Shown piece by piece: positions 1 to 64,000 of a stretch of DNA of 64,000 nt; within the stretch, counting starts at the first letter, position 1; each line of letters starts with the position of its first letter. The DNA comes from Thermoflexibacter ruber (GTDB taxonomy: Bacteria; Bacteroidota; Bacteroidia; Cytophagales; Thermoflexibacteraceae), in assembly GCF_900113045.1 (NCBI RefSeq), contig NZ_FONY01000005.1:124001-188000 (forward strand), written 5' to 3'. Under the pieces are notes generated by a model. The model had not been told where the DNA came from. It made no database searches and worked only from the letters and a program-made list of their open reading frames with translations. The translations under genes and the position numbers were made by a program.

Positions 1-2
1 CC

Positions 3-647
3 AAGGAAGACAAAATCATTGCCAACCCTAACTGCTCAACTATACAAATGGTAGTGGTTTTGAACCCTTTACATAAAAAATACAAAATAAAACGCGTGGT
101 AGTTTCTACTTACCAATCCGTAACAGGTACAGGAAAAAAAGCCGTCGACCAACTCATGGACGAGAGAGCAGGCATAGAAGGAGCGAAAGCCTATCCTCAC
201 AAAATAGACCTTAACGTACTTCCCCACATAGACGTTTTTTTAGAAAATGGCTATACCAAAGAAGAAATGAAAATGGTTAATGAAACCAAAAAAATCATGG
301 GTGATGACAGCATCAAAGTTACCTCAACCACGGTAAGAATCCCTGTCATGGGTGGACACTCCGAGTCTGTAAACATAGAGTTTGAGCAAGATTTTGACTT
401 AGCTGAAGTAAGAAATATTGTAGCTCATACAGAAGGCGTAATTCTCCAAGATGACCCACAAAACAACATTTATCCTATGCCCATGAATGCTCACGGCAGA
501 GATGAGGTTTTTGTAGGGCGTATTCGCAGAGATGAATCCCAAGCTAACTCCCTCAATTTGTGGATAGTAGCAGATAACCTTCGCAAAGGAGCAGCGACCA
601 ATGCGGTGCAGATAGCAGAGTATTTGGTAAAAAACAAATTGGTTTAA
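3..647 (+). CDS. asd: aspartate-semialdehyde dehydrogenase, C-terminal two thirds (5' end outside window)
   Basis: The enzyme reduces aspartyl phosphate to aspartate semialdehyde with NADPH in the lysine, threonine and methionine pathway of the cytoplasm. The reading frame is open to the left edge, so the first ATG inside the window (48) is internal. The catalytic cysteine lies just upstream of it in the family motif NPNCSTIQ, followed by VSTYQSVTGTGKKAV and, near the end, HGRDEVFVGRIRRD, which is typical of the dimerisation/substrate-binding region. About 215 residues are visible of a usual 330 to 340. The gene is followed by a hairpin at 678-709. Identity is clear from the motifs; the N-terminal NADP-binding part cannot be judged here. 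Confidence 0.95.
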   Translation, partial: KEDKIIANPNCSTIQMVVVLNPLHKKYKIKRVVVSTYQSVTGTGKKAVDQLMDERAGIEGAKAYPHKIDLNVLPHIDVFLENGYTKEEMKMVNETKKIMGDDSIKVTSTTVRIPVMGGHSESVNIEFEQDFDLAEVRNIVAHTEGVILQDDPQNNIYPMPMNAHGRDEVFVGRIRRDESQANSLNLWIVADNLRKGAATNAVQIAEYLVKNKLV

Positions 648-677
648 GTTTATCATTGATGCTCTCTAAACAAACAA

Positions 678-709
678 AAGCAGAGCTGGCTTTAAATACA
701 GCTCTGCTT
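678..709 (+). terminator. hairpin downstream of asd
   Basis: Perfect 11-bp inverted repeat (AAGCAGAGCTG / CAGCTCTGCTT) with a 10-nt loop, 30 bp after the asd stop codon. It has no clear T-run, so it is a likely but not textbook terminator. Confidence 0.55.
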
Positions 710-1087
710 AAAGTATCAAGTAGAAAATATAAAAAAATGCAGATTTTTGGGCATTTATTCCCTGCATTCTGACGTAATATTTCAACGATATTTTAACTTA
801 ACCATGCGTTTATTTTCTTTCATTTGGCTAAATTACTGTATCTAATTATTTTATCTCTGCAAGAGAGAACTTTTGCATACACTTCTCCGTTACAAATTCA
901 TGTATTGCATCTTAGCCTTTCTATCTTGAAAATCTATTTTCCTACAAAATCTTAATTAATCTATTGAGATTAAACATTACTTGAAACACCTATCTACTGA
1001 AGCGAATTACCATCTACATCCAGAAACTTGTTTTACTAAACTTACGAAATTTCAACTATTTTTTTATCTTATCAATCGGTAACTTTT
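710..1087. other. intergenic region without recognised gene
   Basis: AT-rich stretch between the asd hairpin and the PAS protein gene. No convincing ORF, RNA gene or repeat was found. It presumably contains the promoter of the gene starting at 1088, but no clear TAnnTTTG box could be placed. Confidence 0.5.
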
Positions 1088-2479
1088 ATGGATGTAAACC
1101 TGTTGGATTGTGATACTGTGGCTGGCATCGAGCATCACCTCTACCAGCATTTTGCTAATTCCTCTCACTATTTCTTGGTAAAAAGAGATTTAGTAGGTTG
1201 CTATACTTACATAAACCCCTCTTACAAGAAAAAGTTTGATTTCTTGGGCATAGACCTTTTAGGGCAAACGCCTCATTTGACGATGTACAGCAGGATTGAC
1301 CTTGAAAAACTCAACCATGCCTTGAGTAAAGTGATTACGCATCACGAGGAAACCAGCACAGTACAATTACGAGAAAAAGCACCTAATGGAGAGTTTTGGT
1401 GGGCAAAATGGGACTTTTCTGCTATCAAAGATGAGTTTGGGAATGTAGTCGAAATCTTGTGTGTTGGTTATGATAACACGGCAAATTATGTTCACGAACT
1501 CAAATATTTTGAATATGCTCAAAAGATCAATTCTATTTTGAATAGTATCACTGATGGTTTCTGCGTAGTTAATCATGCTTGGACTATTACCAGAGTCAAT
1601 AAAGTATTTGAGCAAACCGTAGGTTTAACATCTCCAGAATTGATAGGGAAAAACCTATGGGCTTTATTCCCTGATACAGAAGGTTATCACTTCCCCAAGG
1701 CATACAAAAAAGCCATGTATGAAAAAGAAACGGTCAGATTTGAGGAGTTTTTTGCTGGGAAATGTTTTTTTACTACTGTTTATCCTTCTCCTGAAGGCAT
1801 CACTGTTTTTTTCCAAGACATTACAGAAGAAAAAGAACAAGAAAAAATACTTAAACAGCAAGCAATCAAGTTGAAGGCTATTTCAAACGGTACGGCAGAT
1901 GTATATATGCTTTTGGACAGGAATTGCCGCTTAGTAGGATTTAACCAAGTAGCTCAAAAAGAGTTTTTTGATTTTTATAATGTAGAAATAAAAGAGGGAA
2001 TGGATTTTACTCAATATTTGATAAAAGGCACCGAGGAGGGTTTCCAGAAAAACTTTACCAAAGCACTCTCAGGAGAAAAAATAAATAAAGAGTTGCTTAT
2101 TCCTTACCCTGATGGTACCAAAAAATGGAAACAGTTTAGGTATTTTCCTGTATATGATGAAAGAGGCGAAATTACAGGCGTAAGTTTTAATGTTATCGAT
2201 ATTGATACCATCAAAAAACAGCAAGAACTTCTAAAAAAGAGAAATTATATTTTAGAAGAAATTGCTTATATCCAATCTCATGAGCTGCGCCGTCCTGTGG
2301 CTAATATTCTTGGAATTATCAACATTGTCAATAATTCCCAAGACCCGTGTACCGAAGACATGAAACTATACCTAAGCCATTTACAAAAAGCGGCAGAGGA
2401 CTTAGACCAAATCATTCATCACATCGTCAATATGACTTACTACGACTTTGTGAGCGATAAAGAAGTAGAAAGCCATTAA
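1088..2479 (+). CDS. multi-PAS protein ending in a histidine-kinase DHp segment, no ATPase domain
   Basis: This 463-residue soluble protein carries about three PAS-like sensor domains (roughly residues 15-130, 145-250 and 265-380). A short alpha-helical segment resembling the HisKA/DHp phospho-acceptor domain follows (385-450). The H-box reads QSHELRRPVANILG with the candidate phospho-histidine at about residue 398. A normal hybrid or sensor kinase would continue with a HATPase_c domain of about 110 residues. Here translation stops about 65 residues after the histidine, and a terminator-like hairpin follows at once. It may be phosphorylated in trans by another kinase or act as a dimerising sensor. 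No transmembrane segment is seen. The gene appears to be monocistronic. Confidence 0.85.
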   Translation: MDVNLLDCDTVAGIEHHLYQHFANSSHYFLVKRDLVGCYTYINPSYKKKFDFLGIDLLGQTPHLTMYSRIDLEKLNHALSKVITHHEETSTVQLREKAPNGEFWWAKWDFSAIKDEFGNVVEILCVGYDNTANYVHELKYFEYAQKINSILNSITDGFCVVNHAWTITRVNKVFEQTVGLTSPELIGKNLWALFPDTEGYHFPKAYKKAMYEKETVRFEEFFAGKCFFTTVYPSPEGITVFFQDITEEKEQEKILKQQAIKLKAISNGTADVYMLLDRNCRLVGFNQVAQKEFFDFYNVEIKEGMDFTQYLIKGTEEGFQKNFTKALSGEKINKELLIPYPDGTKKWKQFRYFPVYDERGEITGVSFNVIDIDTIKKQQELLKKRNYILEEIAYIQSHELRRPVANILGIINIVNNSQDPCTEDMKLYLSHLQKAAEDLDQIIHHIVNMTYYDFVSDKEVESH

Positions 2480-2505
2480 TGTATTTTTTAATGTATTGAT
2501 TCACA

Positions 2506-2560
2506 AATAGTAAGGAGAATTTTTTACAAAATAAATTTTTCTCCTTACTATTATTTTTAC
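2506..2560 (+). terminator. bidirectional terminator hairpin after the PAS/DHp gene
   Basis: Perfect 14-bp inverted repeat (AATAGTAAGGAGAA at 2506-2519, complement at 2539-2552) with a 19-nt loop, followed by a T-rich tract. It closes the PAS/DHp gene before dnaB. Confidence 0.8.
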
Positions 2561-2670
2561 TATGGTGTAAATTTTGCATAACTTTACCACCCACTATTTT
2601 GATTCTTGGGGCGGCAGTAGCTAAAATTACTTCATATTTTTAAATCTAAAGACTTCGTTATAAAGTAGTT

Positions 2671-4227
2671 ATGGATAATCAGAATACTACAAGAAAAACC
2701 AAACGCAAGGCAAATACTGAAAACTTGGAAAGTTTGGGAGGGAAGCTACCTCCTCAAGCCATAGAACTTGAGGAGGCTGTGTTAGGTGCATTGATGTTAG
2801 AAAAAAATGCTTTGAACGAAGTCATTGACTTGCTCGCTCCTGAGATTTTTTACAAAGAAGCCCATAAAAGTATTTATGAGGCTATCCGTCAATTGTTTGA
2901 GAAATCTGAACCTATAGACATTAGGACAGTGGTGCATCAATTGCGTAAAATTGGCGAATTAGAGTTAGCAGGGGGGGCGGGCTATGTGGCGAGCCTTACG
3001 CGCAATGTGGCTTCTGCGGCTAATATTGTCTATCATACGCGTATCCTCATAGAGCAAGCCATCAAGCGAGAACTCATTAGGCTCTCTGGCGAAATACTCA
3101 GAGATGCCTACGAAAGTGCTACTGATGCTTTTAACCTCTTAGACCAAATGGAGCAGGCTCTTTTTAAAATTTCTGAATCGACTACTCGCAAGAATTATAC
3201 AGATATTCGCTCTGCTATGCAAATGGCTATCAGGGAGTTGGAAGCTAAAAAAGAACACAAAGACGGATTGACAGGCGTACCTACAGGATTCTCTGCTCTG
3301 GACAGAATTACATCTGGCTGGCAAAAGTCTGATTTGATAATTGTAGCTGCAAGACCCTCTATGGGAAAAACAGCGTTTAGCTTGAGCCTTTTGCGAAATG
3401 CGGCGGTGGATTTTGGCAGACCTGTGGCAATTTTTTCTTTAGAAATGTCGACTTTGCAGTTGGTAGATAGATTGATTTCGGCAGAGGCAGAAATAGAAAG
3501 TAGTAAACTTAAAACAGGTCGCTTGCAAGACTGGGAAATGGAGCAGTTGAACATGAAGCTAACAAAAATCCGAGATGCTAAAATTTTTATAGATGATACC
3601 CCAGCACTCTCAATTTTAGAGCTAAGAGCAAAAGCACGCCGCCTGAAAGCACAAAACCATATAGAACTTATCGTAATAGACTACTTGCAACTGATGACAG
3701 GAGATACTTCTAAGAACTCTGGGGGAAACAGAGAACAAGAAATTGCCTCTATTTCAAGGTCTTTGAAACAGTTGGCGAAAGAATTGGACGTGCCTATCAT
3801 CGCTCTTTCTCAGCTAAGCCGCGCCGTAGAAACAAGAGGAGGCGATAAAAAGCCACAACTCTCGGATTTGAGAGAATCAGGAGCGATAGAGCAAGATGCA
3901 GACATGGTAATTTTCTTGTATCGACCTGAGTATTATGGTATTACCGAAGATGCAGAGGGCAGACCTACGCAAGGTATGGGGGAAATCATTATTTCTAAGC
4001 ATCGTAACGGTTCACTTGGTAGCGTAAACCTTCGTTTTATTGGCAAATATACCAAATTCTTAGATGCGGAAATAGACATTTCAGGCAATGCAAACTATGA
4101 GTATGGGAACTTCTCGAATATAAGCGGAATCCCAAGTGAGTTTGATACGGGGAGCATGGTAACTTTCAGCAGTAAGATGAATACGGATAATGGCAAAAAT
4201 TTCCCACCAGATGAAGTACCATTTTAA
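2671..4227 (+). CDS. dnaB: replicative DNA helicase DnaB
   Basis: Hexameric 5'-3' helicase that unwinds DNA at the replication fork in the cytoplasm. The 518-residue protein has the DnaB N-terminal domain (about 25-130), a linker, and the RecA-like C-terminal ATPase. Walker A is ARPSMGKT at about 227-234 and Walker B is LIVIDYLQL at about 333-341. The conserved ALSQLSRAVE and SDLRESGAIEQDAD segments are present. The C-terminal tail of about 50 residues is poorly conserved and is usual for the phylum. No intein is present. A G7 run lies inside the gene (around 2970) but the frame is intact. The gene stands alone. Confidence 0.97.
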   Translation: MDNQNTTRKTKRKANTENLESLGGKLPPQAIELEEAVLGALMLEKNALNEVIDLLAPEIFYKEAHKSIYEAIRQLFEKSEPIDIRTVVHQLRKIGELELAGGAGYVASLTRNVASAANIVYHTRILIEQAIKRELIRLSGEILRDAYESATDAFNLLDQMEQALFKISESTTRKNYTDIRSAMQMAIRELEAKKEHKDGLTGVPTGFSALDRITSGWQKSDLIIVAARPSMGKTAFSLSLLRNAAVDFGRPVAIFSLEMSTLQLVDRLISAEAEIESSKLKTGRLQDWEMEQLNMKLTKIRDAKIFIDDTPALSILELRAKARRLKAQNHIELIVIDYLQLMTGDTSKNSGGNREQEIASISRSLKQLAKELDVPIIALSQLSRAVETRGGDKKPQLSDLRESGAIEQDADMVIFLYRPEYYGITEDAEGRPTQGMGEIIISKHRNGSLGSVNLRFIGKYTKFLDAEIDISGNANYEYGNFSNISGIPSEFDTGSMVTFSSKMNTDNGKNFPPDEVPF

Positions 4228-4287
4228 AATTTAGTATTGAACTTTGCGATAGAATCCTTAGTTCTTGCATAAAGCACTGTTTTTACT

Positions 4288-4665
4288 TTGAAAATGAATA
4301 CTCTATCAAAAAAAACCCTTATCATAGGAGCATCGGAAAATCCTGAACGATATGCTAATATGGCGGCGCATCGTCTAATCGCCAAAGGACACCCAATTAT
4401 AAACATAGGAAAAAAAACAGGTACAATAGCTGGTTTGCCTATTTATACAGAAAAAAAATATTTTTCGGATATTCATACAGTTACTTTATACATCAATCCT
4501 GCACATCAGCAGGAATGGTATGATTACATTCTCCAACTCAAGCCTAAACGCCTCATTTTCAATCCAGGTACAGAAAATCCAGAACTTGCCCAACTTGCTT
4601 CCCAGCAAGGCATAGAAGTAATGGAAGCTTGCACTTTGGTTTTGCTTTCTATAGATAGCTACTAA
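4288..4665 (+). CDS. CoA-binding domain protein (YccU-like)
   Basis: Small cytoplasmic protein of 125 residues with a Rossmann-type CoA-binding fold: an N-terminal strand and glycine-rich turn (TLIIGASENPERYAN), then HPIINIGKKTG and the C-terminal NPGTENPELAQLA segment. All three are characteristic of the stand-alone CoA-binding family related to succinyl-CoA synthetase. Function in the cell is not established for this family. ATG codons at 4288 and 4294 are both possible. It lies 60 bp after dnaB on the same strand, but there is no sign of a functional link. Confidence 0.85.
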   Translation: MKMNTLSKKTLIIGASENPERYANMAAHRLIAKGHPIINIGKKTGTIAGLPIYTEKKYFSDIHTVTLYINPAHQQEWYDYILQLKPKRLIFNPGTENPELAQLASQQGIEVMEACTLVLLSIDSY

Positions 4666-4809
4666 TTTCCAACTGCAATTCAGTCCTACAAAGTTTGCAC
4701 TTCACCCTCCAAGAGGTGCAGTTCGCCTTTTACACCCTCTTTTTTTGTATCTAACAGGGTTTTTCAAGCGTTTTTTGCTCTGTAATCAAATTAATTATAC
4801 TCGAAACGT

Positions 4810-5391
4810 ATGAAACATTTTTCTATTTTTTTGCTGATGCTTTTCTTTTTATTTGTAGGGAAAGCCCAGAGCCAAAGTCGATGGAGTGCCGATTTTGCGG
4901 TAGGTACTCATGGTGTAGGTACACCTTTTCATAATGCACCTTTGTCAAAGGGTGGAATGATGCTAACAGGTGAGTTACAAAGGAATATTGGCGGCTTAAA
5001 GAACAAAAGCTATTTTAAAGTTGGACTCAACCTCAGCTTTTATTCGCATAGGAAGCTGAAAAATACTGTGCTAATTATGCCCATGATTTCTTGTAGAATA
5101 GGCATAGGGAGCGTGTTTGTAGAACCAAGTTTAGCATTGGGCTATGCAGGCTCTATTTTACAAAAAGAAACCTTCGTTTCTGACGGCAGTGGTAACTATA
5201 CCTCCTATAAAAACAAATGGTTATCAGGCTTCTCAGCCCAGCCTCGTTTGCGATTAGGCGCGCGCATCAATAGCACTTTTGATATTTATACCCAATACTC
5301 TTTACAAGTAGAGGGCTTGTATCACGCTATGCCTGTTATGCCTTGGCAAAGTTTGCAGATAGGCACTACTTACCGATTTCATTCATTTTAA
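4810..5391 (+). CDS. outer-membrane beta-barrel-like hypothetical protein
   Basis: Not assigned to a named family. The 193-residue product starts with a typical signal peptide (hydrophobic core to about residue 18, then KAQSQS). Alternating hydrophobic/aromatic strands follow (for example YFKVGLNLSFYS, FVEPSLALGYAGS, RLRLGARINSTFDIYTQYSLQVEG). It ends in a phenylalanine (YRFHSF), which resembles a barrel-assembly signal. It is probably a small outer-membrane barrel. It sits 19 bp upstream of the beta-lactamase-fold lipoprotein gene and is likely co-transcribed with it. Confidence 0.7.
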   Translation: MKHFSIFLLMLFFLFVGKAQSQSRWSADFAVGTHGVGTPFHNAPLSKGGMMLTGELQRNIGGLKNKSYFKVGLNLSFYSHRKLKNTVLIMPMISCRIGIGSVFVEPSLALGYAGSILQKETFVSDGSGNYTSYKNKWLSGFSAQPRLRLGARINSTFDIYTQYSLQVEGLYHAMPVMPWQSLQIGTTYRFHSF

Positions 5392-5410
5392 TTTTAAAAC
5401 TTAAACCGAC

Positions 5411-6574
5411 ATGAAACTTATTAATTTAAAATTCAAAACTAATCTAATACTATTTTTAACTTTTATTTTTTCTGCATGTACTAAATTAGAACCTCCCTTT
5501 TCTCAGCAAGAAATACAGTGCAATGGATTAGATTTTTCTAATCACCCTAAAAATCAGATTTATTCACAACTGATTAAAGATGTGGCTATCAAGCAGAATA
5601 TTCCGGGTATCAGTATGTTAGTAGAAAAAAATGGCTTGCTTTGGCAAGGAGCGTATGGCTATGCCCATTTGGAAAACAAAATAGCTATGACATCTTGTCA
5701 TCAATTTAGAATAGCCAGTATTACGAAGACCTTTACAGCGGCAATGATTATGAAATATATAGAGCAGGGAAAGTTGCGACTGAATCAGACTATCAGAGAA
5801 TTATTGCCTGAGTTAGCCAATAAAATCCAATATGCAGACCAAATGACTTTAACTAATTTGCTTAATCATACAAGCGGAATGTACAGTCTTGGGCTTGGTA
5901 ATGCTAAACTAAGCCTTTGGATAGCCAATACTCCTGAAAAATTTGAAAAGTACAATCCATATTGGCAACTTGAAGAGTTCGTGTTCAGTTTTAAACCGTA
6001 TTCTGAACCAAATAAAACTTGGATTTATAACAATGCTAACTACTTGTTATTGGGCTTGATTTTGGAAAAAACAGGAGGTAAAAGCTATGCCAGCCTACTT
6101 GACGAAATGATTTTGCGGCCTGCCCAAATGAATAATACGAGTGTTTTAGAGGCTTCCCCTAAACAAAAATTGGCGAGTGGATATTCTGATTATCTGAAAA
6201 ATGGGCTACTTTTTAACTCTTTTCGCTATGACCAATACGCTTATGAAACGCCTTATGGAGGTATTATTTCCAATGCTGAAGACTTGCTAAGGTTTGGTAA
6301 ATTCTTGTTTAAAAGCAATTTTTTAAGTGAGCAGACCCAAAGACAGATGTTAGAATGGGTAAAATTACCCTCATGTGATAATGGGAACTGTGAGTATGGC
6401 TTAGGCATAGAACTTTGGAAACTCTCCTCTGGCGAGGGTTACGGTCATGCAGGCGGTTTAGAAGGCTATAACTCCACTCTTTTATACATTCCGAGCCAAA
6501 ATGCTTTCTTAGTTTTTCTGGCAAATAAGAGTGGAATTGCCAAAAACTTTTTTGACGAGTTCCTCAAAGATTAA
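5411..6574 (+). CDS. serine hydrolase of the beta-lactamase/transpeptidase-like family, lipoprotein
   Basis: Class C beta-lactamase-fold serine hydrolase of 387 residues, probably periplasmic and lipid-anchored. The signal sequence ends in a lipobox, FSAC, with Cys at residue 23. Catalytic motifs are SITK (Ser103, Lys106), the tyrosine motif YNN (206-208) and HAG (346-348), all in the expected order. Members of this family include D-aminopeptidases, esterases and penicillin-binding-protein-like enzymes, so a resistance role should not be assumed. Its 3' end overlaps the convergent LytTR gene by 11 bp. Confidence 0.88.
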   Translation: MKLINLKFKTNLILFLTFIFSACTKLEPPFSQQEIQCNGLDFSNHPKNQIYSQLIKDVAIKQNIPGISMLVEKNGLLWQGAYGYAHLENKIAMTSCHQFRIASITKTFTAAMIMKYIEQGKLRLNQTIRELLPELANKIQYADQMTLTNLLNHTSGMYSLGLGNAKLSLWIANTPEKFEKYNPYWQLEEFVFSFKPYSEPNKTWIYNNANYLLLGLILEKTGGKSYASLLDEMILRPAQMNNTSVLEASPKQKLASGYSDYLKNGLLFNSFRYDQYAYETPYGGIISNAEDLLRFGKFLFKSNFLSEQTQRQMLEWVKLPSCDNGNCEYGLGIELWKLSSGEGYGHAGGLEGYNSTLLYIPSQNAFLVFLANKSGIAKNFFDEFLKD

Positions 6575-7556
6575 GCCCTAACCATTGTCTAAATTCTTGG
6601 GCTTTAGTACGACTTACACCTGCTTCCTCTTCATAAGTAGGTGTAAGTTCTACATTTAATTTACCATAGTTTTCTGGTTTTATTTGTTTTACACTTTTTT
6701 TGCTAATAATTATTTGACGATTTAGCCTAAAAAAATCGGATTTAGGAAGAATGTCCTCTAACTTCTCTAAGGTAGCATCTATACCAAAATCTTTTCTTTC
6801 AAAAGTACGAATAAGTGTGAAGTCATTGATTTTGAAAACATAAGCTATTTCTTTCAAAGCAAGAGGTACAAGTGCATTGCCTTGCTGTACCAATAAATGC
6901 TGTTCTTGGGCAGAGGAGGGCGTATAGATTTCTACTTTTTCTGTATCTCTATTTAAAGGAAAACTTGTTTGCAATACTGTTAACTGTGCCTTTAGTGCTT
7001 CGTGGGCTATGTACAACCTCTGATAGTCATTACTTAGCTGATTCCTCTCATTAGATTGCTTATTTTCAATAACTTGTATATAATTTTGAAAATACAGAAT
7101 AGCATAAATCAGTTGCATAACGCTAAAAAGTAACCAAACCAAAGGTACATCAGTATAAAAAACGGTTGTGAAATCAAAATTCTCAGGACGATATACAATA
7201 TAAAAATTATACACAAACATAATAGCGATTTGTAGAGGGGTAATAATCCCAAAACTCGTAAGCCATTGAAAAACAAGACGTTTTACTAAATCTCTTTCCC
7301 AAGGGTAATATTTGTCAGCATAACGGATTACTTGCTTAGCTATTTCCCAAAAGATAAGAGTACTAATTATGCAAGTAAGCATGTCTATATAGTATTGCAC
7401 CGTTTGAATTAAATACAGAAAAGTAGCTCTTTCTCCAATATGGCGATAAAAAAATGAAAAGACAAGCATGCCTATAATTTTGATTTTTGTATCCCTGTAA
7501 GCCATAGTGATTTTCTTAGATGAAGTTTTGTAGGTATTTTTTATCAAGGTAAACAT
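6564..7556 (-). CDS. membrane-anchored LytTR-family transcriptional regulator
   Basis: The C-terminal ~100 residues form a LytTR DNA-binding domain (from VPLALKEIAYVFKINDFTLI through SDFFRLNRQIIISKKSVKQI). They are preceded by four predicted transmembrane helices and a coiled-coil-like linker. This is the Bacteroidota layout in which a membrane sensor and a LytTR domain are joined. An ORF extending to a TTG at 7640 would overlap the upstream gene by 14 bp. The ATG at 7556 (330 residues) was chosen because a good TAnnTTTG promoter lies just upstream at 7587-7594. Target genes are unknown. Confidence 0.85.
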   Translation of the reverse strand: MFTLIKNTYKTSSKKITMAYRDTKIKIIGMLVFSFFYRHIGERATFLYLIQTVQYYIDMLTCIISTLIFWEIAKQVIRYADKYYPWERDLVKRLVFQWLTSFGIITPLQIAIMFVYNFYIVYRPENFDFTTVFYTDVPLVWLLFSVMQLIYAILYFQNYIQVIENKQSNERNQLSNDYQRLYIAHEALKAQLTVLQTSFPLNRDTEKVEIYTPSSAQEQHLLVQQGNALVPLALKEIAYVFKINDFTLIRTFERKDFGIDATLEKLEDILPKSDFFRLNRQIIISKKSVKQIKPENYGKLNVELTPTYEEEAGVSRTKAQEFRQWLGLNL

Positions 7557-7586
7557 GATTATTTTACCTTTATTCAGAAATTTAGA

Positions 7587-7615
7587 CAAAGCTAAAAAAT
7601 TAATTTGACAACAAA
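7587..7615 (-). promoter_or_regulatory. Bacteroidota-type promoter for the LytTR gene
   Basis: On the minus strand TAGCTTTG (7587-7594) matches the TAnnTTTG -7 box exactly. A TTTG (7612-7615) lies 17 bp upstream as -33 element. The box ends about 30 nt before the ATG at 7556 and lies inside the longer TTG-started reading frame, which favours the shorter start. Confidence 0.6.
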
Positions 7616-7626
7616 TATCTTTTGAC

Positions 7627-9201
7627 TTACTTCTTTGCATACTGTTTCACCAGCATTTCTGCACACCTTTCTCCGTCCATAGCAGCAGAAGCAATACCCC
7701 CTGCAAAGCCTGCTCCCTCACCACAGGGAAAAAAACGCTTGATTTGCAAGTGTTCATAAGTAATTTTATCTCTCGGGATACGCACAGGGGAGGAGGTACG
7801 GCTTTCTACTCCTACGACGACTGCCTCATTGGTGAGGTAGCCTTTCATTTTTTTGCCAAAATCTTGGAAGCCTTTGCGAAGCCTTTGAGCAATTTGGGGA
7901 GGTAGCACCTCGTCTATCAGGACAGAAGTAAGTCCTGGCTGATAAGAGGTTTCTGGCAAGGAAAGAGAAACTTTTCGGTTTACAAAATCTACCATGCGTT
8001 GGGCAGGGGCTTTTTGAGTATTCCCTGCGATGATACAGGCTTTTTGCTCTATACTTTTTTGAAATTCCATGCCCGCTAATACCCCAAATTTTGTATAATC
8101 CTTCCAATCGCTCTCGTCCACAGCCACCACAATACCTGAATTAGCAAACTTAGAGTTACGGCGCGAAGGGGACATACCATTCACTACTACTTCTCCCTGA
8201 GCCGTTGCTGAGGGAACGATAAATCCACCAGGACACATACAAAAGGAAAAAACACCTTTTTCTATACCTTTGTAGTCTATTTGGCTCACCAAACTGTACG
8301 AAGAGGCAGGCAAGTAGTCCCCACGATTATCGCAATGGTATTGTATTCTGTCTATGATTTGTTGAGGGTGTTCTATGCGTACTCCAATAGCAAAAGGCTT
8401 TGCTTCTGTGTAAATTTCTTTTTGTTGGAGGAGTTCAAAAATATCTCGTGCGGAGTGTCCTGTGGCTAAAATTACCCCAATACCTTCCAAATTTACCCCA
8501 TTTTGCAATCTTACTCCCTGCATTTCTCCATTTTTTACGATGAAATCCACCACCTTAGAGTTAAAATGGATTTCGCCTCCTGCTTCTATGATACTTTGGC
8601 GAATTGCAGTAACAATGTTAGGAAGTTTATTTGTCCCGATGTGTGGGTGAGCATCTACTAAAATTTCTTCTGAAGCCCCGTGTACCACAAAAATTTCTAA
8701 AATTCGTTGAAAATCCCCGCGTTTGGTGGAGCGAGTATAAAGTTTGCCGTCGGAATAAGTACCAGCTCCCCCCTCGCCAAAGCAATAATTAGACTCTGGA
8801 TTAACAATGTGTTCCTTATTGATGGCTGCTAAGTCCCTGCGTCTTGTTCTTACATCGCTCCCTCGTTCTACGACTATGGGTTTTATCCCCAATTCTACTA
8901 ATCGCAAAGCAGCAAACATTCCTGCGGGTCCCGCCCCTACGATGATGACCTGCTCCGCCTTGCTCACCTCAGGATAATTTTTCTGGTAAGAAATACGCTG
9001 GGAGGGAGGCTCATCTATGAAAATTTCAGCATTTACGTTCACCTTGACTTGCTTGGAGCGCGCATCTATAGACCTTCGCAGTTGGCGAATATACAGATTA
9101 TCAACCTCTTGTAACTGTTGACTCTGTTTGATGTATGCCTCAAACCTTTCTTTTTCAAAAGCTATTTCAGGGGGAAGTACCAAAGAAAGTTGTTTTCTCA
9201 T
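7627..9201 (-). CDS. FAD-dependent oxidoreductase of the COG2509 type
   Basis: Cytoplasmic flavoprotein of 524 residues. An N-terminal region of about 80 residues precedes the Rossmann FAD site VIIVGAGPAG (about 86-95). Next come the family signature around YCFGEGGAGTYSDGKLYTR, a second nucleotide-binding segment ending ATGHSARD, and the C-terminal GEGAGFAGGIASAAMDG that closes the FAD site. Members are widely annotated as uncharacterised FAD-dependent dehydrogenases; the substrate is not known. It has the usual length. It lies 32 bp downstream of the small gene at 9234-9572 and is probably transcribed with it. Confidence 0.9.
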   Translation of the reverse strand: MRKQLSLVLPPEIAFEKERFEAYIKQSQQLQEVDNLYIRQLRRSIDARSKQVKVNVNAEIFIDEPPSQRISYQKNYPEVSKAEQVIIVGAGPAGMFAALRLVELGIKPIVVERGSDVRTRRRDLAAINKEHIVNPESNYCFGEGGAGTYSDGKLYTRSTKRGDFQRILEIFVVHGASEEILVDAHPHIGTNKLPNIVTAIRQSIIEAGGEIHFNSKVVDFIVKNGEMQGVRLQNGVNLEGIGVILATGHSARDIFELLQQKEIYTEAKPFAIGVRIEHPQQIIDRIQYHCDNRGDYLPASSYSLVSQIDYKGIEKGVFSFCMCPGGFIVPSATAQGEVVVNGMSPSRRNSKFANSGIVVAVDESDWKDYTKFGVLAGMEFQKSIEQKACIIAGNTQKAPAQRMVDFVNRKVSLSLPETSYQPGLTSVLIDEVLPPQIAQRLRKGFQDFGKKMKGYLTNEAVVVGVESRTSSPVRIPRDKITYEHLQIKRFFPCGEGAGFAGGIASAAMDGERCAEMLVKQYAKK

Positions 9202-9233
9202 GAATGAACCTTAGATAAAAAAATATCAATGAT

Positions 9234-9572
9234 TTAGATTTTTCCCCCCTTTTGCAGACCAGCCACAATGGTTTCTACAAAAGAAGTGGCAATACTTTTC
9301 CCTACTGAGCCTAACATGCCCATATTTACTTTGGAAGTAATCTGTTGCATCAGTTCATTTCCTATCTTATTGGCTTCATTAGTCTCTATGCCTTGCTTAG
9401 GGTCATTGAGCATAGCTTGATATTGCTTTGGCATAGTCGTACTCAATAGGTTGGCTATTTGGTTGATTACGGTCATAAATAATTGCTTTTCTTGATTTTC
9501 GCCTAAAAGCGGCAAATCTACTTTTGAATTGATTTTATCAGCAATTTGATTGATTTGAGTTGGTGATAACAT
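9234..9572 (-). CDS. small helical hypothetical protein
   Basis: Not recognised. The 112-residue product has no signal peptide or membrane segment and is predicted to be mostly helical, with the pattern LSPTQINQIADKIN near the start and a glycine/methionine-rich VNMGMLGSVGKSIA near the end. It is on the same strand as the flavoprotein 32 bp downstream, so the two may form an operon. Codon use looks like the neighbours. A real gene is likely because the frame fills the gap between well-supported genes and starts with ATG. Confidence 0.65.
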   Translation of the reverse strand: MLSPTQINQIADKINSKVDLPLLGENQEKQLFMTVINQIANLLSTTMPKQYQAMLNDPKQGIETNEANKIGNELMQQITSKVNMGMLGSVGKSIATSFVETIVAGLQKGGKI

Positions 9573-9743
9573 ATTGGTTTTAATTTATTTAGTGAATAAT
9601 GTTTCATTGAATTTTAACAAAGTTACTAAATTTCAGAAATACTTGCATAAAAAAATCAAATCATAATAGGATTTAATTTCTTGGGCAGGTGCATAAACAA
9701 TCATAAGACAAATCGGTTTTCTGTTAAAACATTTAAAAAATAC

Positions 9744-11048
9744 ATGGAAAAAATCGCTATTTTTTGGTATCGCAGAGATTTGAGGCTACACGACAACGCA
9801 GGGCTTTATCATGCACTCAAAGGGGATTTGCCTGTGCTTCCTTTGTTTATTTTTGATAAAAATATCTTAGACGCATTAGAAGATAAGCAAGACCGCCGAG
9901 TTACCTTTATCTATCAGCAAATTCGAAGATTATCTGAGGAACTTAAAAATTTAGGCAGTAGCATTTTAGTCCAATATGGCAAGCCAGAAGAAGTTTGGGC
10001 AAAGATTTTACAGCAATATGAGGTCAAGGCAGTTTATACCAACCACGACTACGAGCCTTATGCCAAAGAACGCGATGCAAAAGTAAGTCATTTATTATCA
10101 AAGAATAACATACCCTTTTACACCTTCAAAGACCAAACTATTTTTGAAAAGGACGAGATACTCAAAGACGATAGAAAGCCTTATACAGTTTTTACACCTT
10201 ACAGCAGGAAATGGAAAAAACAACTCAACGACTTTTTTTTGAAATCTTATCCCAATGAAAAATATTTTTATCGCTTTTTGAAAATCTCTCCTTTGCCTTT
10301 GATTCACTTGCAAGAAATGGGTTTCGTAGAGGCAGATTACCACTTCCCATCTTCGGCAATAAGCCAAGAATTGTTAGTTAGATACGGAGAAAGTCGCGAA
10401 TTTCCCGCTATCCAAGGTACTTCTCGCATCAGTGTTCACCTGCGTTTTGGGACGGTAAGTATCAGAGAATTAGCAAGAAAAGGCTTGGCTTATAGTGAAA
10501 AATGGCTAAACGAGCTGATATGGAGAGATTTTTACATGATGATTCTTTGGCATTTCCCACACTCGGCGAAAAGTGCGTTTAATCCTGCCTACAACCATAT
10601 TGAGTGGATAAACAACGAAAAAGACTTTGAGGCTTGGTGTAAAGGGGAAACAGGTTATCCTATAGTAGATGCAGGAATGAGAGAACTCAACGAAACAGGC
10701 TTTATGCACAATCGCGTTCGTATGATTACTGCCTGTTTTCTGACTAAGCATTTACTTATAGACTGGCGCTGGGGGGAAGCCTACTTTGCCAAGAAACTCA
10801 TAGATTTTGAACTTTCTTCTAACAATGGAGGGTGGCAGTGGGCATCGGGAAGTGGCTGCGATGCGGCTCCCTACTTCCGCATTTTTAACCCTACTTTGCA
10901 AGCACAAAAATTTGATAAAGATTTTCAATACATTAGGAAGTGGGTGCCAGAGTTCAGCCAACTTAGCTATCCTAAACCCATCATAAACCACGAATTTGCC
11001 AGAGATAGAGCCTTAGAAGTATATAAAAAAGGTTTAGGGCGAGCCTAA
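9744..11048 (+). CDS. phrB: deoxyribodipyrimidine photolyase, class I
   Basis: Light-dependent repair of cyclobutane pyrimidine dimers with FAD and an antenna cofactor. The ATG at 9744 gives 434 residues starting MEKIAIFWYRRDLRLHDN, the conserved N-terminus of the photolyase alpha/beta domain. The upstream in-frame TTG at 9681 is rejected. The FAD-binding domain shows ELIWRDFYMMILWHFP, TGYPIVDAGMRELNETGFMHN, KHLLIDWRWGEAYF and NNGGWQWASGSGCDAAPYF. These are the class I signature, and the WQWASGSG segment argues for a CPD photolyase rather than a plant-type cryptochrome. It is a solitary gene. Confidence 0.95.
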   Translation: MEKIAIFWYRRDLRLHDNAGLYHALKGDLPVLPLFIFDKNILDALEDKQDRRVTFIYQQIRRLSEELKNLGSSILVQYGKPEEVWAKILQQYEVKAVYTNHDYEPYAKERDAKVSHLLSKNNIPFYTFKDQTIFEKDEILKDDRKPYTVFTPYSRKWKKQLNDFFLKSYPNEKYFYRFLKISPLPLIHLQEMGFVEADYHFPSSAISQELLVRYGESREFPAIQGTSRISVHLRFGTVSIRELARKGLAYSEKWLNELIWRDFYMMILWHFPHSAKSAFNPAYNHIEWINNEKDFEAWCKGETGYPIVDAGMRELNETGFMHNRVRMITACFLTKHLLIDWRWGEAYFAKKLIDFELSSNNGGWQWASGSGCDAAPYFRIFNPTLQAQKFDKDFQYIRKWVPEFSQLSYPKPIINHEFARDRALEVYKKGLGRA

Positions 11049-11131
11049 AAAAATCCAAATATTTCTGCTTCAAAAGGAGAATTAGAAAATAAATTTTATT
11101 TTTGTTTAAGATTCAAATTCCCTTATTGCCA

Positions 11132-12133
11132 ATGAAAAAATTTTTTAAAATATTCTTTGTAGCATTGGTGTTAATGGCTGGCGTATATGTCTTAGGACCT
11201 CGCCCTACCTCGCCCCGATTAGATGGTGTACTGCCAAATGTACCTGCTGACTTAGGACTCTTAGAAGAGGAAGTTAATCGCTTGGAAAGTCATCACCCCT
11301 CTATCAAACCTGACAACCAAGCACGCATCGTTTGGGCAGACTCTACCAAGCAAAAAACTCCTTATAGTGTAGTGTATCTGCATGGCTTCTCGGCAAGCCA
11401 AAAAGAAGGAGAACCTATCCACATCAATTTTGCCAAAAGATACGGTTGTAACTTGTACTTAGCTCGTTTAGAGGAACACGGCATAGATACCGCAGATATT
11501 TTTAAAAATCTTACCGCTGAGAAATTATTGGCAAGTGCCAAAAGAGCCGTAGCGATAGGCAAGCAAATTGGCGAAAAAGTCATTATAATGGCGACCTCAG
11601 CAGGCGGTATGCAGGCTTTGTATATTGCTTCCCAAAATCCTGATATTTACGGTTTGGTAATTTATTCTCCACTAATTGATTTTTTTGACCCATTTACTGC
11701 CTTACTTGATAAACCTTGGGGCTTGCAAATTGCAGAAAAAGCAATAGGAGCAAACCCCAGAGCTATGAAAGAAGAAAAATTAGGCGAGGGACAGTATTGG
11801 ACTAAAAAATACAGGCTTGAAGGTTTAGTAGCTCTCAAATCTTTGGTAAGTACTACTATGACTGAGGAAACTTTTACCAATATCAAGCAACCTGTTTTTG
11901 TAGGCTACTATTATAAAGATGAAGAACATCAGGACAAAGTAGTGTCCGTCAAGGCAATACAAAAAATGTTTGGGCAGTTAGGTACTCCTGCCCATCTGAA
12001 ACGGAAAGTGGCTTTCCCTAACGTCAATAATCACGTCATTGCTTCTTACATCAAGTCTGAAGATTTGCAAAGTGTTCAGGAAGAAACTTTTAAGTTTGCA
12101 GAAGAGATTTTGAAATTAAGCGTAAAACAGTAG
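11132..12133 (+). CDS. alpha/beta hydrolase with N-terminal membrane anchor or signal
   Basis: About 333 residues from the ATG at 11132; an earlier TTG at 11102 adds nothing family-like. A hydrophobic N-terminal helix (KFFKIFFVALVLMAGVYVL) serves as signal or anchor. The hydrolase domain follows with SVVYLHGFSAS (oxyanion region), the nucleophile elbow ATSAGG, and a histidine in NNHVIASY near the end. Substrate is unknown; the fold covers esterases and lipases. The BadF-type kinase starts 3 bp after its stop codon, so the two are co-transcribed. Confidence 0.85.
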   Translation: MKKFFKIFFVALVLMAGVYVLGPRPTSPRLDGVLPNVPADLGLLEEEVNRLESHHPSIKPDNQARIVWADSTKQKTPYSVVYLHGFSASQKEGEPIHINFAKRYGCNLYLARLEEHGIDTADIFKNLTAEKLLASAKRAVAIGKQIGEKVIIMATSAGGMQALYIASQNPDIYGLVIYSPLIDFFDPFTALLDKPWGLQIAEKAIGANPRAMKEEKLGEGQYWTKKYRLEGLVALKSLVSTTMTEETFTNIKQPVFVGYYYKDEEHQDKVVSVKAIQKMFGQLGTPAHLKRKVAFPNVNNHVIASYIKSEDLQSVQEETFKFAEEILKLSVKQ

Positions 12134-12135
12134 AT

Positions 12136-12993
12136 ATGATACTCATAGCAGACAGCGGCTCCACTAAGACCTCTTGGCGACTGCTCCAGCCCAATGGCTA
12201 CACCATACAAGCTAAATCCGTAGGCATGAATCCCTACTATCAAGACACTGCCTCTATCATACAGATTTTGAATGATTTGTTTTTTACTCAACTTTTTCCT
12301 TCTCTGCAAACTCCACAAGAAGTAAGCGAAATTTATTTTTATGGAGCGGGCTGTGCCACGCCAGAGCGTTGTCAAATCGTTGAAGCAGGTTTGAAACAGG
12401 TTTTTCCTTTAGCAAAAATAGAAGTCCATAGCGATGTTTTAGGAGCGGCAAGAGCCTTGTGCGGACAGGAGGCAGGCATTGCTTGTATTTTGGGAACAGG
12501 CTCAGGCGCAGCACTTTACGATGGGAAAAATATTATCCAATCTGCTATTAGTCTTGGTTTTTGGCTGGGGGACGAGGGAAGTGGGGGCTATTTAGGAAAG
12601 AAAGTCGTTACTGACTTCCTCAACCAAGAGATGCCCGAGCATTTAGCTCTACTTTTTGCCAAAAGATACCAACTCACCAGAGAAAATGTATTAGAAAATA
12701 TCAATAAACCTTTTCCCAATCGTTATTTTGCTTCCTTTTCCAAGTTTTTCTTTGACCACCTGACCGAGCCTTACTGTTATGAATCTGTGTATCAAAGTTT
12801 TGTTTTGTTTTTTGACCGTAGAGTGAGTAAGTTTGAAAACTACCAAAAGTACAAGGTGCATTTTACAGGTTCGGTAGCTTTTTACTATGCCAACGTGTTG
12901 CGTCAGGTGGCTAATGACAAGGGTATTGCGCTGAGGAACATCATAGAAGAACCCATAGCAGGTTTGGTATTGTATCATCAAAAGGATTATTAG
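12136..12993 (+). CDS. BadF/BadG-type sugar kinase (glucosamine/N-acetylglucosamine kinase-like)
   Basis: ASKHA-fold ATPase of 285 residues. The phosphate-1 motif is at the N-terminus (ADSGSTKTSW), the phosphate-2 region is CILGTGSGAALYDG, and GDEGSGGYLG is a hallmark of the BadF/N-acetylglucosamine kinase branch. In Bacteroidota this clade is usually annotated as N-acetylglucosamine kinase, but the exact amino-sugar or sugar substrate cannot be read from the sequence. It lies 3 bp after the alpha/beta hydrolase gene and 76 bp before uxaB, all on the same strand. Confidence 0.85.
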   Translation: MILIADSGSTKTSWRLLQPNGYTIQAKSVGMNPYYQDTASIIQILNDLFFTQLFPSLQTPQEVSEIYFYGAGCATPERCQIVEAGLKQVFPLAKIEVHSDVLGAARALCGQEAGIACILGTGSGAALYDGKNIIQSAISLGFWLGDEGSGGYLGKKVVTDFLNQEMPEHLALLFAKRYQLTRENVLENINKPFPNRYFASFSKFFFDHLTEPYCYESVYQSFVLFFDRRVSKFENYQKYKVHFTGSVAFYYANVLRQVANDKGIALRNIIEEPIAGLVLYHQKDY

Positions 12994-13069
12994 AAGAATA
13001 GCAGTAACTATGCAAAATAAATTTTTAAACTAAAAGCAAATTTTTTCACAATCCCAATCACAATTTTAT

Positions 13070-14476
13070 ATGCAACAACTCTCACAACAACTTATTCGCT
13101 CTAAGGCTGATTTGCCTGAAAAAGTATTACAGTTCGGTACGGGTATCCTGCTAAGAGGGCTACCTGATTTTTTCATTGATAAGGCAAACAAAGCTGGTAT
13201 TTTTCAAGGAAAAATTGTCATAGTCAAATCTACCTCCGGAGGGACAGACGATTTTCAAAAGCAAGATGGGCTTTTTACTACTTGTATTAGAGGCATACAA
13301 AACGGTCAGGTAGTGAGTGAAAATATAATCAATGAGTCTATTTCCAGAGTTATCTCAGCTAACGACAATTGGAATGATATTTTGATGATTGCTCAAAGTA
13401 TTGATTTGCAAGTTGTTATTTCTAATACTACCGAAGTAGGGATTCAATACGTAGAAGAAAGTATTTTTGCTAAGCCCCCAACTTCTTTCCCTGCCAAATT
13501 GACGGCTGTATTATATAAAAGGTTTAAAAATCAATTAGATGGATTAGTTATTATCCCTACTGAACTTATCCCTGACAATGGCTTAAAACTTAAAAATATT
13601 GTTTTACAGCTAATAGAATTTAACCACTTAGGAGAAGAATTTAAGAATTGGGTAGAAAAAGAAAATTCTTTTTGTAATTCTTTGGTAGATAGGATTGTAA
13701 CTAATGTTACTCCTGAAATCAGTCATTCACTTCCCTATCAAGATGCATTAGCCATTCAAACTGAACCTTATAGGCTTTGGGCGATACAAGGCGACAAGAA
13801 AGTCAAAGAAGTCCTATCTTTTGCCCAAGTAGATGAAGGAGTAATTATTGCAGAAAATATTGATTATTATAGAGAAAGAAAGCTAAGACTGCTTAATGGC
13901 ACGCATACTATCAGTGTTTGCAAAGGCTACCTGAAAGGCTTTAATACAGTCTATGAATGTATGCAAGATGCAGAAATGCAACATTTTATAAAGAATGTCA
14001 TGTTAGAAGAAATAGCTCCTACTGTACTTGCGCAAGATTTCAAACACTTACAACCTACCAAAGCAGATTTAGAAAAGTTTGCCTATGAAGTATTAGACCG
14101 TTTTGGTAATCCTCACATAGTACACTACTTACTCAGCATTACCCTGCAAGCTACTTCCAAGATGAAGATGAGGAACATACCTACTATTTTGCGTTATTAT
14201 CAGCAGTTTGGTAAAGCCCCTCACCTCATGGCAGAGGGTTTCAAAGCGTATTTACTTTTTATGCGAGTAGTCAAAGAGGAAAATGGCAAATTTTATGGAA
14301 AAAGGGGAGCAGATTTTTATCTAATCCAAGATGACTATGCGTCTTATTTTGCAGAAAAATGGAAAAATATTGCTACGGAGGATACCCAGGCAGTCAATCA
14401 AGTACTTCATCAAATATACAATGATGCTGATTTTTGGGGAACAGACTTGACAAAAGTACAAGGATTCATAGTATAA
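13070..14476 (+). CDS. uxaB: tagaturonate reductase (altronate oxidoreductase)
   Basis: NAD-dependent interconversion of D-tagaturonate and D-altronate in galacturonate breakdown. The 468-residue protein belongs to the mannitol dehydrogenase superfamily. The N-terminal nucleotide-binding stretch LQFGTGILLRGLPDFFIDKA is characteristic of UxaB, and the catalytic-domain segment RKLRLLNGTHTISVCKGYL is shared with mannitol and fructuronate dehydrogenases. No uxaA or uxaC is next to it, but a mannonate dehydratase gene lies at 58020-59186, so the chromosome has parts of both hexuronate branches. Confidence 0.92.
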   Translation: MQQLSQQLIRSKADLPEKVLQFGTGILLRGLPDFFIDKANKAGIFQGKIVIVKSTSGGTDDFQKQDGLFTTCIRGIQNGQVVSENIINESISRVISANDNWNDILMIAQSIDLQVVISNTTEVGIQYVEESIFAKPPTSFPAKLTAVLYKRFKNQLDGLVIIPTELIPDNGLKLKNIVLQLIEFNHLGEEFKNWVEKENSFCNSLVDRIVTNVTPEISHSLPYQDALAIQTEPYRLWAIQGDKKVKEVLSFAQVDEGVIIAENIDYYRERKLRLLNGTHTISVCKGYLKGFNTVYECMQDAEMQHFIKNVMLEEIAPTVLAQDFKHLQPTKADLEKFAYEVLDRFGNPHIVHYLLSITLQATSKMKMRNIPTILRYYQQFGKAPHLMAEGFKAYLLFMRVVKEENGKFYGKRGADFYLIQDDYASYFAEKWKNIATEDTQAVNQVLHQIYNDADFWGTDLTKVQGFIV

Positions 14477-14576
14477 TTTTTTGCTTATACAAAAGTACGT
14501 AAAGTCTTTAAATTACAAAAATTTCACTTAATTTTGCTCTCAATCTAAGCAAGCTCTAATTTTACCAAATTATAAA

Positions 14577-15962
14577 ATGCAATCTAAAAAATTGAAAGTG
14601 TTGATGTTAGGTTGGGAGTTTCCTCCATTTTTGACAGGAGGGCTGGGGCAGGCTTGTTATAGCATTGCAAAGGCTCTTAGCCGCCATGTCGACCTTACCT
14701 TGATTATCCCCCAAAGCGACCCTCAATTTATTTTAGACAATATCAATATCATAGGACTAAATCAACTGACTGACGAAGATGTAACTGTAGAAAGACAGGA
14801 ATATCATATAGAGGAAATTACAGAAGTAGTATTTGTGCCTATGGATATTAGCCCGTACCCTATTCCTGTGATGAAAACTATCAAGAAGATAGCAGAGTCA
14901 GAAACGACAGTCAAACAAACTATGGACTCCCGACAGATTAGGGAACTATACGATACAGGACAAAATTATGGGGCAAATATTTTAGAGAAAGTAGATACCT
15001 TTGCGGAAGTAGTAGCGCAGATAGCCCTCAAAAGAGAGTTTGATGTAATTCATGCGCATGATTGGCTTACTTTTCCCGCAGGCATTCAGTTAAAAAGACT
15101 AACAGGTAAGCCTTTAGTCGTGCATATACATTCTTTGGAAACTGACCGCATAGGTATAGGTGCGAGAAGCCCTCACAACAAAGTGTATCACATAGAATAT
15201 GATGGAATGAGCATGGCAGACCTAATCATTCCCGTCAGCTACTTTACCAAAGCACAAATTTTGGAGCATTATCCTTACATAGAAGCAGACAAAATTTTTC
15301 CCGTGCATAATGCCATAGACCCTCTGCCTGAGCGATATACAGCCACTCATATCTTGCAAGAGCCAGAAAAACTTGGTGATTATGGCTATTCCAAAAAGCC
15401 ACCTGCGCCTAACAAAAAAATGATACTTTTCTTAGGACGAATCACTTACCAAAAAGGTCCTGAATTTCTTTTAGAAACTGCGGAAAAACTCCTCAAAAAA
15501 GATAATAATATTATTTTTGTCATTGCAGGGGTAGGCGACCAGCAGCAGTGGCTAATGAGCGAAGTCAGCAGAAGAAAATTAGGAGAGTCTTTTATTTTTA
15601 CAGGCTTTTTAAGCAAAAAAAGGGTACACGAACTCTTAGAAAGAGTAGATGTCTATTTTATGCCTTCCGTTTCTGAACCCTTCGGGCTTTCTGCCTTAGA
15701 AGCCGCTCAGCACGAAGTGCCTGCGGTGCTTTCTAAGCAATCAGGAGTTTCTGAAATTCTCCATAACGTACTCAAAGCCGACTGTTGGGACGCTAACAAG
15801 TTTGCTAACTATCTTTATGCACTCTTGCACTACGAGGGCATCAGAGAGCTACTTGCAGAGGCAAGCAAGAAAGAAGTAGAGAAACTAACATGGGAAAGTG
15901 CTGCGATGCAAATAGTAGAGTTATATGAAAAACAACTTTTTAGTACAGTGGAAGTGCTTTAG
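14577..15962 (+). CDS. GT-B glycosyltransferase, glycogen-synthase-like (GT4/GT5)
   Basis: 461 residues in two Rossmann lobes. The N-lobe begins KVLMLGWEFPPFLTGGLGQA, where the glycine-rich loop resembles the K-x-G-G-L motif of glycogen synthases with the lysine replaced by threonine. HAHDWLTFPAG is typical of GlgA-like enzymes. The C-lobe has GRITYQKGPEFLL and the E-x7-E-like EPFGLSALEA. In this phylum such proteins are called glycogen synthase or group 1 glycosyltransferase; the acceptor is not certain. It is a single gene in a 100-bp/290-bp gap setting. Confidence 0.85.
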   Translation: MQSKKLKVLMLGWEFPPFLTGGLGQACYSIAKALSRHVDLTLIIPQSDPQFILDNINIIGLNQLTDEDVTVERQEYHIEEITEVVFVPMDISPYPIPVMKTIKKIAESETTVKQTMDSRQIRELYDTGQNYGANILEKVDTFAEVVAQIALKREFDVIHAHDWLTFPAGIQLKRLTGKPLVVHIHSLETDRIGIGARSPHNKVYHIEYDGMSMADLIIPVSYFTKAQILEHYPYIEADKIFPVHNAIDPLPERYTATHILQEPEKLGDYGYSKKPPAPNKKMILFLGRITYQKGPEFLLETAEKLLKKDNNIIFVIAGVGDQQQWLMSEVSRRKLGESFIFTGFLSKKRVHELLERVDVYFMPSVSEPFGLSALEAAQHEVPAVLSKQSGVSEILHNVLKADCWDANKFANYLYALLHYEGIRELLAEASKKEVEKLTWESAAMQIVELYEKQLFSTVEVL

Positions 15963-16248
15963 TAGTCTGACCTATTACGTCATATCTGCTAATTGTTTAC
16001 TTTTGTTATTTTTGAAACATCGCCTTTTCAAAAGTCGTTCTATTGATATAGTGTACTTTTCTAATTGAGTTTGTATAAATATTCGTTCTCTTGTAGGTCT
16101 GACTTTCCAAGTCAAATGCCATTATCTCGATTTAGAAAATCGGTACCACAGCCAAAGAATATTTTTTTCTTGAATATCAATAAGAAAAACATATAAGTTA
16201 GCACAGACAATTATTTATTCATTAGATTATCCAAATCCTCGATAGTAT

Positions 16249-17796
16249 ATGAAACTTAAATATTGGACATTTTTAATTGTATTTTTTTTTAATTCATTAG
16301 CTTTTGCTCAAAATCCAGACAACGCATTAGGCTACTATTTTGATGCCCTCCGATATACCAATACGCAGTTTGGAGGCTCGGCAAGGTTTCAAGGCATTGC
16401 AGGAGCGAATACAGCCTTGGGGGGCGACCCTACTGCCGCTTTGACCAATCCTGCGGGTTTAGGATTTATTCGCAGAGCAGAAATGATTGTCAGTACATCT
16501 ATCAATTTGACCAATGCCAATACAAGTTTCATCAATAACAGTACACCTGATTCCAGAACCAATCTAAGTATCAATCAGTTAGGTGTAGTTTGGGGGACAG
16601 ATAGAGGTAGTGATGCTGATTTGCGCGGCACTGCCTTTGCGATTACTTTTACTCGTAACAATGACCTGAATCGCCAATGGAGCTATAGCGGCTTAAATGA
16701 CAGAAATAATATTATTAGCTCATTCTTAGCAGGTTCAGGAGGAAGCGTAACTTGGAATGAATTTGATGACGAAGTAAGAAATGGCATTTTTACGCTTAGT
16801 GGCATGGCGTATGCTACTCGCCTCATCTTACCAGACCTTAATGACCCCACCAATGCACAAAATCAATACGTTACTTTTGTGCCAATACGACCTACCGAAC
16901 AAAGAGAAAAAATTACCGAAACAGGGGCACAAAACCAATGGAATCTTTCTTATGCGATTAACTACAAAGACATGCTTTACATAGGGGCAGGCATAGGCAT
17001 TCCTACGATTCGATACAATCGCACCAAAGAATATACAGAAATCCCACAAGCAAATAGTCCTCTGAATGGTTTGCGTTTGCGAGAACGTCTATCCCAAAGT
17101 GGTATAGGTATCAATGCCTCCTTGGGCGTGATTTTCCGTCCAGTAGATTATATCAGATTGGGTGCAAGTATCATTACCCCAACTATTTACAGTGTCAATG
17201 ATAACTATGATGCGGACTTATCTGTAAGCTACAATAACTACACTATTATAGAGATTGTCAATGGAGTGGAAGTACCCGTAACCTTGCGCGACCTCAATGC
17301 ACGTACTATTCTCCTCCAATCGCAGTACAATATGCGCACCCCACTGCGAATCAATGGGGGAGTAGCTATTTTTCTTGGGAAACAGGGATTTATCAGTGGA
17401 GATGTGGAATTAGTAGATTACTCTGGTGTTAGGTTCTCTAATCCGCAGCCCGTTTTTAATATGGAAAGCGATAATGCAGTCATCAAACTCATTTATCGCT
17501 CTACTGTAAATATTAGATTAGGTTCAGAGTTTAGATTTGGTACATTCAGGATCAGAGGCGGATATGCTATGTACGGCAGCGCACTCAAAGAGGATATTCC
17601 CGCCCCAGAGGGACAGATGACCTTTATCACAGGCGGACTGGGTAAGCGTACAGACAAGTTCTACTTAGATGGGGCGATTTCTTACCGTACTTCTCAAAGT
17701 AGTTATCGCCCCTACCTGCTGAGAGGAGCAGAACCTACGGCTATCACCGACAATACAAGGCTAACAGCTACTTTTACTTTAGGCTTTTTCTTTTAA
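16249..17796 (+). CDS. outer-membrane transport protein of the OmpP1/FadL/TodX type
   Basis: 515-residue protein with a signal peptide (to about residue 20, cleavage after AFAQ). The early segment ARFQGIAGANTALGGDPTAA and LTNPAGLGFI match the FadL-like N-terminal hatch region of Bacteroidota homologues. Many amphipathic strands follow, and it ends TATFTLGFFF, a terminal-phenylalanine barrel signal. FadL-type barrels carry hydrophobic compounds across the outer membrane; the substrate here is unknown. There is a 286-bp gap upstream with no evident gene. Confidence 0.82.
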   Translation: MKLKYWTFLIVFFFNSLAFAQNPDNALGYYFDALRYTNTQFGGSARFQGIAGANTALGGDPTAALTNPAGLGFIRRAEMIVSTSINLTNANTSFINNSTPDSRTNLSINQLGVVWGTDRGSDADLRGTAFAITFTRNNDLNRQWSYSGLNDRNNIISSFLAGSGGSVTWNEFDDEVRNGIFTLSGMAYATRLILPDLNDPTNAQNQYVTFVPIRPTEQREKITETGAQNQWNLSYAINYKDMLYIGAGIGIPTIRYNRTKEYTEIPQANSPLNGLRLRERLSQSGIGINASLGVIFRPVDYIRLGASIITPTIYSVNDNYDADLSVSYNNYTIIEIVNGVEVPVTLRDLNARTILLQSQYNMRTPLRINGGVAIFLGKQGFISGDVELVDYSGVRFSNPQPVFNMESDNAVIKLIYRSTVNIRLGSEFRFGTFRIRGGYAMYGSALKEDIPAPEGQMTFITGGLGKRTDKFYLDGAISYRTSQSSYRPYLLRGAEPTAITDNTRLTATFTLGFFF

Positions 17797-17969
17797 ACCT
17801 TATTAAAGTTTTGTGTACGATATTTGCTTTTATAGTTTAATTCCAATTTTTTTGCATTGGAATTAAACATATATGTTTTTTCCAAGTACAATTTGTTAAT
17901 TTGCTACTTAAAATAATTTGTTGGATTCAAAGTTTTTCTTAGATTCGCAAAATTATAACTAACATTGTA

Positions 17970-18560
17970 TTGCTTACATCACAGTTTATATTAGAAAAAG
18001 GTCAATTTTTAAATAATTTGGATATACAGGCTTATTACAAACAGATGCAGTCAAGTAGTATAGTTATGTCGTATAAAGGTGCGGCATCAAACGACTTATT
18101 GACAAGCCTTTTATCTATTGCTCAGACAAAACTTGCTGAAACTGAAAGCAAATCAGCCATCAAAAAAAGAGTTTTTAGTATATTAGTAGAAATTTTGCAA
18201 AATATCTATCATCACTACGAAGCAGTGCATGGTAATAGCCTACATGAAGACGATGCCATTACTTTTCTATTAGTAAAGTTAGATGATACTTATACTATTA
18301 TTACAGGGAATTATGTAGCGTCAAAAGATGTAATGATGCTTAAGCAACGTATAGATGAAGTAAACTCTCTCACGGCTGATGAGTTAAAAGAGAAATATCG
18401 TGAGCAACTGAATATAGGTGTAGTTTCCCCTAAGGGAGGGGCTGGTTTAGGCATCATAGATATTGCAAGGAAATCTGGCAATAGATTAGAATACGAATTT
18501 GAAGAGTTTGACCCTCATTATTCTTTTTTTAGTTTGACAGTAAGAATATCAGCTAATTAG
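17970..18560 (+). CDS. siaB: SiaB-family protein kinase
   Basis: Histidine-kinase-like ATPase fold protein of 196 residues (DUF6272/SiaB family) that in Pseudomonas phosphorylates the small regulator SiaC. Supporting segments are KKRVFSILVEILQNIYHH (N-box-like helix), ITGNYV, and the glycine-rich GGAGLGIIDIARKSG (G-box-like), with SFFSLTVRIS at the end. No ATG is available before residue 26, so the start is most likely the TTG at 17970. The siaC homologue begins 28 bp downstream and the pair ends in a strong terminator, so they form a two-gene operon without SiaA phosphatase or SiaD diguanylate cyclase. Confidence 0.88.
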   Translation: MLTSQFILEKGQFLNNLDIQAYYKQMQSSSIVMSYKGAASNDLLTSLLSIAQTKLAETESKSAIKKRVFSILVEILQNIYHHYEAVHGNSLHEDDAITFLLVKLDDTYTIITGNYVASKDVMMLKQRIDEVNSLTADELKEKYREQLNIGVVSPKGGAGLGIIDIARKSGNRLEYEFEEFDPHYSFFSLTVRISAN

Positions 18561-18588
18561 CAATATATTTATTCATATATATAATAAT

Positions 18589-18963
18589 ATGGAAAATTTT
18601 TATTTAGAGGAAACATCTAAAACACCAAAACTAAGTTTTGACCGAAAAACAGGTAAATTCTTAATGTCAGGTCGTTCTATTCCAGAAAATTCAATAGAAT
18701 TTTACAGACCTCTTTTTGAGTGGTTAGATGATTATGTGAAGAGTCCGTCAGATAAGACTATTTTTGATATTAAGTTAGAATATTTTAACACAAGTTCGTC
18801 TAAGTGCTTAGTTGAAATCTTCAGACGCTTAGAAAGAATAGATAATAACAGTGTAGTTATCAACTGGTTTTATGAGGAAGATGACGAAGACATGCAAGAG
18901 TCTGGCGAAGATTTCAAAGAAATTATTGATATTCCAATAGTAATGAATGTGATTGAAAATTAA
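18589..18963 (+). CDS. siaC: SiaC-family regulatory phosphoprotein (DUF1987)
   Basis: Small partner-switch protein of 124 residues. The DUF1987 signature is clear: ETSKTPKLSFD near the start, then GRSIPENSIEFYRPLFEWLD and FDIKLEYFNTSSSKCL. The threonine in YFNTSSSK falls at residue 68, the position phosphorylated in Pseudomonas aeruginosa SiaC. It is co-transcribed with the siaB homologue, which would be its kinase. The output partner (SiaD in Pseudomonas) and the phosphatase (SiaA) are not in this window. Confidence 0.9.
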   Translation: MENFYLEETSKTPKLSFDRKTGKFLMSGRSIPENSIEFYRPLFEWLDDYVKSPSDKTIFDIKLEYFNTSSSKCLVEIFRRLERIDNNSVVINWFYEEDDEDMQESGEDFKEIIDIPIVMNVIEN

Positions 18964-18995
18964 TACCCATGATAAAGTTCTTCACTCAGCCTTAG

Positions 18996-19030
18996 AGCGA
19001 CTGTATTGGGAACTTACAGTCGCTTTTTTT
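18996..19030 (+). terminator. Rho-independent terminator of siaBC
   Basis: 10-bp perfect stem (AGCGACTGTA / TACAGTCGCT) with a 9-nt loop, followed by a run of T residues to 19030. It separates siaBC from the next gene pair. Confidence 0.9.
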
Positions 19031-19070
19031 GTTAATTTAAAGAGTTTACTTATTTAGAAACTATTAAGTT

Positions 19071-19688
19071 ATGAGTAAAACACAACAAGTTGATAAAAGT
19101 CAAGTTTTTGAAAAAGAAACGCAGATTTTATCTCATTCCAGAAACGTATTAACGCAGCCTGCCGAAGAATTGACTCTCGATACGCTGAGAGGGGAGTACG
19201 AAAAACTTTCACAAAGCTACGCTCAACTATTAGGCGAGGCAAAGCTTTTGACTTCGGTGAGTGACAGGCTTCAAAGCAGGTTGGACAAGGCTAATGACAA
19301 TGTAAATAGGAAAGAAACCGAACTAAATATAGCCTTGACTTCCTTAGAAAAGTCTAAGAATAGCATGACTATTACTAACATTATTTTTATGTTTATAGTA
19401 GGGCTATTTTTGGTCATAGATTGGACAGTTGATGCCGTGCAGTTAGTAGATGAGGAAGCTATTACCAAAATAGCAGATAAAGCGATAGAAATGTCTAAAA
19501 CAGAGGAAAAAGAGATAGCTCCCATGTTGAATAGCAAAATAAGTTCGTATTTTCAAGAGGAGCAGACGATAGAAATTATCACAAAACTAATCATTGTAAT
19601 CCTAATTATTCCTCTGAAAATATTTTTAGGAAATATGCTACAAAAACTATCAACCAAGAAAAAGCAAAGTGTAGCAATCTTAGAATAG
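19071..19688 (+). CDS. coiled-coil membrane protein of unknown function
   Basis: Not recognised as a named family. The 205-residue product has a cytoplasmic N-terminal coiled coil (about 45-100), a first transmembrane helix around residues 103-122 (TNIIFMFIVGLFLVIDW), and a hydrophilic loop of about 45 residues. A second hydrophobic helix lies around 167-187 (IITKLIIVILIIPLKIFLG), followed by a short basic tail. The transglutaminase-fold gene starts 6 bp after its stop, so the two are an operon. It lies directly after siaBC but beyond their terminator; a link to that switch is possible only by proximity. Confidence 0.75.
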   Translation: MSKTQQVDKSQVFEKETQILSHSRNVLTQPAEELTLDTLRGEYEKLSQSYAQLLGEAKLLTSVSDRLQSRLDKANDNVNRKETELNIALTSLEKSKNSMTITNIIFMFIVGLFLVIDWTVDAVQLVDEEAITKIADKAIEMSKTEEKEIAPMLNSKISSYFQEEQTIEIITKLIIVILIIPLKIFLGNMLQKLSTKKKQSVAILE

Positions 19689-19694
19689 TACAAG

Positions 19695-20570
19695 ATGACT
19701 GCAAAAAATACCATGAACGACACAGTAATCAATGAAAAGGAAATTAAAGCAATGGTATCCCTCCTTGATGATGACGATGTAGAGGTAGTTAGTATTATAG
19801 AAGAAAAAATAGCTACTTTGGGAGAGCAAGTGATACCATTTCTGGAAGAAGAATGGCTACGACAGTTTAACCCCTTAGTACAGAAGCGAATAGAGCAACT
19901 ACTTCATTCCATCAACTATAATTCTGTCAGAGAACGCTTAGCATACTGGGTTAAATATGAGGAGAAAGATTTGCTCAAAGGTATGTGGATAGTCGCTACT
20001 TATCAGTATCCTGATTTGAGTCTGGAAGACCTAAGAAAGCAAATAGACCAACTCTACTATGATACTTGGGCGGAATTTAAGGTGGATTTGATGCCCTTAG
20101 ACCAAATAAAATTATTAAACAACATTTTTTTCAACAAGTTCAGGTTCAAAGCCAATACTGCTAATATCAAGGCTGTTTCTAACTCTATGCTCAATAATAT
20201 ATTAGAAGGTAAAAAATCAAATCCTATCGGGCTTTGTATCGTCTATATGCTTATTGCACAAAAACTCAAACTTCCTGTTTACGGAGTAAATCTACCCAAT
20301 ATTTTTATCCTCACTTACAAAACAGAAAAATTACAATTTTATATCAATGTATTCAATAAAGGCTTGACTTTTGTAAAAAATGACATAGATAACTATATCC
20401 TTCAGTTGGGTATTACTTCAAGACCAATGTTCTACGAGCCTTGCTCCAATTTGGACATCATAAAGCGAGTGCTAAGAAACTTAATTGTGGCTTACGAAGA
20501 TATTGGGGAAAAAATTAAGGCAGAAGAAGTGCAAAACCTGCTGACATGGCTACCTGAAGACAAATTTTAG
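19695..20570 (+). CDS. SirB1-like transglutaminase-fold protein with altered active site
   Basis: The 291-residue protein resembles the SirB1/transglutaminase-like family. An N-terminal helical repeat-like part (residues 15-90) is followed by the core segment EGKKSNPIGLCIVYMLIAQK (about 171-190) and PVYGVNLPNIFILTY. Cys181 occupies the nucleophile region. The family's GHF/QHF histidine position appears as NIF (202-204), so the usual catalytic histidine is missing. It may be a non-enzymatic relative. It starts 6 bp after the coiled-coil membrane protein gene; ATGs at 19695 and 19713 are both possible starts. Confidence 0.72.
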   Translation: MTAKNTMNDTVINEKEIKAMVSLLDDDDVEVVSIIEEKIATLGEQVIPFLEEEWLRQFNPLVQKRIEQLLHSINYNSVRERLAYWVKYEEKDLLKGMWIVATYQYPDLSLEDLRKQIDQLYYDTWAEFKVDLMPLDQIKLLNNIFFNKFRFKANTANIKAVSNSMLNNILEGKKSNPIGLCIVYMLIAQKLKLPVYGVNLPNIFILTYKTEKLQFYINVFNKGLTFVKNDIDNYILQLGITSRPMFYEPCSNLDIIKRVLRNLIVAYEDIGEKIKAEEVQNLLTWLPEDKF

Positions 20571-20662
20571 AATAGAACTTAACAAGAAATAGTGAAAATC
20601 ATACGTTTACTAATATGCTGAAGTATTTGTAAAATTTATTATCCACTTAAACATAACAAGAT

Positions 20663-21367
20663 ATGAGAAGAAAAATAAGTATATTCTTAGCTTTTGTTTT
20701 ATTTTTGAATGTGTCTTTTTTACCGAGTTGTAAAATGAGTAACACGGGCAAAGGAGCGGTGATAGGAGCAGGAGCTGGTGCAGTCATTGGGGGGGCTATC
20801 GGTAGCAGGTCTGGCAATACAGCTACTGGGGCTATCTTAGGAGCCGCAATAGGAGGCGTAGGTGGGGCAGCTATTGGTAGGTACATGGACAAGCAAAAAA
20901 GAAAATTAGAAGAAGATTTGAAAAGAAACAATCCATCTGGAAACCCTGAAAATGAGGTAAAGGTAGAAAGAGAAGGCGAAGGAATCAAAGTTACGCTTGG
21001 CTCAGGAATCCTCTTTGATGTAGGCAAAGCAGACCTAAAACCTCAGGTCAGAGAGAATCTGAGAAAAATGTCAGAAACGCTCAAAGAATACAAAGACACA
21101 GAAGTTTTGATTACAGGACATACAGATAGCGATGGCTCTGATGAGTTTAATCAAAAACTTTCTGAACGCAGAGCAAATTCCGTTTCTGCTTACCTGTCTT
21201 CTTTGGGTATCGCTCCAAGTCGATTAAAAACTATGGGTTTAGGAGAAACCCAACCCGTAGTGGAAAATACTACTCCTCAAAACAAACAAAGAAATAGGCG
21301 TGTAGAAATAGCCATTTATGCCAACGAGGAGTTAAAGAAAAAAGCAAGAGAAGGTAAACTTGATTAA
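20663..21367 (+). CDS. OmpA-family lipoprotein with glycine-zipper domain
   Basis: 234-residue outer-membrane lipoprotein that should tether the membrane to peptidoglycan. The signal sequence ends in a lipobox LPSC (Cys23). A glycine-zipper region rich in GAVIGAGAGAVIGGAIG repeats spans about 30-75. The OmpA C-terminal peptidoglycan-binding domain covers about 108-220, with ILFDVGKADLKP, LITGHTDSDGSDEFNQKLSE and NRRVEIAIY. All key residues (the Asp and Arg that hold meso-diaminopimelate) appear present. The M16 peptidase gene starts 12 bp downstream. Confidence 0.92.
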   Translation: MRRKISIFLAFVLFLNVSFLPSCKMSNTGKGAVIGAGAGAVIGGAIGSRSGNTATGAILGAAIGGVGGAAIGRYMDKQKRKLEEDLKRNNPSGNPENEVKVEREGEGIKVTLGSGILFDVGKADLKPQVRENLRKMSETLKEYKDTEVLITGHTDSDGSDEFNQKLSERRANSVSAYLSSLGIAPSRLKTMGLGETQPVVENTTPQNKQRNRRVEIAIYANEELKKKAREGKLD

Positions 21368-21379
21368 AGAATATTACAG

Positions 21380-22627
21380 ATGATTGAATACCAAAGTTTT
21401 ATTTTAGATAACGGATTAAAAGTTTATGTACATGAAGACCGCTCCGTAGCTACGGCGGCGGTCAATATTCTCTATGATGTAGGGTCAAGAGATGAGCATC
21501 CTGATAAAACTGGCTTCGCCCATTTGTTTGAGCATCTGATGTTTGGAGGCTCTAAGAATATTCCTGAGTATGACAAACCTCTGCAAAGGGTAGGCGGAGA
21601 GAATAATGCCTTTACTTCGCCTGACATCACTAACTATTACATTACACTTCCTTCACAAAACTTAGAAACAGCTTTTTGGCTCGAGTCTGACCGCATGATG
21701 TCGCTCTCTTTCAAGCCAGAGGTTTTAGAAGTACAGCGCAAAGTGGTTATCGAGGAGTTTAAGCAAAGATATTTGAACCAACCTTATGGAGATATATGGT
21801 TAAGATTAAGACCTTTGGCTTATAAAACACACCCTTACCAATGGGCAACCATTGGGAAAGACATTGCTCACATAGAGCAGGCTACTATGGACGATGTCAA
21901 AGATTTTTTCTATCGCTACTACTTGCCCAACAATGCCATCATGGTAATAGCTGGTAACGTAAATTTAGACGAAGTCAAAAAACTTTCTGAAAAGTGGTTT
22001 GCGCCCATTCCTGCTGGTGAAGTACCCCAACGCCAACTACCTCAGGAACAGGAACAGCGAGAATCTCGCTTTTTAGAAATCGAGGCGAATGTACCTGCTA
22101 CTATGATTTACAAAGTTTATCAAATGTGTGAAAGAACCTCACCTGACTATATTCCCACAGATTTGCTGAGCGATGTGTTAGGGCGAAGCAAATCCTCGCG
22201 ACTTCATCAAAAATTGGTACAAGAACAAAAATTGTTTAGTGCTGCCAGTGCTTTTGTAACAGGCTCTATTGACAAAGGGCTTTTTTGCATTTCGGGAAAA
22301 TTGCACGAAGGAGTAAGCATAGAAAATGCAGCAAAAGCACTTCAAGAGGTGATAGATGAACTTGTGAATGAAAAAATAAGTGAAGCAGAACTGCAAAAAG
22401 TGAAAAATCAAGTAGAATCTACGCTAATTTTGGGGGAGATAGAAGTACTGCCCAGAGCGATGAACTTAGCTTATCATGCTCTATTAGGGAATCCAGATTT
22501 GATTAATAAGGAAGCTGAGTATATCCAAGCAGTTACTGTGGAGCAGATTCAGCAAATCGCAAAAAAGGTACTCAGACCCGATAACTGCTCTACGCTGTAT
22601 TACAAAAGTAAAAATAATAACAGATGA
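21380..22627 (+). CDS. M16-family zinc metallopeptidase
   Basis: 415-residue inverzincin. The inverted zinc motif HLFEH is at residues 48-52, with the third ligand region EVQRKVVIEEFKQRY about 75 residues later. The usual C-terminal half carries no second active site. There is no signal peptide, so it is probably cytoplasmic, though export by other means cannot be excluded. It sits 12 bp after the OmpA lipoprotein gene and overlaps dtd by 4 bp (ATGA), giving a three-gene operon. Confidence 0.92.
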   Translation: MIEYQSFILDNGLKVYVHEDRSVATAAVNILYDVGSRDEHPDKTGFAHLFEHLMFGGSKNIPEYDKPLQRVGGENNAFTSPDITNYYITLPSQNLETAFWLESDRMMSLSFKPEVLEVQRKVVIEEFKQRYLNQPYGDIWLRLRPLAYKTHPYQWATIGKDIAHIEQATMDDVKDFFYRYYLPNNAIMVIAGNVNLDEVKKLSEKWFAPIPAGEVPQRQLPQEQEQRESRFLEIEANVPATMIYKVYQMCERTSPDYIPTDLLSDVLGRSKSSRLHQKLVQEQKLFSAASAFVTGSIDKGLFCISGKLHEGVSIENAAKALQEVIDELVNEKISEAELQKVKNQVESTLILGEIEVLPRAMNLAYHALLGNPDLINKEAEYIQAVTVEQIQQIAKKVLRPDNCSTLYYKSKNNNR

Positions 22628-23076
22628 TAGCAGTAATCCAAAGAGTATCAGAGGCTTCTGTAAAAATTGACGGGCAAGTAAAAGGACAAATTGGTATAGG
22701 TTATGCGATTTTATTGGGCATAGGGCAAGATGATGACATGGAGGATATAGACTGGCTTACTTCCAAAGTCATTAATTTGCGTATTTTTGGTGATGAGGAG
22801 GGTAAAATGAACTTAGGTTTGCAAGAGGTAAAGGGAGATATACTGCTCATCAGTCAATTTACTTTGCATGCAAGTACCAAAAAAGGAAATCGTCCTTCTT
22901 TTATAGAGGCTGCCAAACCAGAAACGGCTATTCCTCTGTATGAAAAAACTATCAAGGCATTTGAAGAAAAATTAGGTAAAAAAATTCAGACAGGTGAATT
23001 TGGAGCAGACATGAAAGTAAGTCTTACCAATGACGGTCCCGTTACCATTATCATTGATACCAAAAATAAGAAGTAG
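22624..23076 (+). CDS. dtd: D-aminoacyl-tRNA deacylase
   Basis: Removes D-amino acids wrongly attached to tRNA (D-Tyr-tRNA and others) in the cytoplasm. The 150-residue protein has the full family signature: N-terminal MIAVIQRVSEASV, the LLISQFTLHAST segment that holds the chiral-proofreading pocket, RPSFIEAA, and the C-terminal NDGPVTIIID with the cross-subunit Gly-cisPro motif. It is translationally coupled to the M16 gene by an ATGA overlap. Confidence 0.96.
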   Translation: MIAVIQRVSEASVKIDGQVKGQIGIGYAILLGIGQDDDMEDIDWLTSKVINLRIFGDEEGKMNLGLQEVKGDILLISQFTLHASTKKGNRPSFIEAAKPETAIPLYEKTIKAFEEKLGKKIQTGEFGADMKVSLTNDGPVTIIIDTKNKK

Positions 23077-23093
23077 AGCAAAAAAATCAAAAT

Positions 23094-23531
23094 TTATTCC
23101 TTGCTAAAATCTATTTCATCTATCAAGTAGCTACCTTCATACATTTTTAACTTCATAAAAACACGAAAAGTACCCACAGCTTTTCCCGTGCTATCTCTGT
23201 AAGTGTATTTTCCTATGGTATATTTCATACCTTCTTTGGAGGTACCCTGATGCACGTAAACAAAGTCTTGAGGAGGGTTGTCTTTGAAAAATCCTTTTAG
23301 TACATACTCAGCTTGCGTTTTGCTGTAATTGTTACTCATAACACCATCACTTTCATTGGCACTAATTTTTAACTCCACTGTATTATGAAAGTGTTTTATC
23401 AACTCTTTAGAGTTGCCTGTCTTAATGGCTACCTTGGCATTGCTGATAATTTCATCTTGGGCAGATACACTACCCAATGAAAATAAAAAAAATACAACAA
23501 ATAAAATGAGTGGGGGTACGTTAAATTTCAT
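23094..23531 (-). CDS. secreted DUF4783-domain protein
   Basis: The family is conserved in Bacteroidota and has no known function. The protein (about 145 residues from the ATG at 23531) has a signal peptide ending near SVSAQ. It then has an NTF2-like/cystatin-like alpha+beta domain with AKVAIKTGNSKELIKHFHNTVEL, the YSKTQAEYVLKGFFKDNPP segment and FRVFMKLKMYEGSYLIDEIDF. The ORF could start at a TTG two codons earlier, but ATG is preferred. It is convergent with dtd, with 17 bp between the stops. Confidence 0.85.
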   Translation of the reverse strand: MKFNVPPLILFVVFFLFSLGSVSAQDEIISNAKVAIKTGNSKELIKHFHNTVELKISANESDGVMSNNYSKTQAEYVLKGFFKDNPPQDFVYVHQGTSKEGMKYTIGKYTYRDSTGKAVGTFRVFMKLKMYEGSYLIDEIDFSKE

Positions 23532-23814
23532 AGTCAAAAAAGGGTAATTTTTCTAAATTATTGCTAAAATAATGCCAAGTGTTAAAATATAATTTTTCTA
23601 CTTAAAAATAAAATTTTTCTAATTTTTGTCGCTAAAAAAATAATATCTTGAAGAATAAAATTAAAAGGAATACGTATATCTTTTACAATTAATATGCCCA
23701 TAATTCAAGAATTTTATATATTTTTGCTAACAAAGTTGGTAAAATATTCTTTCTTCGGTCAAAGTACTATTTTTGGTATAGCTAATTTTAAGAAATTTAA
23801 GACTTTTGAATACT

Positions 23815-24390
23815 ATGGTAAAGAGAAACTTCCTTATAGCTTTTATCTTGTGTGCTATCCACTCACACTTGGCTTTTTGTCAGATACAAATGCCTAACTT
23901 TACCCAGAAAAAAATGCAGATAGGTTTGAATGTAGGAACGATGTTTTCTTTTTTAGGGAATGGGCAAACTGCTTTTAGTACTTACGCCAACCCTACTCTC
24001 AACTACAATTTTAGACCTAAATGGCATTTTCAAGCAGGCTTACTCTTTGCCAATCAGCAGTTTAGATTAGATGCCCCTTTAGAAAATCAGAAGCAAAATT
24101 TTTCTGCGAACAGTGCTTTCCTAACTTTGGGCTTAGCTTATGATGTAAATGAAAAGTTACAAGTAGGTGGAATGATTTATTCCAATACTACCCAACTTCA
24201 CCAACAAGCTCTTAATAATTTTAATGCCAAAAACTGGGGCATGTTACTAAGAGCTTCTTACAAAGTAACAGAGAACTTTTCCATTCATGGTGCAGTCAAT
24301 ATTTCTAATGGAAGAAATCCTTATTTAAGCCCTTGGAACAATCCTACTTTTCAGAATAATTGGAATACGCCAAGAATATGGGGCTGGTAA
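23815..24390 (+). CDS. small outer-membrane beta-barrel-like protein
   Basis: Not assigned to a family. About 191 residues from the ATG at 23815 (a TTG lies three codons earlier). A signal peptide (NFLIAFILCAIHSHLAFCQ) is followed by amphipathic strands (KKMQIGLNVGTMFSFLG, WHFQAGLLFANQQFRL, FLTLGLAYDVNEKLQVGGMIY, WGMLLRASYKV). The C-terminal 30 residues are rich in Asn, Pro and Trp. It resembles the mostly species-specific small barrels common in this phylum. It precedes the FAD oxidoreductase by 43 bp and may be co-transcribed. Confidence 0.65.
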   Translation: MVKRNFLIAFILCAIHSHLAFCQIQMPNFTQKKMQIGLNVGTMFSFLGNGQTAFSTYANPTLNYNFRPKWHFQAGLLFANQQFRLDAPLENQKQNFSANSAFLTLGLAYDVNEKLQVGGMIYSNTTQLHQQALNNFNAKNWGMLLRASYKVTENFSIHGAVNISNGRNPYLSPWNNPTFQNNWNTPRIWGW

Positions 24391-24433
24391 GCGCGATTTC
24401 ATCTTAACTTTTTTATTTAAAATTGACAATAAG

Positions 24434-26452
24434 ATGCTCAAAAGACTACTCGCAAAACTACCATTGATTTTACTTTTTAGCTATCTTATTCCTAATCAAC
24501 TCAAAGGACAAGATGTGGAAGCAGACGTTTGTGTGTATGGCGGCACGGCGAGTGGGGTTATTACTGCCTATACTGCCAAAAAGTTAGGCAAATCTGTCAT
24601 ACTCATAGAGCCAAGCAATCACTTGGGCGGAATGACCACAGGTGGCTTAGGACATACAGACATAGGGAATAAGTTTGTAGTTACAGGTTTAGCAAGAGAT
24701 TTTTATAGAAGGATAGGAAAACACTATGGTACATTTGAAAAATGGATTTTTGAGCCACATGTTGCGAAAAATATTCTGCTCAACTATCTCAAAGAGGCAG
24801 ATGTGCAAGTGTGGTATCAAACAAGATTGCGGGCAGTCAATAAACAGGCAGGTTTTATTCAATCGATTATTTTAGAAGATGATGAAAAGCCTGCTGTCAG
24901 TCCACTGCGAGTCGTCAAGGCTAAAATGTTCATAGATTGTACTTATGAAGGAGATTTGATGGCAAAAGCAGGTGTTTCCTATACGGTAGGTCGAGAAGCA
25001 AACAGTCAGTACGGAGAAACTTATAACGGCGTGCAAATGTTAGACAAGCATCAGTTTCCTGACGGCATTGACCCTTATAGAATCAAAGGGAAACGAGAAA
25101 GTGGTTTGATTTGGGGAATCAGCAACGAAGCTCTACCACCTAATGGTACTGGAGATAAAAAATTACAAGCCTACAACTTTCGGATATGCCTATCTAAAAA
25201 CCCTAACAATCAGATTCCTATTACCCAACCAGAAAACTATGACCCCAGTAAGTATGAACTGCTATTGCGACAAATAGAACTTACTCAGCCCAAAGAACTT
25301 AACTGGCAACTTCTGCATATCGCTCCTATGCCCAATCAAAAAACAGACATCAATAACTGTGGAGGTTTTTCTACAGACATGATTGGTATGAACTATGACT
25401 ATCCTGAGGCGGACTACGAAACACGAAAACAAATAATAAAAGCCCACGAAGATTATACCAAAGGACTATTGTATTTTATTGGGAATGACCCTCGTATGCC
25501 AGAGCATTTGCGAAAAGAAATGAAACTATATGGTTATCCGAAAGATGAGTACGTAGAAAATGGGAACTGGTCGCCTCAACTCTATATCCGAGAAGCGCGA
25601 CGCATGGTAGGCGACTATGTAATGACCCAACACCACTGCGAAGGCAAAGAAATAGCCCCTGAGGCTGTCGGAATGGCCGCATATACTATGGATTCGCATA
25701 ACTGTAGCCGCTTGGTAGTCAATGGTATGGTAAAAAATGAGGGAGATGTGCAAATAGGTGGTTTCCCTCCTTACCCTATAGCCTATCGTGCTTTAGTTCC
25801 CAAAGAAAGCGAATGTAAGAATCTCTTAGTGCCTGTTTGTTTGTCTGCCACGCATATTGCTTTTGGTTCTATCCGAATGGAGCCTGTTTTTATGGTGTTG
25901 GGACAGTCCTCCGCAGTTGCCGCTTCATTAGCTATAGATAACCAAACTTCCGTACAGCACATTGACGTAAAAAAATTACAAAATATCCTAAAAACCAATC
26001 CATTAGCAGACGGAAGTACGCCAGAAATATTGGTTGATAATGAAAACATAGAAAATATACTTATCAAAGGCACATGGAAAAAAGAAAAGCGATATGGAAG
26101 TTATGGGCTTTCCATGCTCATAGATGACAGTAAAGGAAGTAAACCTAAATCAGTAAGTTTCATACCCAATATTCTCAAAGCTGGTACATATCAAGTTTAT
26201 TTTTACCTACCTAAAATTCAAGGTTTGAGTTCCCAAGTTGTGCTAAGACTTTATCAAGGAAAAAAATACAAAGAAATAGTGATTAAGACCAATGAGGTGG
26301 TTGTGGAAGGGCAGACTTCTGGGGAATGGGTAAATGTAGGACAATATGCTTTGCCCAAAGGGAGAAAAAGCTACTTGGAAGTCTATAATGGTTCATCAGC
26401 CGGGAATGTCCTTGCAGATGCCGTGCTTTTTGTACCTGAAAAAAGCAAGTAA
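24434..26452 (+). CDS. secreted FAD-dependent oxidoreductase with C-terminal golvesin-like domain
   Basis: The 672-residue protein has a signal peptide (to about residue 25). The FAD_oxidored domain begins DVCVYGGTASGVITAY, a variant of the GxGxxG dinucleotide site, and continues with EPSNHLGGMTTGGLGHTD, IDCTYEGDLMAKAGV and VYFREARRM-like YIREARRMVGDYVMTQ. From about residue 530 there is a beta-sandwich resembling the golvesin/xanthan-lyase accessory domain (GTWKKEKRYGSYGLSML, AGTYQVYFYLPKIQG, YLEVYNGSSAGNVLADAVLF). Such proteins are common in polysaccharide-degrading Bacteroidota; the reaction is not established. It is probably periplasmic or surface-exposed. Confidence 0.85.
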   Translation: MLKRLLAKLPLILLFSYLIPNQLKGQDVEADVCVYGGTASGVITAYTAKKLGKSVILIEPSNHLGGMTTGGLGHTDIGNKFVVTGLARDFYRRIGKHYGTFEKWIFEPHVAKNILLNYLKEADVQVWYQTRLRAVNKQAGFIQSIILEDDEKPAVSPLRVVKAKMFIDCTYEGDLMAKAGVSYTVGREANSQYGETYNGVQMLDKHQFPDGIDPYRIKGKRESGLIWGISNEALPPNGTGDKKLQAYNFRICLSKNPNNQIPITQPENYDPSKYELLLRQIELTQPKELNWQLLHIAPMPNQKTDINNCGGFSTDMIGMNYDYPEADYETRKQIIKAHEDYTKGLLYFIGNDPRMPEHLRKEMKLYGYPKDEYVENGNWSPQLYIREARRMVGDYVMTQHHCEGKEIAPEAVGMAAYTMDSHNCSRLVVNGMVKNEGDVQIGGFPPYPIAYRALVPKESECKNLLVPVCLSATHIAFGSIRMEPVFMVLGQSSAVAASLAIDNQTSVQHIDVKKLQNILKTNPLADGSTPEILVDNENIENILIKGTWKKEKRYGSYGLSMLIDDSKGSKPKSVSFIPNILKAGTYQVYFYLPKIQGLSSQVVLRLYQGKKYKEIVIKTNEVVVEGQTSGEWVNVGQYALPKGRKSYLEVYNGSSAGNVLADAVLFVPEKSK

Positions 26453-26504
26453 ATGTTATCTACACACTCTTTATAGGTAATTCAACGTTATTAGGTGTTC
26501 TTTT

Positions 26505-26652
26505 AAATCCGTTAGGATTTTAATATTGGTAGCTATCCATTCCCAGCTAAATACCCAAATCCGTTAGGAGTTAAATAGCAGTGTTCAACTCCTAACAGAG
26601 TTGGAATGGTAGCAAAAAATCTTTCCTACCAATAGGCAATGCCTAACGGCAT
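26505..26652. repeat. intergenic palindrome/complementary-arm repeat, copy A
   Basis: Four short palindromes (AAATCC-GTTA-GGATTT at 26505-26520; an imperfect one near 26557-26574; CAACTC-GAGTTG at 26586-26603; ATGCC-TAAC-GGCAT at 26639-26652) enclose complementary arms TATTGGTAG (26524-26532) and CTACCAATA (26626-26634). Related elements are at 41293-41436 and 61715-61913. No ORF is inside. Confidence 0.75.
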
Positions 26653-26667
26653 ATTTAAAAATGACTT

Positions 26668-26675
26668 TATTTTTG
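26668..26675 (+). promoter_or_regulatory. TAnnTTTG -7 box upstream of gene at 26723
   Basis: TATTTTTG matches the Bacteroidota -7 consensus and lies 47 bp before the ATG at 26723, just after repeat copy A. No good -33 box was found, so this is tentative. Confidence 0.4.
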
Positions 26676-26722
26676 TTGGACTAATTAATTTTCTGAAGTA
26701 AATAAAACACATACAATTTAGC

Positions 26723-27232
26723 ATGAGAAAAGATTTGAAAGAAATCGCAATGAAATACGACTTGAGTTTAGGAGCAGTCATTATGCTTTTCTCTGGTTTA
26801 CAGAATACACAAGGGAATCAAGTTCAGTTTAACCACCCCGAGTTAGGTGGCTTGGGACAGTGGCAAGCGGGCATGATTATGATTGGAGATATGTTTAATC
26901 ATGCCCTCAAAGCCAAAATCAACGAACTTTGCCACGAATTAGCCCTTATTGTGAAAAAAGAACAAAAAGCCACTCCTAAAAAGTCTGTCATTAAGAATTT
27001 TGATGCTATCTATGGTACTCCTGCTCTTAAAGGCACACAAAACGACCTTAAATACGCTTATTACCCTGCCAAAGATATTTTCATCATAGAACAGTATGAC
27101 AAGTTGGAAAAATACAGTACTAAGGGCTACCAAATTACAGGTATTTCTCAGCAACAAAACTATTTTTCCCAAGATTTGACTATTCAGACAGACAAAGGAA
27201 ACATCACTCTTTCTATGCTGACCAAAGTATAA
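26723..27232 (+). CDS. uncharacterised conserved protein with C-terminal SHOCT-like context
   Basis: No function can be assigned. The 169-residue protein has no signal peptide. Its N-terminal half contains the striking segment LGAVIMLFSGLQNTQGNQVQFNH, then GGLGQWQAGMIMIGDMFNHA, a pattern I associate with a family of hypothetical bacterial proteins sometimes annotated near SHOCT proteins. The C-terminal half is beta-rich (YAYYPAKDIFIIEQYDKLEKY, SQDLTIQTDKGNITLSML). It is convergent with the AraC/HMA gene, with 4 bp between stops. Confidence 0.7.
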   Translation: MRKDLKEIAMKYDLSLGAVIMLFSGLQNTQGNQVQFNHPELGGLGQWQAGMIMIGDMFNHALKAKINELCHELALIVKKEQKATPKKSVIKNFDAIYGTPALKGTQNDLKYAYYPAKDIFIIEQYDKLEKYSTKGYQITGISQQQNYFSQDLTIQTDKGNITLSMLTKV

Positions 27233-27236
27233 AAAA

Positions 27237-27818
27237 CTAAGTACCTACCTTGTCTAAACCTCTGCGAGCCTTATCTTTCTGTTGTTTGTATTCAGAAGGA
27301 GTTAGCCCTGTAACCTTTTTGAATTGATTAGAAAGGTGCTGAACACTGCTATAGTCCATCTGATAGGCTATCTCAGAAAGTGTTAGTTCTCCATAAGTTA
27401 GCAATTCTTTGACGCGTTCTATTTTTTGTAGAATGATGTACTTTTCTATAGTAATTCCTTCATGAGAGGAAAATAGCATACTTAGGTACGAGTAATCGAA
27501 GCCTAATTGCTCAGAAAAATAATCAGAATAGTTCACCAACAAGGGAGTTGCCTCCAAGTTGCGGTGAATCAGCTCAATCACTAAGGTTTTGATTTGCTCC
27601 ACTATTTTTTGCTTTCTATCCTCCACCAATTCAAAACCATTGATTTTCAATATATTTCTAATTTGTTCAAGAGCTTCTTTCCCTATCTGATTAGCTATTT
27701 CTATTTCTCCCAACTTTGCATTTACCACTGAAAAGCCTTCTTTCTGTAATTCTTTGGTAAGCACACCCACACATCGGTCGCAAACCATGTTCTTAACAGC
27801 CAGATAAGTTGTTTTCAT
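27237..27818 (-). CDS. AraC-family regulator with N-terminal HMA-like metal-binding domain
   Basis: 193 residues. The first ~70 form a heavy-metal-associated-like fold with NMVCDRCVGVL, giving a CxxC pair at Cys13 and Cys16. The rest ends in an AraC-type double helix-turn-helix (about 90-185; LTLSEIAYQMDYSSVQHLSNQFKKVTGLTPSEYK). The fusion suggests direct copper or other soft-metal sensing. The periplasmic HMA protein gene lies 5 bp upstream on the same strand, and a HYC_CC_PP gene is nearby, so the regulator probably controls this copper cluster. Confidence 0.88.
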   Translation of the reverse strand: MKTTYLAVKNMVCDRCVGVLTKELQKEGFSVVNAKLGEIEIANQIGKEALEQIRNILKINGFELVEDRKQKIVEQIKTLVIELIHRNLEATPLLVNYSDYFSEQLGFDYSYLSMLFSSHEGITIEKYIILQKIERVKELLTYGELTLSEIAYQMDYSSVQHLSNQFKKVTGLTPSEYKQQKDKARRGLDKVGT

Positions 27819-27823
27819 AGGCT

Positions 27824-28213
27824 TTATCGATTATCGTGAGAACTCACTCCATCGCGGTACAAACAACAATCAGGTAGTTTTTTATATACCTCGTCTTTGG
27901 CTTTGACTTTTTCTGTATCATGCCCAACGCCAGCGACCAGCTCATGTATTTTTAACTCATTGATTTTCTTTGGTTTGTATATTACCGTGAGCAGTTGTGT
28001 TTTCCTATCCCAAGTAGCCGACTTAATACCCGTAGTGTAAAGAGCATCCTCGATTCGTTCTTTGCACATACCGCATACTCCACTAACTTTGAATTGGGCA
28101 GTAGTTTCATCTGTTTTATTTTTCTGCTTCTCTATTTCTTGGGCTTGAGATGAAAATGTGTACAAAGAAATTAACAATGTTACTAATATGAATGATTTAA
28201 CGATTGTTTTCAT
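27824..28213 (-). CDS. secreted heavy-metal-associated (HMA) domain protein
   Basis: 129-residue periplasmic protein: signal peptide (cleavage near SSQAQ), then an HMA ferredoxin-like domain with the metal motif GVCGMCKERIE (Cys47 and Cys50). The strand TQLLTVIYKPKKIN and the helix LKIHELVAGVGHDTE follow. A C-terminal LPDCCLYRDG adds a CC pair often seen in Bacteroidota homologues. It likely binds Cu(I) or a related ion and passes it on. It is in an operon with the AraC/HMA regulator 5 bp downstream. Confidence 0.88.
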   Translation of the reverse strand: MKTIVKSFILVTLLISLYTFSSQAQEIEKQKNKTDETTAQFKVSGVCGMCKERIEDALYTTGIKSATWDRKTQLLTVIYKPKKINELKIHELVAGVGHDTEKVKAKDEVYKKLPDCCLYRDGVSSHDNR

Positions 28214-28499
28214 GTTTTTATAATTTTAAAATGAATTGTATTAAGAGATAAGTAATTGTGCAAATTAAAGTGTCTTTTATTCAGTGCATAAGCACCATAG
28301 CTTTGTAGTGAATAAGTAGCCAATAGATTTATCAAAGACCCTTTATGTACGACCCATAAGCTTGATAATAAATTAGTTATGCTTAATTGGGACTTTGATG
28401 ATTAGTTTTTACAGTTCACTACAAACGGTCAGTCTTTCTCCCCCGGCAGAACTGCTACCAGATTATAGTGAATGTATAATTTTGCTTAATTACCTAATC

Positions 28500-28895
28500 C
28501 TAAATTCTAAAAACACGGAAAAACAAGTAAAGTGGAGGTTTGGGCGGATAAGATTGATTTCTAATTTGCTGATTTAAAGCAAATAATGGAGTTTTAAGCG
28601 GGAAAAGATGTAAGTTAAAAAATGAAAGGGTTGGTAGATACATTATCTTTAAAAAAGAAAATGTATTTAACTTTACCAAGTTTTGGTCGGTTGCTAACTT
28701 GACTACACTTATTTCGTCTTCGCAGCAATCGCTTTCCTTACTGCTTTTCATCAGCGAACAGGCACATTGCTTTTTCTCTGACGAAAAAAGACTTATATGA
28801 GCTAAGCTACCTCCACAAAAGTGCTTACTTACACTTACCCCTATACTGAGAGCAAGGTAAACCATGAGGAGCAGTATGGAAATAGCTTTTTTCAC
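28500..28895 (-). CDS. HYC_CC_PP-family protein
   Basis: 131 residues with an N-terminal hydrophobic helix (signal or anchor) and the family cysteine pattern: KHFCGG after the helix, then CACS, SDCCEDE and the proline pair region YPPKPPLYL. The family is found in Bacteroidota beside copper-transport and HMA genes and is thought to handle metal, but no activity is proven. It lies 286 bp from the HMA gene on the same strand with no gene between. The C-terminal ~12 residues after PPKPP are basic and hydrophobic. Confidence 0.82.
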   Translation of the reverse strand: MKKAISILLLMVYLALSIGVSVSKHFCGGSLAHISLFSSEKKQCACSLMKSSKESDCCEDEISVVKLATDQNLVKLNTFSFLKIMYLPTLSFFNLHLFPLKTPLFALNQQIRNQSYPPKPPLYLFFRVFRI

Positions 28896-29302
28896 GATTT
28901 TATTTATTCCTTTAACAATTCATAAAACTATTAAGGTGTAGTAAATAGTTCCCGTTTTGTGAAATATTTGTGCAAGATTTTTCTAAAAATACCCTCATAG
29001 ATGTAAATTTTATTGATATTTAGGAAACATTCTTTCCTGCTTAGGTATCTAACTTTCTAAATCAGATATATCCGATTTGGAAAAATCGAGCTTCTATAAG
29101 GGCAAATAATAGTTGAAAATTAATCTAAGTCAAGGGATTATGTTTTTATCTAAAAGAAGTACAATTTTTGATTATTTCAGCAAAAATGTTTCTCAATTTC
29201 ATCTATTAACTGACCTTAGTGAAAAGACTACTAACACTACATTTTTATAAAGGCAATACCAGATAAAACCTATTTATTTTTATAAATTTCATTCATTCAA
29301 AA
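28896..29302. other. intergenic region without recognised gene
   Basis: AT-rich gap upstream of the HYC_CC_PP gene and downstream of the M14 peptidase. It presumably holds the HYC_CC_PP promoter (minus strand). No ORF of note and no repeat of the families seen elsewhere was found. Confidence 0.5.
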
Positions 29303-29344
29303 ATAAAAAAACCGCCAGCAAGAAACTAACTTCTACTGACAGTT
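29303..29344 (-). terminator. terminator of the M14 peptidase gene
   Basis: On the minus strand AACTGTCAG pairs with CTGGCGGTT (nine base pairs counting G-U wobbles) and is followed directly by a T7 run. It lies 44 bp after the stop codon at 29388. Confidence 0.75.
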
Positions 29345-29387
29345 CAAAGATATAAAAAAACGAAAATTAGTAATTATCCATTACCAA

Positions 29388-31994
29388 TTAATCCTCATGT
29401 TCTCCTCCTTCCACATTGGGCGCACTTATCAAGCTCCCTAAGAACAAAGCATTGAGAAACAGCTTATTCGTTCCGTACCAAGTACCTCTGAAATTGGGAT
29501 TGTCTGAGAAAAGAATAACTCGTCCCGCACCCTCCCCGCTTACTAATATTGCCGCAGAGTTTGCTAATTTCTTTAGATTATCGTTAGAAATATAACCACT
29601 GATGCGTGGGTTAGCAGTGTACTGTCCTATCGTATTGTAAGGATTAGTGCTTGGTTCTAACATAGTTACGCCATTGCGATAGATAGGCAGTTTGCGGTTG
29701 GTATAACCAAAACCTATGGGGTGCGTAATGTCCAAATCTATCTCAAAGATTGCTCCGTTGATGCCTTTTGCTCCTTCGGTGGGTGCAGCTTTGTCAAAAT
29801 CTATGCGGGTAATTTTAGGGTCTTTTTTGTCTTTTTCGTCTTTCTTTTCCTCTTTGAGTTTTTCTTTGGTCAGCCCTTGTTTGATAGCCCATTCTGCTGC
29901 TCCTTTGAAGGTAATGAGCGTGCCACCGCTGGCAAGCCAAGATTTTAAGCGATTTTTTGTGCCTTCGTCTATGCTATTATAGCCTCCTCCTCCAAAACCA
30001 CCACCTACCATGACAATAGTAGTGTATTTGGAAAGATTAGCTCGCCCTAAATTTACCAACTCCAATTTCGTAATTGGCATTCCTATCCTTTGGTCGAGCA
30101 AGTGCCAAACTTCACCTACTTCATAGGCATTAATTCCCGCACCTATTACGATTAATACCTCTGGTTTTTTCACCGTTCTCACGTTGTTGCTACCCAAGTC
30201 AATACCCGAAAGGTTATAACCTGTGCTTACAGAAAACACATCAATCATCGCCGCCTTGCTTACTTTTTGTAAAAGTGAAAATAGAGAATCCGCAGAAATT
30301 TTTTGCTGCTGAACAGGAATCACCAGCGTTCCATAGCCAAAATTTCTTTCTTTCCCATTGATTGCAGTACTAAAAGGTTTGAAAGATGTTTGCACGATAG
30401 CTCCCTCATTGACAAGGTGATACAAGGCTTTGGGTGCGTAGTAATCTGTCCAATCTATGAGGTAAGCGTAGTTAGATTTTTCTACTTTAGCAGGAACTTT
30501 TACTTTGGTTTCTGTAACTTGCTTTCCTTTGGCAAAAGGCGTTTTCAACTCCGCATGAGGCAAGCCAAAAGCATGCACCAACGTCCAAGTAGAAGCATCG
30601 TAAAAAATGCTATCTGCAAACTTAGTAACATTCTCAAAAACAGATTGAACCATGATGTAGTTGAGCTGTTCGGTAGGCACAATGTAGGATTTCCCCTTTT
30701 CAAACTTTTTCCCCTCTATACTTTGGTCACTTTCTACCTCGTAGCACTCTATTTCGTGGCTTAATAGCATATTTACAAAGGCATTGGTGCGATTTTCGTC
30801 TTTGCTATCACCAAAAATATAGCCTTTGACAGGGCTTTTTCTTGCATTTTCCAAAGAAATACGGTAAAAATCCCTACGATGTTTGATGAGTTCCGTCCTT
30901 TCTCCTATACTTCCACGAATCGTTGCCAAACTTGCAGCAACTTGGTTGCGGATAGTGAAAGCAAAAGTAAGTGGAATAGTCGTAGTTTCCTGAAGGTGTC
31001 CTCTTGAACTTGCTTGTTCGAATAAAAAGCCAATGCCCCCGTAAAAATTCACATAACTTGAACCGTATCCTGGATAAAGTTTATCAAAAACCTCTTTGGT
31101 GAAATACATAGAGCCAATGTCATTCATGCCTTTTTCAAAATACTTGGCAAAGCGAATATGTAAGTTTTCATACAAATTCTTGGGAACAAGTGGGTTGTTG
31201 CTTGCAGGAAGTCCTGGGTCAAAGTAAAAAGAGGAGTTTGTCCCCATTTCGTGATGGTCGGTATTGACGTAAGGTTTCCACTTGTGAAACATCTTCATAC
31301 GGTTGCGGGTTTCGGGGTGAACGCCCAAAAACCAATCCCGATTCAAGTCAAACCAATAGTGATTCGTTCTGCCTCCAGGCCATACCTCATTGTGTTCCCT
31401 GTCCAAAGGGTCAGCCACCATAGGCGTTCCCTTGTGCATATTTGCCCAATGCGTGTGCCTATCTCTGCCGTCAGGATTAATCACAGGGTCAAGCGTTATC
31501 ACCAAGTTACTCAGCCAGTTAAGCGTTTCTTCGCTTTCGGAAGCGGCTAAATAATAGGCAGTAAGCATGGCGGCTTCAGTGCTGGAAGGCTCGTTTCCAT
31601 GCACATTGTAACCCAAGTGAATTACCAAAGGCTCGTTGTCCGCCACATTTTGCGTAGCCCTTTGCAGGTGCGCCTTGCGAATGTCCTCCAAGCGAGCGTG
31701 ATTGGCGGGGGAGGTAATCGTAAGCAAGATTTGAGGGCGATACTCGTAGGTCTGCCCAAAAATCTCCGAACTAATCCTATCTGAGAGACGGTCAAGCTCT
31801 TGCATATAGGCAATTACTCGGTCGTGCCGAGTGTGGTGCGTGCCAATCGCATAGCCCAAAAACTGCTCAGGCGTAGGGATAGCAAGATTTAACTTTTCCG
31901 CTTTGGGGAAAAAATAGGCATTCTGTGCCTGCAAATGAAGGCAAGAAATGCCCAAAAACAAGAATAAAATAAAAAGTAGAGTCGTTTTCTTCAT
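29388..31994 (-). CDS. secreted M14-family zinc carboxypeptidase-like protein
   Basis: 868 residues from the ATG at 31994; a TTG seven codons earlier is less likely. The signal peptide ends near LHLQAQ. The M14 catalytic domain follows with the zinc motif HGNEPSSTE (about His132, Glu135), DPVINPDGRDR, HWFDLNRDW-like YWFDLNRDWFLG, and the third ligand in NTDHHEMGTNSSFYFDPG. The C-terminal 350 residues include a Rossmann-like/amidotransferase-like part (LIVIGAGINAYEVGEVWHLLD, TTIVMVGGGFGGGG). This two-part layout is common in Bacteroidota. The likely role is peptide degradation outside the cytoplasm. Confidence 0.9.
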   Translation of the reverse strand: MKKTTLLFILFLFLGISCLHLQAQNAYFFPKAEKLNLAIPTPEQFLGYAIGTHHTRHDRVIAYMQELDRLSDRISSEIFGQTYEYRPQILLTITSPANHARLEDIRKAHLQRATQNVADNEPLVIHLGYNVHGNEPSSTEAAMLTAYYLAASESEETLNWLSNLVITLDPVINPDGRDRHTHWANMHKGTPMVADPLDREHNEVWPGGRTNHYWFDLNRDWFLGVHPETRNRMKMFHKWKPYVNTDHHEMGTNSSFYFDPGLPASNNPLVPKNLYENLHIRFAKYFEKGMNDIGSMYFTKEVFDKLYPGYGSSYVNFYGGIGFLFEQASSRGHLQETTTIPLTFAFTIRNQVAASLATIRGSIGERTELIKHRRDFYRISLENARKSPVKGYIFGDSKDENRTNAFVNMLLSHEIECYEVESDQSIEGKKFEKGKSYIVPTEQLNYIMVQSVFENVTKFADSIFYDASTWTLVHAFGLPHAELKTPFAKGKQVTETKVKVPAKVEKSNYAYLIDWTDYYAPKALYHLVNEGAIVQTSFKPFSTAINGKERNFGYGTLVIPVQQQKISADSLFSLLQKVSKAAMIDVFSVSTGYNLSGIDLGSNNVRTVKKPEVLIVIGAGINAYEVGEVWHLLDQRIGMPITKLELVNLGRANLSKYTTIVMVGGGFGGGGYNSIDEGTKNRLKSWLASGGTLITFKGAAEWAIKQGLTKEKLKEEKKDEKDKKDPKITRIDFDKAAPTEGAKGINGAIFEIDLDITHPIGFGYTNRKLPIYRNGVTMLEPSTNPYNTIGQYTANPRISGYISNDNLKKLANSAAILVSGEGAGRVILFSDNPNFRGTWYGTNKLFLNALFLGSLISAPNVEGGEHED

Positions 31995-32174
31995 AGTCTT
32001 TCTTTTTTTAATCAATTTATTTAGTCAAAGATGCTTAAAAACTATGAGAAAGGGAAAGGGGTGAAGGGAGATTTTTTGTTTTTTAGTCCCTCAATATAAA
32101 AAAGTAATAAGTCAGAAAAGTTTTTTGTTTTGAATGATGTAGCTTTGAAGCTAAACACAAAACCTCATTACTCT

Positions 32175-32747
32175 ATGAAACTTATCATCTTTATCCTATT
32201 GGTCTTAACCAATTTACACATACAAAGTAACCGACAGCTTAACTTACGTGAAAACTTAAATAAGCGATTCCAAGGCGGAGCAGATGCCTTTTTTAAACTT
32301 TGGGGGATGGAAACAAGATATGCGAGAAAAGCGAGAGAAAGCTGTGTAGTAGGTGTAGCTATTGTTACCTTCCAAGTAGATTGTGAAGGGAAACTGCAAC
32401 ACATTACTTTTAAAAATAAATTAGGCTCAGGACTTGATGAAGAAGTGGAAAGAGTTTTAAAACTCACAGAAAATCACTGGCTTAAATGTGAAGATAATAA
32501 GGAAGAGGGTTTTGAACTTTCTATAAAATTTATTCTTGGAGATACCCAATTCTCTGGACAAGGAGAAATTACCGTTACAGGCTATCAATCAGGCTTACAA
32601 TGTCCTAATGATGAAGACTTAATCAAGCAATTAGAAAAAGTAAAAAAGAAGCGCCAAACTGCAAATCTTATCCCAATCTACGAAGAATTGATACGGAGGA
32701 ATCCTCATAATCAAGCATATAGAGAGGAGTTACAAAAGATAAAGTAA
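32175..32747 (+). CDS. secreted protein with TonB C-terminal-like domain
   Basis: About 190 residues from the ATG at 32175 (MKLIIFILLVLTNLHIQSN, a signal peptide); the earlier in-frame TTG at 32130 is rejected. The central part (VGVAIVTFQVDCEGKLQHITFKNKLGSGLDEEVERVL) resembles the TonB C-terminal fold used in energy-transducer-like proteins, but no TonB membrane anchor or proline-rich spacer is present. The last 50 residues resemble a single tetratricopeptide-like helix pair (NLIPIYEELIRRNPHNQAYREEL). Function is unknown. It is convergent with the HMG-CoA lyase gene. Confidence 0.65.
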   Translation: MKLIIFILLVLTNLHIQSNRQLNLRENLNKRFQGGADAFFKLWGMETRYARKARESCVVGVAIVTFQVDCEGKLQHITFKNKLGSGLDEEVERVLKLTENHWLKCEDNKEEGFELSIKFILGDTQFSGQGEITVTGYQSGLQCPNDEDLIKQLEKVKKKRQTANLIPIYEELIRRNPHNQAYREELQKIK

Positions 32748-32761
32748 ATCTAAAAGGATTT

Positions 32762-33631
32762 TTAGACTATCGCTTCATTTTCATAAATGAAAATCTCCCG
32801 ACTAATTTCTATGGCTTTGTGCAAAGCATCTAAACTTAAATGCAAGTCTATGCCTTTATGCAAAAAATGCTGAACCATCTTTTCTGTGGCAATATTGCCG
32901 GTGAGTTCATCTTTTGCCATAGGGCAACCTCCAAAGCCTCCTACTGCCCCGTCAAATCGCCTGCAACCTGCTTGGTAAGCAGCTTCTATTTTTTGCATCG
33001 CCGTTCTTGGATTGGAGTGAAAATGCGCACCAAATTCTATTTCAGGGAAAGCAGGGTTAAGTTGGGTAAATAAATCTACAATTAAGTTAGGCTCAGAAAC
33101 ACCAATAGTATCCGAAAGCATGATGATTTGTACCCCAATTTCACTGAGTTGTTGAGCAAACTTTTCTACTATACTTTGGTCAAAAGGGTCGCCATACGGA
33201 TTGCCGAAACCCATAGAAATATAAACGACTAATTTTTTCCCTGATTGTAAGCACAAATCTTGTATTTCTTTAAGCGAATCAAAAGATTGGGCTATCGTTT
33301 TATTGGTATTTCGTAGCTGAAAAGTCTCAGAAGCAGACAAGGGAAAACCTAAGTAGGAAATTTCCGAGAACTGACAAGCGTTTTTGGCTCCATTCACGCT
33401 CGCTACGATTGCTAATAGCTTAGTTTTTGTTATTGAGAGGTCTAAACGACGAAGCACCTCTGCGGTATCTTGCATTTGTGGAATGACTTTGGCAGAAACA
33501 AAACTCCCAAAGTCTAAACTATCAAAGCCGACTTTAAGCAACTGATTGATATACTGTACTTTTAGTTCCGTAGGAATCCACTCTTTAATGCCTTGCATAG
33601 CATCACGTGGACATTCTATTAGTTTCATCAT
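32762..33631 (-). CDS. mvaB: hydroxymethylglutaryl-CoA lyase
   Basis: Cleaves HMG-CoA to acetoacetate and acetyl-CoA in leucine breakdown. The TIM-barrel protein (289 residues from the ATG at 33631) has a diverged N-terminal catalytic motif ECPRDAMQG with the Arg-Asp pair. It also has FGSFVSAKVIPQM, the metal-ligand pair in GAHFHSN, and the flexible-loop cysteine in GGFGGCPMAKDELTGNIATE. A TTG start eight codons earlier is less likely. The divergence from the standard SPRDGLQ and HCHDTYG motifs leaves some room for a related aldol-type lyase. Confidence 0.85.
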   Translation of the reverse strand: MMKLIECPRDAMQGIKEWIPTELKVQYINQLLKVGFDSLDFGSFVSAKVIPQMQDTAEVLRRLDLSITKTKLLAIVASVNGAKNACQFSEISYLGFPLSASETFQLRNTNKTIAQSFDSLKEIQDLCLQSGKKLVVYISMGFGNPYGDPFDQSIVEKFAQQLSEIGVQIIMLSDTIGVSEPNLIVDLFTQLNPAFPEIEFGAHFHSNPRTAMQKIEAAYQAGCRRFDGAVGGFGGCPMAKDELTGNIATEKMVQHFLHKGIDLHLSLDALHKAIEISREIFIYENEAIV

Positions 33632-34023
33632 GCTGTTGTTTATTGATAGTGGCAAAAATAAGAAAAATAGGGAGAAAACTACTTATAAAATGGGAAATCA
33701 GTACCATCAAGAATTTTGATTTAGTTCTATATAAGTAATAAGTATCTTATTACCAATAACATGCAAGCCTATATATTTATTCCAAAATGTTAATTTTAAA
33801 AAAAAGTAAATCGAATGTTAAAAAAATTAAATTTTAACTTTTTTAAACCTTTTATATCAACACTTATCTATGTGGTAATCAATTTTTTAATACTTATCTG
33901 GAATAATTCTAAATAAAGTATAGACTTTATACATTCAAATTGGCTTAAAAAGCGGTTTACATTGCTTATCTACTTTTGTGTTTGGAAAAAATTAAAATTT
34001 CAAAACTTTATTCATTTCTAAAC
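33632..34023. other. divergent intergenic region with promoter for PhoX-like gene
   Basis: AT-rich 392-bp gap between divergent genes. TACTTTTG at 33971-33978 matches the -7 consensus and lies 45 bp before the ATG at 34024. No gene, repeat or strong palindrome was seen in the rest. Confidence 0.5.
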
Positions 34024-35481
34024 ATGAAAAATTTTAACAAATTTGGCTTGCTCCTTATGCTATGTGTAGCCATAGTTGTAAGTAGCTGCTCTAAAAGTGA
34101 TGAGGCAAAAGTAAACGAAGTAGTTTTGGCTAATCACTCTGTAACACCTGCTTTAGTAAAAAAAATGCCCGGTTTTGAGAATTTGGAAGTATTCTCTCTA
34201 TTAGGTAGTGATGACAAACTTCCTCAATCTCCAAACTTCGTATTTGGTGGCTCTGCTGATGGTGCTGGTATCTTGAAAGATGGCGACAAGTACATCATGC
34301 TTGTTAATCATGAAGACAACTTTGCTGTTTCTCGCATTACGCTTGACAAAACTTTCAAGCCTATCAAAGGGGAATACTTGCTCAACTCTACAGGTGGTAT
34401 TTGGAGACTTTGTTCTGCAACTTTGGCAACAAGAGAAGTGCATGGCTTCGGTCCTTTATATTTTACCTGTGGGGAAAGTGGTGAGGAATCTCGCACTCAT
34501 GCTTTGAATCCTTTTGACGATGTAAGCAGAGCAACTCAATCTCGCGAAATCGCTGGCTTAGGACGTTGGAACGCTGAAAATGCTGTGCCTCTCCCTGCTG
34601 CTGCTTATCCTAACAGAACAGTAATTATTATTGGTGATGACGATTCTGGTACTTTTGGAGGTCAAGTGGCGTTGTATGTAGGCAATAGCATAGGCGATTT
34701 GGACAATGGAAGTCTTTACATCTTGAAGCGCAAAGACAACAACACGAGAGAAATGGACATGAAAGTAGGGCAAAAGTACGAAGTTGAATTTGTAAAAATA
34801 GATAACCACAAGACCCTTACTGGTCGTCAAATCAACGAAACCTCACAAAGACTCAATTCTATTTCTTTTGGTCGTGTAGAAGACCTCGACTACCGCAAGG
34901 GTAGCACTGCTAACTACAGAGAAATTTACTTTAACACCACAGGTCAAAATAACACAGGGGTTAATGCGAACTATTCTCGCAGCAAATATGGCAGAGTATA
35001 TCGTCTTATGTTAGATGCTAACGACCCCTTGAAAGGTTCGTTGGAAGTAATCTTAGATGGCGATGACAGAAATGGTAAAGCTAAAGAGTTTCAAAACCCT
35101 GATAACATCTGCGTTACTCAAAACTATGTGTACGTACAGGAAGACCCTAATAGCTATGGCGATGAGACACATGATGCTTATATCTATCAGTACAATATTG
35201 CTTCTGGAGAATTTAAAAAAGTGATAGAACTCGACCACAGAAGAAATGCTACTGATGCAGCAAAATACAATGTGGGTGGCAGACCTTCTACTTTTGGTAG
35301 CTGGGAATACGGTGCAATGGAAGATATTTCTGACCTTATCGGTATTCCTAATACCTTTGTAATTTGTGTACAACCGCACACTTGGCGGGGCGAGGCTTAT
35401 AAAAATGCTGACGGAGGTACTTTACGTCCTAATGAAGACCAAGCCAGCCAGTTGGTAATCATTAAAGGAATCCAAAAATAA
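34024..35481 (+). CDS. PhoX-like (DUF839) lipoprotein
   Basis: 485-residue exported lipoprotein: signal ending in VVSSC (Cys near residue 22). A beta-propeller-like protein follows that resembles the PhoX family of calcium/iron-dependent alkaline phosphatases: FGGSADGAGILKDG, NHEDNF, FGRVEDLDYRKG, FQNPDNICVTQNYVYVQEDPN and the C-terminal RPNEDQASQLVII. The full set of PhoX metal ligands cannot be confirmed by eye, so the enzymatic call is tentative. The frame could open at TTG 33976, but that codon lies inside the putative promoter. It is followed by a terminator at 35492. Confidence 0.72.
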   Translation: MKNFNKFGLLLMLCVAIVVSSCSKSDEAKVNEVVLANHSVTPALVKKMPGFENLEVFSLLGSDDKLPQSPNFVFGGSADGAGILKDGDKYIMLVNHEDNFAVSRITLDKTFKPIKGEYLLNSTGGIWRLCSATLATREVHGFGPLYFTCGESGEESRTHALNPFDDVSRATQSREIAGLGRWNAENAVPLPAAAYPNRTVIIIGDDDSGTFGGQVALYVGNSIGDLDNGSLYILKRKDNNTREMDMKVGQKYEVEFVKIDNHKTLTGRQINETSQRLNSISFGRVEDLDYRKGSTANYREIYFNTTGQNNTGVNANYSRSKYGRVYRLMLDANDPLKGSLEVILDGDDRNGKAKEFQNPDNICVTQNYVYVQEDPNSYGDETHDAYIYQYNIASGEFKKVIELDHRRNATDAAKYNVGGRPSTFGSWEYGAMEDISDLIGIPNTFVICVQPHTWRGEAYKNADGGTLRPNEDQASQLVIIKGIQK

Positions 35482-35491
35482 TTTTACTTGT

Positions 35492-35530
35492 AAACATTGA
35501 CAAGGTGTAAAAGCCTTGCCAATGTTTTTT
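35492..35530 (+). terminator. Rho-independent terminator after the PhoX-like gene
   Basis: 14-bp stem with one mismatch (AAACATTGACAAGG / CCTTGCCAATGTTT), an 8-nt loop and a T6 run. It lies inside the longer TTG-started version of the next ORF, which supports the ATG at 35566 as its true start. Confidence 0.85.
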
Positions 35531-35565
35531 CTTTCAAATATATCTTTTACATTTTAGGAATACTT

Positions 35566-37449
35566 ATGAAAAAATATTACTTCTTTCTCATCATCTTATT
35601 ATTTCATCAGGCTTGTATCCCAGATAAGCAAGCAGAGCAAGAAACACCCACTTCCGAGCAAGCAAAAATCATTTTCTTGCAAGACATTGATTCCTTGTAT
35701 AGTAAGACAGAAAATCTGAAAAATGTAATTCTAAGCAATATAAGCGAAACAAAAATCCAACAAGCCTTTTTTGAGGCTCGCGCTGCATATAAACAAGTAG
35801 AGTTCTTGGCAGAACTTTACAACCCATTCACGGCTAAAAAGCTCAATCAGCCCGCCCTTGACGAAGTAGAGGAAGAAGACCCTAACGTAGTAGTTTATCC
35901 TGAGGGTTTCCAAGTGATAGAAGAATTACTTTTTCCTTATTTGCCTGAAAATAAAGAAGAAGCCTTAAAACATGTAGAAATAACTTTGGTAAATATTAAG
36001 CACCTCAAAAGAGTTTCAGAACCTAATACCCTAACAGATGCCCATATTTTTGATGCTATGCGATTGGAAGTTTTTAGGCTTATTACTTTGGGTATCAGTG
36101 GCTTTGATTCTCCTATTGCCAAAAATTCTTTGCCTGAGGCAATGGCTGTTCTCAGTACATTAAAAAAGTACATTGCTCTTTATGAAAAACCCATTCGTTT
36201 TGCTAATTTTAAATTAGTTGCTAATGAAAGTAAGCAGATAGAAGGATATACTAAACTCTGGCATAAAATAGACCAAGCAGAAAAATATATCCTCAAATTC
36301 AATGATTTTGATGCTTTTAATCGCGCTTATTTTATCACTAAATTTGCTAATCCTATTTCCGAGCTTTTACTCGACTACCAAATCAAATTAGGTATTCAAT
36401 CTTTTGAAGAACATCGCTTCCTGAAAACTACTGCTAAAACACTTTTTGAGGAAGATGCTTTTGATGAAACTTATTTTGCTCCTCTTTATAGCAGAAAATA
36501 TGCACATAATCAAGAAGTTGTAGCCTTAGGGAAAGCCCTATTTTACGACAACATTTTGTCAGGCAACAATCAACGCAACTGTGCTTCCTGCCACCAGCCC
36601 GAAAGAGCCTTTACTGATGGTTTGCCTAAAAGTGCATCTTTTGACGGCAAAGGTTTTATCAGTAGAAACGCCCCTACCTTGCTCAATGCAGGACTGCAAG
36701 CAAGCCTTTTCTACGAGGGTAGAGTAGCCTATATGGAAGACCAAATCACCGATGTACTGAGTGCCAAAGATGAAATGCACAGCTCAGTAAAAGAAGCAGT
36801 AAGCAAACTTAATCAAGATAAAAATTATCAACGACTTTTCCAAAAAGTATTTTTAACAGAGGAAGAAAATACACAAAGCCCCATTACAGAGGAGCAGTTT
36901 AAAATTGCTTTGGCTACATATTTACGCTCTCTAAAAAGCCTAAACTCTCGCTTTGATAAGTACATGAGAGGAGATAAAACTCAGCTTAATTCTCAAGAAA
37001 TCAACGGTTTTAATCTTTTTATGGGTAAAGCAAAATGCGGCACCTGCCATTTTATGCCTCTTTTTAATGGCACAGTGCCTCCTGTTTTTGATAAAATGGA
37101 AACAGAAATCATAGGCGTGCCTACCAAACCAGATACTGCTAAAGCTACTATAGACTCTGACAAAGGTAAATTCAATACGACTAAAATACCTTTGCATACT
37201 TTCGCTTTTAAAACTACTACGGTGAGGAATGTGGAAATGACCGCACCCTATATGCACAACGGCGTTTACCAAACCTTAGAGCAAGTAATAGATTTTTATA
37301 ATAGAGGCGGGGGCGAAGGCATAGGAATCCAGTTAGACAACCAAACACTACCCTTTGACAAGTTAAACCTAAATAAGCAAGAGCAAAAAGACTTGATAGC
37401 CTTTATGAAAAGTTTAACGGAAGTAGATTTTAAGAAGAAAGTAAAGTAA
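35566..37449 (+). CDS. di-haem cytochrome c peroxidase with long helical N-terminal domain
   Basis: 627-residue lipoprotein (signal ending HQAC). The first ~300 residues are all-helical and resemble an imelysin/EfeO-like fold. The C-terminal ~320 are a MauG/CcpA-type di-haem peroxidase, with haem-binding CASCH at 36580-36594 and CGTCH at 37036-37050. ALFYDNILSGNN, FYEGRVAYMEDQ and MTAPYMHNGVYQTLEQVIDFY are all peroxidase signatures. It would reduce peroxide, or oxidise a partner, in the periplasm. It follows the PhoX-like gene but is separated by a terminator. Its last 20 bp overlap the convergent PIN gene. Confidence 0.88.
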   Translation: MKKYYFFLIILLFHQACIPDKQAEQETPTSEQAKIIFLQDIDSLYSKTENLKNVILSNISETKIQQAFFEARAAYKQVEFLAELYNPFTAKKLNQPALDEVEEEDPNVVVYPEGFQVIEELLFPYLPENKEEALKHVEITLVNIKHLKRVSEPNTLTDAHIFDAMRLEVFRLITLGISGFDSPIAKNSLPEAMAVLSTLKKYIALYEKPIRFANFKLVANESKQIEGYTKLWHKIDQAEKYILKFNDFDAFNRAYFITKFANPISELLLDYQIKLGIQSFEEHRFLKTTAKTLFEEDAFDETYFAPLYSRKYAHNQEVVALGKALFYDNILSGNNQRNCASCHQPERAFTDGLPKSASFDGKGFISRNAPTLLNAGLQASLFYEGRVAYMEDQITDVLSAKDEMHSSVKEAVSKLNQDKNYQRLFQKVFLTEEENTQSPITEEQFKIALATYLRSLKSLNSRFDKYMRGDKTQLNSQEINGFNLFMGKAKCGTCHFMPLFNGTVPPVFDKMETEIIGVPTKPDTAKATIDSDKGKFNTTKIPLHTFAFKTTTVRNVEMTAPYMHNGVYQTLEQVIDFYNRGGGEGIGIQLDNQTLPFDKLNLNKQEQKDLIAFMKSLTEVDFKKKVK

Positions 37450-37843
37450 TACCGCGTTCTTGGCAAACATCATGAAAATCATTAGAATTAAAAGTAATAA
37501 ATGCCTGAATAGATATATTTACACCAGTAATCATCATTCTTAGAACTAAATCTACCAAACTATACTTATAGTTTTCGGGCTTTAAACATCGTTCAAATGC
37601 TTTTTTAATGTACTTATCATCTTTAATAAAATTAACTTGATGTGATTTTAAAAAAGCATCAAAGTTGTTTTTGTTATTTTTAACAAATTGAGTATGAAGA
37701 ATCTCATACAAAGAAGGAAATGGAATTAAATATCTATTTTCTTTTTTGGTTGCCTCGAGAATATCTAATGCTGACTTATGCCATTGGTCATTTTTATCAA
37801 AAAGCCCGAACCAGAAACACGTATCTACAAGGATATTTTGCAT
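37430..37843 (-). CDS. PIN-domain ribonuclease, probable toxin
   Basis: 137 residues with a PIN/VapC-like fold. The N-terminal acidic residue is in ILVDTCFWFGLFD (Asp7), a glutamate in SLYEILHTQF, a second aspartate in SLVDLVLRMM and a final one in TFNSNDF. These form the expected metal-binding acidic set for an RNase. No classical antitoxin with an ATG start lies beside it. A start-less 52-codon frame (37852-38010) and a conserved 61-residue protein gene (37995-38180) lie upstream on the same strand and may fill that role. Confidence 0.85.
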   Translation of the reverse strand: MQNILVDTCFWFGLFDKNDQWHKSALDILEATKKENRYLIPFPSLYEILHTQFVKNNKNNFDAFLKSHQVNFIKDDKYIKKAFERCLKPENYKYSLVDLVLRMMITGVNISIQAFITFNSNDFHDVCQERGITLLSS

Positions 37844-37851
37844 ATCTATTT

Positions 37852-38010
37852 TTAAATATCTACTTCCTCTGATTTAGAAGTGGCGTATCCCTCCCATATA
37901 GCGCGCTTTCGTTTTCCAAATATAAACTCTCCTTTAACTTTACCTGTACTACGTTGTAAATAGATAGCATATATTCTTGTAGTTTTCTCAACTTTTACTC
38001 TTTTTTCATA
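37852..38010 (-). other. open frame without standard start codon, possible antitoxin or remnant
   Basis: 52 codons are open between stops, ending VKGEFIFGKRKRAIWEGYA then SKSEEVDI. There is no ATG, GTG or TTG in frame. The composition looks protein-like (basic, then a Trp/Tyr-containing acidic end) and it lies between the 61-residue gene, which it overlaps in another frame, and the PIN gene. It could be expressed from a rare start, by frameshift from the upstream gene, or be a decayed antitoxin. Confidence 0.3.
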
Positions 38011-38180
38011 TTACTACGTAGATAATCAATGAGTTTTTCCTCTTCTACCTCTACCTCAAACGTGGCAATATTCAATCCACATTCCTTTGCTCCCTGCTCA
38101 TCAAACCATTGATATAGGCTTTCATAATCCCCTATTACTCCTAAGTCATAAGAAATCCATACTCGCTTTTTTGTTTCCAT
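37995..38180 (-). CDS. small conserved hypothetical protein upstream of the PIN gene
   Basis: 61 residues with no signal peptide. The N-terminus KKRVWISYDLGVIGDYESLY and the following WFDEQGAKECGLNIATFE look like a small beta-alpha protein that I recall from other Bacteroidota as an uncharacterised family. It lies upstream of the PIN-domain gene on the same strand, 151 bp from it, so an antitoxin or accessory role is possible but unproven. It has an ATG start. Confidence 0.65.
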   Translation of the reverse strand: METKKRVWISYDLGVIGDYESLYQWFDEQGAKECGLNIATFEVEVEEEKLIDYLRSNMKKE

Positions 38181-38249
38181 TATTATTTGATTTTGTTATT
38201 ACAAATTTATAAAATGATAATCATTTTACAAATATAAGTAGCGTATAGT

Positions 38250-38666
38250 TTACTCAAAAACCCGCAATAAATTCCCATTGCGTTCCGCTTTGTATTTTTT
38301 TAAAGGGTTGATGGCAGGGGATTGAATCACCTTGCCATCTAAATCAAAAATAGACCCATGCACAGGGCATTGGAGGTGGTTGTTTTGGGGGATAAATTGT
38401 ACTACGCCTGCGGCATGGGTGCAGTATTGGTTAAATGCCAAATACTCACTTGTGCTTTTGCGAACTACAATGATGAGTTTTTCGTAAATAAAGCCTCCTA
38501 TTTTTTGCAAATCGGCAAACTTAGTTTCTGTCAAGTCAATGGTAAAATCTACTTTTTCTTCTTTTTTAGGCTCTACCTGCTCGCCTTTGGGCAGTACACA
38601 CGCCCCTGCACAAGCACATACGCCTATAAAAACACCCGTTTTAAGGATAAATGATTTTCTATTCAT
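38250..38666 (-). CDS. Rieske [2Fe-2S] domain protein, exported
   Basis: 138 residues with an N-terminal twin-lysine/arginine-like MNRKSFILKTG and a hydrophobic, cysteine-rich stretch (GVCACAGACVLP) that can act as a lipoprotein or Tat-like signal. The Rieske ligands are present as two pairs: YCTHAAG (Cys, His) and CPVHGSIFD (Cys, His). It would carry electrons on the outer face of the inner membrane. The redox partner is unknown; no cytochrome bc genes are beside it. The family's usual short stand-alone form has this length. Confidence 0.9.
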   Translation of the reverse strand: MNRKSFILKTGVFIGVCACAGACVLPKGEQVEPKKEEKVDFTIDLTETKFADLQKIGGFIYEKLIIVVRKSTSEYLAFNQYCTHAAGVVQFIPQNNHLQCPVHGSIFDLDGKVIQSPAINPLKKYKAERNGNLLRVFE

Positions 38667-38768
38667 GGTAGATTTTGACTGATAAAATTTTTCCTAAATT
38701 ATGTATTTATTGTCAAAAGCTAAGTAAGTACCTCAACAAAATTAGCTAAGTAATTCAAAAGAATTGTT

Positions 38769-38898
38769 AGACGGAGTCCTAAGACAAGTTGATAGCTTTT
38801 TATCACATTTTTAAGCCTAACTATCGCTTAGCAGCCCCGTCTAAACCATTGCTTAGGAATCCCAGCATGGGAAGATATTAGGCTTTTTAATAGCCTTA
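38769..38898. repeat. intergenic segment with several short inverted repeats
   Basis: Contains TTAGACGG (about 38768) matching CCGTCTAA (about 38837), TCCCA-GCA-TGGGA at 38860-38872, and AGGCT/AGCCT at 38880-38896. The last could terminate the esterase gene ending at 38912. It is structure-rich but not clearly the same family as the palindrome repeats elsewhere. Confidence 0.4.
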
Positions 38899-38911
38899 TT
38901 TTACAGTTTTC

Positions 38912-40009
<1,098 letters not shown>

Positions 40010-41170
40010 TTATCTGAAAAGTAGTTGTGCAGTTTCTGCTACGTATGTTTTCACATTCATCCATGTATGTCCACCGGGTGTAATAAGGCTTTTATAGTTC
40101 ACTTTTTTGGCTTTTAGGTAGTCCATAAATTCCACTGTACCTTTGTAGAGAAAATCCTCATCACCCACCCCTATCCAAAATAATTTCAATTGCTTATTGG
40201 TGTTTTCGGGTTTTTCCGTAATCGACTTAAAATTACTTTCCATTTCTGAAGTAGATAAATAGGAGCTATAACAACAAATCCAAGCGAACTTGTCCATGTT
40301 ACCAAAAGCAGTTCTTAAAGTTTGTCCTCCTCCTCTTGAAAATCCCCCAATGGCTCGGTTTTCTCGATTGTTGAGTGTTCGGTAGTTTTTTTCAATGTAT
40401 GGTATCAAATTACTGACTAAATCCACTTCAAATAACTTGGCTCTATTTACGGCATCTGCGCCATCTCTTGAGGTGGGGTCAGCAGGTTTAGATCTTCCTT
40501 TTTGTTCGGCTATCTTAGCCATAGGATTTCCATAAGGCATGACAACTATCATAGGTTTGGCTTTGCCTTCAGCAATCAGATTATCAAGAATCAAGTTGGT
40601 GCGACCTACTTTAAAAAAAGTTTCTTCAGTATCCGTAGTCCCACTAATCAGATAAAAAACAGGATATTTTTTGGAAGCATCTTTATCATAATTGGGAGGT
40701 GTATAAACCACTACTGAGCCTGTAGTTCCTTCAACAGATGGATAATACTCGTAGGTAATCGTTCCATGCGGTACATTTTGCAAGGCATGAATCAAAGGCG
40801 GATTATCAGGCACATCTACCAAACTCGCTTTGAAGCGTTCGTTAGGAAAAAAAGACACATTGGCAGGGTCCATGACTGTAACTCCATCTACCTGAAAGCT
40901 ATACGGATAAATGTCTGGCTTAATGTTACTTACGGTTACACTCCAAATCCCAATAGAATCTTTGACCATCTCCATTGGACTTTTTAGAAACTGTCCACTT
41001 AGCTTTACTTCTTTAGCAGAAGGGGCTAAATAGCGGAAGGTTACAGTTTTATCGGAATTAATCTGAGGAGATACTACAAAGGGACCTCTTGGCGGCTGTG
41101 CTACGACAGCATGAGAGAAGCACCCCACAGCCCAAACGAGCAGTGAGAGGATAAATAGTTTTTTGCTCAT
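40010..41170 (-). CDS. secreted esterase with N-terminal E-set domain (CE1-like), paralogue 2
   Basis: 386 residues with the same layout as its neighbour: signal peptide (cleavage near VVAQ), E-set domain with VTFRYLAPSAKEVKLSGQF and [23 protein letters not shown], and an esterase domain. The latter has VFYLISGTTDTEETF, the nucleophile in GGFSRGGGQ and the histidine in PGGHTWMN. Compared with paralogue 1 it has an insertion of about 25 residues after MPYGNPMAK. The HGG of the oxyanion region is SGT here, which may alter activity. It is probably the first gene of a two-gene operon with paralogue 1. Confidence 0.9.
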   Translation of the reverse strand: MSKKLFILSLLVWAVGCFSHAVVAQPPRGPFVVSPQINSDKTVTFRYLAPSAKEVKLSGQFLKSPMEMVKDSIGIWSVTVSNIKPDIYPYSFQVDGVTVMDPANVSFFPNERFKASLVDVPDNPPLIHALQNVPHGTITYEYYPSVEGTTGSVVVYTPPNYDKDASKKYPVFYLISGTTDTEETFFKVGRTNLILDNLIAEGKAKPMIVVMPYGNPMAKIAEQKGRSKPADPTSRDGADAVNRAKLFEVDLVSNLIPYIEKNYRTLNNRENRAIGGFSRGGGQTLRTAFGNMDKFAWICCYSSYLSTSEMESNFKSITEKPENTNKQLKLFWIGVGDEDFLYKGTVEFMDYLKAKKVNYKSLITPGGHTWMNVKTYVAETAQLLFR

Positions 41171-41220
41171 AATTTTGTTTAAAGTTTGGTTTAGTGAGTA
41201 ATGGTGTTATCCTACTGGTT

Positions 41221-41499
41221 CAAGCGTAACGCTTGAATCTATGGTAGGTTCAAGGCTATAGATAAGTGTATCAAAAAGTTATGAATAAAGAGAAGTCCTG
41301 TCAAGGACTTAATATTGGTAGCACTATTTTATTTGTATCGCCCAAACTCCGTTAGGAGTTTAATATTCAATCCCTTACGGGATTGGTACAGTTTGAATAA
41401 ATTATTTTCTACCAATATCGTATGCCTAACGGCATATAACAATTCATAGTACGAATATAGAGCCTAAAACCTGTCAGGTTTTGAAACTCTGACAGGTTT
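41221..41499. repeat. intergenic palindrome/complementary-arm repeat, copy B, plus CCTGTCAGG hairpin
   Basis: Palindromes CAAGCG-TAA-CGCTTG (41221-41235), AAGTCC-GGACTT (41293-41310), AAACTCC-GTTA-GGAGTTT (41344-41361), CAATCCC-TTAC-GGGATTG (41368-41385) and TATGCC-TAAC-GGCATA (41421-41436). Complementary arms ATATTGGTAG (41312-41321) and CTACCAATAT (41409-41418). A separate 11-bp hairpin (AAACCTGTCAG / CTGACAGGTTT, about 41467-41499) sits just after the ThuA gene stop and may terminate it. This repeat fills the 340-bp gap. Confidence 0.8.
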
Positions 41500-41510
41500 A
41501 GTAAATTTTT

Positions 41511-44500
41511 TTACCTTACCGCATTTACTACCTTCATCACTCCATTCATAATGCGCCAATGCCCTGGGAAAGTACACACAAAGACATACTCCCCTGGTTC
41601 AGTTGGAGCAGTAAATTTGAGGCGGTAGCTTTGCTCTGGATTCACCAAAGGAGTCGCTACTATGACTTGTGGAATTGCAGGAACATAGTTTTTCTCTGCG
41701 CCATCTTTTTGTGTAATCATCTTATCTGCTTCTTTTCCAATAGTTTCCAAGCTGTAAGGTTGCCCTATGACGAGGTTGTGTTGCATCGCATCTGGATTTT
41801 CAAAAACGATTTCTACAGGCTTCCCTGCGGTTACAGTAAACTCCTTTTTATCAAACTTCAAAGTTTCTTTAATCGCTTTGAGGTGAATTATTTGTGCATT
41901 AGGGTCGCTGATTTCATTAGGAGAAAGCACATTCCAACCTACCAAAAGGCGAGCAATCCTTTCCTTGTGTTCATTTGCCACTCCTTGATAAAAAGACTTT
42001 AGGAAGGGGTTGTCCTCTGTTTTAGGCGTGTCTTTGCGCTTGGCGTTCCAACCTGAGCTTAGTCCTTTGAGGAGTGCATTGCTATACGCTTGGTCTAATT
42101 GGGTGCTGTATTTCAAAATGCTCACCGCAGAGTCTATGCTGGCAAGCGAGGCATAACTCCTTGTAGCTCTTTCCAATACGTAAGCGGTCATATTTGGCGG
42201 AGGTAGGTAAGTAAACTTCTTGGTAAAGCGGTTGTTCATTTCATTTCCTTCGTCAATCTTATTGTCTTTATCCACTACAATATCAAGTACATAATCACCC
42301 GCTTTATCAGAACTATATCCTAAGTTAAAAGTCCAAGGTCCATTGTTCCCTTTGGTAAGCGTTACGCTTTTTCCTGCTTCTATTCCGTCCATGTAGTTGC
42401 TTACTTGGTCAATTTTATAGCCTTGCCCTATCAGATTGATTTGGACTACAATGAGTTTACCTTTTGGAATATCGGTTTTTCCTTGATTTTTTAAGACAAT
42501 GCTGTAGCCAAAACCTTCCCTCACCACAGGCGTAGTAGTAGTCATGTTTACCGCTTCTACCACCAAATCCGCTTTTTCACTTACAGGGGTTTGTGGCTTG
42601 TCTTCATTGGTAGTCATTTGATGATGTTGGTGATTCATGCCGCCATCATTGGCTTTGGGTGTTTCTTTTTTGCCTAAGTATTTTTTAATCACTTGCTTAT
42701 ACAATTTTCCCCCTTTGCTTGTCAAGGCAATCGCAAAAGCATCAGGCAACCATCTGTCATTGATTTCGCTGGATTTTTCCAGTCTTTGCAAAATCGCATT
42801 TTCAGCTTCTGCGTTCAAAGGCATAGTAGAAAGTGCCAGCAAGGTATTTAAAACCACCAAAGGCTCTTTGTCATTCAAGCAATCGTTGGCTAATAAGGCT
42901 TTTACAGAACTTTCATTTTTTGGTAACACCTGAATTGCTGTTTTTCTAACTCCATGGCAAGGGTGTTTGAGAGCAGCAACTACCGCTTCCATTACCGCTG
43001 AATTAGACGCAGTTATCGCACCTAAGCCTTCCAAAGTTCGTAAGGCATGAATTGCAGTTGGGTTAATCCCGATTTCGTCTAAGGACTGGTCTTTGACCAA
43101 AGCAATGAGTTGAGAAACAACATCTTGATTATTCCTTTCTACTAACAAGCGTTGTGCTGTCATTCTCCAAAACATATTGCTATTTTTCAAACCTGCAATC
43201 AAAGTTTCAGGCTTGTTTCTGTCCAAAACCACAGGCTTGTAAGGTGGTGCTTTTTTCCAACTCACTCTATAAATTCTTCCGTGCGTAAAGTCCCTCAAAT
43301 CAGTTTCATACGCATTTCCTGCTCCATTGGTAAAGCCTTGTGGAGTAGGATTGTGTTGAATGATAAAACTATACCAATCTGCTATCCAAACTGCCCCGTC
43401 GGGTCCTACTTCTGCAAAAACAGGAGCTACCCACTCATCAGCTCCTGCCAACAAGTTAAATGCTTCTTTATCTTGGAAATCCGTCCCATTTTTCACCATG
43501 TTGTTTTGGTGAACTACGTGTCCTGTGGGTTCGCAAACGAACGCAATTTTATTCCAATATTTTTTAGGGAAAGCCCTTGCCGTGTAAAAGTTATGTCCTG
43601 CTGCAGCAGTAAACCCACCAAAAGCATCTACTTGGCGCACTTTGGGGGTAATGGTTTTCATGTCTTTGTGCGTATCAGTGCTTCTGCTTCCGTTATCTGT
43701 GCCTCTGGCAGAGTTGAAATATTGGTTCGCAATCGGCATATACCAACCGTGTGCATTGTTGGCAGTAGAGCCAAAAACATCTCCTGTTTCGTTGAAAGCA
43801 AAGCCCCAAGTATTATTATTAGTACTTGTAACATACTCTAATTGAGAGCCATCGGGTTTGAATCGGAAAAATCCTTGCCCAAATTCTAAGGAATCTTTGC
43901 CTACTTTGCCTTTGAAACCAGAGTAACCTATGCAACCCCACACCCAATTGTCAAAACCATAGTGTAAGTTGGAAGGACCCGCATGTGTATCAAAAGTACC
44001 AAAACCTGAAAACAAGATTTTCTTTTCATCTGCTTTGTTGTCTCCGTCAGTATCTTTCAAAAATAGCATGTGTGGAGCTTGGGAAACCACCAGACCTCCA
44101 TTGGCAAAGGTCATGCCCGTAGGGATACTTAATCCGTCAGCAAAACGAGTAAATTTATCTGCTTTCCCGTCATTATTTGTATCTTCGCAAAGCAAAATAT
44201 AATCGCTACCTCCTTCGTCTTTGCGTTCATTTGGATAATCTTTGGTGATAAGTACGTATAAGCGACCTTTCTCGTCCCAAGTCATGGCGATAGGGTGCAT
44301 TACGTTTGGTTCACTGGCAAAAAGTTCTAAGTTGAACTCTACAGGTACTTGAATATGTTTCATGGATTCCTCTGGCGAAAGAGCCAACTGCTTCAACTGA
44401 GGACCTGGACGTTGTTCATAGTTAGGTAACTTTGCTTCTATAAATTGGAACGGCTGTGGAGTGAGTGCGGCGTGTGCCTTTTTCGCTTTTTCGTCCACTG

Positions 44501-45227
44501 CCCACAAAATCCCTTTTTCTATCAAGTCGTGAAAACCTATGTGATTCCAAGTGCGCTCATCGTGTCCGTAAGCGGTGTAAAATACCTTACCTTTGCCATA
44601 AGTACGAGTCCAAGTATAAGGCTCTGTTTTTTGGTTGGGTTTGTCGTTGGCTTGGTCTGCTTTGATTTCTCTCACTGCCAACACATTGTTATCTGCTTGT
44701 AATTTATCGTGCAAATAAGTTTCATCAAAAGCAGTAAAAGGTTTTAAACCAGCAACTGCTGGATGATTGGGTTGGGTAAAAGTGGTCGTGATGCTGTCCA
44801 TTTTATGTCGCCAAAACTGCCCACCCACCATTTTTACATATTCCGCAGAGTTGCGAAAACAGTAAGATGCACAATGCACAGCAATCAAAGCCTTGCCACT
44901 ACCTACGTAGGTAAGCAAGGCTTTTTCTTGAGCAGGAGGCAAGCTATCCCAGTTGGCATAAATAAGCAGAGCATCGTACTGATTCAGGTTGTCAAGTGTA
45001 AGGTCTTGCAAATCATCTGTATAGGTAATATTTATTCCCTTACTTCCCAAAGCCATCATGAGCGAAGGCACACGCTCTATTGGCTTGTGGTGTCCATTAT
45101 CCCCTAAAAAGAGGACTTCCAAGCGGCGGGCATTGCCCTGCTTTTTTTGCTTTTGGGCAAAGGTCTGTGGTGAAAAACAGGCAAGCCATAGCAATAAAAT
45201 GTTGATGATAAGGAATGTTTTTTTCAT
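41511..45227 (-). CDS. giant secreted ThuA - PVC-type propeller - HEAT - CARDB - cupredoxin protein
   Basis: 1238 residues. After a signal peptide (cleavage near FAQ) the domains are: ThuA-like glutamine-amidotransferase fold (about 35-250; IAVHCASYCFRN, YTAYGHDERTW); a seven-bladed PVC-type dehydrogenase propeller (about 290-680; PNVMHPIAMTWDEKGRLYVL, DTNNDGKADKFTRFADGL); HEAT-like helices (about 690-860); a CARDB immunoglobulin-like domain (about 890-1015; NKIDEGNEMNNRF); and a C-terminal cupredoxin (about 1115-1238). The cupredoxin has copper ligands in MQHNLV and VCTFPGHWRIM. PVC-type proteins usually carry a CxxCH haem site; none is seen here, so the cupredoxin may replace it. Likely role: periplasmic sugar oxidation with electron transfer to copper. 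Confidence 0.87.
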   Translation of the reverse strand: MKKTFLIINILLLWLACFSPQTFAQKQKKQGNARRLEVLFLGDNGHHKPIERVPSLMMALGSKGINITYTDDLQDLTLDNLNQYDALLIYANWDSLPPAQEKALLTYVGSGKALIAVHCASYCFRNSAEYVKMVGGQFWRHKMDSITTTFTQPNHPAVAGLKPFTAFDETYLHDKLQADNNVLAVREIKADQANDKPNQKTEPYTWTRTYGKGKVFYTAYGHDERTWNHIGFHDLIEKGILWAVDEKAKKAHAALTPQPFQFIEAKLPNYEQRPGPQLKQLALSPEESMKHIQVPVEFNLELFASEPNVMHPIAMTWDEKGRLYVLITKDYPNERKDEGGSDYILLCEDTNNDGKADKFTRFADGLSIPTGMTFANGGLVVSQAPHMLFLKDTDGDNKADEKKILFSGFGTFDTHAGPSNLHYGFDNWVWGCIGYSGFKGKVGKDSLEFGQGFFRFKPDGSQLEYVTSTNNNTWGFAFNETGDVFGSTANNAHGWYMPIANQYFNSARGTDNGSRSTDTHKDMKTITPKVRQVDAFGGFTAAAGHNFYTARAFPKKYWNKIAFVCEPTGHVVHQNNMVKNGTDFQDKEAFNLLAGADEWVAPVFAEVGPDGAVWIADWYSFIIQHNPTPQGFTNGAGNAYETDLRDFTHGRIYRVSWKKAPPYKPVVLDRNKPETLIAGLKNSNMFWRMTAQRLLVERNNQDVVSQLIALVKDQSLDEIGINPTAIHALRTLEGLGAITASNSAVMEAVVAALKHPCHGVRKTAIQVLPKNESSVKALLANDCLNDKEPLVVLNTLLALSTMPLNAEAENAILQRLEKSSEINDRWLPDAFAIALTSKGGKLYKQVIKKYLGKKETPKANDGGMNHQHHQMTTNEDKPQTPVSEKADLVVEAVNMTTTTPVVREGFGYSIVLKNQGKTDIPKGKLIVVQINLIGQGYKIDQVSNYMDGIEAGKSVTLTKGNNGPWTFNLGYSSDKAGDYVLDIVVDKDNKIDEGNEMNNRFTKKFTYLPPPNMTAYVLERATRSYASLASIDSAVSILKYSTQLDQAYSNALLKGLSSGWNAKRKDTPKTEDNPFLKSFYQGVANEHKERIARLLVGWNVLSPNEISDPNAQIIHLKAIKETLKFDKKEFTVTAGKPVEIVFENPDAMQHNLVIGQPYSLETIGKEADKMITQKDGAEKNYVPAIPQVIVATPLVNPEQSYRLKFTAPTEPGEYVFVCTFPGHWRIMNGVMKVVNAVR

Positions 45228-45401
45228 GCTAAAGTTAAGTTAATGATTAAAAGAAATTTGTTTGTTAGTTTTGAGTATTAGGTTTGTTGTCAAGCATTTT
45301 GCTTTTCATGTACTTCGTACCGAGAGATAAGACATGAAAAGGTAATTATTTGAGTATGATATATTAAAAATTAGAAAGAATACTTATATCAAATATCAAA
45401 G

Positions 45402-45518
45402 TCCTATTTAGAAACAACAGTTTTGTAGAAGTTATGAGTATATTTCATTAATAAAAGTCCCATAGGAACGACAGTTTTAATATACACACACCTGTCAGGT
45501 TTTGGAAACCTGACAGGT
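45402..45518. repeat. two AAAGTCC...ACAGTTTT elements and a CCTGTCAGG hairpin
   Basis: Two related copies of the pattern AAAGTCC-n-GAAACAACAGTTTT / AAAGTCCCATAGGAACGACAG-like lie at about 45402-45431 and 45465-45490, apart by about 63 bp. A perfect 13-bp hairpin (ACCTGTCAGGTTT / AAACCTGACAGGT, 3-nt loop) is at 45490-45518, just downstream of the Gfo/Idh gene stop. The hairpin shares its core with the one near 41467. The remainder of the 316-bp gap (45228-45543) shows no gene. Confidence 0.65.
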
Positions 45519-45543
45519 ATTCTCTATTTTTTCCTTTTTTCTC

Positions 45544-46665
45544 TTAAACGTTCTTAAAATCAGGTAAATACATGATTTTCCCTCCTTGCAAGGCTGATTC
45601 ATGTGCCAAGATACCTACACTTGTCCAGTTGGCTGATTGCCAAGCATTAGGGAAAGGTTCTCTGTCCTCTACGATTGCCATGACGAACTCATGCGCTAAG
45701 TGCGGGTGCGAACCTCCATGCCCACTACCCTGCACGAAAGAAAGGTGTTGATTTTCTCCTAAGTCATACACACCTTTGGTGGTGAACTGTTGGATTCCTT
45801 CGGGCAGAAGATGTGCGTAATCAGGTACTTGTATCTTTTCAGGGATTTCGTGTTCAGGCTTTTTGGCGGTGTGGATTACGTGGTCTTCGCCTTCTATCAG
45901 CGACCATTCAAAGGATTTTTTAGAGCCATAGACTTCAAAACTTTCTCTGTACTGACGAGCTACATCAAAAAGTGAACGATACACATAAGCTGATAAATCG
46001 CTGTCTTTGAACTTGATGTGCGCACTTTCTATCGCAAAAGGAGAGTTGTAGTGTTTAATGAGTTCTTCTCTGATAGTTCCTGAACCAAAGCAAGAAACAT
46101 ATTCGGCTTCCAATTTGAGCAAACCTGTAACAGGACCTACACAGTGCGTAGCATAGTGCATAGGTGGCAATCCAGGCCAGTAGTCAGGCCAGCCGTCCAT
46201 GTCTTGCTGATGACTTGCTTTGAGGAATTGGACTTTGCCGAGTTCTCCTTTTTCGTATAACTCTTTGACAAAGAGAAACTCACGACTATACACTACCGTT
46301 TCCATCATCATATATTTTTTGCCTGATTCCTTGCAGGCTTTCACTATTTCCATGCACTCCTCTACCGAAGTCGCCATAGGTACGGTACAAGCCACGTGTT
46401 TGCCTGCTTTGAGTGCCTTCAAACTTTGCTCTGCGTGATTGTGGATAGGAGAATTGATATGCACAGCGTCTATATTGGGGTCAGCCAATAGTTCATCATA
46501 ATTCGAATAGCGTTTTTCAATGCCAAAAGCATCTCCAATTTGATTTAGCTTTTCTACATTACGCTGGCAAATTGCATACATATTAGTATGTGGATGTCGC
46601 TGATAGATAGGGATAAACTCTGCTCCGAAGCCAAGCCCTACGATTGCCATGTTCAACTTTTTCAT
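45544..46665 (-). CDS. Gfo/Idh/MocA-family NAD(P)-dependent oxidoreductase
   Basis: 373 residues. The N-terminal Rossmann fold has MAIVGLGFGAEFIPIY and then NIDAVHINSPIHNHAEQSLKA, with the catalytic-loop lysine in GKHVACTVPMAT (the family's EKP is CTVPMA here, so the lysine lies a few residues away). The C-terminal alpha/beta domain ends GSHPHLAHEFVMAIVEDREPFPNA. It has no signal peptide and is cytoplasmic. Such enzymes oxidise or reduce sugars, inositols or 3-keto sugars. The epimerase gene is 227 bp upstream, the ThuA-propeller gene downstream. Confidence 0.9.
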   Translation of the reverse strand: MKKLNMAIVGLGFGAEFIPIYQRHPHTNMYAICQRNVEKLNQIGDAFGIEKRYSNYDELLADPNIDAVHINSPIHNHAEQSLKALKAGKHVACTVPMATSVEECMEIVKACKESGKKYMMMETVVYSREFLFVKELYEKGELGKVQFLKASHQQDMDGWPDYWPGLPPMHYATHCVGPVTGLLKLEAEYVSCFGSGTIREELIKHYNSPFAIESAHIKFKDSDLSAYVYRSLFDVARQYRESFEVYGSKKSFEWSLIEGEDHVIHTAKKPEHEIPEKIQVPDYAHLLPEGIQQFTTKGVYDLGENQHLSFVQGSGHGGSHPHLAHEFVMAIVEDREPFPNAWQSANWTSVGILAHESALQGGKIMYLPDFKNV

Positions 46666-46855
46666 ACTTACTTCTATATTTTTGTTTGAAATGGTTTGAT
46701 GTTGTTTTAAAATACAAGTTTGATGTTATTTCGTTGCTTTCCAAGTGATGACACATGAAAAACTGAATATTTTTTTATGATTTGACTTTTATGTGAATTT
46801 TTGCTTTTTATATGATAATACGTTTATATAACACATAAAAATTTGATTTTCAATG

Positions 46856-46877
46856 CTTCATGTGTTATTACATGAAG
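46856..46877. repeat. inverted repeat between the oxidoreductase and epimerase genes
   Basis: Perfect 8-bp arms (CTTCATGT / ACATGAAG) with a 6-nt loop, 16 bp past the epimerase stop. It could be a weak terminator or an operator for the oxidoreductase gene. The surrounding DNA repeats ACACATGAAA-like words (about 46751 and 46830). Confidence 0.45.
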
Positions 46878-46892
46878 TACCAAGCAAATAAT

Positions 46893-47726
46893 TCACAACT
46901 CATAATTTTTTTTAATAAAACTCAAGCTATCTCGCATCAGCTGCTCCTCAGAGTCAAACATTTTCCGCCAGATATTTGCTACCGCCAACTTGGGGCTAAA
47001 CGCCTCTACACTGAGCCAACCATCATAATTGATTGATTTTAAAGTAGAAAAAACACCTTGCCAATCTACATTCCCTTTGCCTACCGTGCTTCTATCATTT
47101 TCAGAAACCTGCACATGAATCAGGTGCTTTGCACATTTTTTAATTGCCTCTCCTATGTTTTTTTCCTCAATATTGGCATGAAAAGTATCAAACATCAGTT
47201 GGCAATTAGGGTGATTGACTGCTTCTACAAAACTAAGCAGTTCCTCTGCACAAGAAATCAAGTAACTTTCAAAGCGATTAAGGTACTCTAAACCTAAGGT
47301 GATATTAAACTGTTTAGCGTGTTCTGCCAAAGCGTGTATATTTTCCACTGCCCACTGCCACTCCTCTTGGGTTGCAGATTTGCCTGTAAAAACGCATAAA
47401 GCAGAGTGATAAGGTCCTGTTAGCATTGTTGCGCCTAAGTTTGCGGCACACTCTACCGCTTGCTTGTTGCGTGCTAAGGTCTTTTTTCGCATTTGTGCAT
47501 CAGGGCTGATTTGGTTAAAATCTGCACCACAGATAGTTACAGCGACTCTTCCTAAATCCAACTCGTCTAATTTTTTTGCCCACACTTTCCAATAGTCAGG
47601 GTTGGTATTAAAAATAGGAACTTCTACACCGTCAAAGCCTATTTCTTTAATTTGGTCTAAAATAGGAAAAAGAGATTCGTCTATTTGAGTCCCCCAGAGC
47701 AGGAGATTCATTCCAAATTTTGTCAT
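46893..47726 (-). CDS. sugar epimerase/isomerase of the D-psicose/tagatose 3-epimerase type
   Basis: 277-residue TIM-barrel protein of the AP-endonuclease-2/xylose-isomerase-like family. The N-terminus FGMNLLLWGTQIDESLFPIL closely matches ketose 3-epimerases. Metal-binding residues are suggested by LEYLNRFESYLI (Glu), LMFDTFHANIEE (Asp, His), HVQVSENDRSTVGKGNVDW (His/Arg) and WLSVEAF (Glu). Cytoplasmic. It would interconvert keto-sugars at C3, fitting a partner role with the Gfo/Idh oxidoreductase. Recently described enzymes of this fold also cleave 3-keto-glycosides, so lyase activity is an alternative. Confidence 0.88.
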   Translation of the reverse strand: MTKFGMNLLLWGTQIDESLFPILDQIKEIGFDGVEVPIFNTNPDYWKVWAKKLDELDLGRVAVTICGADFNQISPDAQMRKKTLARNKQAVECAANLGATMLTGPYHSALCVFTGKSATQEEWQWAVENIHALAEHAKQFNITLGLEYLNRFESYLISCAEELLSFVEAVNHPNCQLMFDTFHANIEEKNIGEAIKKCAKHLIHVQVSENDRSTVGKGNVDWQGVFSTLKSINYDGWLSVEAFSPKLAVANIWRKMFDSEEQLMRDSLSFIKKNYEL

Positions 47727-47798
47727 TTGTATTAGTTGAAAATTGGTTTTAAGTGATTTTTAAGGTTTAAATATACACTTTATTTTATTTAGAAAAGA

Positions 47799-47815
47799 GC
47801 TGACTAATGGTCAGC
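47799..47815. terminator. hairpin between epimerase gene and double esterase gene
   Basis: GCTGAC-TAATG-GTCAGC. On the minus strand a G-rich extension and a TTTT run follow, so it could end transcripts from the double esterase gene before the epimerase start. Confidence 0.5.
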
Positions 47816-47886
47816 CCCTTTAAAGTTTCTTTTCGCGTGTAGTTTCGTGAAAAGTAGTTATATATTGCAATAACTTTAGTATGAAA

Positions 47887-48000
47887 TTCCAAAGTAAGAC
47901 CGACTTTGGAAGGTTAACAAAACTTATTACAATATTAGTAAAAATAAATGAACAAGAATGTGTTTATCTTTGCCTATTTTGACTTTATTTTGACTTTATT
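47887..48000 (+). promoter_or_regulatory. promoter/operator module, copy 1
   Basis: Order of elements: inverted repeat TTCCAAAGT / ACTTTGGAA (47887-47911), ACAATATTAG (47929-47938), a perfect -7 box TATCTTTG (47965-47972) and two tandem copies of ATTTTGACTTT (47976-47997). The same order and spacing occur at 50188-50259 in front of the AraC gene. This copy points into the 3' end of the double esterase gene. With the hairpin at 47799 it fills the 325-bp gap 47727-48051. Confidence 0.65.
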
Positions 48001-48051
48001 ATATTCACTTAAACCCTAATTAAGCAAAATCAGTCTAAGCTAACGATTGCA

Positions 48052-49986
<1,935 letters not shown>

Positions 49987-50151
49987 TTATTTACTAATAG
50001 CTAACAGTTTAAAGGAATGTAAAAAATAGATTGAAGTAAATACTTCCTTTCAGAAAGGAACTTGCAATCTTGATTCATAGTAAGTAAAAATGATGGTCGT
50101 ATAAAAGTGAATTTCTAAGGTTTTGCTTATTAGAAAAGTAGATTTACTCCA

Positions 50152-50259
50152 AATTTTGTCATTATTTTACATTTATGTAATTTTGGAACAATATTAGAAT
50201 AAAACTAAATACAGAAATATGTCTATCTTTGCTAATTATGACTGTATTTTGACTATATA
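50152..50259 (+). promoter_or_regulatory. promoter/operator module, copy 2, upstream of the AraC gene
   Basis: CCAAA (about 50149) and TTTGG (50182-50186) arms, ACAATATTAG (50188-50197), a perfect -7 box TATCTTTG (50224-50231), then tandem repeats ATTATGACTGT and ATTTTGACTAT (50235-50256). The -7 box lies 76 bp before the AraC ATG. The repeats after the start site are well placed for repression by AraC or a partner. The remainder of the 326-bp divergent gap (49981-50306) has no gene; a small TTCCTTT/AAAGGAA hairpin is at about 50042. Confidence 0.65.
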
Positions 50260-50306
50260 GATTGTTTTTATCAAGCAAAGAAGCAAAATAAGTAGAAAAA
50301 TAATGT

Positions 50307-51170
50307 ATGAAAGCCTTAATCAAGAAATCGGTAGATAGCCCTGTGCATTCTTTTATGGTGCGGGAATTGATAGAGCCACAGTTTGACCCTACTTGGCACT
50401 TTCACCCGCATTATCAGCTATTTACTGTTTTAGATGGCAATGGTACTCGCTTTGTAGGGGACAATATTAGGCTATTTATGCCCGAGGATACTGTTTTTTT
50501 AGGTCCTAATATTCCCCATGTTTGGCGTAGCGACCATTCAGAAAAGAATCATGCTCATGGAATTGTGGTTTACTTTACTGAGGATTTTTTAGGAAAAGAT
50601 TTTTTTGAAAAACCCGAGATGTACTTGATTAAACAACTTTTTGCTAATAGTCAACGTGGTTTGGAAATTATAGGAGATACGCGTATTTCACTGCAAAAAA
50701 GTCTGATGGAACTGGTCAAGCTAAGTGGCTTTGATAGTATCCTAAAATTACTTAGCATTTTAAACGATTTATCCCATTCTACTGAGTATAAATACATTAC
50801 TACCCCCAATTACGTCAATTCACATAAAATTTCAGAAACAGAACGTATGCAAAAAGTGCATGAGTACGTAATGCAACATTTTAAAGAAGAGATTAGTTTA
50901 AGTGAGTTAGCTTCTTTGATTTGCATGAGCGAATCTGCTTTTTGCCGTTATTTTAAAAGTAGAACCAATAAGACCTTTTCCGATTTTGTAAGCGAAGTGC
51001 GTATTGGTTATGCTTGCAAATTACTCATGGACAACAAGTTAAGTGTTACACAAATTGCCTTAGAAAGTGGGTTCAATACCATATCTAATTTTAACCGCCA
51101 ATTTAAAAATCTCATGGGTAAGTCCCCTCTCCAATATCAAAAGGAGTTTTTATCACAGGTAATGTTCTAA
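50307..51170 (+). CDS. AraC-family regulator with cupin sensor domain
   Basis: 287 residues. The N-terminal cupin-like sugar-sensing domain (about 15-110) contains WHFHPHYQLFTVLDGNGTRF and LGPNIPHVWRSD. The C-terminal AraC double helix-turn-helix (about 185-285) has ISLSELASLICMSESAFCRYFKSRTN and IALESGFNTISNFNRQFK. Divergently placed next to the double esterase gene, it is the likely regulator of the esterase/ThuA/oxidoreductase/epimerase block. The tandem TTTTGACT repeats before its own gene are candidate binding sites. Confidence 0.92.
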   Translation: MKALIKKSVDSPVHSFMVRELIEPQFDPTWHFHPHYQLFTVLDGNGTRFVGDNIRLFMPEDTVFLGPNIPHVWRSDHSEKNHAHGIVVYFTEDFLGKDFFEKPEMYLIKQLFANSQRGLEIIGDTRISLQKSLMELVKLSGFDSILKLLSILNDLSHSTEYKYITTPNYVNSHKISETERMQKVHEYVMQHFKEEISLSELASLICMSESAFCRYFKSRTNKTFSDFVSEVRIGYACKLLMDNKLSVTQIALESGFNTISNFNRQFKNLMGKSPLQYQKEFLSQVMF

Positions 51171-51186
51171 CAAGTAAAGAGCAAAG

Positions 51187-52335
51187 CTACTGAAAAGGAT
51201 TAGCAAATTTTGGGTTTTTGATAAACTCCTCATCGGTAAGCATTTGTAAGAATGCCAAAATTGCTTGTTTTTCTTGTGGAGTTAAAAAAAGTTTGACAGT
51301 ATTAGGTGGCAAAAACTGTTCATTGCTTGCCTCGATGATAAGCGGGTCAAGCGTTTGACTCATCTTAATATGTTGGTCGTAGTGTTCCAACACCTGTTCT
51401 AAGGTATTAAATCTACCATCGTGCATATAGGGTGCAGTCAAAGCAATATTTCTCAAAGTTGGTGCTTTGAATTTGCCTCTATCATTAGGATTGCCTGTTA
51501 CTGCTTGTAAGCCAATATTTAAGGTAGCATCTGTATCTAATCCGTTGTTATGAAAACCTCTGAATCCATTGCGATCTCCTGCCGTAGTAATTTGCAAATG
51601 ACAGTCGCCACAATTGCCTCCACGCAAATTGGTTTGAGGGACAGGGTGGGTAAAAAACAAATCCATGCCCTTCAGTTCCAAGTCTGTGGGAGTGTATTCT
51701 CCTCGCAAATATTTGTCATACTTTGAGTTAGCAGAAATAAGTGTTCTCTCAAATTGGGCTATTGCTTTGGCTATATTTTGGGCAGTAATTTTTTCACTGC
51801 CAAAAACTAATTTGAACTTAGGTGGATAGATAGAGGTTTCTTGCAGTTTTTTTACCGCCTGCTCAAGGCTTTGATGCAATTCTATGGGGTCTTGGATAGG
51901 TGCCAAGGCTTGTTCTTCTAAGCTACTTGCTCTCCCGTTCCAAAAAAAGCGATTTACCCAAAGTAAATTTGCCAAAGACATAGAATTCTTGCTACCCACA
52001 ATTCCCTGAATACCAGTACTAAATCTTGTATTATCACTAAACGCTTTTTCCTGTTTGTGGCAAGAAGCGCAAGACATTGTATTATTACCTGAGAGCTTTT
52101 TTTCATAAAATAACATTCTCCCTAACTCTACTCCTTGTATAGTCAAAGGATTATCCTCTGGAATATTCACACGCTCGCTAAACATAGCAGGGATTTTCAA
52201 AGGATAAGACTGAGGCGCATTTACATTCCAAATCTCCTCTTCCTTGGTAGGCGTTACCTGCTCACTATTGTTACAAGCAGTCATCATACTTGTAAATAGC
52301 AGAATGGTAAGAATCGCCGTATTTATTTTCATCAT
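51187..52335 (-). CDS. di-haem cytochrome c peroxidase, lipoprotein
   Basis: 382 residues. The signal ends in MMTAC (lipobox), so the protein is probably anchored in a membrane facing the periplasm. The haem sites are CASCH in MSCASCHKQEKAFSD and CGDCH in GGNCGDCHLQ. Peroxidase signatures LGRMLFYEKKLSGNN, FWNGRASSLEEQA and TAPYMHDGRFNTLEQVLEHY are present. It is a standard-length member, unlike the longer paralogue at 35566-37449. It is convergent with the AraC gene, 16 bp between stops. Confidence 0.93.
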   Translation of the reverse strand: MMKINTAILTILLFTSMMTACNNSEQVTPTKEEEIWNVNAPQSYPLKIPAMFSERVNIPEDNPLTIQGVELGRMLFYEKKLSGNNTMSCASCHKQEKAFSDNTRFSTGIQGIVGSKNSMSLANLLWVNRFFWNGRASSLEEQALAPIQDPIELHQSLEQAVKKLQETSIYPPKFKLVFGSEKITAQNIAKAIAQFERTLISANSKYDKYLRGEYTPTDLELKGMDLFFTHPVPQTNLRGGNCGDCHLQITTAGDRNGFRGFHNNGLDTDATLNIGLQAVTGNPNDRGKFKAPTLRNIALTAPYMHDGRFNTLEQVLEHYDQHIKMSQTLDPLIIEASNEQFLPPNTVKLFLTPQEKQAILAFLQMLTDEEFIKNPKFANPFQ

Positions 52336-52742
52336 ATTCTTTTGCCTAATTTAGCACTTGGGTAAATAAGTAAAATAAAAGTGATTTGTATAAGATTACG
52401 AATACTTGCTTTTCAAATACTTACAATCGCATAAATTTGATTTTATGTCTAATTGAAAACGCAAAAATAAAGCAAATGGTTGAGGGGTGCTTGGTTAATT
52501 TTTATGAGTAAAGCCTGCAAAAATGTCATATTTTTAATTTTTTTAACAATAAAACTGACAAAGCATTTATAAAAAATGCCAAAAATGCGCATAAAATAGG
52601 CTTAGAAAGGCTTAAAAACGGTATGGCATACTAAATGCTAAAACAAAAGCGGAAGTTTAAAGTTTATTCAACAAAACTTACATAGTTTTGCATCTTAGAA
52701 AAAGTTTATTTTTTAAAATCTTCATTATTTTATCTTAAAATC
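52336..52742. other. divergent promoter region for groESL
   Basis: 406-bp gap. TAGTTTTG at 52683-52690 is an exact -7 box 52 bp before the groES ATG. A GCATTT / AAATGC hairpin is at 52563-52579. A half CIRCE-like TTAGCACT at about 52350 has no inverted partner, so HrcA control is not supported. Confidence 0.6.
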
Positions 52743-53021
52743 ATGTCAAACATCAACATTAAACCTTTGGCTGACAGAGTTCTGGTAGAACCTGCGCCAG
52801 CAGAAGAGAAAACCGCATCTGGTTTGTTCATTCCTGATACAGCGAAAGAAAAACCCCAAAAAGGCGTGGTAGTCGCTGTTGGAACAGGGAAAAAAGATGA
52901 ACCTTTAACTGTAAAGGTGAACGATACTGTGCTTTATGGCAAGTATGCTGGCACTGAAATTACAGTAGATGGCAAAGAGTACCTCATCATGCGCGAATCA
53001 GACATCTTCGCAATCCTCTAA
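52743..53021 (+). CDS. groES: co-chaperonin GroES
   Basis: 92-residue lid of the GroEL folding chamber. All family landmarks are present: [19 protein letters not shown] at the start, the mobile loop around [37 protein letters not shown] and the terminal [13 protein letters not shown]. It is the first gene of the groESL operon, with groEL 166 bp downstream. Confidence 0.98.
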
Positions 53022-53181
53022 TCTTGTTTTGTTAGAAATTGTTTGAATTAGATGAAGTAAAAGTTTGAAGTTATTAATGTTTATCTCAAAACAATTTTAA
53101 ACAGGATTCAAACAACATCAAACAAAACCAGAAACAATCAAACTATTCAAACCATATTTGTTAAACATTTAAAACTCATAA

Positions 53182-54813
<1,632 letters not shown>

Positions 54814-54838
54814 GCCTAATAGAGATTTTTTAATATAG

Positions 54839-54874
54839 AAAAAGTCCTTCTCTTTCGTAGAGAAGGACTTTTTT
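54839..54874 (+). terminator. terminator of groESL
   Basis: Perfect 15-bp stem (AAAAAGTCCTTCTCT and its complement) with a 5-nt loop, running into T6. It lies 25 bp after the groEL stop. Confidence 0.95.
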
Positions 54875-54981
54875 ATTTAGTTTTAAAATGTGAAATAATA
54901 AAAGATTTTATCCTGAGCGAAAAAACAAGTAAAATAGCACAAATTACACGCACCTATCGCAAACTGCACAAATGGATAGCC

Positions 54982-55467
54982 GTGCCTCTTTTTTTATTTA
55001 TGTTTTTAATGGGAGTTACAGGTTTGCTTCTTGATTGGAAAAAGCAAGTGGGAATCTTACCCAAAACAGAAAAAGGGGAAAGTAGCCAAAGTAACGAGTG
55101 GATTAAAATAGATAGTATTCAGCAAGTAGCGATAGATTACGTACAGAACGAATTAAAAAAATCTATAAAAATAGATAGAATAGACATTCGCCCTCAAAAA
55201 GGCATTGCTAAAATTATTTTTGTAGAACATTTTACCGAGCTGCAAATAGACTGCAAAACGGGAAAAATATTGGCAGTAAATCAGCGAAACTCTGACATTA
55301 TCGAGAAAATACATGACGGTTCTATCATCGATTTTTGGGTGCAAACCGATAATGATGCTTTCAAATTGTTCTATACTACAACGCTTTCATTAGGGCTTAT
55401 CTTGCTCTCCATCAGTGGATTTTGGCTTTGGTATAACCCCATTCGTATTAGGAATGCCAAAAAATAA
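54982..55467 (+). CDS. PepSY-domain membrane protein, start unclear
   Basis: The visible product (161 residues from GTG 54982) has a transmembrane helix (PLFLFMFLMGVTGLLLDW), a periplasmic PepSY domain (about 35-120) and a second helix near the end (FYTTTLSLGLILLSISGFWLW). The frame continues upstream with residues RTYRKLHKWIAV, exactly the basic sequence that precedes the first helix in PepSY-TM proteins. The true N-terminus is therefore upstream, where no ATG, GTG or TTG is found; CTG 54913 or an ATA/ATC may be used. Family members act in iron uptake or reductase complexes. Confidence 0.78.
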   Translation: MPLFLFMFLMGVTGLLLDWKKQVGILPKTEKGESSQSNEWIKIDSIQQVAIDYVQNELKKSIKIDRIDIRPQKGIAKIIFVEHFTELQIDCKTGKILAVNQRNSDIIEKIHDGSIIDFWVQTDNDAFKLFYTTTLSLGLILLSISGFWLWYNPIRIRNAKK

Positions 55468-55601
55468 TACTTGCAGCAGTATGAATTAAAGCAAAAAAGT
55501 TTGCAATATCACTTTGAAAAGGATAGTTTTGTTGCAGAGTTTTTAACATTTTTTGTAAATTATTGAAAACAAAGTTGCTAACCTAAAATTACTTACCACT
55601 C

Positions 55602-56495
55602 TTGAAACTTGCAGTAATTGATATTGGTTCTAATGCTATTCGCTTCCAAGTCAGTAGTGCCACCGACTACCAAGGCGAATACGTTTTTAAAAAAATAGAA
55701 TATGTGCGTTTCCCTTTGCGCTTAGGGCATGATGTATTCAACTACAATGAAATTGGGGCAGAAAGCGAAGCAAAGTTCATCAAACTCATGCACGCCTATA
55801 AGTTATTAATAGAGCTTTATGAGGTAGATGACTATATGATTTGTGCTACCTCAGCGATGCGAGAGGCAAAAAATGCAGATAAAATAGTTCGCAAAGTGTA
55901 CGACACCTTAGGCTTGAAAATAGAAATCATAGAAGGAGAAAAAGAAGCCGAAATTATCTCGCAGGCAATCGTGAAGCACTTAGACGATAGAAATTTTTTA
56001 CACATTGACGTAGGCGGCGGAAGTACAGAGCTAAACCTGTACGTAGATAGGCAGAAAGTAGCCATGCACTCCTTCAAAATGGGGTCTGTGAGAAGATTGG
56101 AGAATACAAAAAACACTAACTGGAAGGAAATAGAGGATTGGATAAATAGCAAACAGCGATTTATCAAAGGTGAACTCATTGCAGTAGGTACGGGTGGAAA
56201 CATCAATAAAATTTTTGAGTTTGTAAGAGTAAAAGATGGGAATATGATTACCCTTTCAGAAATAGAACGCACTAAGCGTTTGTTAGCTTCTTACTCGCTT
56301 ACAGAGATGAAAATGGAACTCAAACTCAATGACGACCGCGCCGATGTCATTATTCCTGCTACAGAAATCTACTTAGAGGTAATGAAAATCGCAGGCGCAA
56401 AAAAAATGTTAGTTCCTGATGTAGGTTTGAAAGATGGCATGCTTAAACTGCTCTTAGAAAGACAGTTAGCAAAGAAAAATGGGAAAGAGAAATAA
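55602..56495 (+). CDS. ppx: exopolyphosphatase, Ppx/GppA family
   Basis: ASKHA-fold phosphatase of 297 residues, the short form found in Bacteroidota. The phosphate-1 motif is LAVIDIGSNAIRFQV at the N-terminus and phosphate-2 is HIDVGGGSTELNLY at about 139. GTGGNINK and TEIYLEVMKIAGAKKMLVPDVGLKDG follow. The start is a TTG at 55602, as the conserved N-terminus begins within two residues of it. It hydrolyses polyphosphate or pppGpp. It is a single gene. Confidence 0.92.
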   Translation: MKLAVIDIGSNAIRFQVSSATDYQGEYVFKKIEYVRFPLRLGHDVFNYNEIGAESEAKFIKLMHAYKLLIELYEVDDYMICATSAMREAKNADKIVRKVYDTLGLKIEIIEGEKEAEIISQAIVKHLDDRNFLHIDVGGGSTELNLYVDRQKVAMHSFKMGSVRRLENTKNTNWKEIEDWINSKQRFIKGELIAVGTGGNINKIFEFVRVKDGNMITLSEIERTKRLLASYSLTEMKMELKLNDDRADVIIPATEIYLEVMKIAGAKKMLVPDVGLKDGMLKLLLERQLAKKNGKEK

Positions 56496-56682
56496 AGGCT
56501 TCTGATTCTGCTTTTTTAAGGCAAGATTTCGCCCCTACCGAGCTTTTCAAGAGGAGGGGAATGCGTATTTTCTACTAAGATTCCACTCCTTAGGCGTTCA
56601 AAACAGCCTTTTGGTATTTTTCCAAAAATGGCTTGCTATTTTCTAAACATACTCTTACACTGATTAACTTTATAATAAAGAA

Positions 56683-58014
56683 ATGAAAAAAATTTTACTT
56701 ATTGGGGCGGGACGTTCTTCTTACAGCCTTATTCAGTATCTTCTAAATTGTGCTATGCGAGAAGATTGGGAACTTATCGTAGGAGATATGAATTTAGTGT
56801 TGGCACAGGAAAAAGTGAAAAATCACCCCAAGGGAAAAGCTATACAATTTGACATCAATCAAGCTGAAATAGCTGACAAAGAGATTGCAGAGGCAGAGGT
56901 AGTAATTTCCCTTTTACCTCCCTTTTTGCACTCAAAAGTAGCGCAGGCATGTTTAAAGTTTCATAAGCATTTGATTACCGCCTCTTATGTTTCTCCTGAA
57001 ATCAAAGCCATGAATAGTGAAGCCAAAAGTAAAGGCTTATTATTTCTCAATGAGATAGGACTTGACCCTGGCATAGACCACCTTTCTGCCATGCAAATTA
57101 TAGATAGGTTAAAGGCTGAGGAAGCAAAAATCAGTGCTTTCCGCTCTTACACTGGTGGCTTGGTTGCTCCAGAATATGATAATAATCCTTGGCACTATAA
57201 GTTTACTTGGAATCCTCGCAATGTAGTTTTGGCAGGACAAGGCACTGCCAAATACATCATCAATGGTCAGTACAAGTATGTGCCTTATCATCGCTTATTT
57301 AGTCATTTAGAGCAAGTTAGCATCACAGGTCATGGAGAGTTTGAAGGCTATCCCAACCGAGATTCGCTTACCTATAGAGAAGTTTATGGCATTGCTCATA
57401 TTCCTACTTTGCTAAGAGGAACACTGCGAAGTAAAGGTTTTTGTCAAAGTTGGAATGTCTTTGTACAATTAGGCATGACTGATGACAGCTATGTAATAGA
57501 GAATAGCGAAAATATGACTTATCGTGAGTTTACTAATTCGTTTTTGCAATACAGCAAGACATATTTGGTAGAGGAAAAGTTAGCAATGTTATTGGGGGTA
57601 ACTCCTAATCACGAGTTGATAAAAAAGATAGAATGGCTTGGCTTATTGGGACATGAACGAATCGGTCTGCCACAAGCTACTCCCGCCCAAATTCTACAGC
57701 ATTTATTGGAAAAAAAATGGAAATTGGAAGCAGACGACAAGGATATGATAGTCATGCAGCACATCTTTGAATACGAAACCTTGCAAGGCGAGAAAAAGAA
57801 ACTGTTTTCTTCTTTGGTAGTAAAAGGTGAAAACAAACAGGAAACAGCTATGGCAAAAACAGTGGGGCTACCTTTGGGTATCGCTACAAAGCTACTATTA
57901 CACGGAAAAATATCGCTTAGAGGAGTGCTAATCCCTGTTCAAGCAGAAATCTATGTTCCTGTTTTAGAAGAATTAGCACAGTTAGGTATTCAGTTTTCTG
58001 AAGAATATCAATAA
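56683..58014 (+). CDS. saccharopine dehydrogenase-family oxidoreductase
   Basis: 443 residues. An N-terminal Rossmann domain begins KKILLIGAGRSSYSLIQYLL and the saccharopine reductase-like substrate domain includes LNEIGLDPGIDHLSAMQIID, FRSYTGGLVAPEYDNNPWHYKFTWNPRNV and VYGIAHIPTLLRGTLRS. Homologues take part in lysine degradation through saccharopine. It ends 5 bp before the convergent uxuA stop. Confidence 0.93.
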   Translation: MKKILLIGAGRSSYSLIQYLLNCAMREDWELIVGDMNLVLAQEKVKNHPKGKAIQFDINQAEIADKEIAEAEVVISLLPPFLHSKVAQACLKFHKHLITASYVSPEIKAMNSEAKSKGLLFLNEIGLDPGIDHLSAMQIIDRLKAEEAKISAFRSYTGGLVAPEYDNNPWHYKFTWNPRNVVLAGQGTAKYIINGQYKYVPYHRLFSHLEQVSITGHGEFEGYPNRDSLTYREVYGIAHIPTLLRGTLRSKGFCQSWNVFVQLGMTDDSYVIENSENMTYREFTNSFLQYSKTYLVEEKLAMLLGVTPNHELIKKIEWLGLLGHERIGLPQATPAQILQHLLEKKWKLEADDKDMIVMQHIFEYETLQGEKKKLFSSLVVKGENKQETAMAKTVGLPLGIATKLLLHGKISLRGVLIPVQAEIYVPVLEELAQLGIQFSEEYQ

Positions 58015-58019
58015 GCATC

Positions 58020-59186
58020 TTAGATAGACTTGCTTATGCCCATTTCTAAGCCTCGCAACTCTGCCAAACCGCGCAAACGCCCTATGGCAGAGTACCCAGG
58101 ATAAGTTGTCTTTTTCAAATCATCAAGCATTTGGTGACCGTGGTCTGGACGCATAGGAATAGAAACGCCTTTTTGACGCATGAGTAAAACGATTTCCTTC
58201 ATTACGTTATACATATCTGCATCTCCTCCCAAGTGGTCAGCTTCGTAAAAATTACCTTCTTCATCTCTTTGAGTACTGCGAAGGTGAAGAAAATGAATAT
58301 GCTTGCCTAAGCGTCTTATCATACCTACAAGGTCATTATCTGGTCTTGCCCCATAAGAACCCGTGCAAAAACATAACCCATTAGCTGGCGAGGGAGCGGC
58401 ATTTAGTAGTTCTACGGCATCTTGTTCCGTACTTACTACTCTTGGCAAACCTAAAATAGGATAAGGAGGGTCATCTGGGTGGATTGCCATTTGTAAGCCG
58501 ACTTCTTCTGCCACAGGAACGACTTGCTGAAGAAAATAAAAAAGATTGTCTTTCAATTTTTTAGCATCAATGCTTTCATAGGTTTTCAAAGCGGCTAAAA
58601 TCTGCTCGGTAGTAAATCTCTCCTCGCTACCCGGTAAACCTAATAAAGCATTCTGAAAAAGGATTTCTTTCTGCTCCTCTGTCAAAGTTGCAAAACGGGT
58701 TTTAGCTTTAGCTATTTCTTCTGAGGTATAATCTTTTGCTGCATGAGGTCTTTTGAGTAAAAACAAATCAAAAGCTATGAAGGCGGACTTTTCAAAACGC
58801 AGGGCTTTGCTGCCATCGGGCAGGGTAAAGTGAATGTCTGTACGCATCCAATCCAAAATAGGCATAAAGTTATAAGTAACAACTTTCAAACCACACTGGG
58901 CTACATTTTTGAGGCTCTGCTTATAGTTTTCTATGTGTTTTTCGTAGTTTCCTGTATGTTTTTTGATGTCTTCGTGAACGGGCAGGCTTTCTATGACTGT
59001 CCAAGTCAAACCAGCGTCTTCTACTATTTTTTTTCGCTTTTGAATTTCCTCTACCGTCCAAATTTCTCCTACGGGAACATGATGTAGGGCAGTAACCACT
59101 CCTGTCGCTCCTGCTTGTCTGATGTCTTGAAGGCTGACAGGGTCACTCAGCCCAAACCAACGCATTGTTTGTTCTAAATTTGGCAT
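58020..59186 (-). CDS. uxuA: mannonate dehydratase
   Basis: Converts D-mannonate to 2-keto-3-deoxygluconate in glucuronate breakdown. The 388-residue TIM-barrel protein begins [20 protein letters not shown] after a short N-terminal extension and has the conserved [55 protein letters not shown] and [10 protein letters not shown] segments, which carry the metal and substrate ligands. It is complete and single. It complements uxaB at 13070 in hexuronate use. Confidence 0.96.
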
Positions 59187-59246
59187 ATTAGTTTAAAGTT
59201 TGAATATAGTATTTGAATGAATATTTTAGTTTAATGTCAGATTTTC

Positions 59247-60041
59247 TTAATCTCCACCACCGTCTCCGCCTCCATCTCCGCCTCCGTCGCCTACGCCATC
59301 TACTGCATCGCCAATAGCCTCTATGGCTTCAGAAATAACATCTAAAGAATCCAATACGTCTTCCCATCTTTCTTGCCTTTGAACTTCCAATAGCAAATCT
59401 TGCAAGGTACGGATGATCTCTTCTTGCTCAAATAGTTGATTTAGTTTTTGTTCTAACTCTTTCTTTTCCAGTGCTGTTTTTTCTAAAAAAATATCTTTGG
59501 TAACTTTAAGTCCTTTGATAAGGCGAAGTAGCATCAAGTTTTGAATTTCAGGGCTTTTTGTACCTAAGATAGTTTGTAATAAGTCTTGCTTTAGAGATTG
59601 TAAAAGGGAGAGATTTTCTAAATATGTATGACTATATAGCTTAACTCCAAAGATTTTAGAGGGTTTTTTGTTTATAATTTTCTCACTGTCCAAATACTGC
59701 CTTGTCCCTTGCCGAATATTATATACATGAGCATTGAATACTTTTAACCAATTAGCAAGTGTTTTTTGATGGGTTTTGCCAAAAAGAATAATAAACCATT
59801 GCTTTTTTTCTATCTCCTCGAGGAGAGGAACTACCCAAGTTCTGTTCGCAGGGGCATTTTTATCTTCTACTAATTCTTTATCTTCTGCAAAAACAAGTCT
59901 TTTGGATAAAATTAGCTCAAAAAGCAAAGCTCCACACAATCCATAATTAAATTTTCCTGTGTAGTACCAATTGGAAAAAACTCGTTTACGACTATCAAAA
60001 GAAAGTAAGAAAAATAGTTCTGTCAAGGAAAGAGATGACAT
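59247..60041 (-). CDS. GPP34-domain protein with Gly/Asp repeat tail
   Basis: 264 residues. The first ~210 form a GPP34 (Golgi phosphoprotein 3-like) helical domain, with LSLTELFFLLSFD at the start, NYGLCGALLFELILSKRL, and LLQTILG and RLIKGLKV segments typical of the fold. In eukaryotes GPP34 binds phosphatidylinositol-4-phosphate; bacterial roles are unknown. The last ~15 residues are a pure repeat of GDGGGDGGG type, encoded by a CCGCCTCC-like tandem DNA repeat at 59250-59290, so the length may vary between strains. Confidence 0.8.
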   Translation of the reverse strand: MSSLSLTELFFLLSFDSRKRVFSNWYYTGKFNYGLCGALLFELILSKRLVFAEDKELVEDKNAPANRTWVVPLLEEIEKKQWFIILFGKTHQKTLANWLKVFNAHVYNIRQGTRQYLDSEKIINKKPSKIFGVKLYSHTYLENLSLLQSLKQDLLQTILGTKSPEIQNLMLLRLIKGLKVTKDIFLEKTALEKKELEQKLNQLFEQEEIIRTLQDLLLEVQRQERWEDVLDSLDVISEAIEAIGDAVDGVGDGGGDGGGDGGGD

Positions 60042-60148
60042 AGGTTAAAGTTTTATAAGTATTTGAGCAAAAATACACATATATCTTTTCTTGATAGAAT
60101 TGGGAGTAACTAATTTTTTTATTTGATTTACTTAACTTTCTACATATA

Positions 60149-60180
60149 AAACCCTAAGCATCATCAAATACTTAGGGTTT
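60149..60180 (-). terminator. terminator of the zinc-ribbon coiled-coil gene
   Basis: Perfect 10-bp inverted repeat (AAACCCTAAG / CTTAGGGTTT) with a 12-nt loop, 26 bp past the stop codon at 60206. It has a short T-rich sequence on the minus strand. Confidence 0.7.
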
Positions 60181-60205
60181 CGTTTAGATTCTTTAAGAAA
60201 TTGTA

Positions 60206-61018
60206 CTATTCTTCTATCACTTTCACGGGATTATTCAACTCTGCTACTTTTTTGCGAAGGCTTGTTTTCTTTGTTTTTTCTTTTTCTACTACTACCACCT
60301 CCTCCACGTCTGCAAGTACCCTCCCACAATGTTCGCAAACAATAATTTTTTTCTTCTCTCTAATTTCTGCTTGGCGTTGAGGAGGCACCACATTGAAGCA
60401 ACCACCGCAAGCATCTCTCTTTACTACCACTACTGCCAGTCCGTTTTGTGCATTTTCGCGAATTTTTGTATAGGACTTATAAAGGCGAGGCTCTATAGCT
60501 TTGGCTCGTTTTTCTCTCTCTTTCAACAACTTGTCTTCATCCTCCTCGCTCTCAGCCATGATAGTATCTAACTCTTTGCGTTTATTTTTGAGGTCTTTGT
60601 GTCGCTCAGCCAAAATATTTTCTGTTTCCTCTATGGCTTCTTCTTTTTTCTCAATTTTGGCGAGTGTTTCCTTGATTTTCTTTTTAGCTAATTGTATTTC
60701 AAGGTCTTGTAGTTCTATTTCTTTAGCAATAGCCTCAAACTCACGGTTATTTTTTACATTGTTTTGTTGTTGCTGATACTTTTCTATGAGCCGCTCTGCT
60801 TCTTTGATTTCTATTTTATGCTTAGAGATAGCTTCGTTAAGTACATTCAATTCTTCCTTAAACTTGCCAATTCTCGTTTCGTAACCTGCGATTTCATCTT
60901 CTAAGTCTTGTACCTCAACGGGTAAATCGCCACGTACTTTTCTGATTTCATCTAATTTAGAGTCAATGTTTTGGAGTTTTAAAAGAGCTTCTAATTTTTT
61001 TGCGACTGTATTTTCCAT
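60206..61018 (-). CDS. C4-type zinc-ribbon coiled-coil protein
   Basis: 270 residues: a long coiled coil (about 5-185) followed by a C4 zinc ribbon (DUF164 family) with DACGGCFNVVPPQ and IVCEHCGRVLADV, giving CxxC pairs. A lysine- and valine-rich tail follows. Family members are conserved across bacteria and may act in RNA or protein quality control, but no activity is settled. It is a single gene with a terminator. Confidence 0.9.
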   Translation of the reverse strand: MENTVAKKLEALLKLQNIDSKLDEIRKVRGDLPVEVQDLEDEIAGYETRIGKFKEELNVLNEAISKHKIEIKEAERLIEKYQQQQNNVKNNREFEAIAKEIELQDLEIQLAKKKIKETLAKIEKKEEAIEETENILAERHKDLKNKRKELDTIMAESEEDEDKLLKEREKRAKAIEPRLYKSYTKIRENAQNGLAVVVVKRDACGGCFNVVPPQRQAEIREKKKIIVCEHCGRVLADVEEVVVVEKEKTKKTSLRKKVAELNNPVKVIEE

Positions 61019-61334
61019 AGAATAGAGCGGTGTCTTTTGCTTGCAACTATTTGTTTATGTGTTACTTAAACTTTAATAATTTTATTAGCCCATCTTTACT
61101 AACAAAGATTATGGCTTTTAAAACTTGCAAAGTTAAAAAACATTTTTCCAAAAAATAAGCTAATCTAAACATTTATCTTTGAAATTTTTGTAAAAAAACC
61201 AGTTGGAAAGGCAAAACTTTTATAAGTGATGCCACAAATAAGACATAGCGAGTTGATTGATATTTTAAGAACCCAAAACCAAGAACAAAAAAGTCCAAAA
61301 AAATCGTAACTTGCACCCATAAAAAGGAGTGAGA
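61019..61334. other. intergenic DNA with short fragments of uncertain origin
   Basis: AT-rich. A 26-residue open frame (61229-61309, starting MPQIRHSELIDILRTQNQEQ) is coding-like and may be the remnant of an N-terminus from the decayed restriction-modification region. No gene can be called. Confidence 0.35.
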
Positions 61335-61522
61335 ATGCTAACAAAAGAACTGGTAATAGAACTAAAAAACAAAAGTAACGGAGATTTAGCCCATCTAATT
61401 GATAAGCAAAAGGATATGGGAGTATTGCATTTATTTTAGAAAATTTCGGCTTCTTGCCAAAAAATTTTAATGGAAGTTTTTTAGTAGATTTACTCAAACA
61501 CGATATTGCGAAAATTTTGTAG
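61335..61522 (+). pseudogene. fragment of a HEAT-repeat DNA methyltransferase-like gene, frameshifted
   Basis: ATG 61335 opens a 34-residue frame (MLTKELVIELKNKSNGDLAH and on to VLHLF, stop at 61437). In another frame the sequence continues as ILENFGFLPKNFNGSFLVDL and ends at 61522. Joining them needs a one-base shift in the T-rich run at about 61430. The combined N-terminus resembles HEAT-containing N4-type DNA methyltransferases of Bacteroidota restriction-modification systems, from memory, not proven. A Shine-Dalgarno-like AAGGAG lies before the ATG, unusual for this genome. Confidence 0.45.
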
Positions 61523-61714
61523 GGACAATCAAGGGAATTTTGTTACTTTCCAATGAAATTATGAATGGGTTAAAAATTTTATTTCCCAAAGGTGATTTTT
61601 CTGTCCAAATAGAAGATTTGCAATGCAAGCAAATCCATTTTGTGCATTCAGGTTTGTGTTTGACAATAACGGAAAAATTGTGGGTAATTTGATTGATTAT
61701 ATTTAAAATAAACC
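61523..61714. other. coding-like remnant between methyltransferase fragment and repeat
   Basis: The + frame starting near 61530 reads NEIMNGLKILFPKGDFSVQI and continues to a stop at 61691. It looks protein-derived, but I cannot assign it. It may belong to the same decayed methyltransferase. Confidence 0.3.
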
Positions 61715-61913
61715 CCTTAGGGCTGTAATCTTTGTAGTATCGTTGTTTTGCCAAAATTTCACGCCTACGGCGTTTTTTATCATAAAATCAATAATTTTCT
61801 ACAAAGATACCAAGCCTAAAGGCTTTTAAAATACAATTTTTGTAACAAGCCCGTCAGGGCTGTAATCTTGGTAGCAAAAAATATCAATCATCAACAAAAA
61901 ACGCCGTAGGCGT
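61715..61913. repeat. intergenic palindrome/complementary-arm repeat, copy D
   Basis: Palindromes CCC-CTTA-GGG (about 61713-61722), ACGCC-TAC-GGCGT (61761-61773), AAGCC-TAAA-GGCTT (61812-61825), AGCCC-GTCA-GGGCT (61848-61861) and ACGCC-GTA-GGCGT (61901-61913). The complementary arms are ATCTTTGTAG (61728-61737) and CTACAAAGAT (61799-61808), a co-varied version of the arms in copies A and B. A further AATCTTGGTAGC half lies at 61864-61875. The element lies between the two remnants of the restriction-modification system. Confidence 0.75.
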
Positions 61914-61936
61914 AAAATAATTTAAACAAAAAGAAA

Positions 61937-62492
61937 ATGACTTTAACTGAACAAGTAACGAAAAGTATCATTTTACGTCTGATAAAAGGGCAAGACTACC
62001 GCATAGAAGTTGTGGCACTTATCAACGCCCAATTTTTGCAGTTTGCTATGGACTTTTTTGAAAAAATCGTACAGGCAAAATTGCGAAACAAAGACGTGAT
62101 GGATTGGTACAAAAAGGAGTTTCTAAATCCTGCGTTTTTCGTGGCGTGAGTGTAGAACTGAACATAAACGAAAGCCTAATCGTCATCAATACCTTAGCAG
62201 TAAAGCGTGCCGCTTTGCGTAGTGGCTTATGGAGTACGACAGGTAAAAAAGTTGAAAAACCACTTATGCAAACCTTATGTATGCTTTTTGATGTACCGAC
62301 AGAAAACTGTGCCATTCATTTGAAAGGTGCAAAAGCTAAGCAAGAAGATGACTTAGACTTTGAACGAGAAATTGACTTTTACCTCATAAGCAACGGACAG
62401 AACCACAAATGCGAAGTTTGGATATTCCGTACAACAAATTTTCAGGCGACATAGACAAGAAATTGGCAGAAATATTTGCGTTAATATTCTGA
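61937..62492 (+). pseudogene. decayed CfrBI-family restriction endonuclease gene
   Basis: Three pieces in different frames. 61937-62149 starts MTLTEQVTKSIILRLIKGQD and ends with a stop after DWYKKEFLNP. From about 62137, in another frame, FRGVSVELNINESLIVINTL continues to HKCEV. From 62418 to 62492 a third frame reads LDIPYNKFSGDIDKKLAEIF and a C-terminus ALIF. In order they look like the N-terminal, central and C-terminal parts of a CfrBI-type endonuclease with at least two internal deletions. Identification is from memory of the family and needs a database search. The protein cannot be functional. Confidence 0.6.
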
Positions 62493-62654
62493 AAATGAGT
62501 GTGATAAAAAACAAAAACATTAGCCAACATTGCATTTGTAGCAAGGCGGGTTAATTTGTACTTTCTATAAACTTTGTGCGTAGAGCAAGGGAAGTGCCAC
62601 TAAACCAGCTCTGCACAAATACATTTGCGATATGCACACTACCTCATAAAAATG

Positions 62655-62662
62655 TAACTTTG
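62655..62662 (+). promoter_or_regulatory. TAnnTTTG -7 box upstream of the nucleoside hydrolase pseudogene
   Basis: TAACTTTG matches the -7 consensus exactly and lies 23 bp before the ATG at 62686. No TTTG -33 box at the right distance was seen. Confidence 0.45.
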
Positions 62663-62685
62663 TACTTGCATCACAAAAATTAACT

Positions 62686-63625
62686 ATGAACATGAAAAAC
62701 ACTCTTTTATCTTTTTTTTGCTTATACTTTTTATCAACTATGCTATTAGCCCAAAGCAAGCAAAAAGTATGGTTAGATGCGGATACGGGCAATGAGATAG
62801 ACGACCTCTATGCCATAGCTCGCTTGGTCAAAGAACAAAGTATAGACCTTGTTGGGTTGAGTGCTGCACATTTTAACAATGCTGATTTATTGGTCTTTGA
62901 AAAATGGAATGGGTATGAAAGCAAGGGACTAAATACAGTACAAGAAAGCCAAAAACTTAATGAGCAGATTTTAAAGGCATTAGGCAGATTAGATATTCCT
63001 CACCCAATAAATAGGAGCAGACCGACAAATTGGCAGGGCATGGGGACAAGAGGACCCGCGAGATTCTCCTGCAGCACGGGCAATGATTAATGCTACAAAA
63101 GTACTTCCACAAGGAGAAAAACTCGACATTATTACCATAGGGGCTATGACCAACCTTGCAGCGGCGGTAATGATTGCACCTGAGATTTTGCCTAAAATTC
63201 GTTGCTTTGTGTTAGGAGCAAAGTACAATCCTAAGACAAAGATATGGAACAAAAGCGAATTTAATATTCGCAATGATTTAAACGCATTTGACTATCTTCT
63301 TAATAAAGAAGGTTTAGACTTAACAGTGATGCCTTTGGAGGCGGCCTTCCCGCTACAATTTGATAGACAGGAAACCTACCAACGCTTAGATGAAAGCAAG
63401 GAAATAGAAAAAATATTAGCAGATAGGTGGAAAGAACACAACCCCCAAGATAAAACTCGCATTATGTGGGACTTAGCTTTGGTGGAAGCCTATCTCCATC
63501 CACAATGGTCGCAGATAAAAAAAGCTAAAACCCCTCCTGAAAACAAACAAAGAACAATAAAAGTATATGTAAAAATCGACGCAAAAGCCTGTGCAGAAGA
63601 TTTTTGGAAGGCATTGCAAAGGTGA
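62686..63625 (+). pseudogene. secreted nucleoside hydrolase gene broken by a 4-bp tandem duplication
   Basis: The first frame codes a signal peptide (to about residue 23) and the inosine-uridine hydrolase motif LDADTGNEIDD (the DxDxxxxDD calcium site is DADTGNEIDD), up to DIPHPI. The second frame (to 63625) continues with GADRQIGRAWG, PRDSPAARAMINAT, IITIGAMTNLAAA and MPLEAAFPL. The frames join if one of two tandem AATA units (63006-63009, 63010-63013) is removed, giving a clean 311-residue protein. Either the gene is inactive, phase-variable, or the duplication is a sequencing error. Confidence 0.88.
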
Positions 63626-63642
63626 AAAATTAGCTTTTAAAA

Positions 63643-63696
63643 TACAATTATCCTCTTGTACAATTATCCTCTTGGCAAAGTTTGAAACTTTGCCAA
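63643..63696. repeat. 16-bp tandem duplication and hairpin after the nucleoside hydrolase
   Basis: TACAATTATCCTCTTG occurs twice in tandem (63643-63658, 63659-63674). A perfect 12-bp hairpin (TTGGCAAAGTTT, 1-nt centre, AAACTTTGCCAA; 63672-63696) follows and may act as a terminator for the convergent genes. Confidence 0.75.
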
Positions 63697-63741
63697 AAGA
63701 ATAAAACTTTATTTGCTGAGTTGGAAAATTAGACTTATATT

Positions 63742-64000
63742 TTAAAACATCAGCTTTTTTACCAACTCCACTGCTTGATTAATAATCGTATGTGGCATAT
63801 TGGGATATACTTGCAAGTGTACTTCTGCTCCTAAACCTTCCATGATTTTTTTTGAATCTTCGGAACGGCTGAGCGGCACATGAGGGTCTATATCGCTATT
63901 CACTATGACAGCCTTAGTCCCTTTAAAATCACCTTGATAGCGTTCAGCCAATAACTTATCACCAATTAGCCCCCCTATGAAAGCTGCAATGCCTGCATAT
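63742..64000 (-). CDS. alpha/beta hydrolase (phospholipase/carboxylesterase type), C-terminal part
   Basis: The frame is open to the right window edge (AGIAAFIGGLIGDKL), so the TTG at 63951 is internal. About 85 residues are visible, with the catalytic aspartate in SDIDPHVPLSR and the histidine in YPNMPHTI, typical of the esterase/phospholipase-type carboxylesterases. The nucleophile serine lies outside the window. Cytoplasmic or secreted location cannot be judged. Confidence 0.8.
   Translation of the reverse strand, partial: YAGIAAFIGGLIGDKLLAERYQGDFKGTKAVIVNSDIDPHVPLSRSEDSKKIMEGLGAEVHLQVYPNMPHTIINQAVELVKKLMF

Follow-up and report, generated by a model that had tools for sequence, protein, structure and literature searches.

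Introduction

Rhizobial ThuA and ThuB act in a trehalose 3-keto pathway, and tethered multi-domain copper nitrite reductases carry extra haem or cupredoxin domains. The family TIGR02604 bears the name "PVC-type heme-binding CxxCH protein", and a single activity was found in print for its members, namely the reported cleavage of lactose by the purified haem-type protein Lac161_ORF7 (PMC5342196). Among the matches listed for open-licence PMC papers, no description of a ThuA-propeller-cupredoxin architecture was found. Here, we analyzed such a protein encoded in a 64,000-nucleotide stretch of the Thermoflexibacter ruber genome (hereafter, the window), together with its relatives and gene neighbours.

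Results

Domain architecture

The plus-strand frame of 41511-45227 is full of stops, and the 1238-residue open reading frame lies on the minus strand, its product beginning with what looks, as judged by eye, like a Sec signal peptide. The fusion described in the initial annotation, comprising ThuA, a PVC propeller, HEAT, CARDB and a cupredoxin, was borne out by Pfam and NCBIfam profiles, with HEAT_2 staying below its cut-off:

41511..45227, minus strand: 1238-residue ORF, ThuA - DUF7133/PVC propeller - HEAT-like - CARDB - helical piece - cupredoxin
44499..45116, minus strand: ThuA domain, residues 38-243 (Pfam PF06283, 137.8 bits, cut-off 33.4)
43254..44378, minus strand: DUF7133/PVC-type propeller, residues 284-658 (Pfam PF23500, 411.2 bits, cut-off 27)
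42738..43235, minus strand: HEAT-like region, about residues 665-830 (HEAT_2, 23.3 bits, under the cut-off of 27.7)
42219..42572, minus strand: CARDB beta-sandwich, residues 886-1003 (Pfam PF07705, 32.6 bits, cut-off 22.7)
41916..42188, minus strand: helical piece between CARDB and cupredoxin, residues 1014-1104 approximately (homologue alignment and model)
41529..41879, minus strand: auracyanin/azurin-like cupredoxin, residues 1117-1233 (Pfam PF00127 Copper-bind, 42.4 bits, cut-off 21.2)
41778..41780, minus strand: copper ligand His1150, invariant in 41/41 sequences
41547..41576, minus strand: copper-ligand loop C1218-TFPG-H1223-WRI-M1227, ligands invariant in 41/41 sequences

NCBIfam placed the protein in the PVC-type domain family TIGR02604 (241.7 bits, cut-off 122.2). 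The ThuA domain was recognized by fold as well as by profile, its model matching the ThuA-like structure 1t0b (Z 22.5, rmsd 2.5, 203 aligned). The HEAT-like region was alpha-helical in the structure model, the CARDB domain matched the CARDB structure 2kl6 in Foldseek (TMt 0.71), and the helical piece was poorly conserved among homologues. The complete architecture recurred in 40 other full-length loci at 55-67% identity, and we therefore rejected a chance or frameshift artefact. Thirty stretches of viral contigs fitted a peptide pattern and none encoded a relative of the cupredoxin domain; likewise, none of the 94 plasmid records with a match had a single place covering 80% of the query.

The cupredoxin tail

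No CxxCH was present in the 1238-residue protein, which rules out a haem motif at another place in it, or in 45 matched homologue ORFs, five of which do not cover the full span. The C-terminal cytochrome c with CxxCH that marks PVC-type haem-binding proteins is accordingly absent, and a copper-protein C-terminus stands in its stead, as the initial annotation had claimed: the type-1 copper ligands H1150, C1218, H1223 and M1227, whose spacing we take to be that of azurin, were invariant in all 41 full-length sequences, the window included. Structure prediction and comparison with auracyanins agreed on this assignment, with an AlphaFold2 model of residues 880-1238 (pLDDT 88.3) giving a Roseiflexus auracyanin (Z 19.4, 1.8 Å) and auracyanin A (Z 19.3, 1.3 Å) as the best matches of the domain, 119 residues being aligned in each case, and with 6kol as the best PDB sequence match (1.7e-15). 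The Copper-bind profile, the fold and the H/C/H/M ligands place the domain in the plastocyanin/azurin superfamily, and the protein falls short of the azurin equivalog TIGR02695 (38.5 bits against a cut-off of 105.1). Because members well above the TIGR02604 cut-off lack CxxCH, the family name can mislead.

Haem and copper tails among related propellers

To place the cupredoxin among related tails, we counted 100 Bacteroidota propellers, consisting of the window and 99 ORFs from DUF7133 search rows and omitting the partial second ORF of locus L154. A CxxCH after the propeller, which is what "haem" denotes in these counts and which a profile confirmed only for locus L155, occurred in 57, a copper domain in 35, neither in 8 and both in none; per genome, no more than about four candidates were scored in that search, and part of the listed rows was fetched, so these proportions are not whole-genome ones. 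One search scored up to ten candidates per genome (10 of 14 in the host genome). A wider set of 150 propellers, which takes in focal-family loci and cupredoxin-search loci and is more biased, leaning to copper, likewise contained no protein with both a haem motif and a cupredoxin, and CxxCH, sought over the whole length of the copper-tailed propellers, was not found. In 52 of 59 rows the distance from the motif to the C-terminus was 82-145 residues; in the other seven it was 259-462. As the initial annotation had proposed, the cupredoxin occupies the spot where many relatives bear a CxxCH domain. The two tails are mutually exclusive across the 150 propellers.

Among 37 ThuA-fused propellers, 32 had a copper tail and 4 more adjoined an azurin-like gene. 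In these four tail-less proteins, the separate azurin-like gene lay downstream and co-oriented, at less than 150 nt in three loci and about 1.2 kb in L127, and TIM-barrel and Gfo genes came next after it in three of the four. The initial annotation had singled out the ThuA-propeller fusion; it is indeed notable, but it is not rare, since several families of Bacteroidota proteins combine ThuA, propeller and cupredoxin, ThuA being found at one end or the other. ThuA was C-terminal in 10 of the 150 proteins, indicating that the three domains associate in more than one order.

The propeller tree bore on a further suggestion, that the electron-transfer module of this protein had been swapped from haem to copper. 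Redundancy reduction at 80% identity had removed L155 from a first version; the second restored it with six others and left out nine rows that were remote or had long branches. In this unrooted tree, the clade of the 1238-residue protein (29 rows) comprised 24 copper-tailed, 4 tail-less and 1 haem-tailed members. The copper tail is common to the clade, and the tree lends no support to a recent haem-to-copper swap in the host lineage. The sole clear recent exchange in the clade concerns the haem-tailed L155, which nests among the copper-tailed L094, L090 and L092 and is sister to L094 (support 99/94): the two are 73% identical over 854 residues and then differ in their tails, that of L155 being a cytochrome c confirmed by Pfam. 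A haem-tailed protein inside a copper clade indicates that the tails are exchangeable. Furthermore, in one subclade the copper domain clusters with free-standing azurin-like proteins (100/99), so that one copper domain was seemingly replaced by another; the copper-domain tree is unrooted, with 121 columns and 25 of 56 inner branches well supported, and its deeper order was not used. Collectively, the relatives suggest that electron-carrying tails have been exchanged more than once in nature.

These comparisons also bear on the proposal that the cupredoxin binds or stores copper, or helps in its assembly, and takes no part in catalysis. Proteins that handle copper can have cupredoxin folds too, and yet the nearest structures here are auracyanins and azurins, the four ligands are invariant in 41/41 sequences, and a cytochrome c occupies the same position in the very close relative L155; we regard this proposal as highly improbable.

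Propeller fold and cofactor

The propeller model, parts of which had pLDDT below 50, was matched best by the PQQ sugar dehydrogenase 3a9g (Z 23.9, rmsd 3.1, 282 aligned), followed by the AA12 enzyme 6h7t (Z 22.5) and 3das (Z 21.3). It therefore has the fold type of PQQ sugar dehydrogenases; what is shared is the fold only, and lactonase and DFPase propellers came a few Z units lower, at about 20. The propeller is a putative dehydrogenase. Alternatively, a redox-inactive hydrolase or lyase, with the cupredoxin serving another enzyme or sensing redox state, would accommodate the lactonase and DFPase matches and the reported release of glucose from lactose by purified Lac161_ORF7, a TIGR02604-HEAT-cytochrome c protein (PMC5342196). 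Such an enzyme seems unlikely, given that the top matches are PQQ sugar dehydrogenases and AA12 and that an exchangeable tethered redox tail, whether haem or fused or separate copper, would be hard to account for.

Sequence comparison did not extend to the PQQ ligands: a profile of 46 propellers gave no usable alignment with PDB sequences (2g8s, E 0.89). Within the alignment of these propellers, H415 was a histidine in 25/25 copper-tailed sequences versus 2/21 with the haem motif. No PqqE exceeded the cut-off in the host genome, which is 99.6% complete, implying that PQQ would come from outside or that another cofactor is used; a search for PqqC, silent in every control, was uninformative. A conventional PQQ-dependent aldose dehydrogenase with an azurin tail, scavenging PQQ from its surroundings and accompanied by ThuA and the neighbouring genes only incidentally, would fit the three fold matches (3a9g, Z 23.9; 6h7t, Z 22.5; 3das, Z 21.3). 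We consider it quite improbable, as the PQQ-binding residues could not be aligned, ThuA is retained at either end in distant relatives, and a Gfo gene lies upstream in 38/42 family loci.

Gene neighbourhood

The following genes accompany the fusion in the window:

45544..46665, minus strand: Gfo/Idh/MocA oxidoreductase (Pfam), about 316 nt upstream of the 1238-residue ORF and co-oriented
46893..47726, minus strand: xylose-isomerase-like TIM barrel, ketose/keto-sugar epimerase-like (Pfam)
50307..51170, plus strand: divergent cupin/AraC-type regulator (Pfam)

The Gfo/Idh/MocA gene that recurs in these 38 loci is co-oriented and less than 2.5 kb away; an epimerase-like TIM-barrel gene occurred within the fetched stretch in 26 of the 42 family loci and a gene related to the regulator in 20. 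The nearest PDB sequences of the Gfo/Idh/MocA protein were glucose-fructose oxidoreductase and DgpA, and those of the TIM barrel included D-tagatose 3-epimerase (8e-35) and 3-keto-D-glucoside 4-epimerase (6wn6, 2.6e-15). Linked genes of the two superfamilies used in 3-keto-glycoside pathways are thus conserved, and neither protein belongs to any curated NCBIfam family. Both appear cytoplasmic (no signal peptide, by eye) whereas the fusion appears exported; their substrate may therefore be a product formed further along.

The Gfo neighbour was found at 18/27 loci with N-terminal ThuA versus 0/56 loci that have the haem motif and lack ThuA (Fisher p 6e-12, uncorrected for relatedness). Since 13 of the former had longer stretches, the comparison was repeated at similar lengths (7.5 kb or less), giving 9/14 versus 0/55 (p 4e-8, again uncorrected for relatedness). 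No Gfo gene was seen within the fetched stretches of 9/27 loci with N-terminal ThuA and 9/9 with C-terminal ThuA. Moreover, a second, shorter copper propeller family adjoins relatives of PF06439 (3-keto-disaccharide hydrolase) proteins, Pfam-confirmed in L206 and covering the domain in 10 of 12 fetched loci, with one partial; the host genome has six PF06439 matches away from the 1238-residue locus.

Discussion

The 1238-residue protein is probably a soluble periplasmic enzyme that oxidizes a sugar or glycoside, the putative substrate of a 3-keto-sugar-like pathway, and carries a tethered azurin-like one-electron carrier. As the fold, the gene neighbours and one published relative suggest, the propeller would oxidize the sugar or glycoside. 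Electrons would then exit singly via the type-1 copper domain at the C-terminus. Held by the HEAT/CARDB linker, this domain may swing back and forth from the propeller to a respiratory-chain acceptor in the periplasm; the copper domain itself is supported by sequence and model, and the exchange of haem and copper at the same position suggests the electron flow. The ThuA domain, by analogy with rhizobial ThuA/ThuB, might process the keto-sugar. The product would be imported and finished by the epimerase-like TIM barrel and the Gfo/Idh/MocA protein, enzyme types active in 3-keto-sugar pathways, for which the association is observed and the reaction is conjectural. In function, the copper tail would stand in for the cytochrome c at the end of other PVC-type proteins, and it can be fused, separate or replaced by haem.

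We favour sugar oxidation because of the cupredoxin fold with invariant ligands and a propeller nearest to PQQ sugar dehydrogenases and AA12; because haem and copper tails are mutually exclusive, differ between the sisters L155 and L094, and are complemented by separate azurin-like genes; and because of the Gfo enrichment at loci with N-terminal ThuA, the PF06439 links and the reported lactose cleavage by Lac161_ORF7. The lack of a PqqE above the cut-off, the weak sequence reach to PQQ enzymes (2g8s, E 0.89), the Gfo-less loci (9/27 and 9/9), the apparently cytoplasmic Gfo and TIM proteins and the lack of a curated Gfo or TIM family count against it. More broadly, and tentatively, Bacteroidota may possess an exported sugar- or glycoside-oxidizing propeller-ThuA system whose plug-in tail, an azurin-like copper protein (fused or separate) or a cytochrome c, has been repeatedly exchanged; with the copper form, electrons from sugars would enter respiration without haem. 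The propellers sampled were from Bacteroidota. L155 and L094, 73% identical up to the tail, form a natural haem/copper sister pair that offers a direct handle on propeller function, and the copper variant with its gene partners also offers a direct test of the role of the propeller.

Compared with known systems, the protein shares the propeller fold of PQQ sugar dehydrogenases and AA12 enzymes (Z 21-24), but its sequence is remote at 12-14% identity and no PqqE exceeded the cut-off in its host genome. With auracyanin and azurin it shares the fold and four copper ligands of its cupredoxin, which here is the fused tail of a large protein and lies under the azurin equivalog cut-off. As in tethered copper nitrite reductases, a redox enzyme would be joined covalently to its electron carrier, although enzyme, fold and pathway differ. 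The ThuA domain is common to rhizobial ThuA/ThuB, and Gfo/Idh/MocA proteins and isomerase/epimerase-type TIM barrels are likewise gene partners in bacterial 3-keto-glycoside pathways (PMC9007349, PMC10628242); in contrast to those pathways, ThuA here is apparently exported and forms one protein with a propeller that brings a copper carrier of its own. Finally, the propeller, HEAT region and C-terminal electron-transfer domain recall the PVC-type haem-binding CxxCH proteins of TIGR02604/DUF7133, such as Lac161_ORF7 (PMC5342196), whereas the 1238-residue protein, devoid of CxxCH, has a cupredoxin and CARDB instead and ThuA at its front.

Domain architecture and copper site

The fusion is encoded by a single open reading frame of 1238 residues (41511-45227, minus strand), within which the following regions were delineated:

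residues 38-243, ThuA domain
residues 284-658, DUF7133/TIGR02604 propeller
between propeller and CARDB, HEAT-like helices
residues 886-1003, CARDB domain
between CARDB and Copper-bind domain, helical piece
residues 1117-1233, Copper-bind domain

Its N-terminus is, judged by eye, a Sec signal peptide, and the protein is therefore probably periplasmic. Mean identity to this protein was 0.79 in the propeller and 0.64 in the cupredoxin, and fell to 0.37 in CARDB and 0.22 in the linker preceding it.

Searching the whole protein for CxxCH returned no match, confirming the initial annotation on the missing haem c motif, and its reading of the C-terminus as a copper protein was supported by structure prediction. 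Top of the phmmer matches for the copper domain in the PDB stood 6kol at 1.7e-15, followed by auracyanin A (2aan, 7.4e-15). The C-terminal model, covering residues 880-1238 and built with 41 sequences (mean pLDDT 88.3), matched Roseiflexus auracyanin 6kol (Z 19.4, 1.8 Å) and auracyanin A (Z 19.3, 1.3 Å) over 119 aligned residues each. Furthermore, H1150, C1218, H1223 and M1227, the four ligands, were unchanged in 41 of 41 full-length sequences. The same azurin-type domain also ends a caspase-like protein (by eye) of Runella sp. MFBS21 (L052:6128-7405, plus strand; 69% identity over 127 residues, ligands kept), whose neighbours are, by eye, similar caspase-like and formylglycine-generating-enzyme-like genes.

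The N-terminal model (residues 30-840; mean pLDDT 78.9, with propeller stretches below 50) placed the propeller closest to PQQ sugar dehydrogenase 3a9g (Z 23.9, 3.1 Å, 282 aligned) and AA12 6h7t (Z 22.5), and the N-terminal domain on ThuA-like 1t0b (Z 22.5, 2.5 Å, 203 aligned). Propellers of DFPase and lactonase type come next, with Z about 20, so the fold alone leaves the chemistry unfixed. By sequence, the propeller aligned too weakly with PQQ enzymes to locate a PQQ site. No PqqE scored above the cut-off in the Thermoflexibacter ruber genome. This genome holds seven DUF7133 matches including the fusion; four carry CxxCH in the stretches read, and two others lack it in the part read. With the cupredoxin profile at E 1e-10, the fusion was the sole match among the 10 of 14 candidates that were scored.

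Conserved gene partners

Scanning one genome per species, we found 45 loci of this family, 40 of them full-length, in genera including Runella, Spirosoma, Emticicia, Aquirufa, Arcicella and Fibrella. In 38 of the 42 propeller-holding loci, the window included, a Gfo/Idh/MocA gene in the same orientation precedes the fusion gene at a distance of 10-766 nt (genes counted up to 2.5 kb upstream). Two of the four loci without a counted gene (L025, L045) start at a contig end; in L029 the Gfo gene overlaps the called start of the fusion gene, and L027 has none. Anywhere in the fetched stretches, the TIM-barrel gene occurred in 26 of 42 loci and the AraC-type gene in 20. The best solved relatives of the TIM barrel were D-tagatose 3-epimerases (8e-35), with 3-keto-D-glucoside 4-epimerase 6wn6 lower (2.6e-15), and those of the Gfo protein were glucose-fructose oxidoreductase (9.6e-22) and DgpA (5.6e-20); neither protein reached a curated NCBIfam cut-off. 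DgpA is reported to oxidise puerarin to 3''-oxo-puerarin (PMC11239390).

Three PF00756 esterase genes flank the operon on both sides:

38912-41170 (minus) and 48052-49980 (minus), esterase genes

PF00756 forms two stretches in the 642-residue esterase, CBM_48 occurs in two of the three, and blastp against the other family loci found no counterpart. Two di-haem MauG-type peroxidases (35497-37449, plus; 51187-52335, minus), with relatives at 5 and 8 other loci, and a Rieske protein (38250-38666, minus) are possible redox neighbours.

Distribution and history of the tail

Among 395 Bacteroidota genomes, the cupredoxin profile matched in 114, counting short single-domain frames, and DUF7133 at E 1e-50 in 44. 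We classified the tails of 100 propeller ORFs, the window protein plus 99 from a DUF7133 search yielding at most about four candidates per genome, so that proportions differ from whole-genome ones: CxxCH followed the propeller in 57 and a cupredoxin in 35, 8 had neither, and the two were never found together. The 37 ThuA fusions (ThuA N-terminal in 28, C-terminal behind the cupredoxin in 9) comprised 32 copper, 4 tail-less and 1 CxxCH protein, and the 63 propellers without ThuA comprised 56 CxxCH, 3 copper and 4 with neither. Each tail-less ThuA protein (L124, L127, L128, L129) is followed on its own strand by a gene for a separate azurin-like protein, about 1.2 kb away in L127 and under 150 nt in the others, with Copper-bind confirmed by Pfam in L124 only; TIM and Gfo genes follow it in all except L127. 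A Gfo gene was nearby in 18 of 27 loci with N-terminal ThuA, whereas none was found at 56 CxxCH loci without ThuA (9/14 versus 0/55 in stretches of like length; p 4e-8, each related sequence counted separately). Neither Gfo nor TIM genes were found near the 9 C-terminal ThuA loci.

In unrooted maximum-likelihood propeller trees, the ThuA-linked proteins, together with L101, for which a ThuA domain was not found, formed one side of a branch (100/99). At least four haem/copper changes were required, three in an earlier tree without L155. That protein, a ThuA-propeller-HEAT-cytochrome c fusion with the cytochrome confirmed by Pfam, is sister to copper-tailed L094 (99/94) within the copper clade; they share 73% identity across 854 residues, beyond which blastp detects nothing. 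Six copper proteins (L093; L096, L097, L112, L117, L120), all with ThuA undetected, nest among haem propellers. The tree of copper domains groups the split azurins, along with the fused L130 and L099 tails, with azurin-like proteins that stand alone (100/99) and separates them from the remaining fused cupredoxins, suggesting a swap of one copper domain for another. The tail is thus exchangeable. The copper tail of the window protein itself is common to its clade, and a haem-to-copper swap in it, as initially proposed, is not supported.

Proposed function and comparison with known systems

Four points are shown or well supported: the domain fusion, a copper site as judged from sequence and model, its exchange with haem, and the conserved gene partners. 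The propeller would oxidise a sugar or glycoside, electrons would pass through the tethered copper domain into respiration, and ThuA with the neighbouring enzymes would handle the keto-sugar; we favour this whole scheme modestly, and are more confident of the copper domain as electron carrier.

ThuA/ThuB constitute a 3-keto-trehalose system of rhizobia. Six PF06439 (3-keto-disaccharide hydrolase) matches occur elsewhere in the T. ruber genome. Separately, we observed a second, shorter cupredoxin-tailed propeller family of about 650-850 residues (L098, L103-L108, L113, L114, L118, L119, L121, L206), which mostly directly adjoins PF06439-type proteins. Taking as reference a Rufibacter protein whose domain was found by Pfam, relatives spanning the domain occurred at 10 of 12 fetched loci, in part at L104; L107 matched its C-terminal part alone and L113 gave no match. 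Proteins of 361-559 residues with an N-terminal cupredoxin were also seen (L109, L110, L111, L115, L116); the C-terminal part of L110 and L115 resembles that of the PF06439 protein, and L109 and L110 have weak matches to Gfo and ThuA in their vicinity.

In published 3-keto-glycoside pathways, oxidation at C3 comes before cleavage (PMC9007349), and in one a Gfo oxidoreductase cooperates with two sugar-phosphate-isomerase-type proteins (PMC10628242). Purified Lac161_ORF7, a haem-type TIGR02604 protein, freed glucose from lactose, which its authors took as hydrolysis (PMC5342196); this release fits a carbohydrate substrate. The copper form, the ThuA/Gfo partners and the tail exchanges were absent among the matches listed in open-licence PMC papers; the component domains are already known, as is the principle of tethering a carrier.
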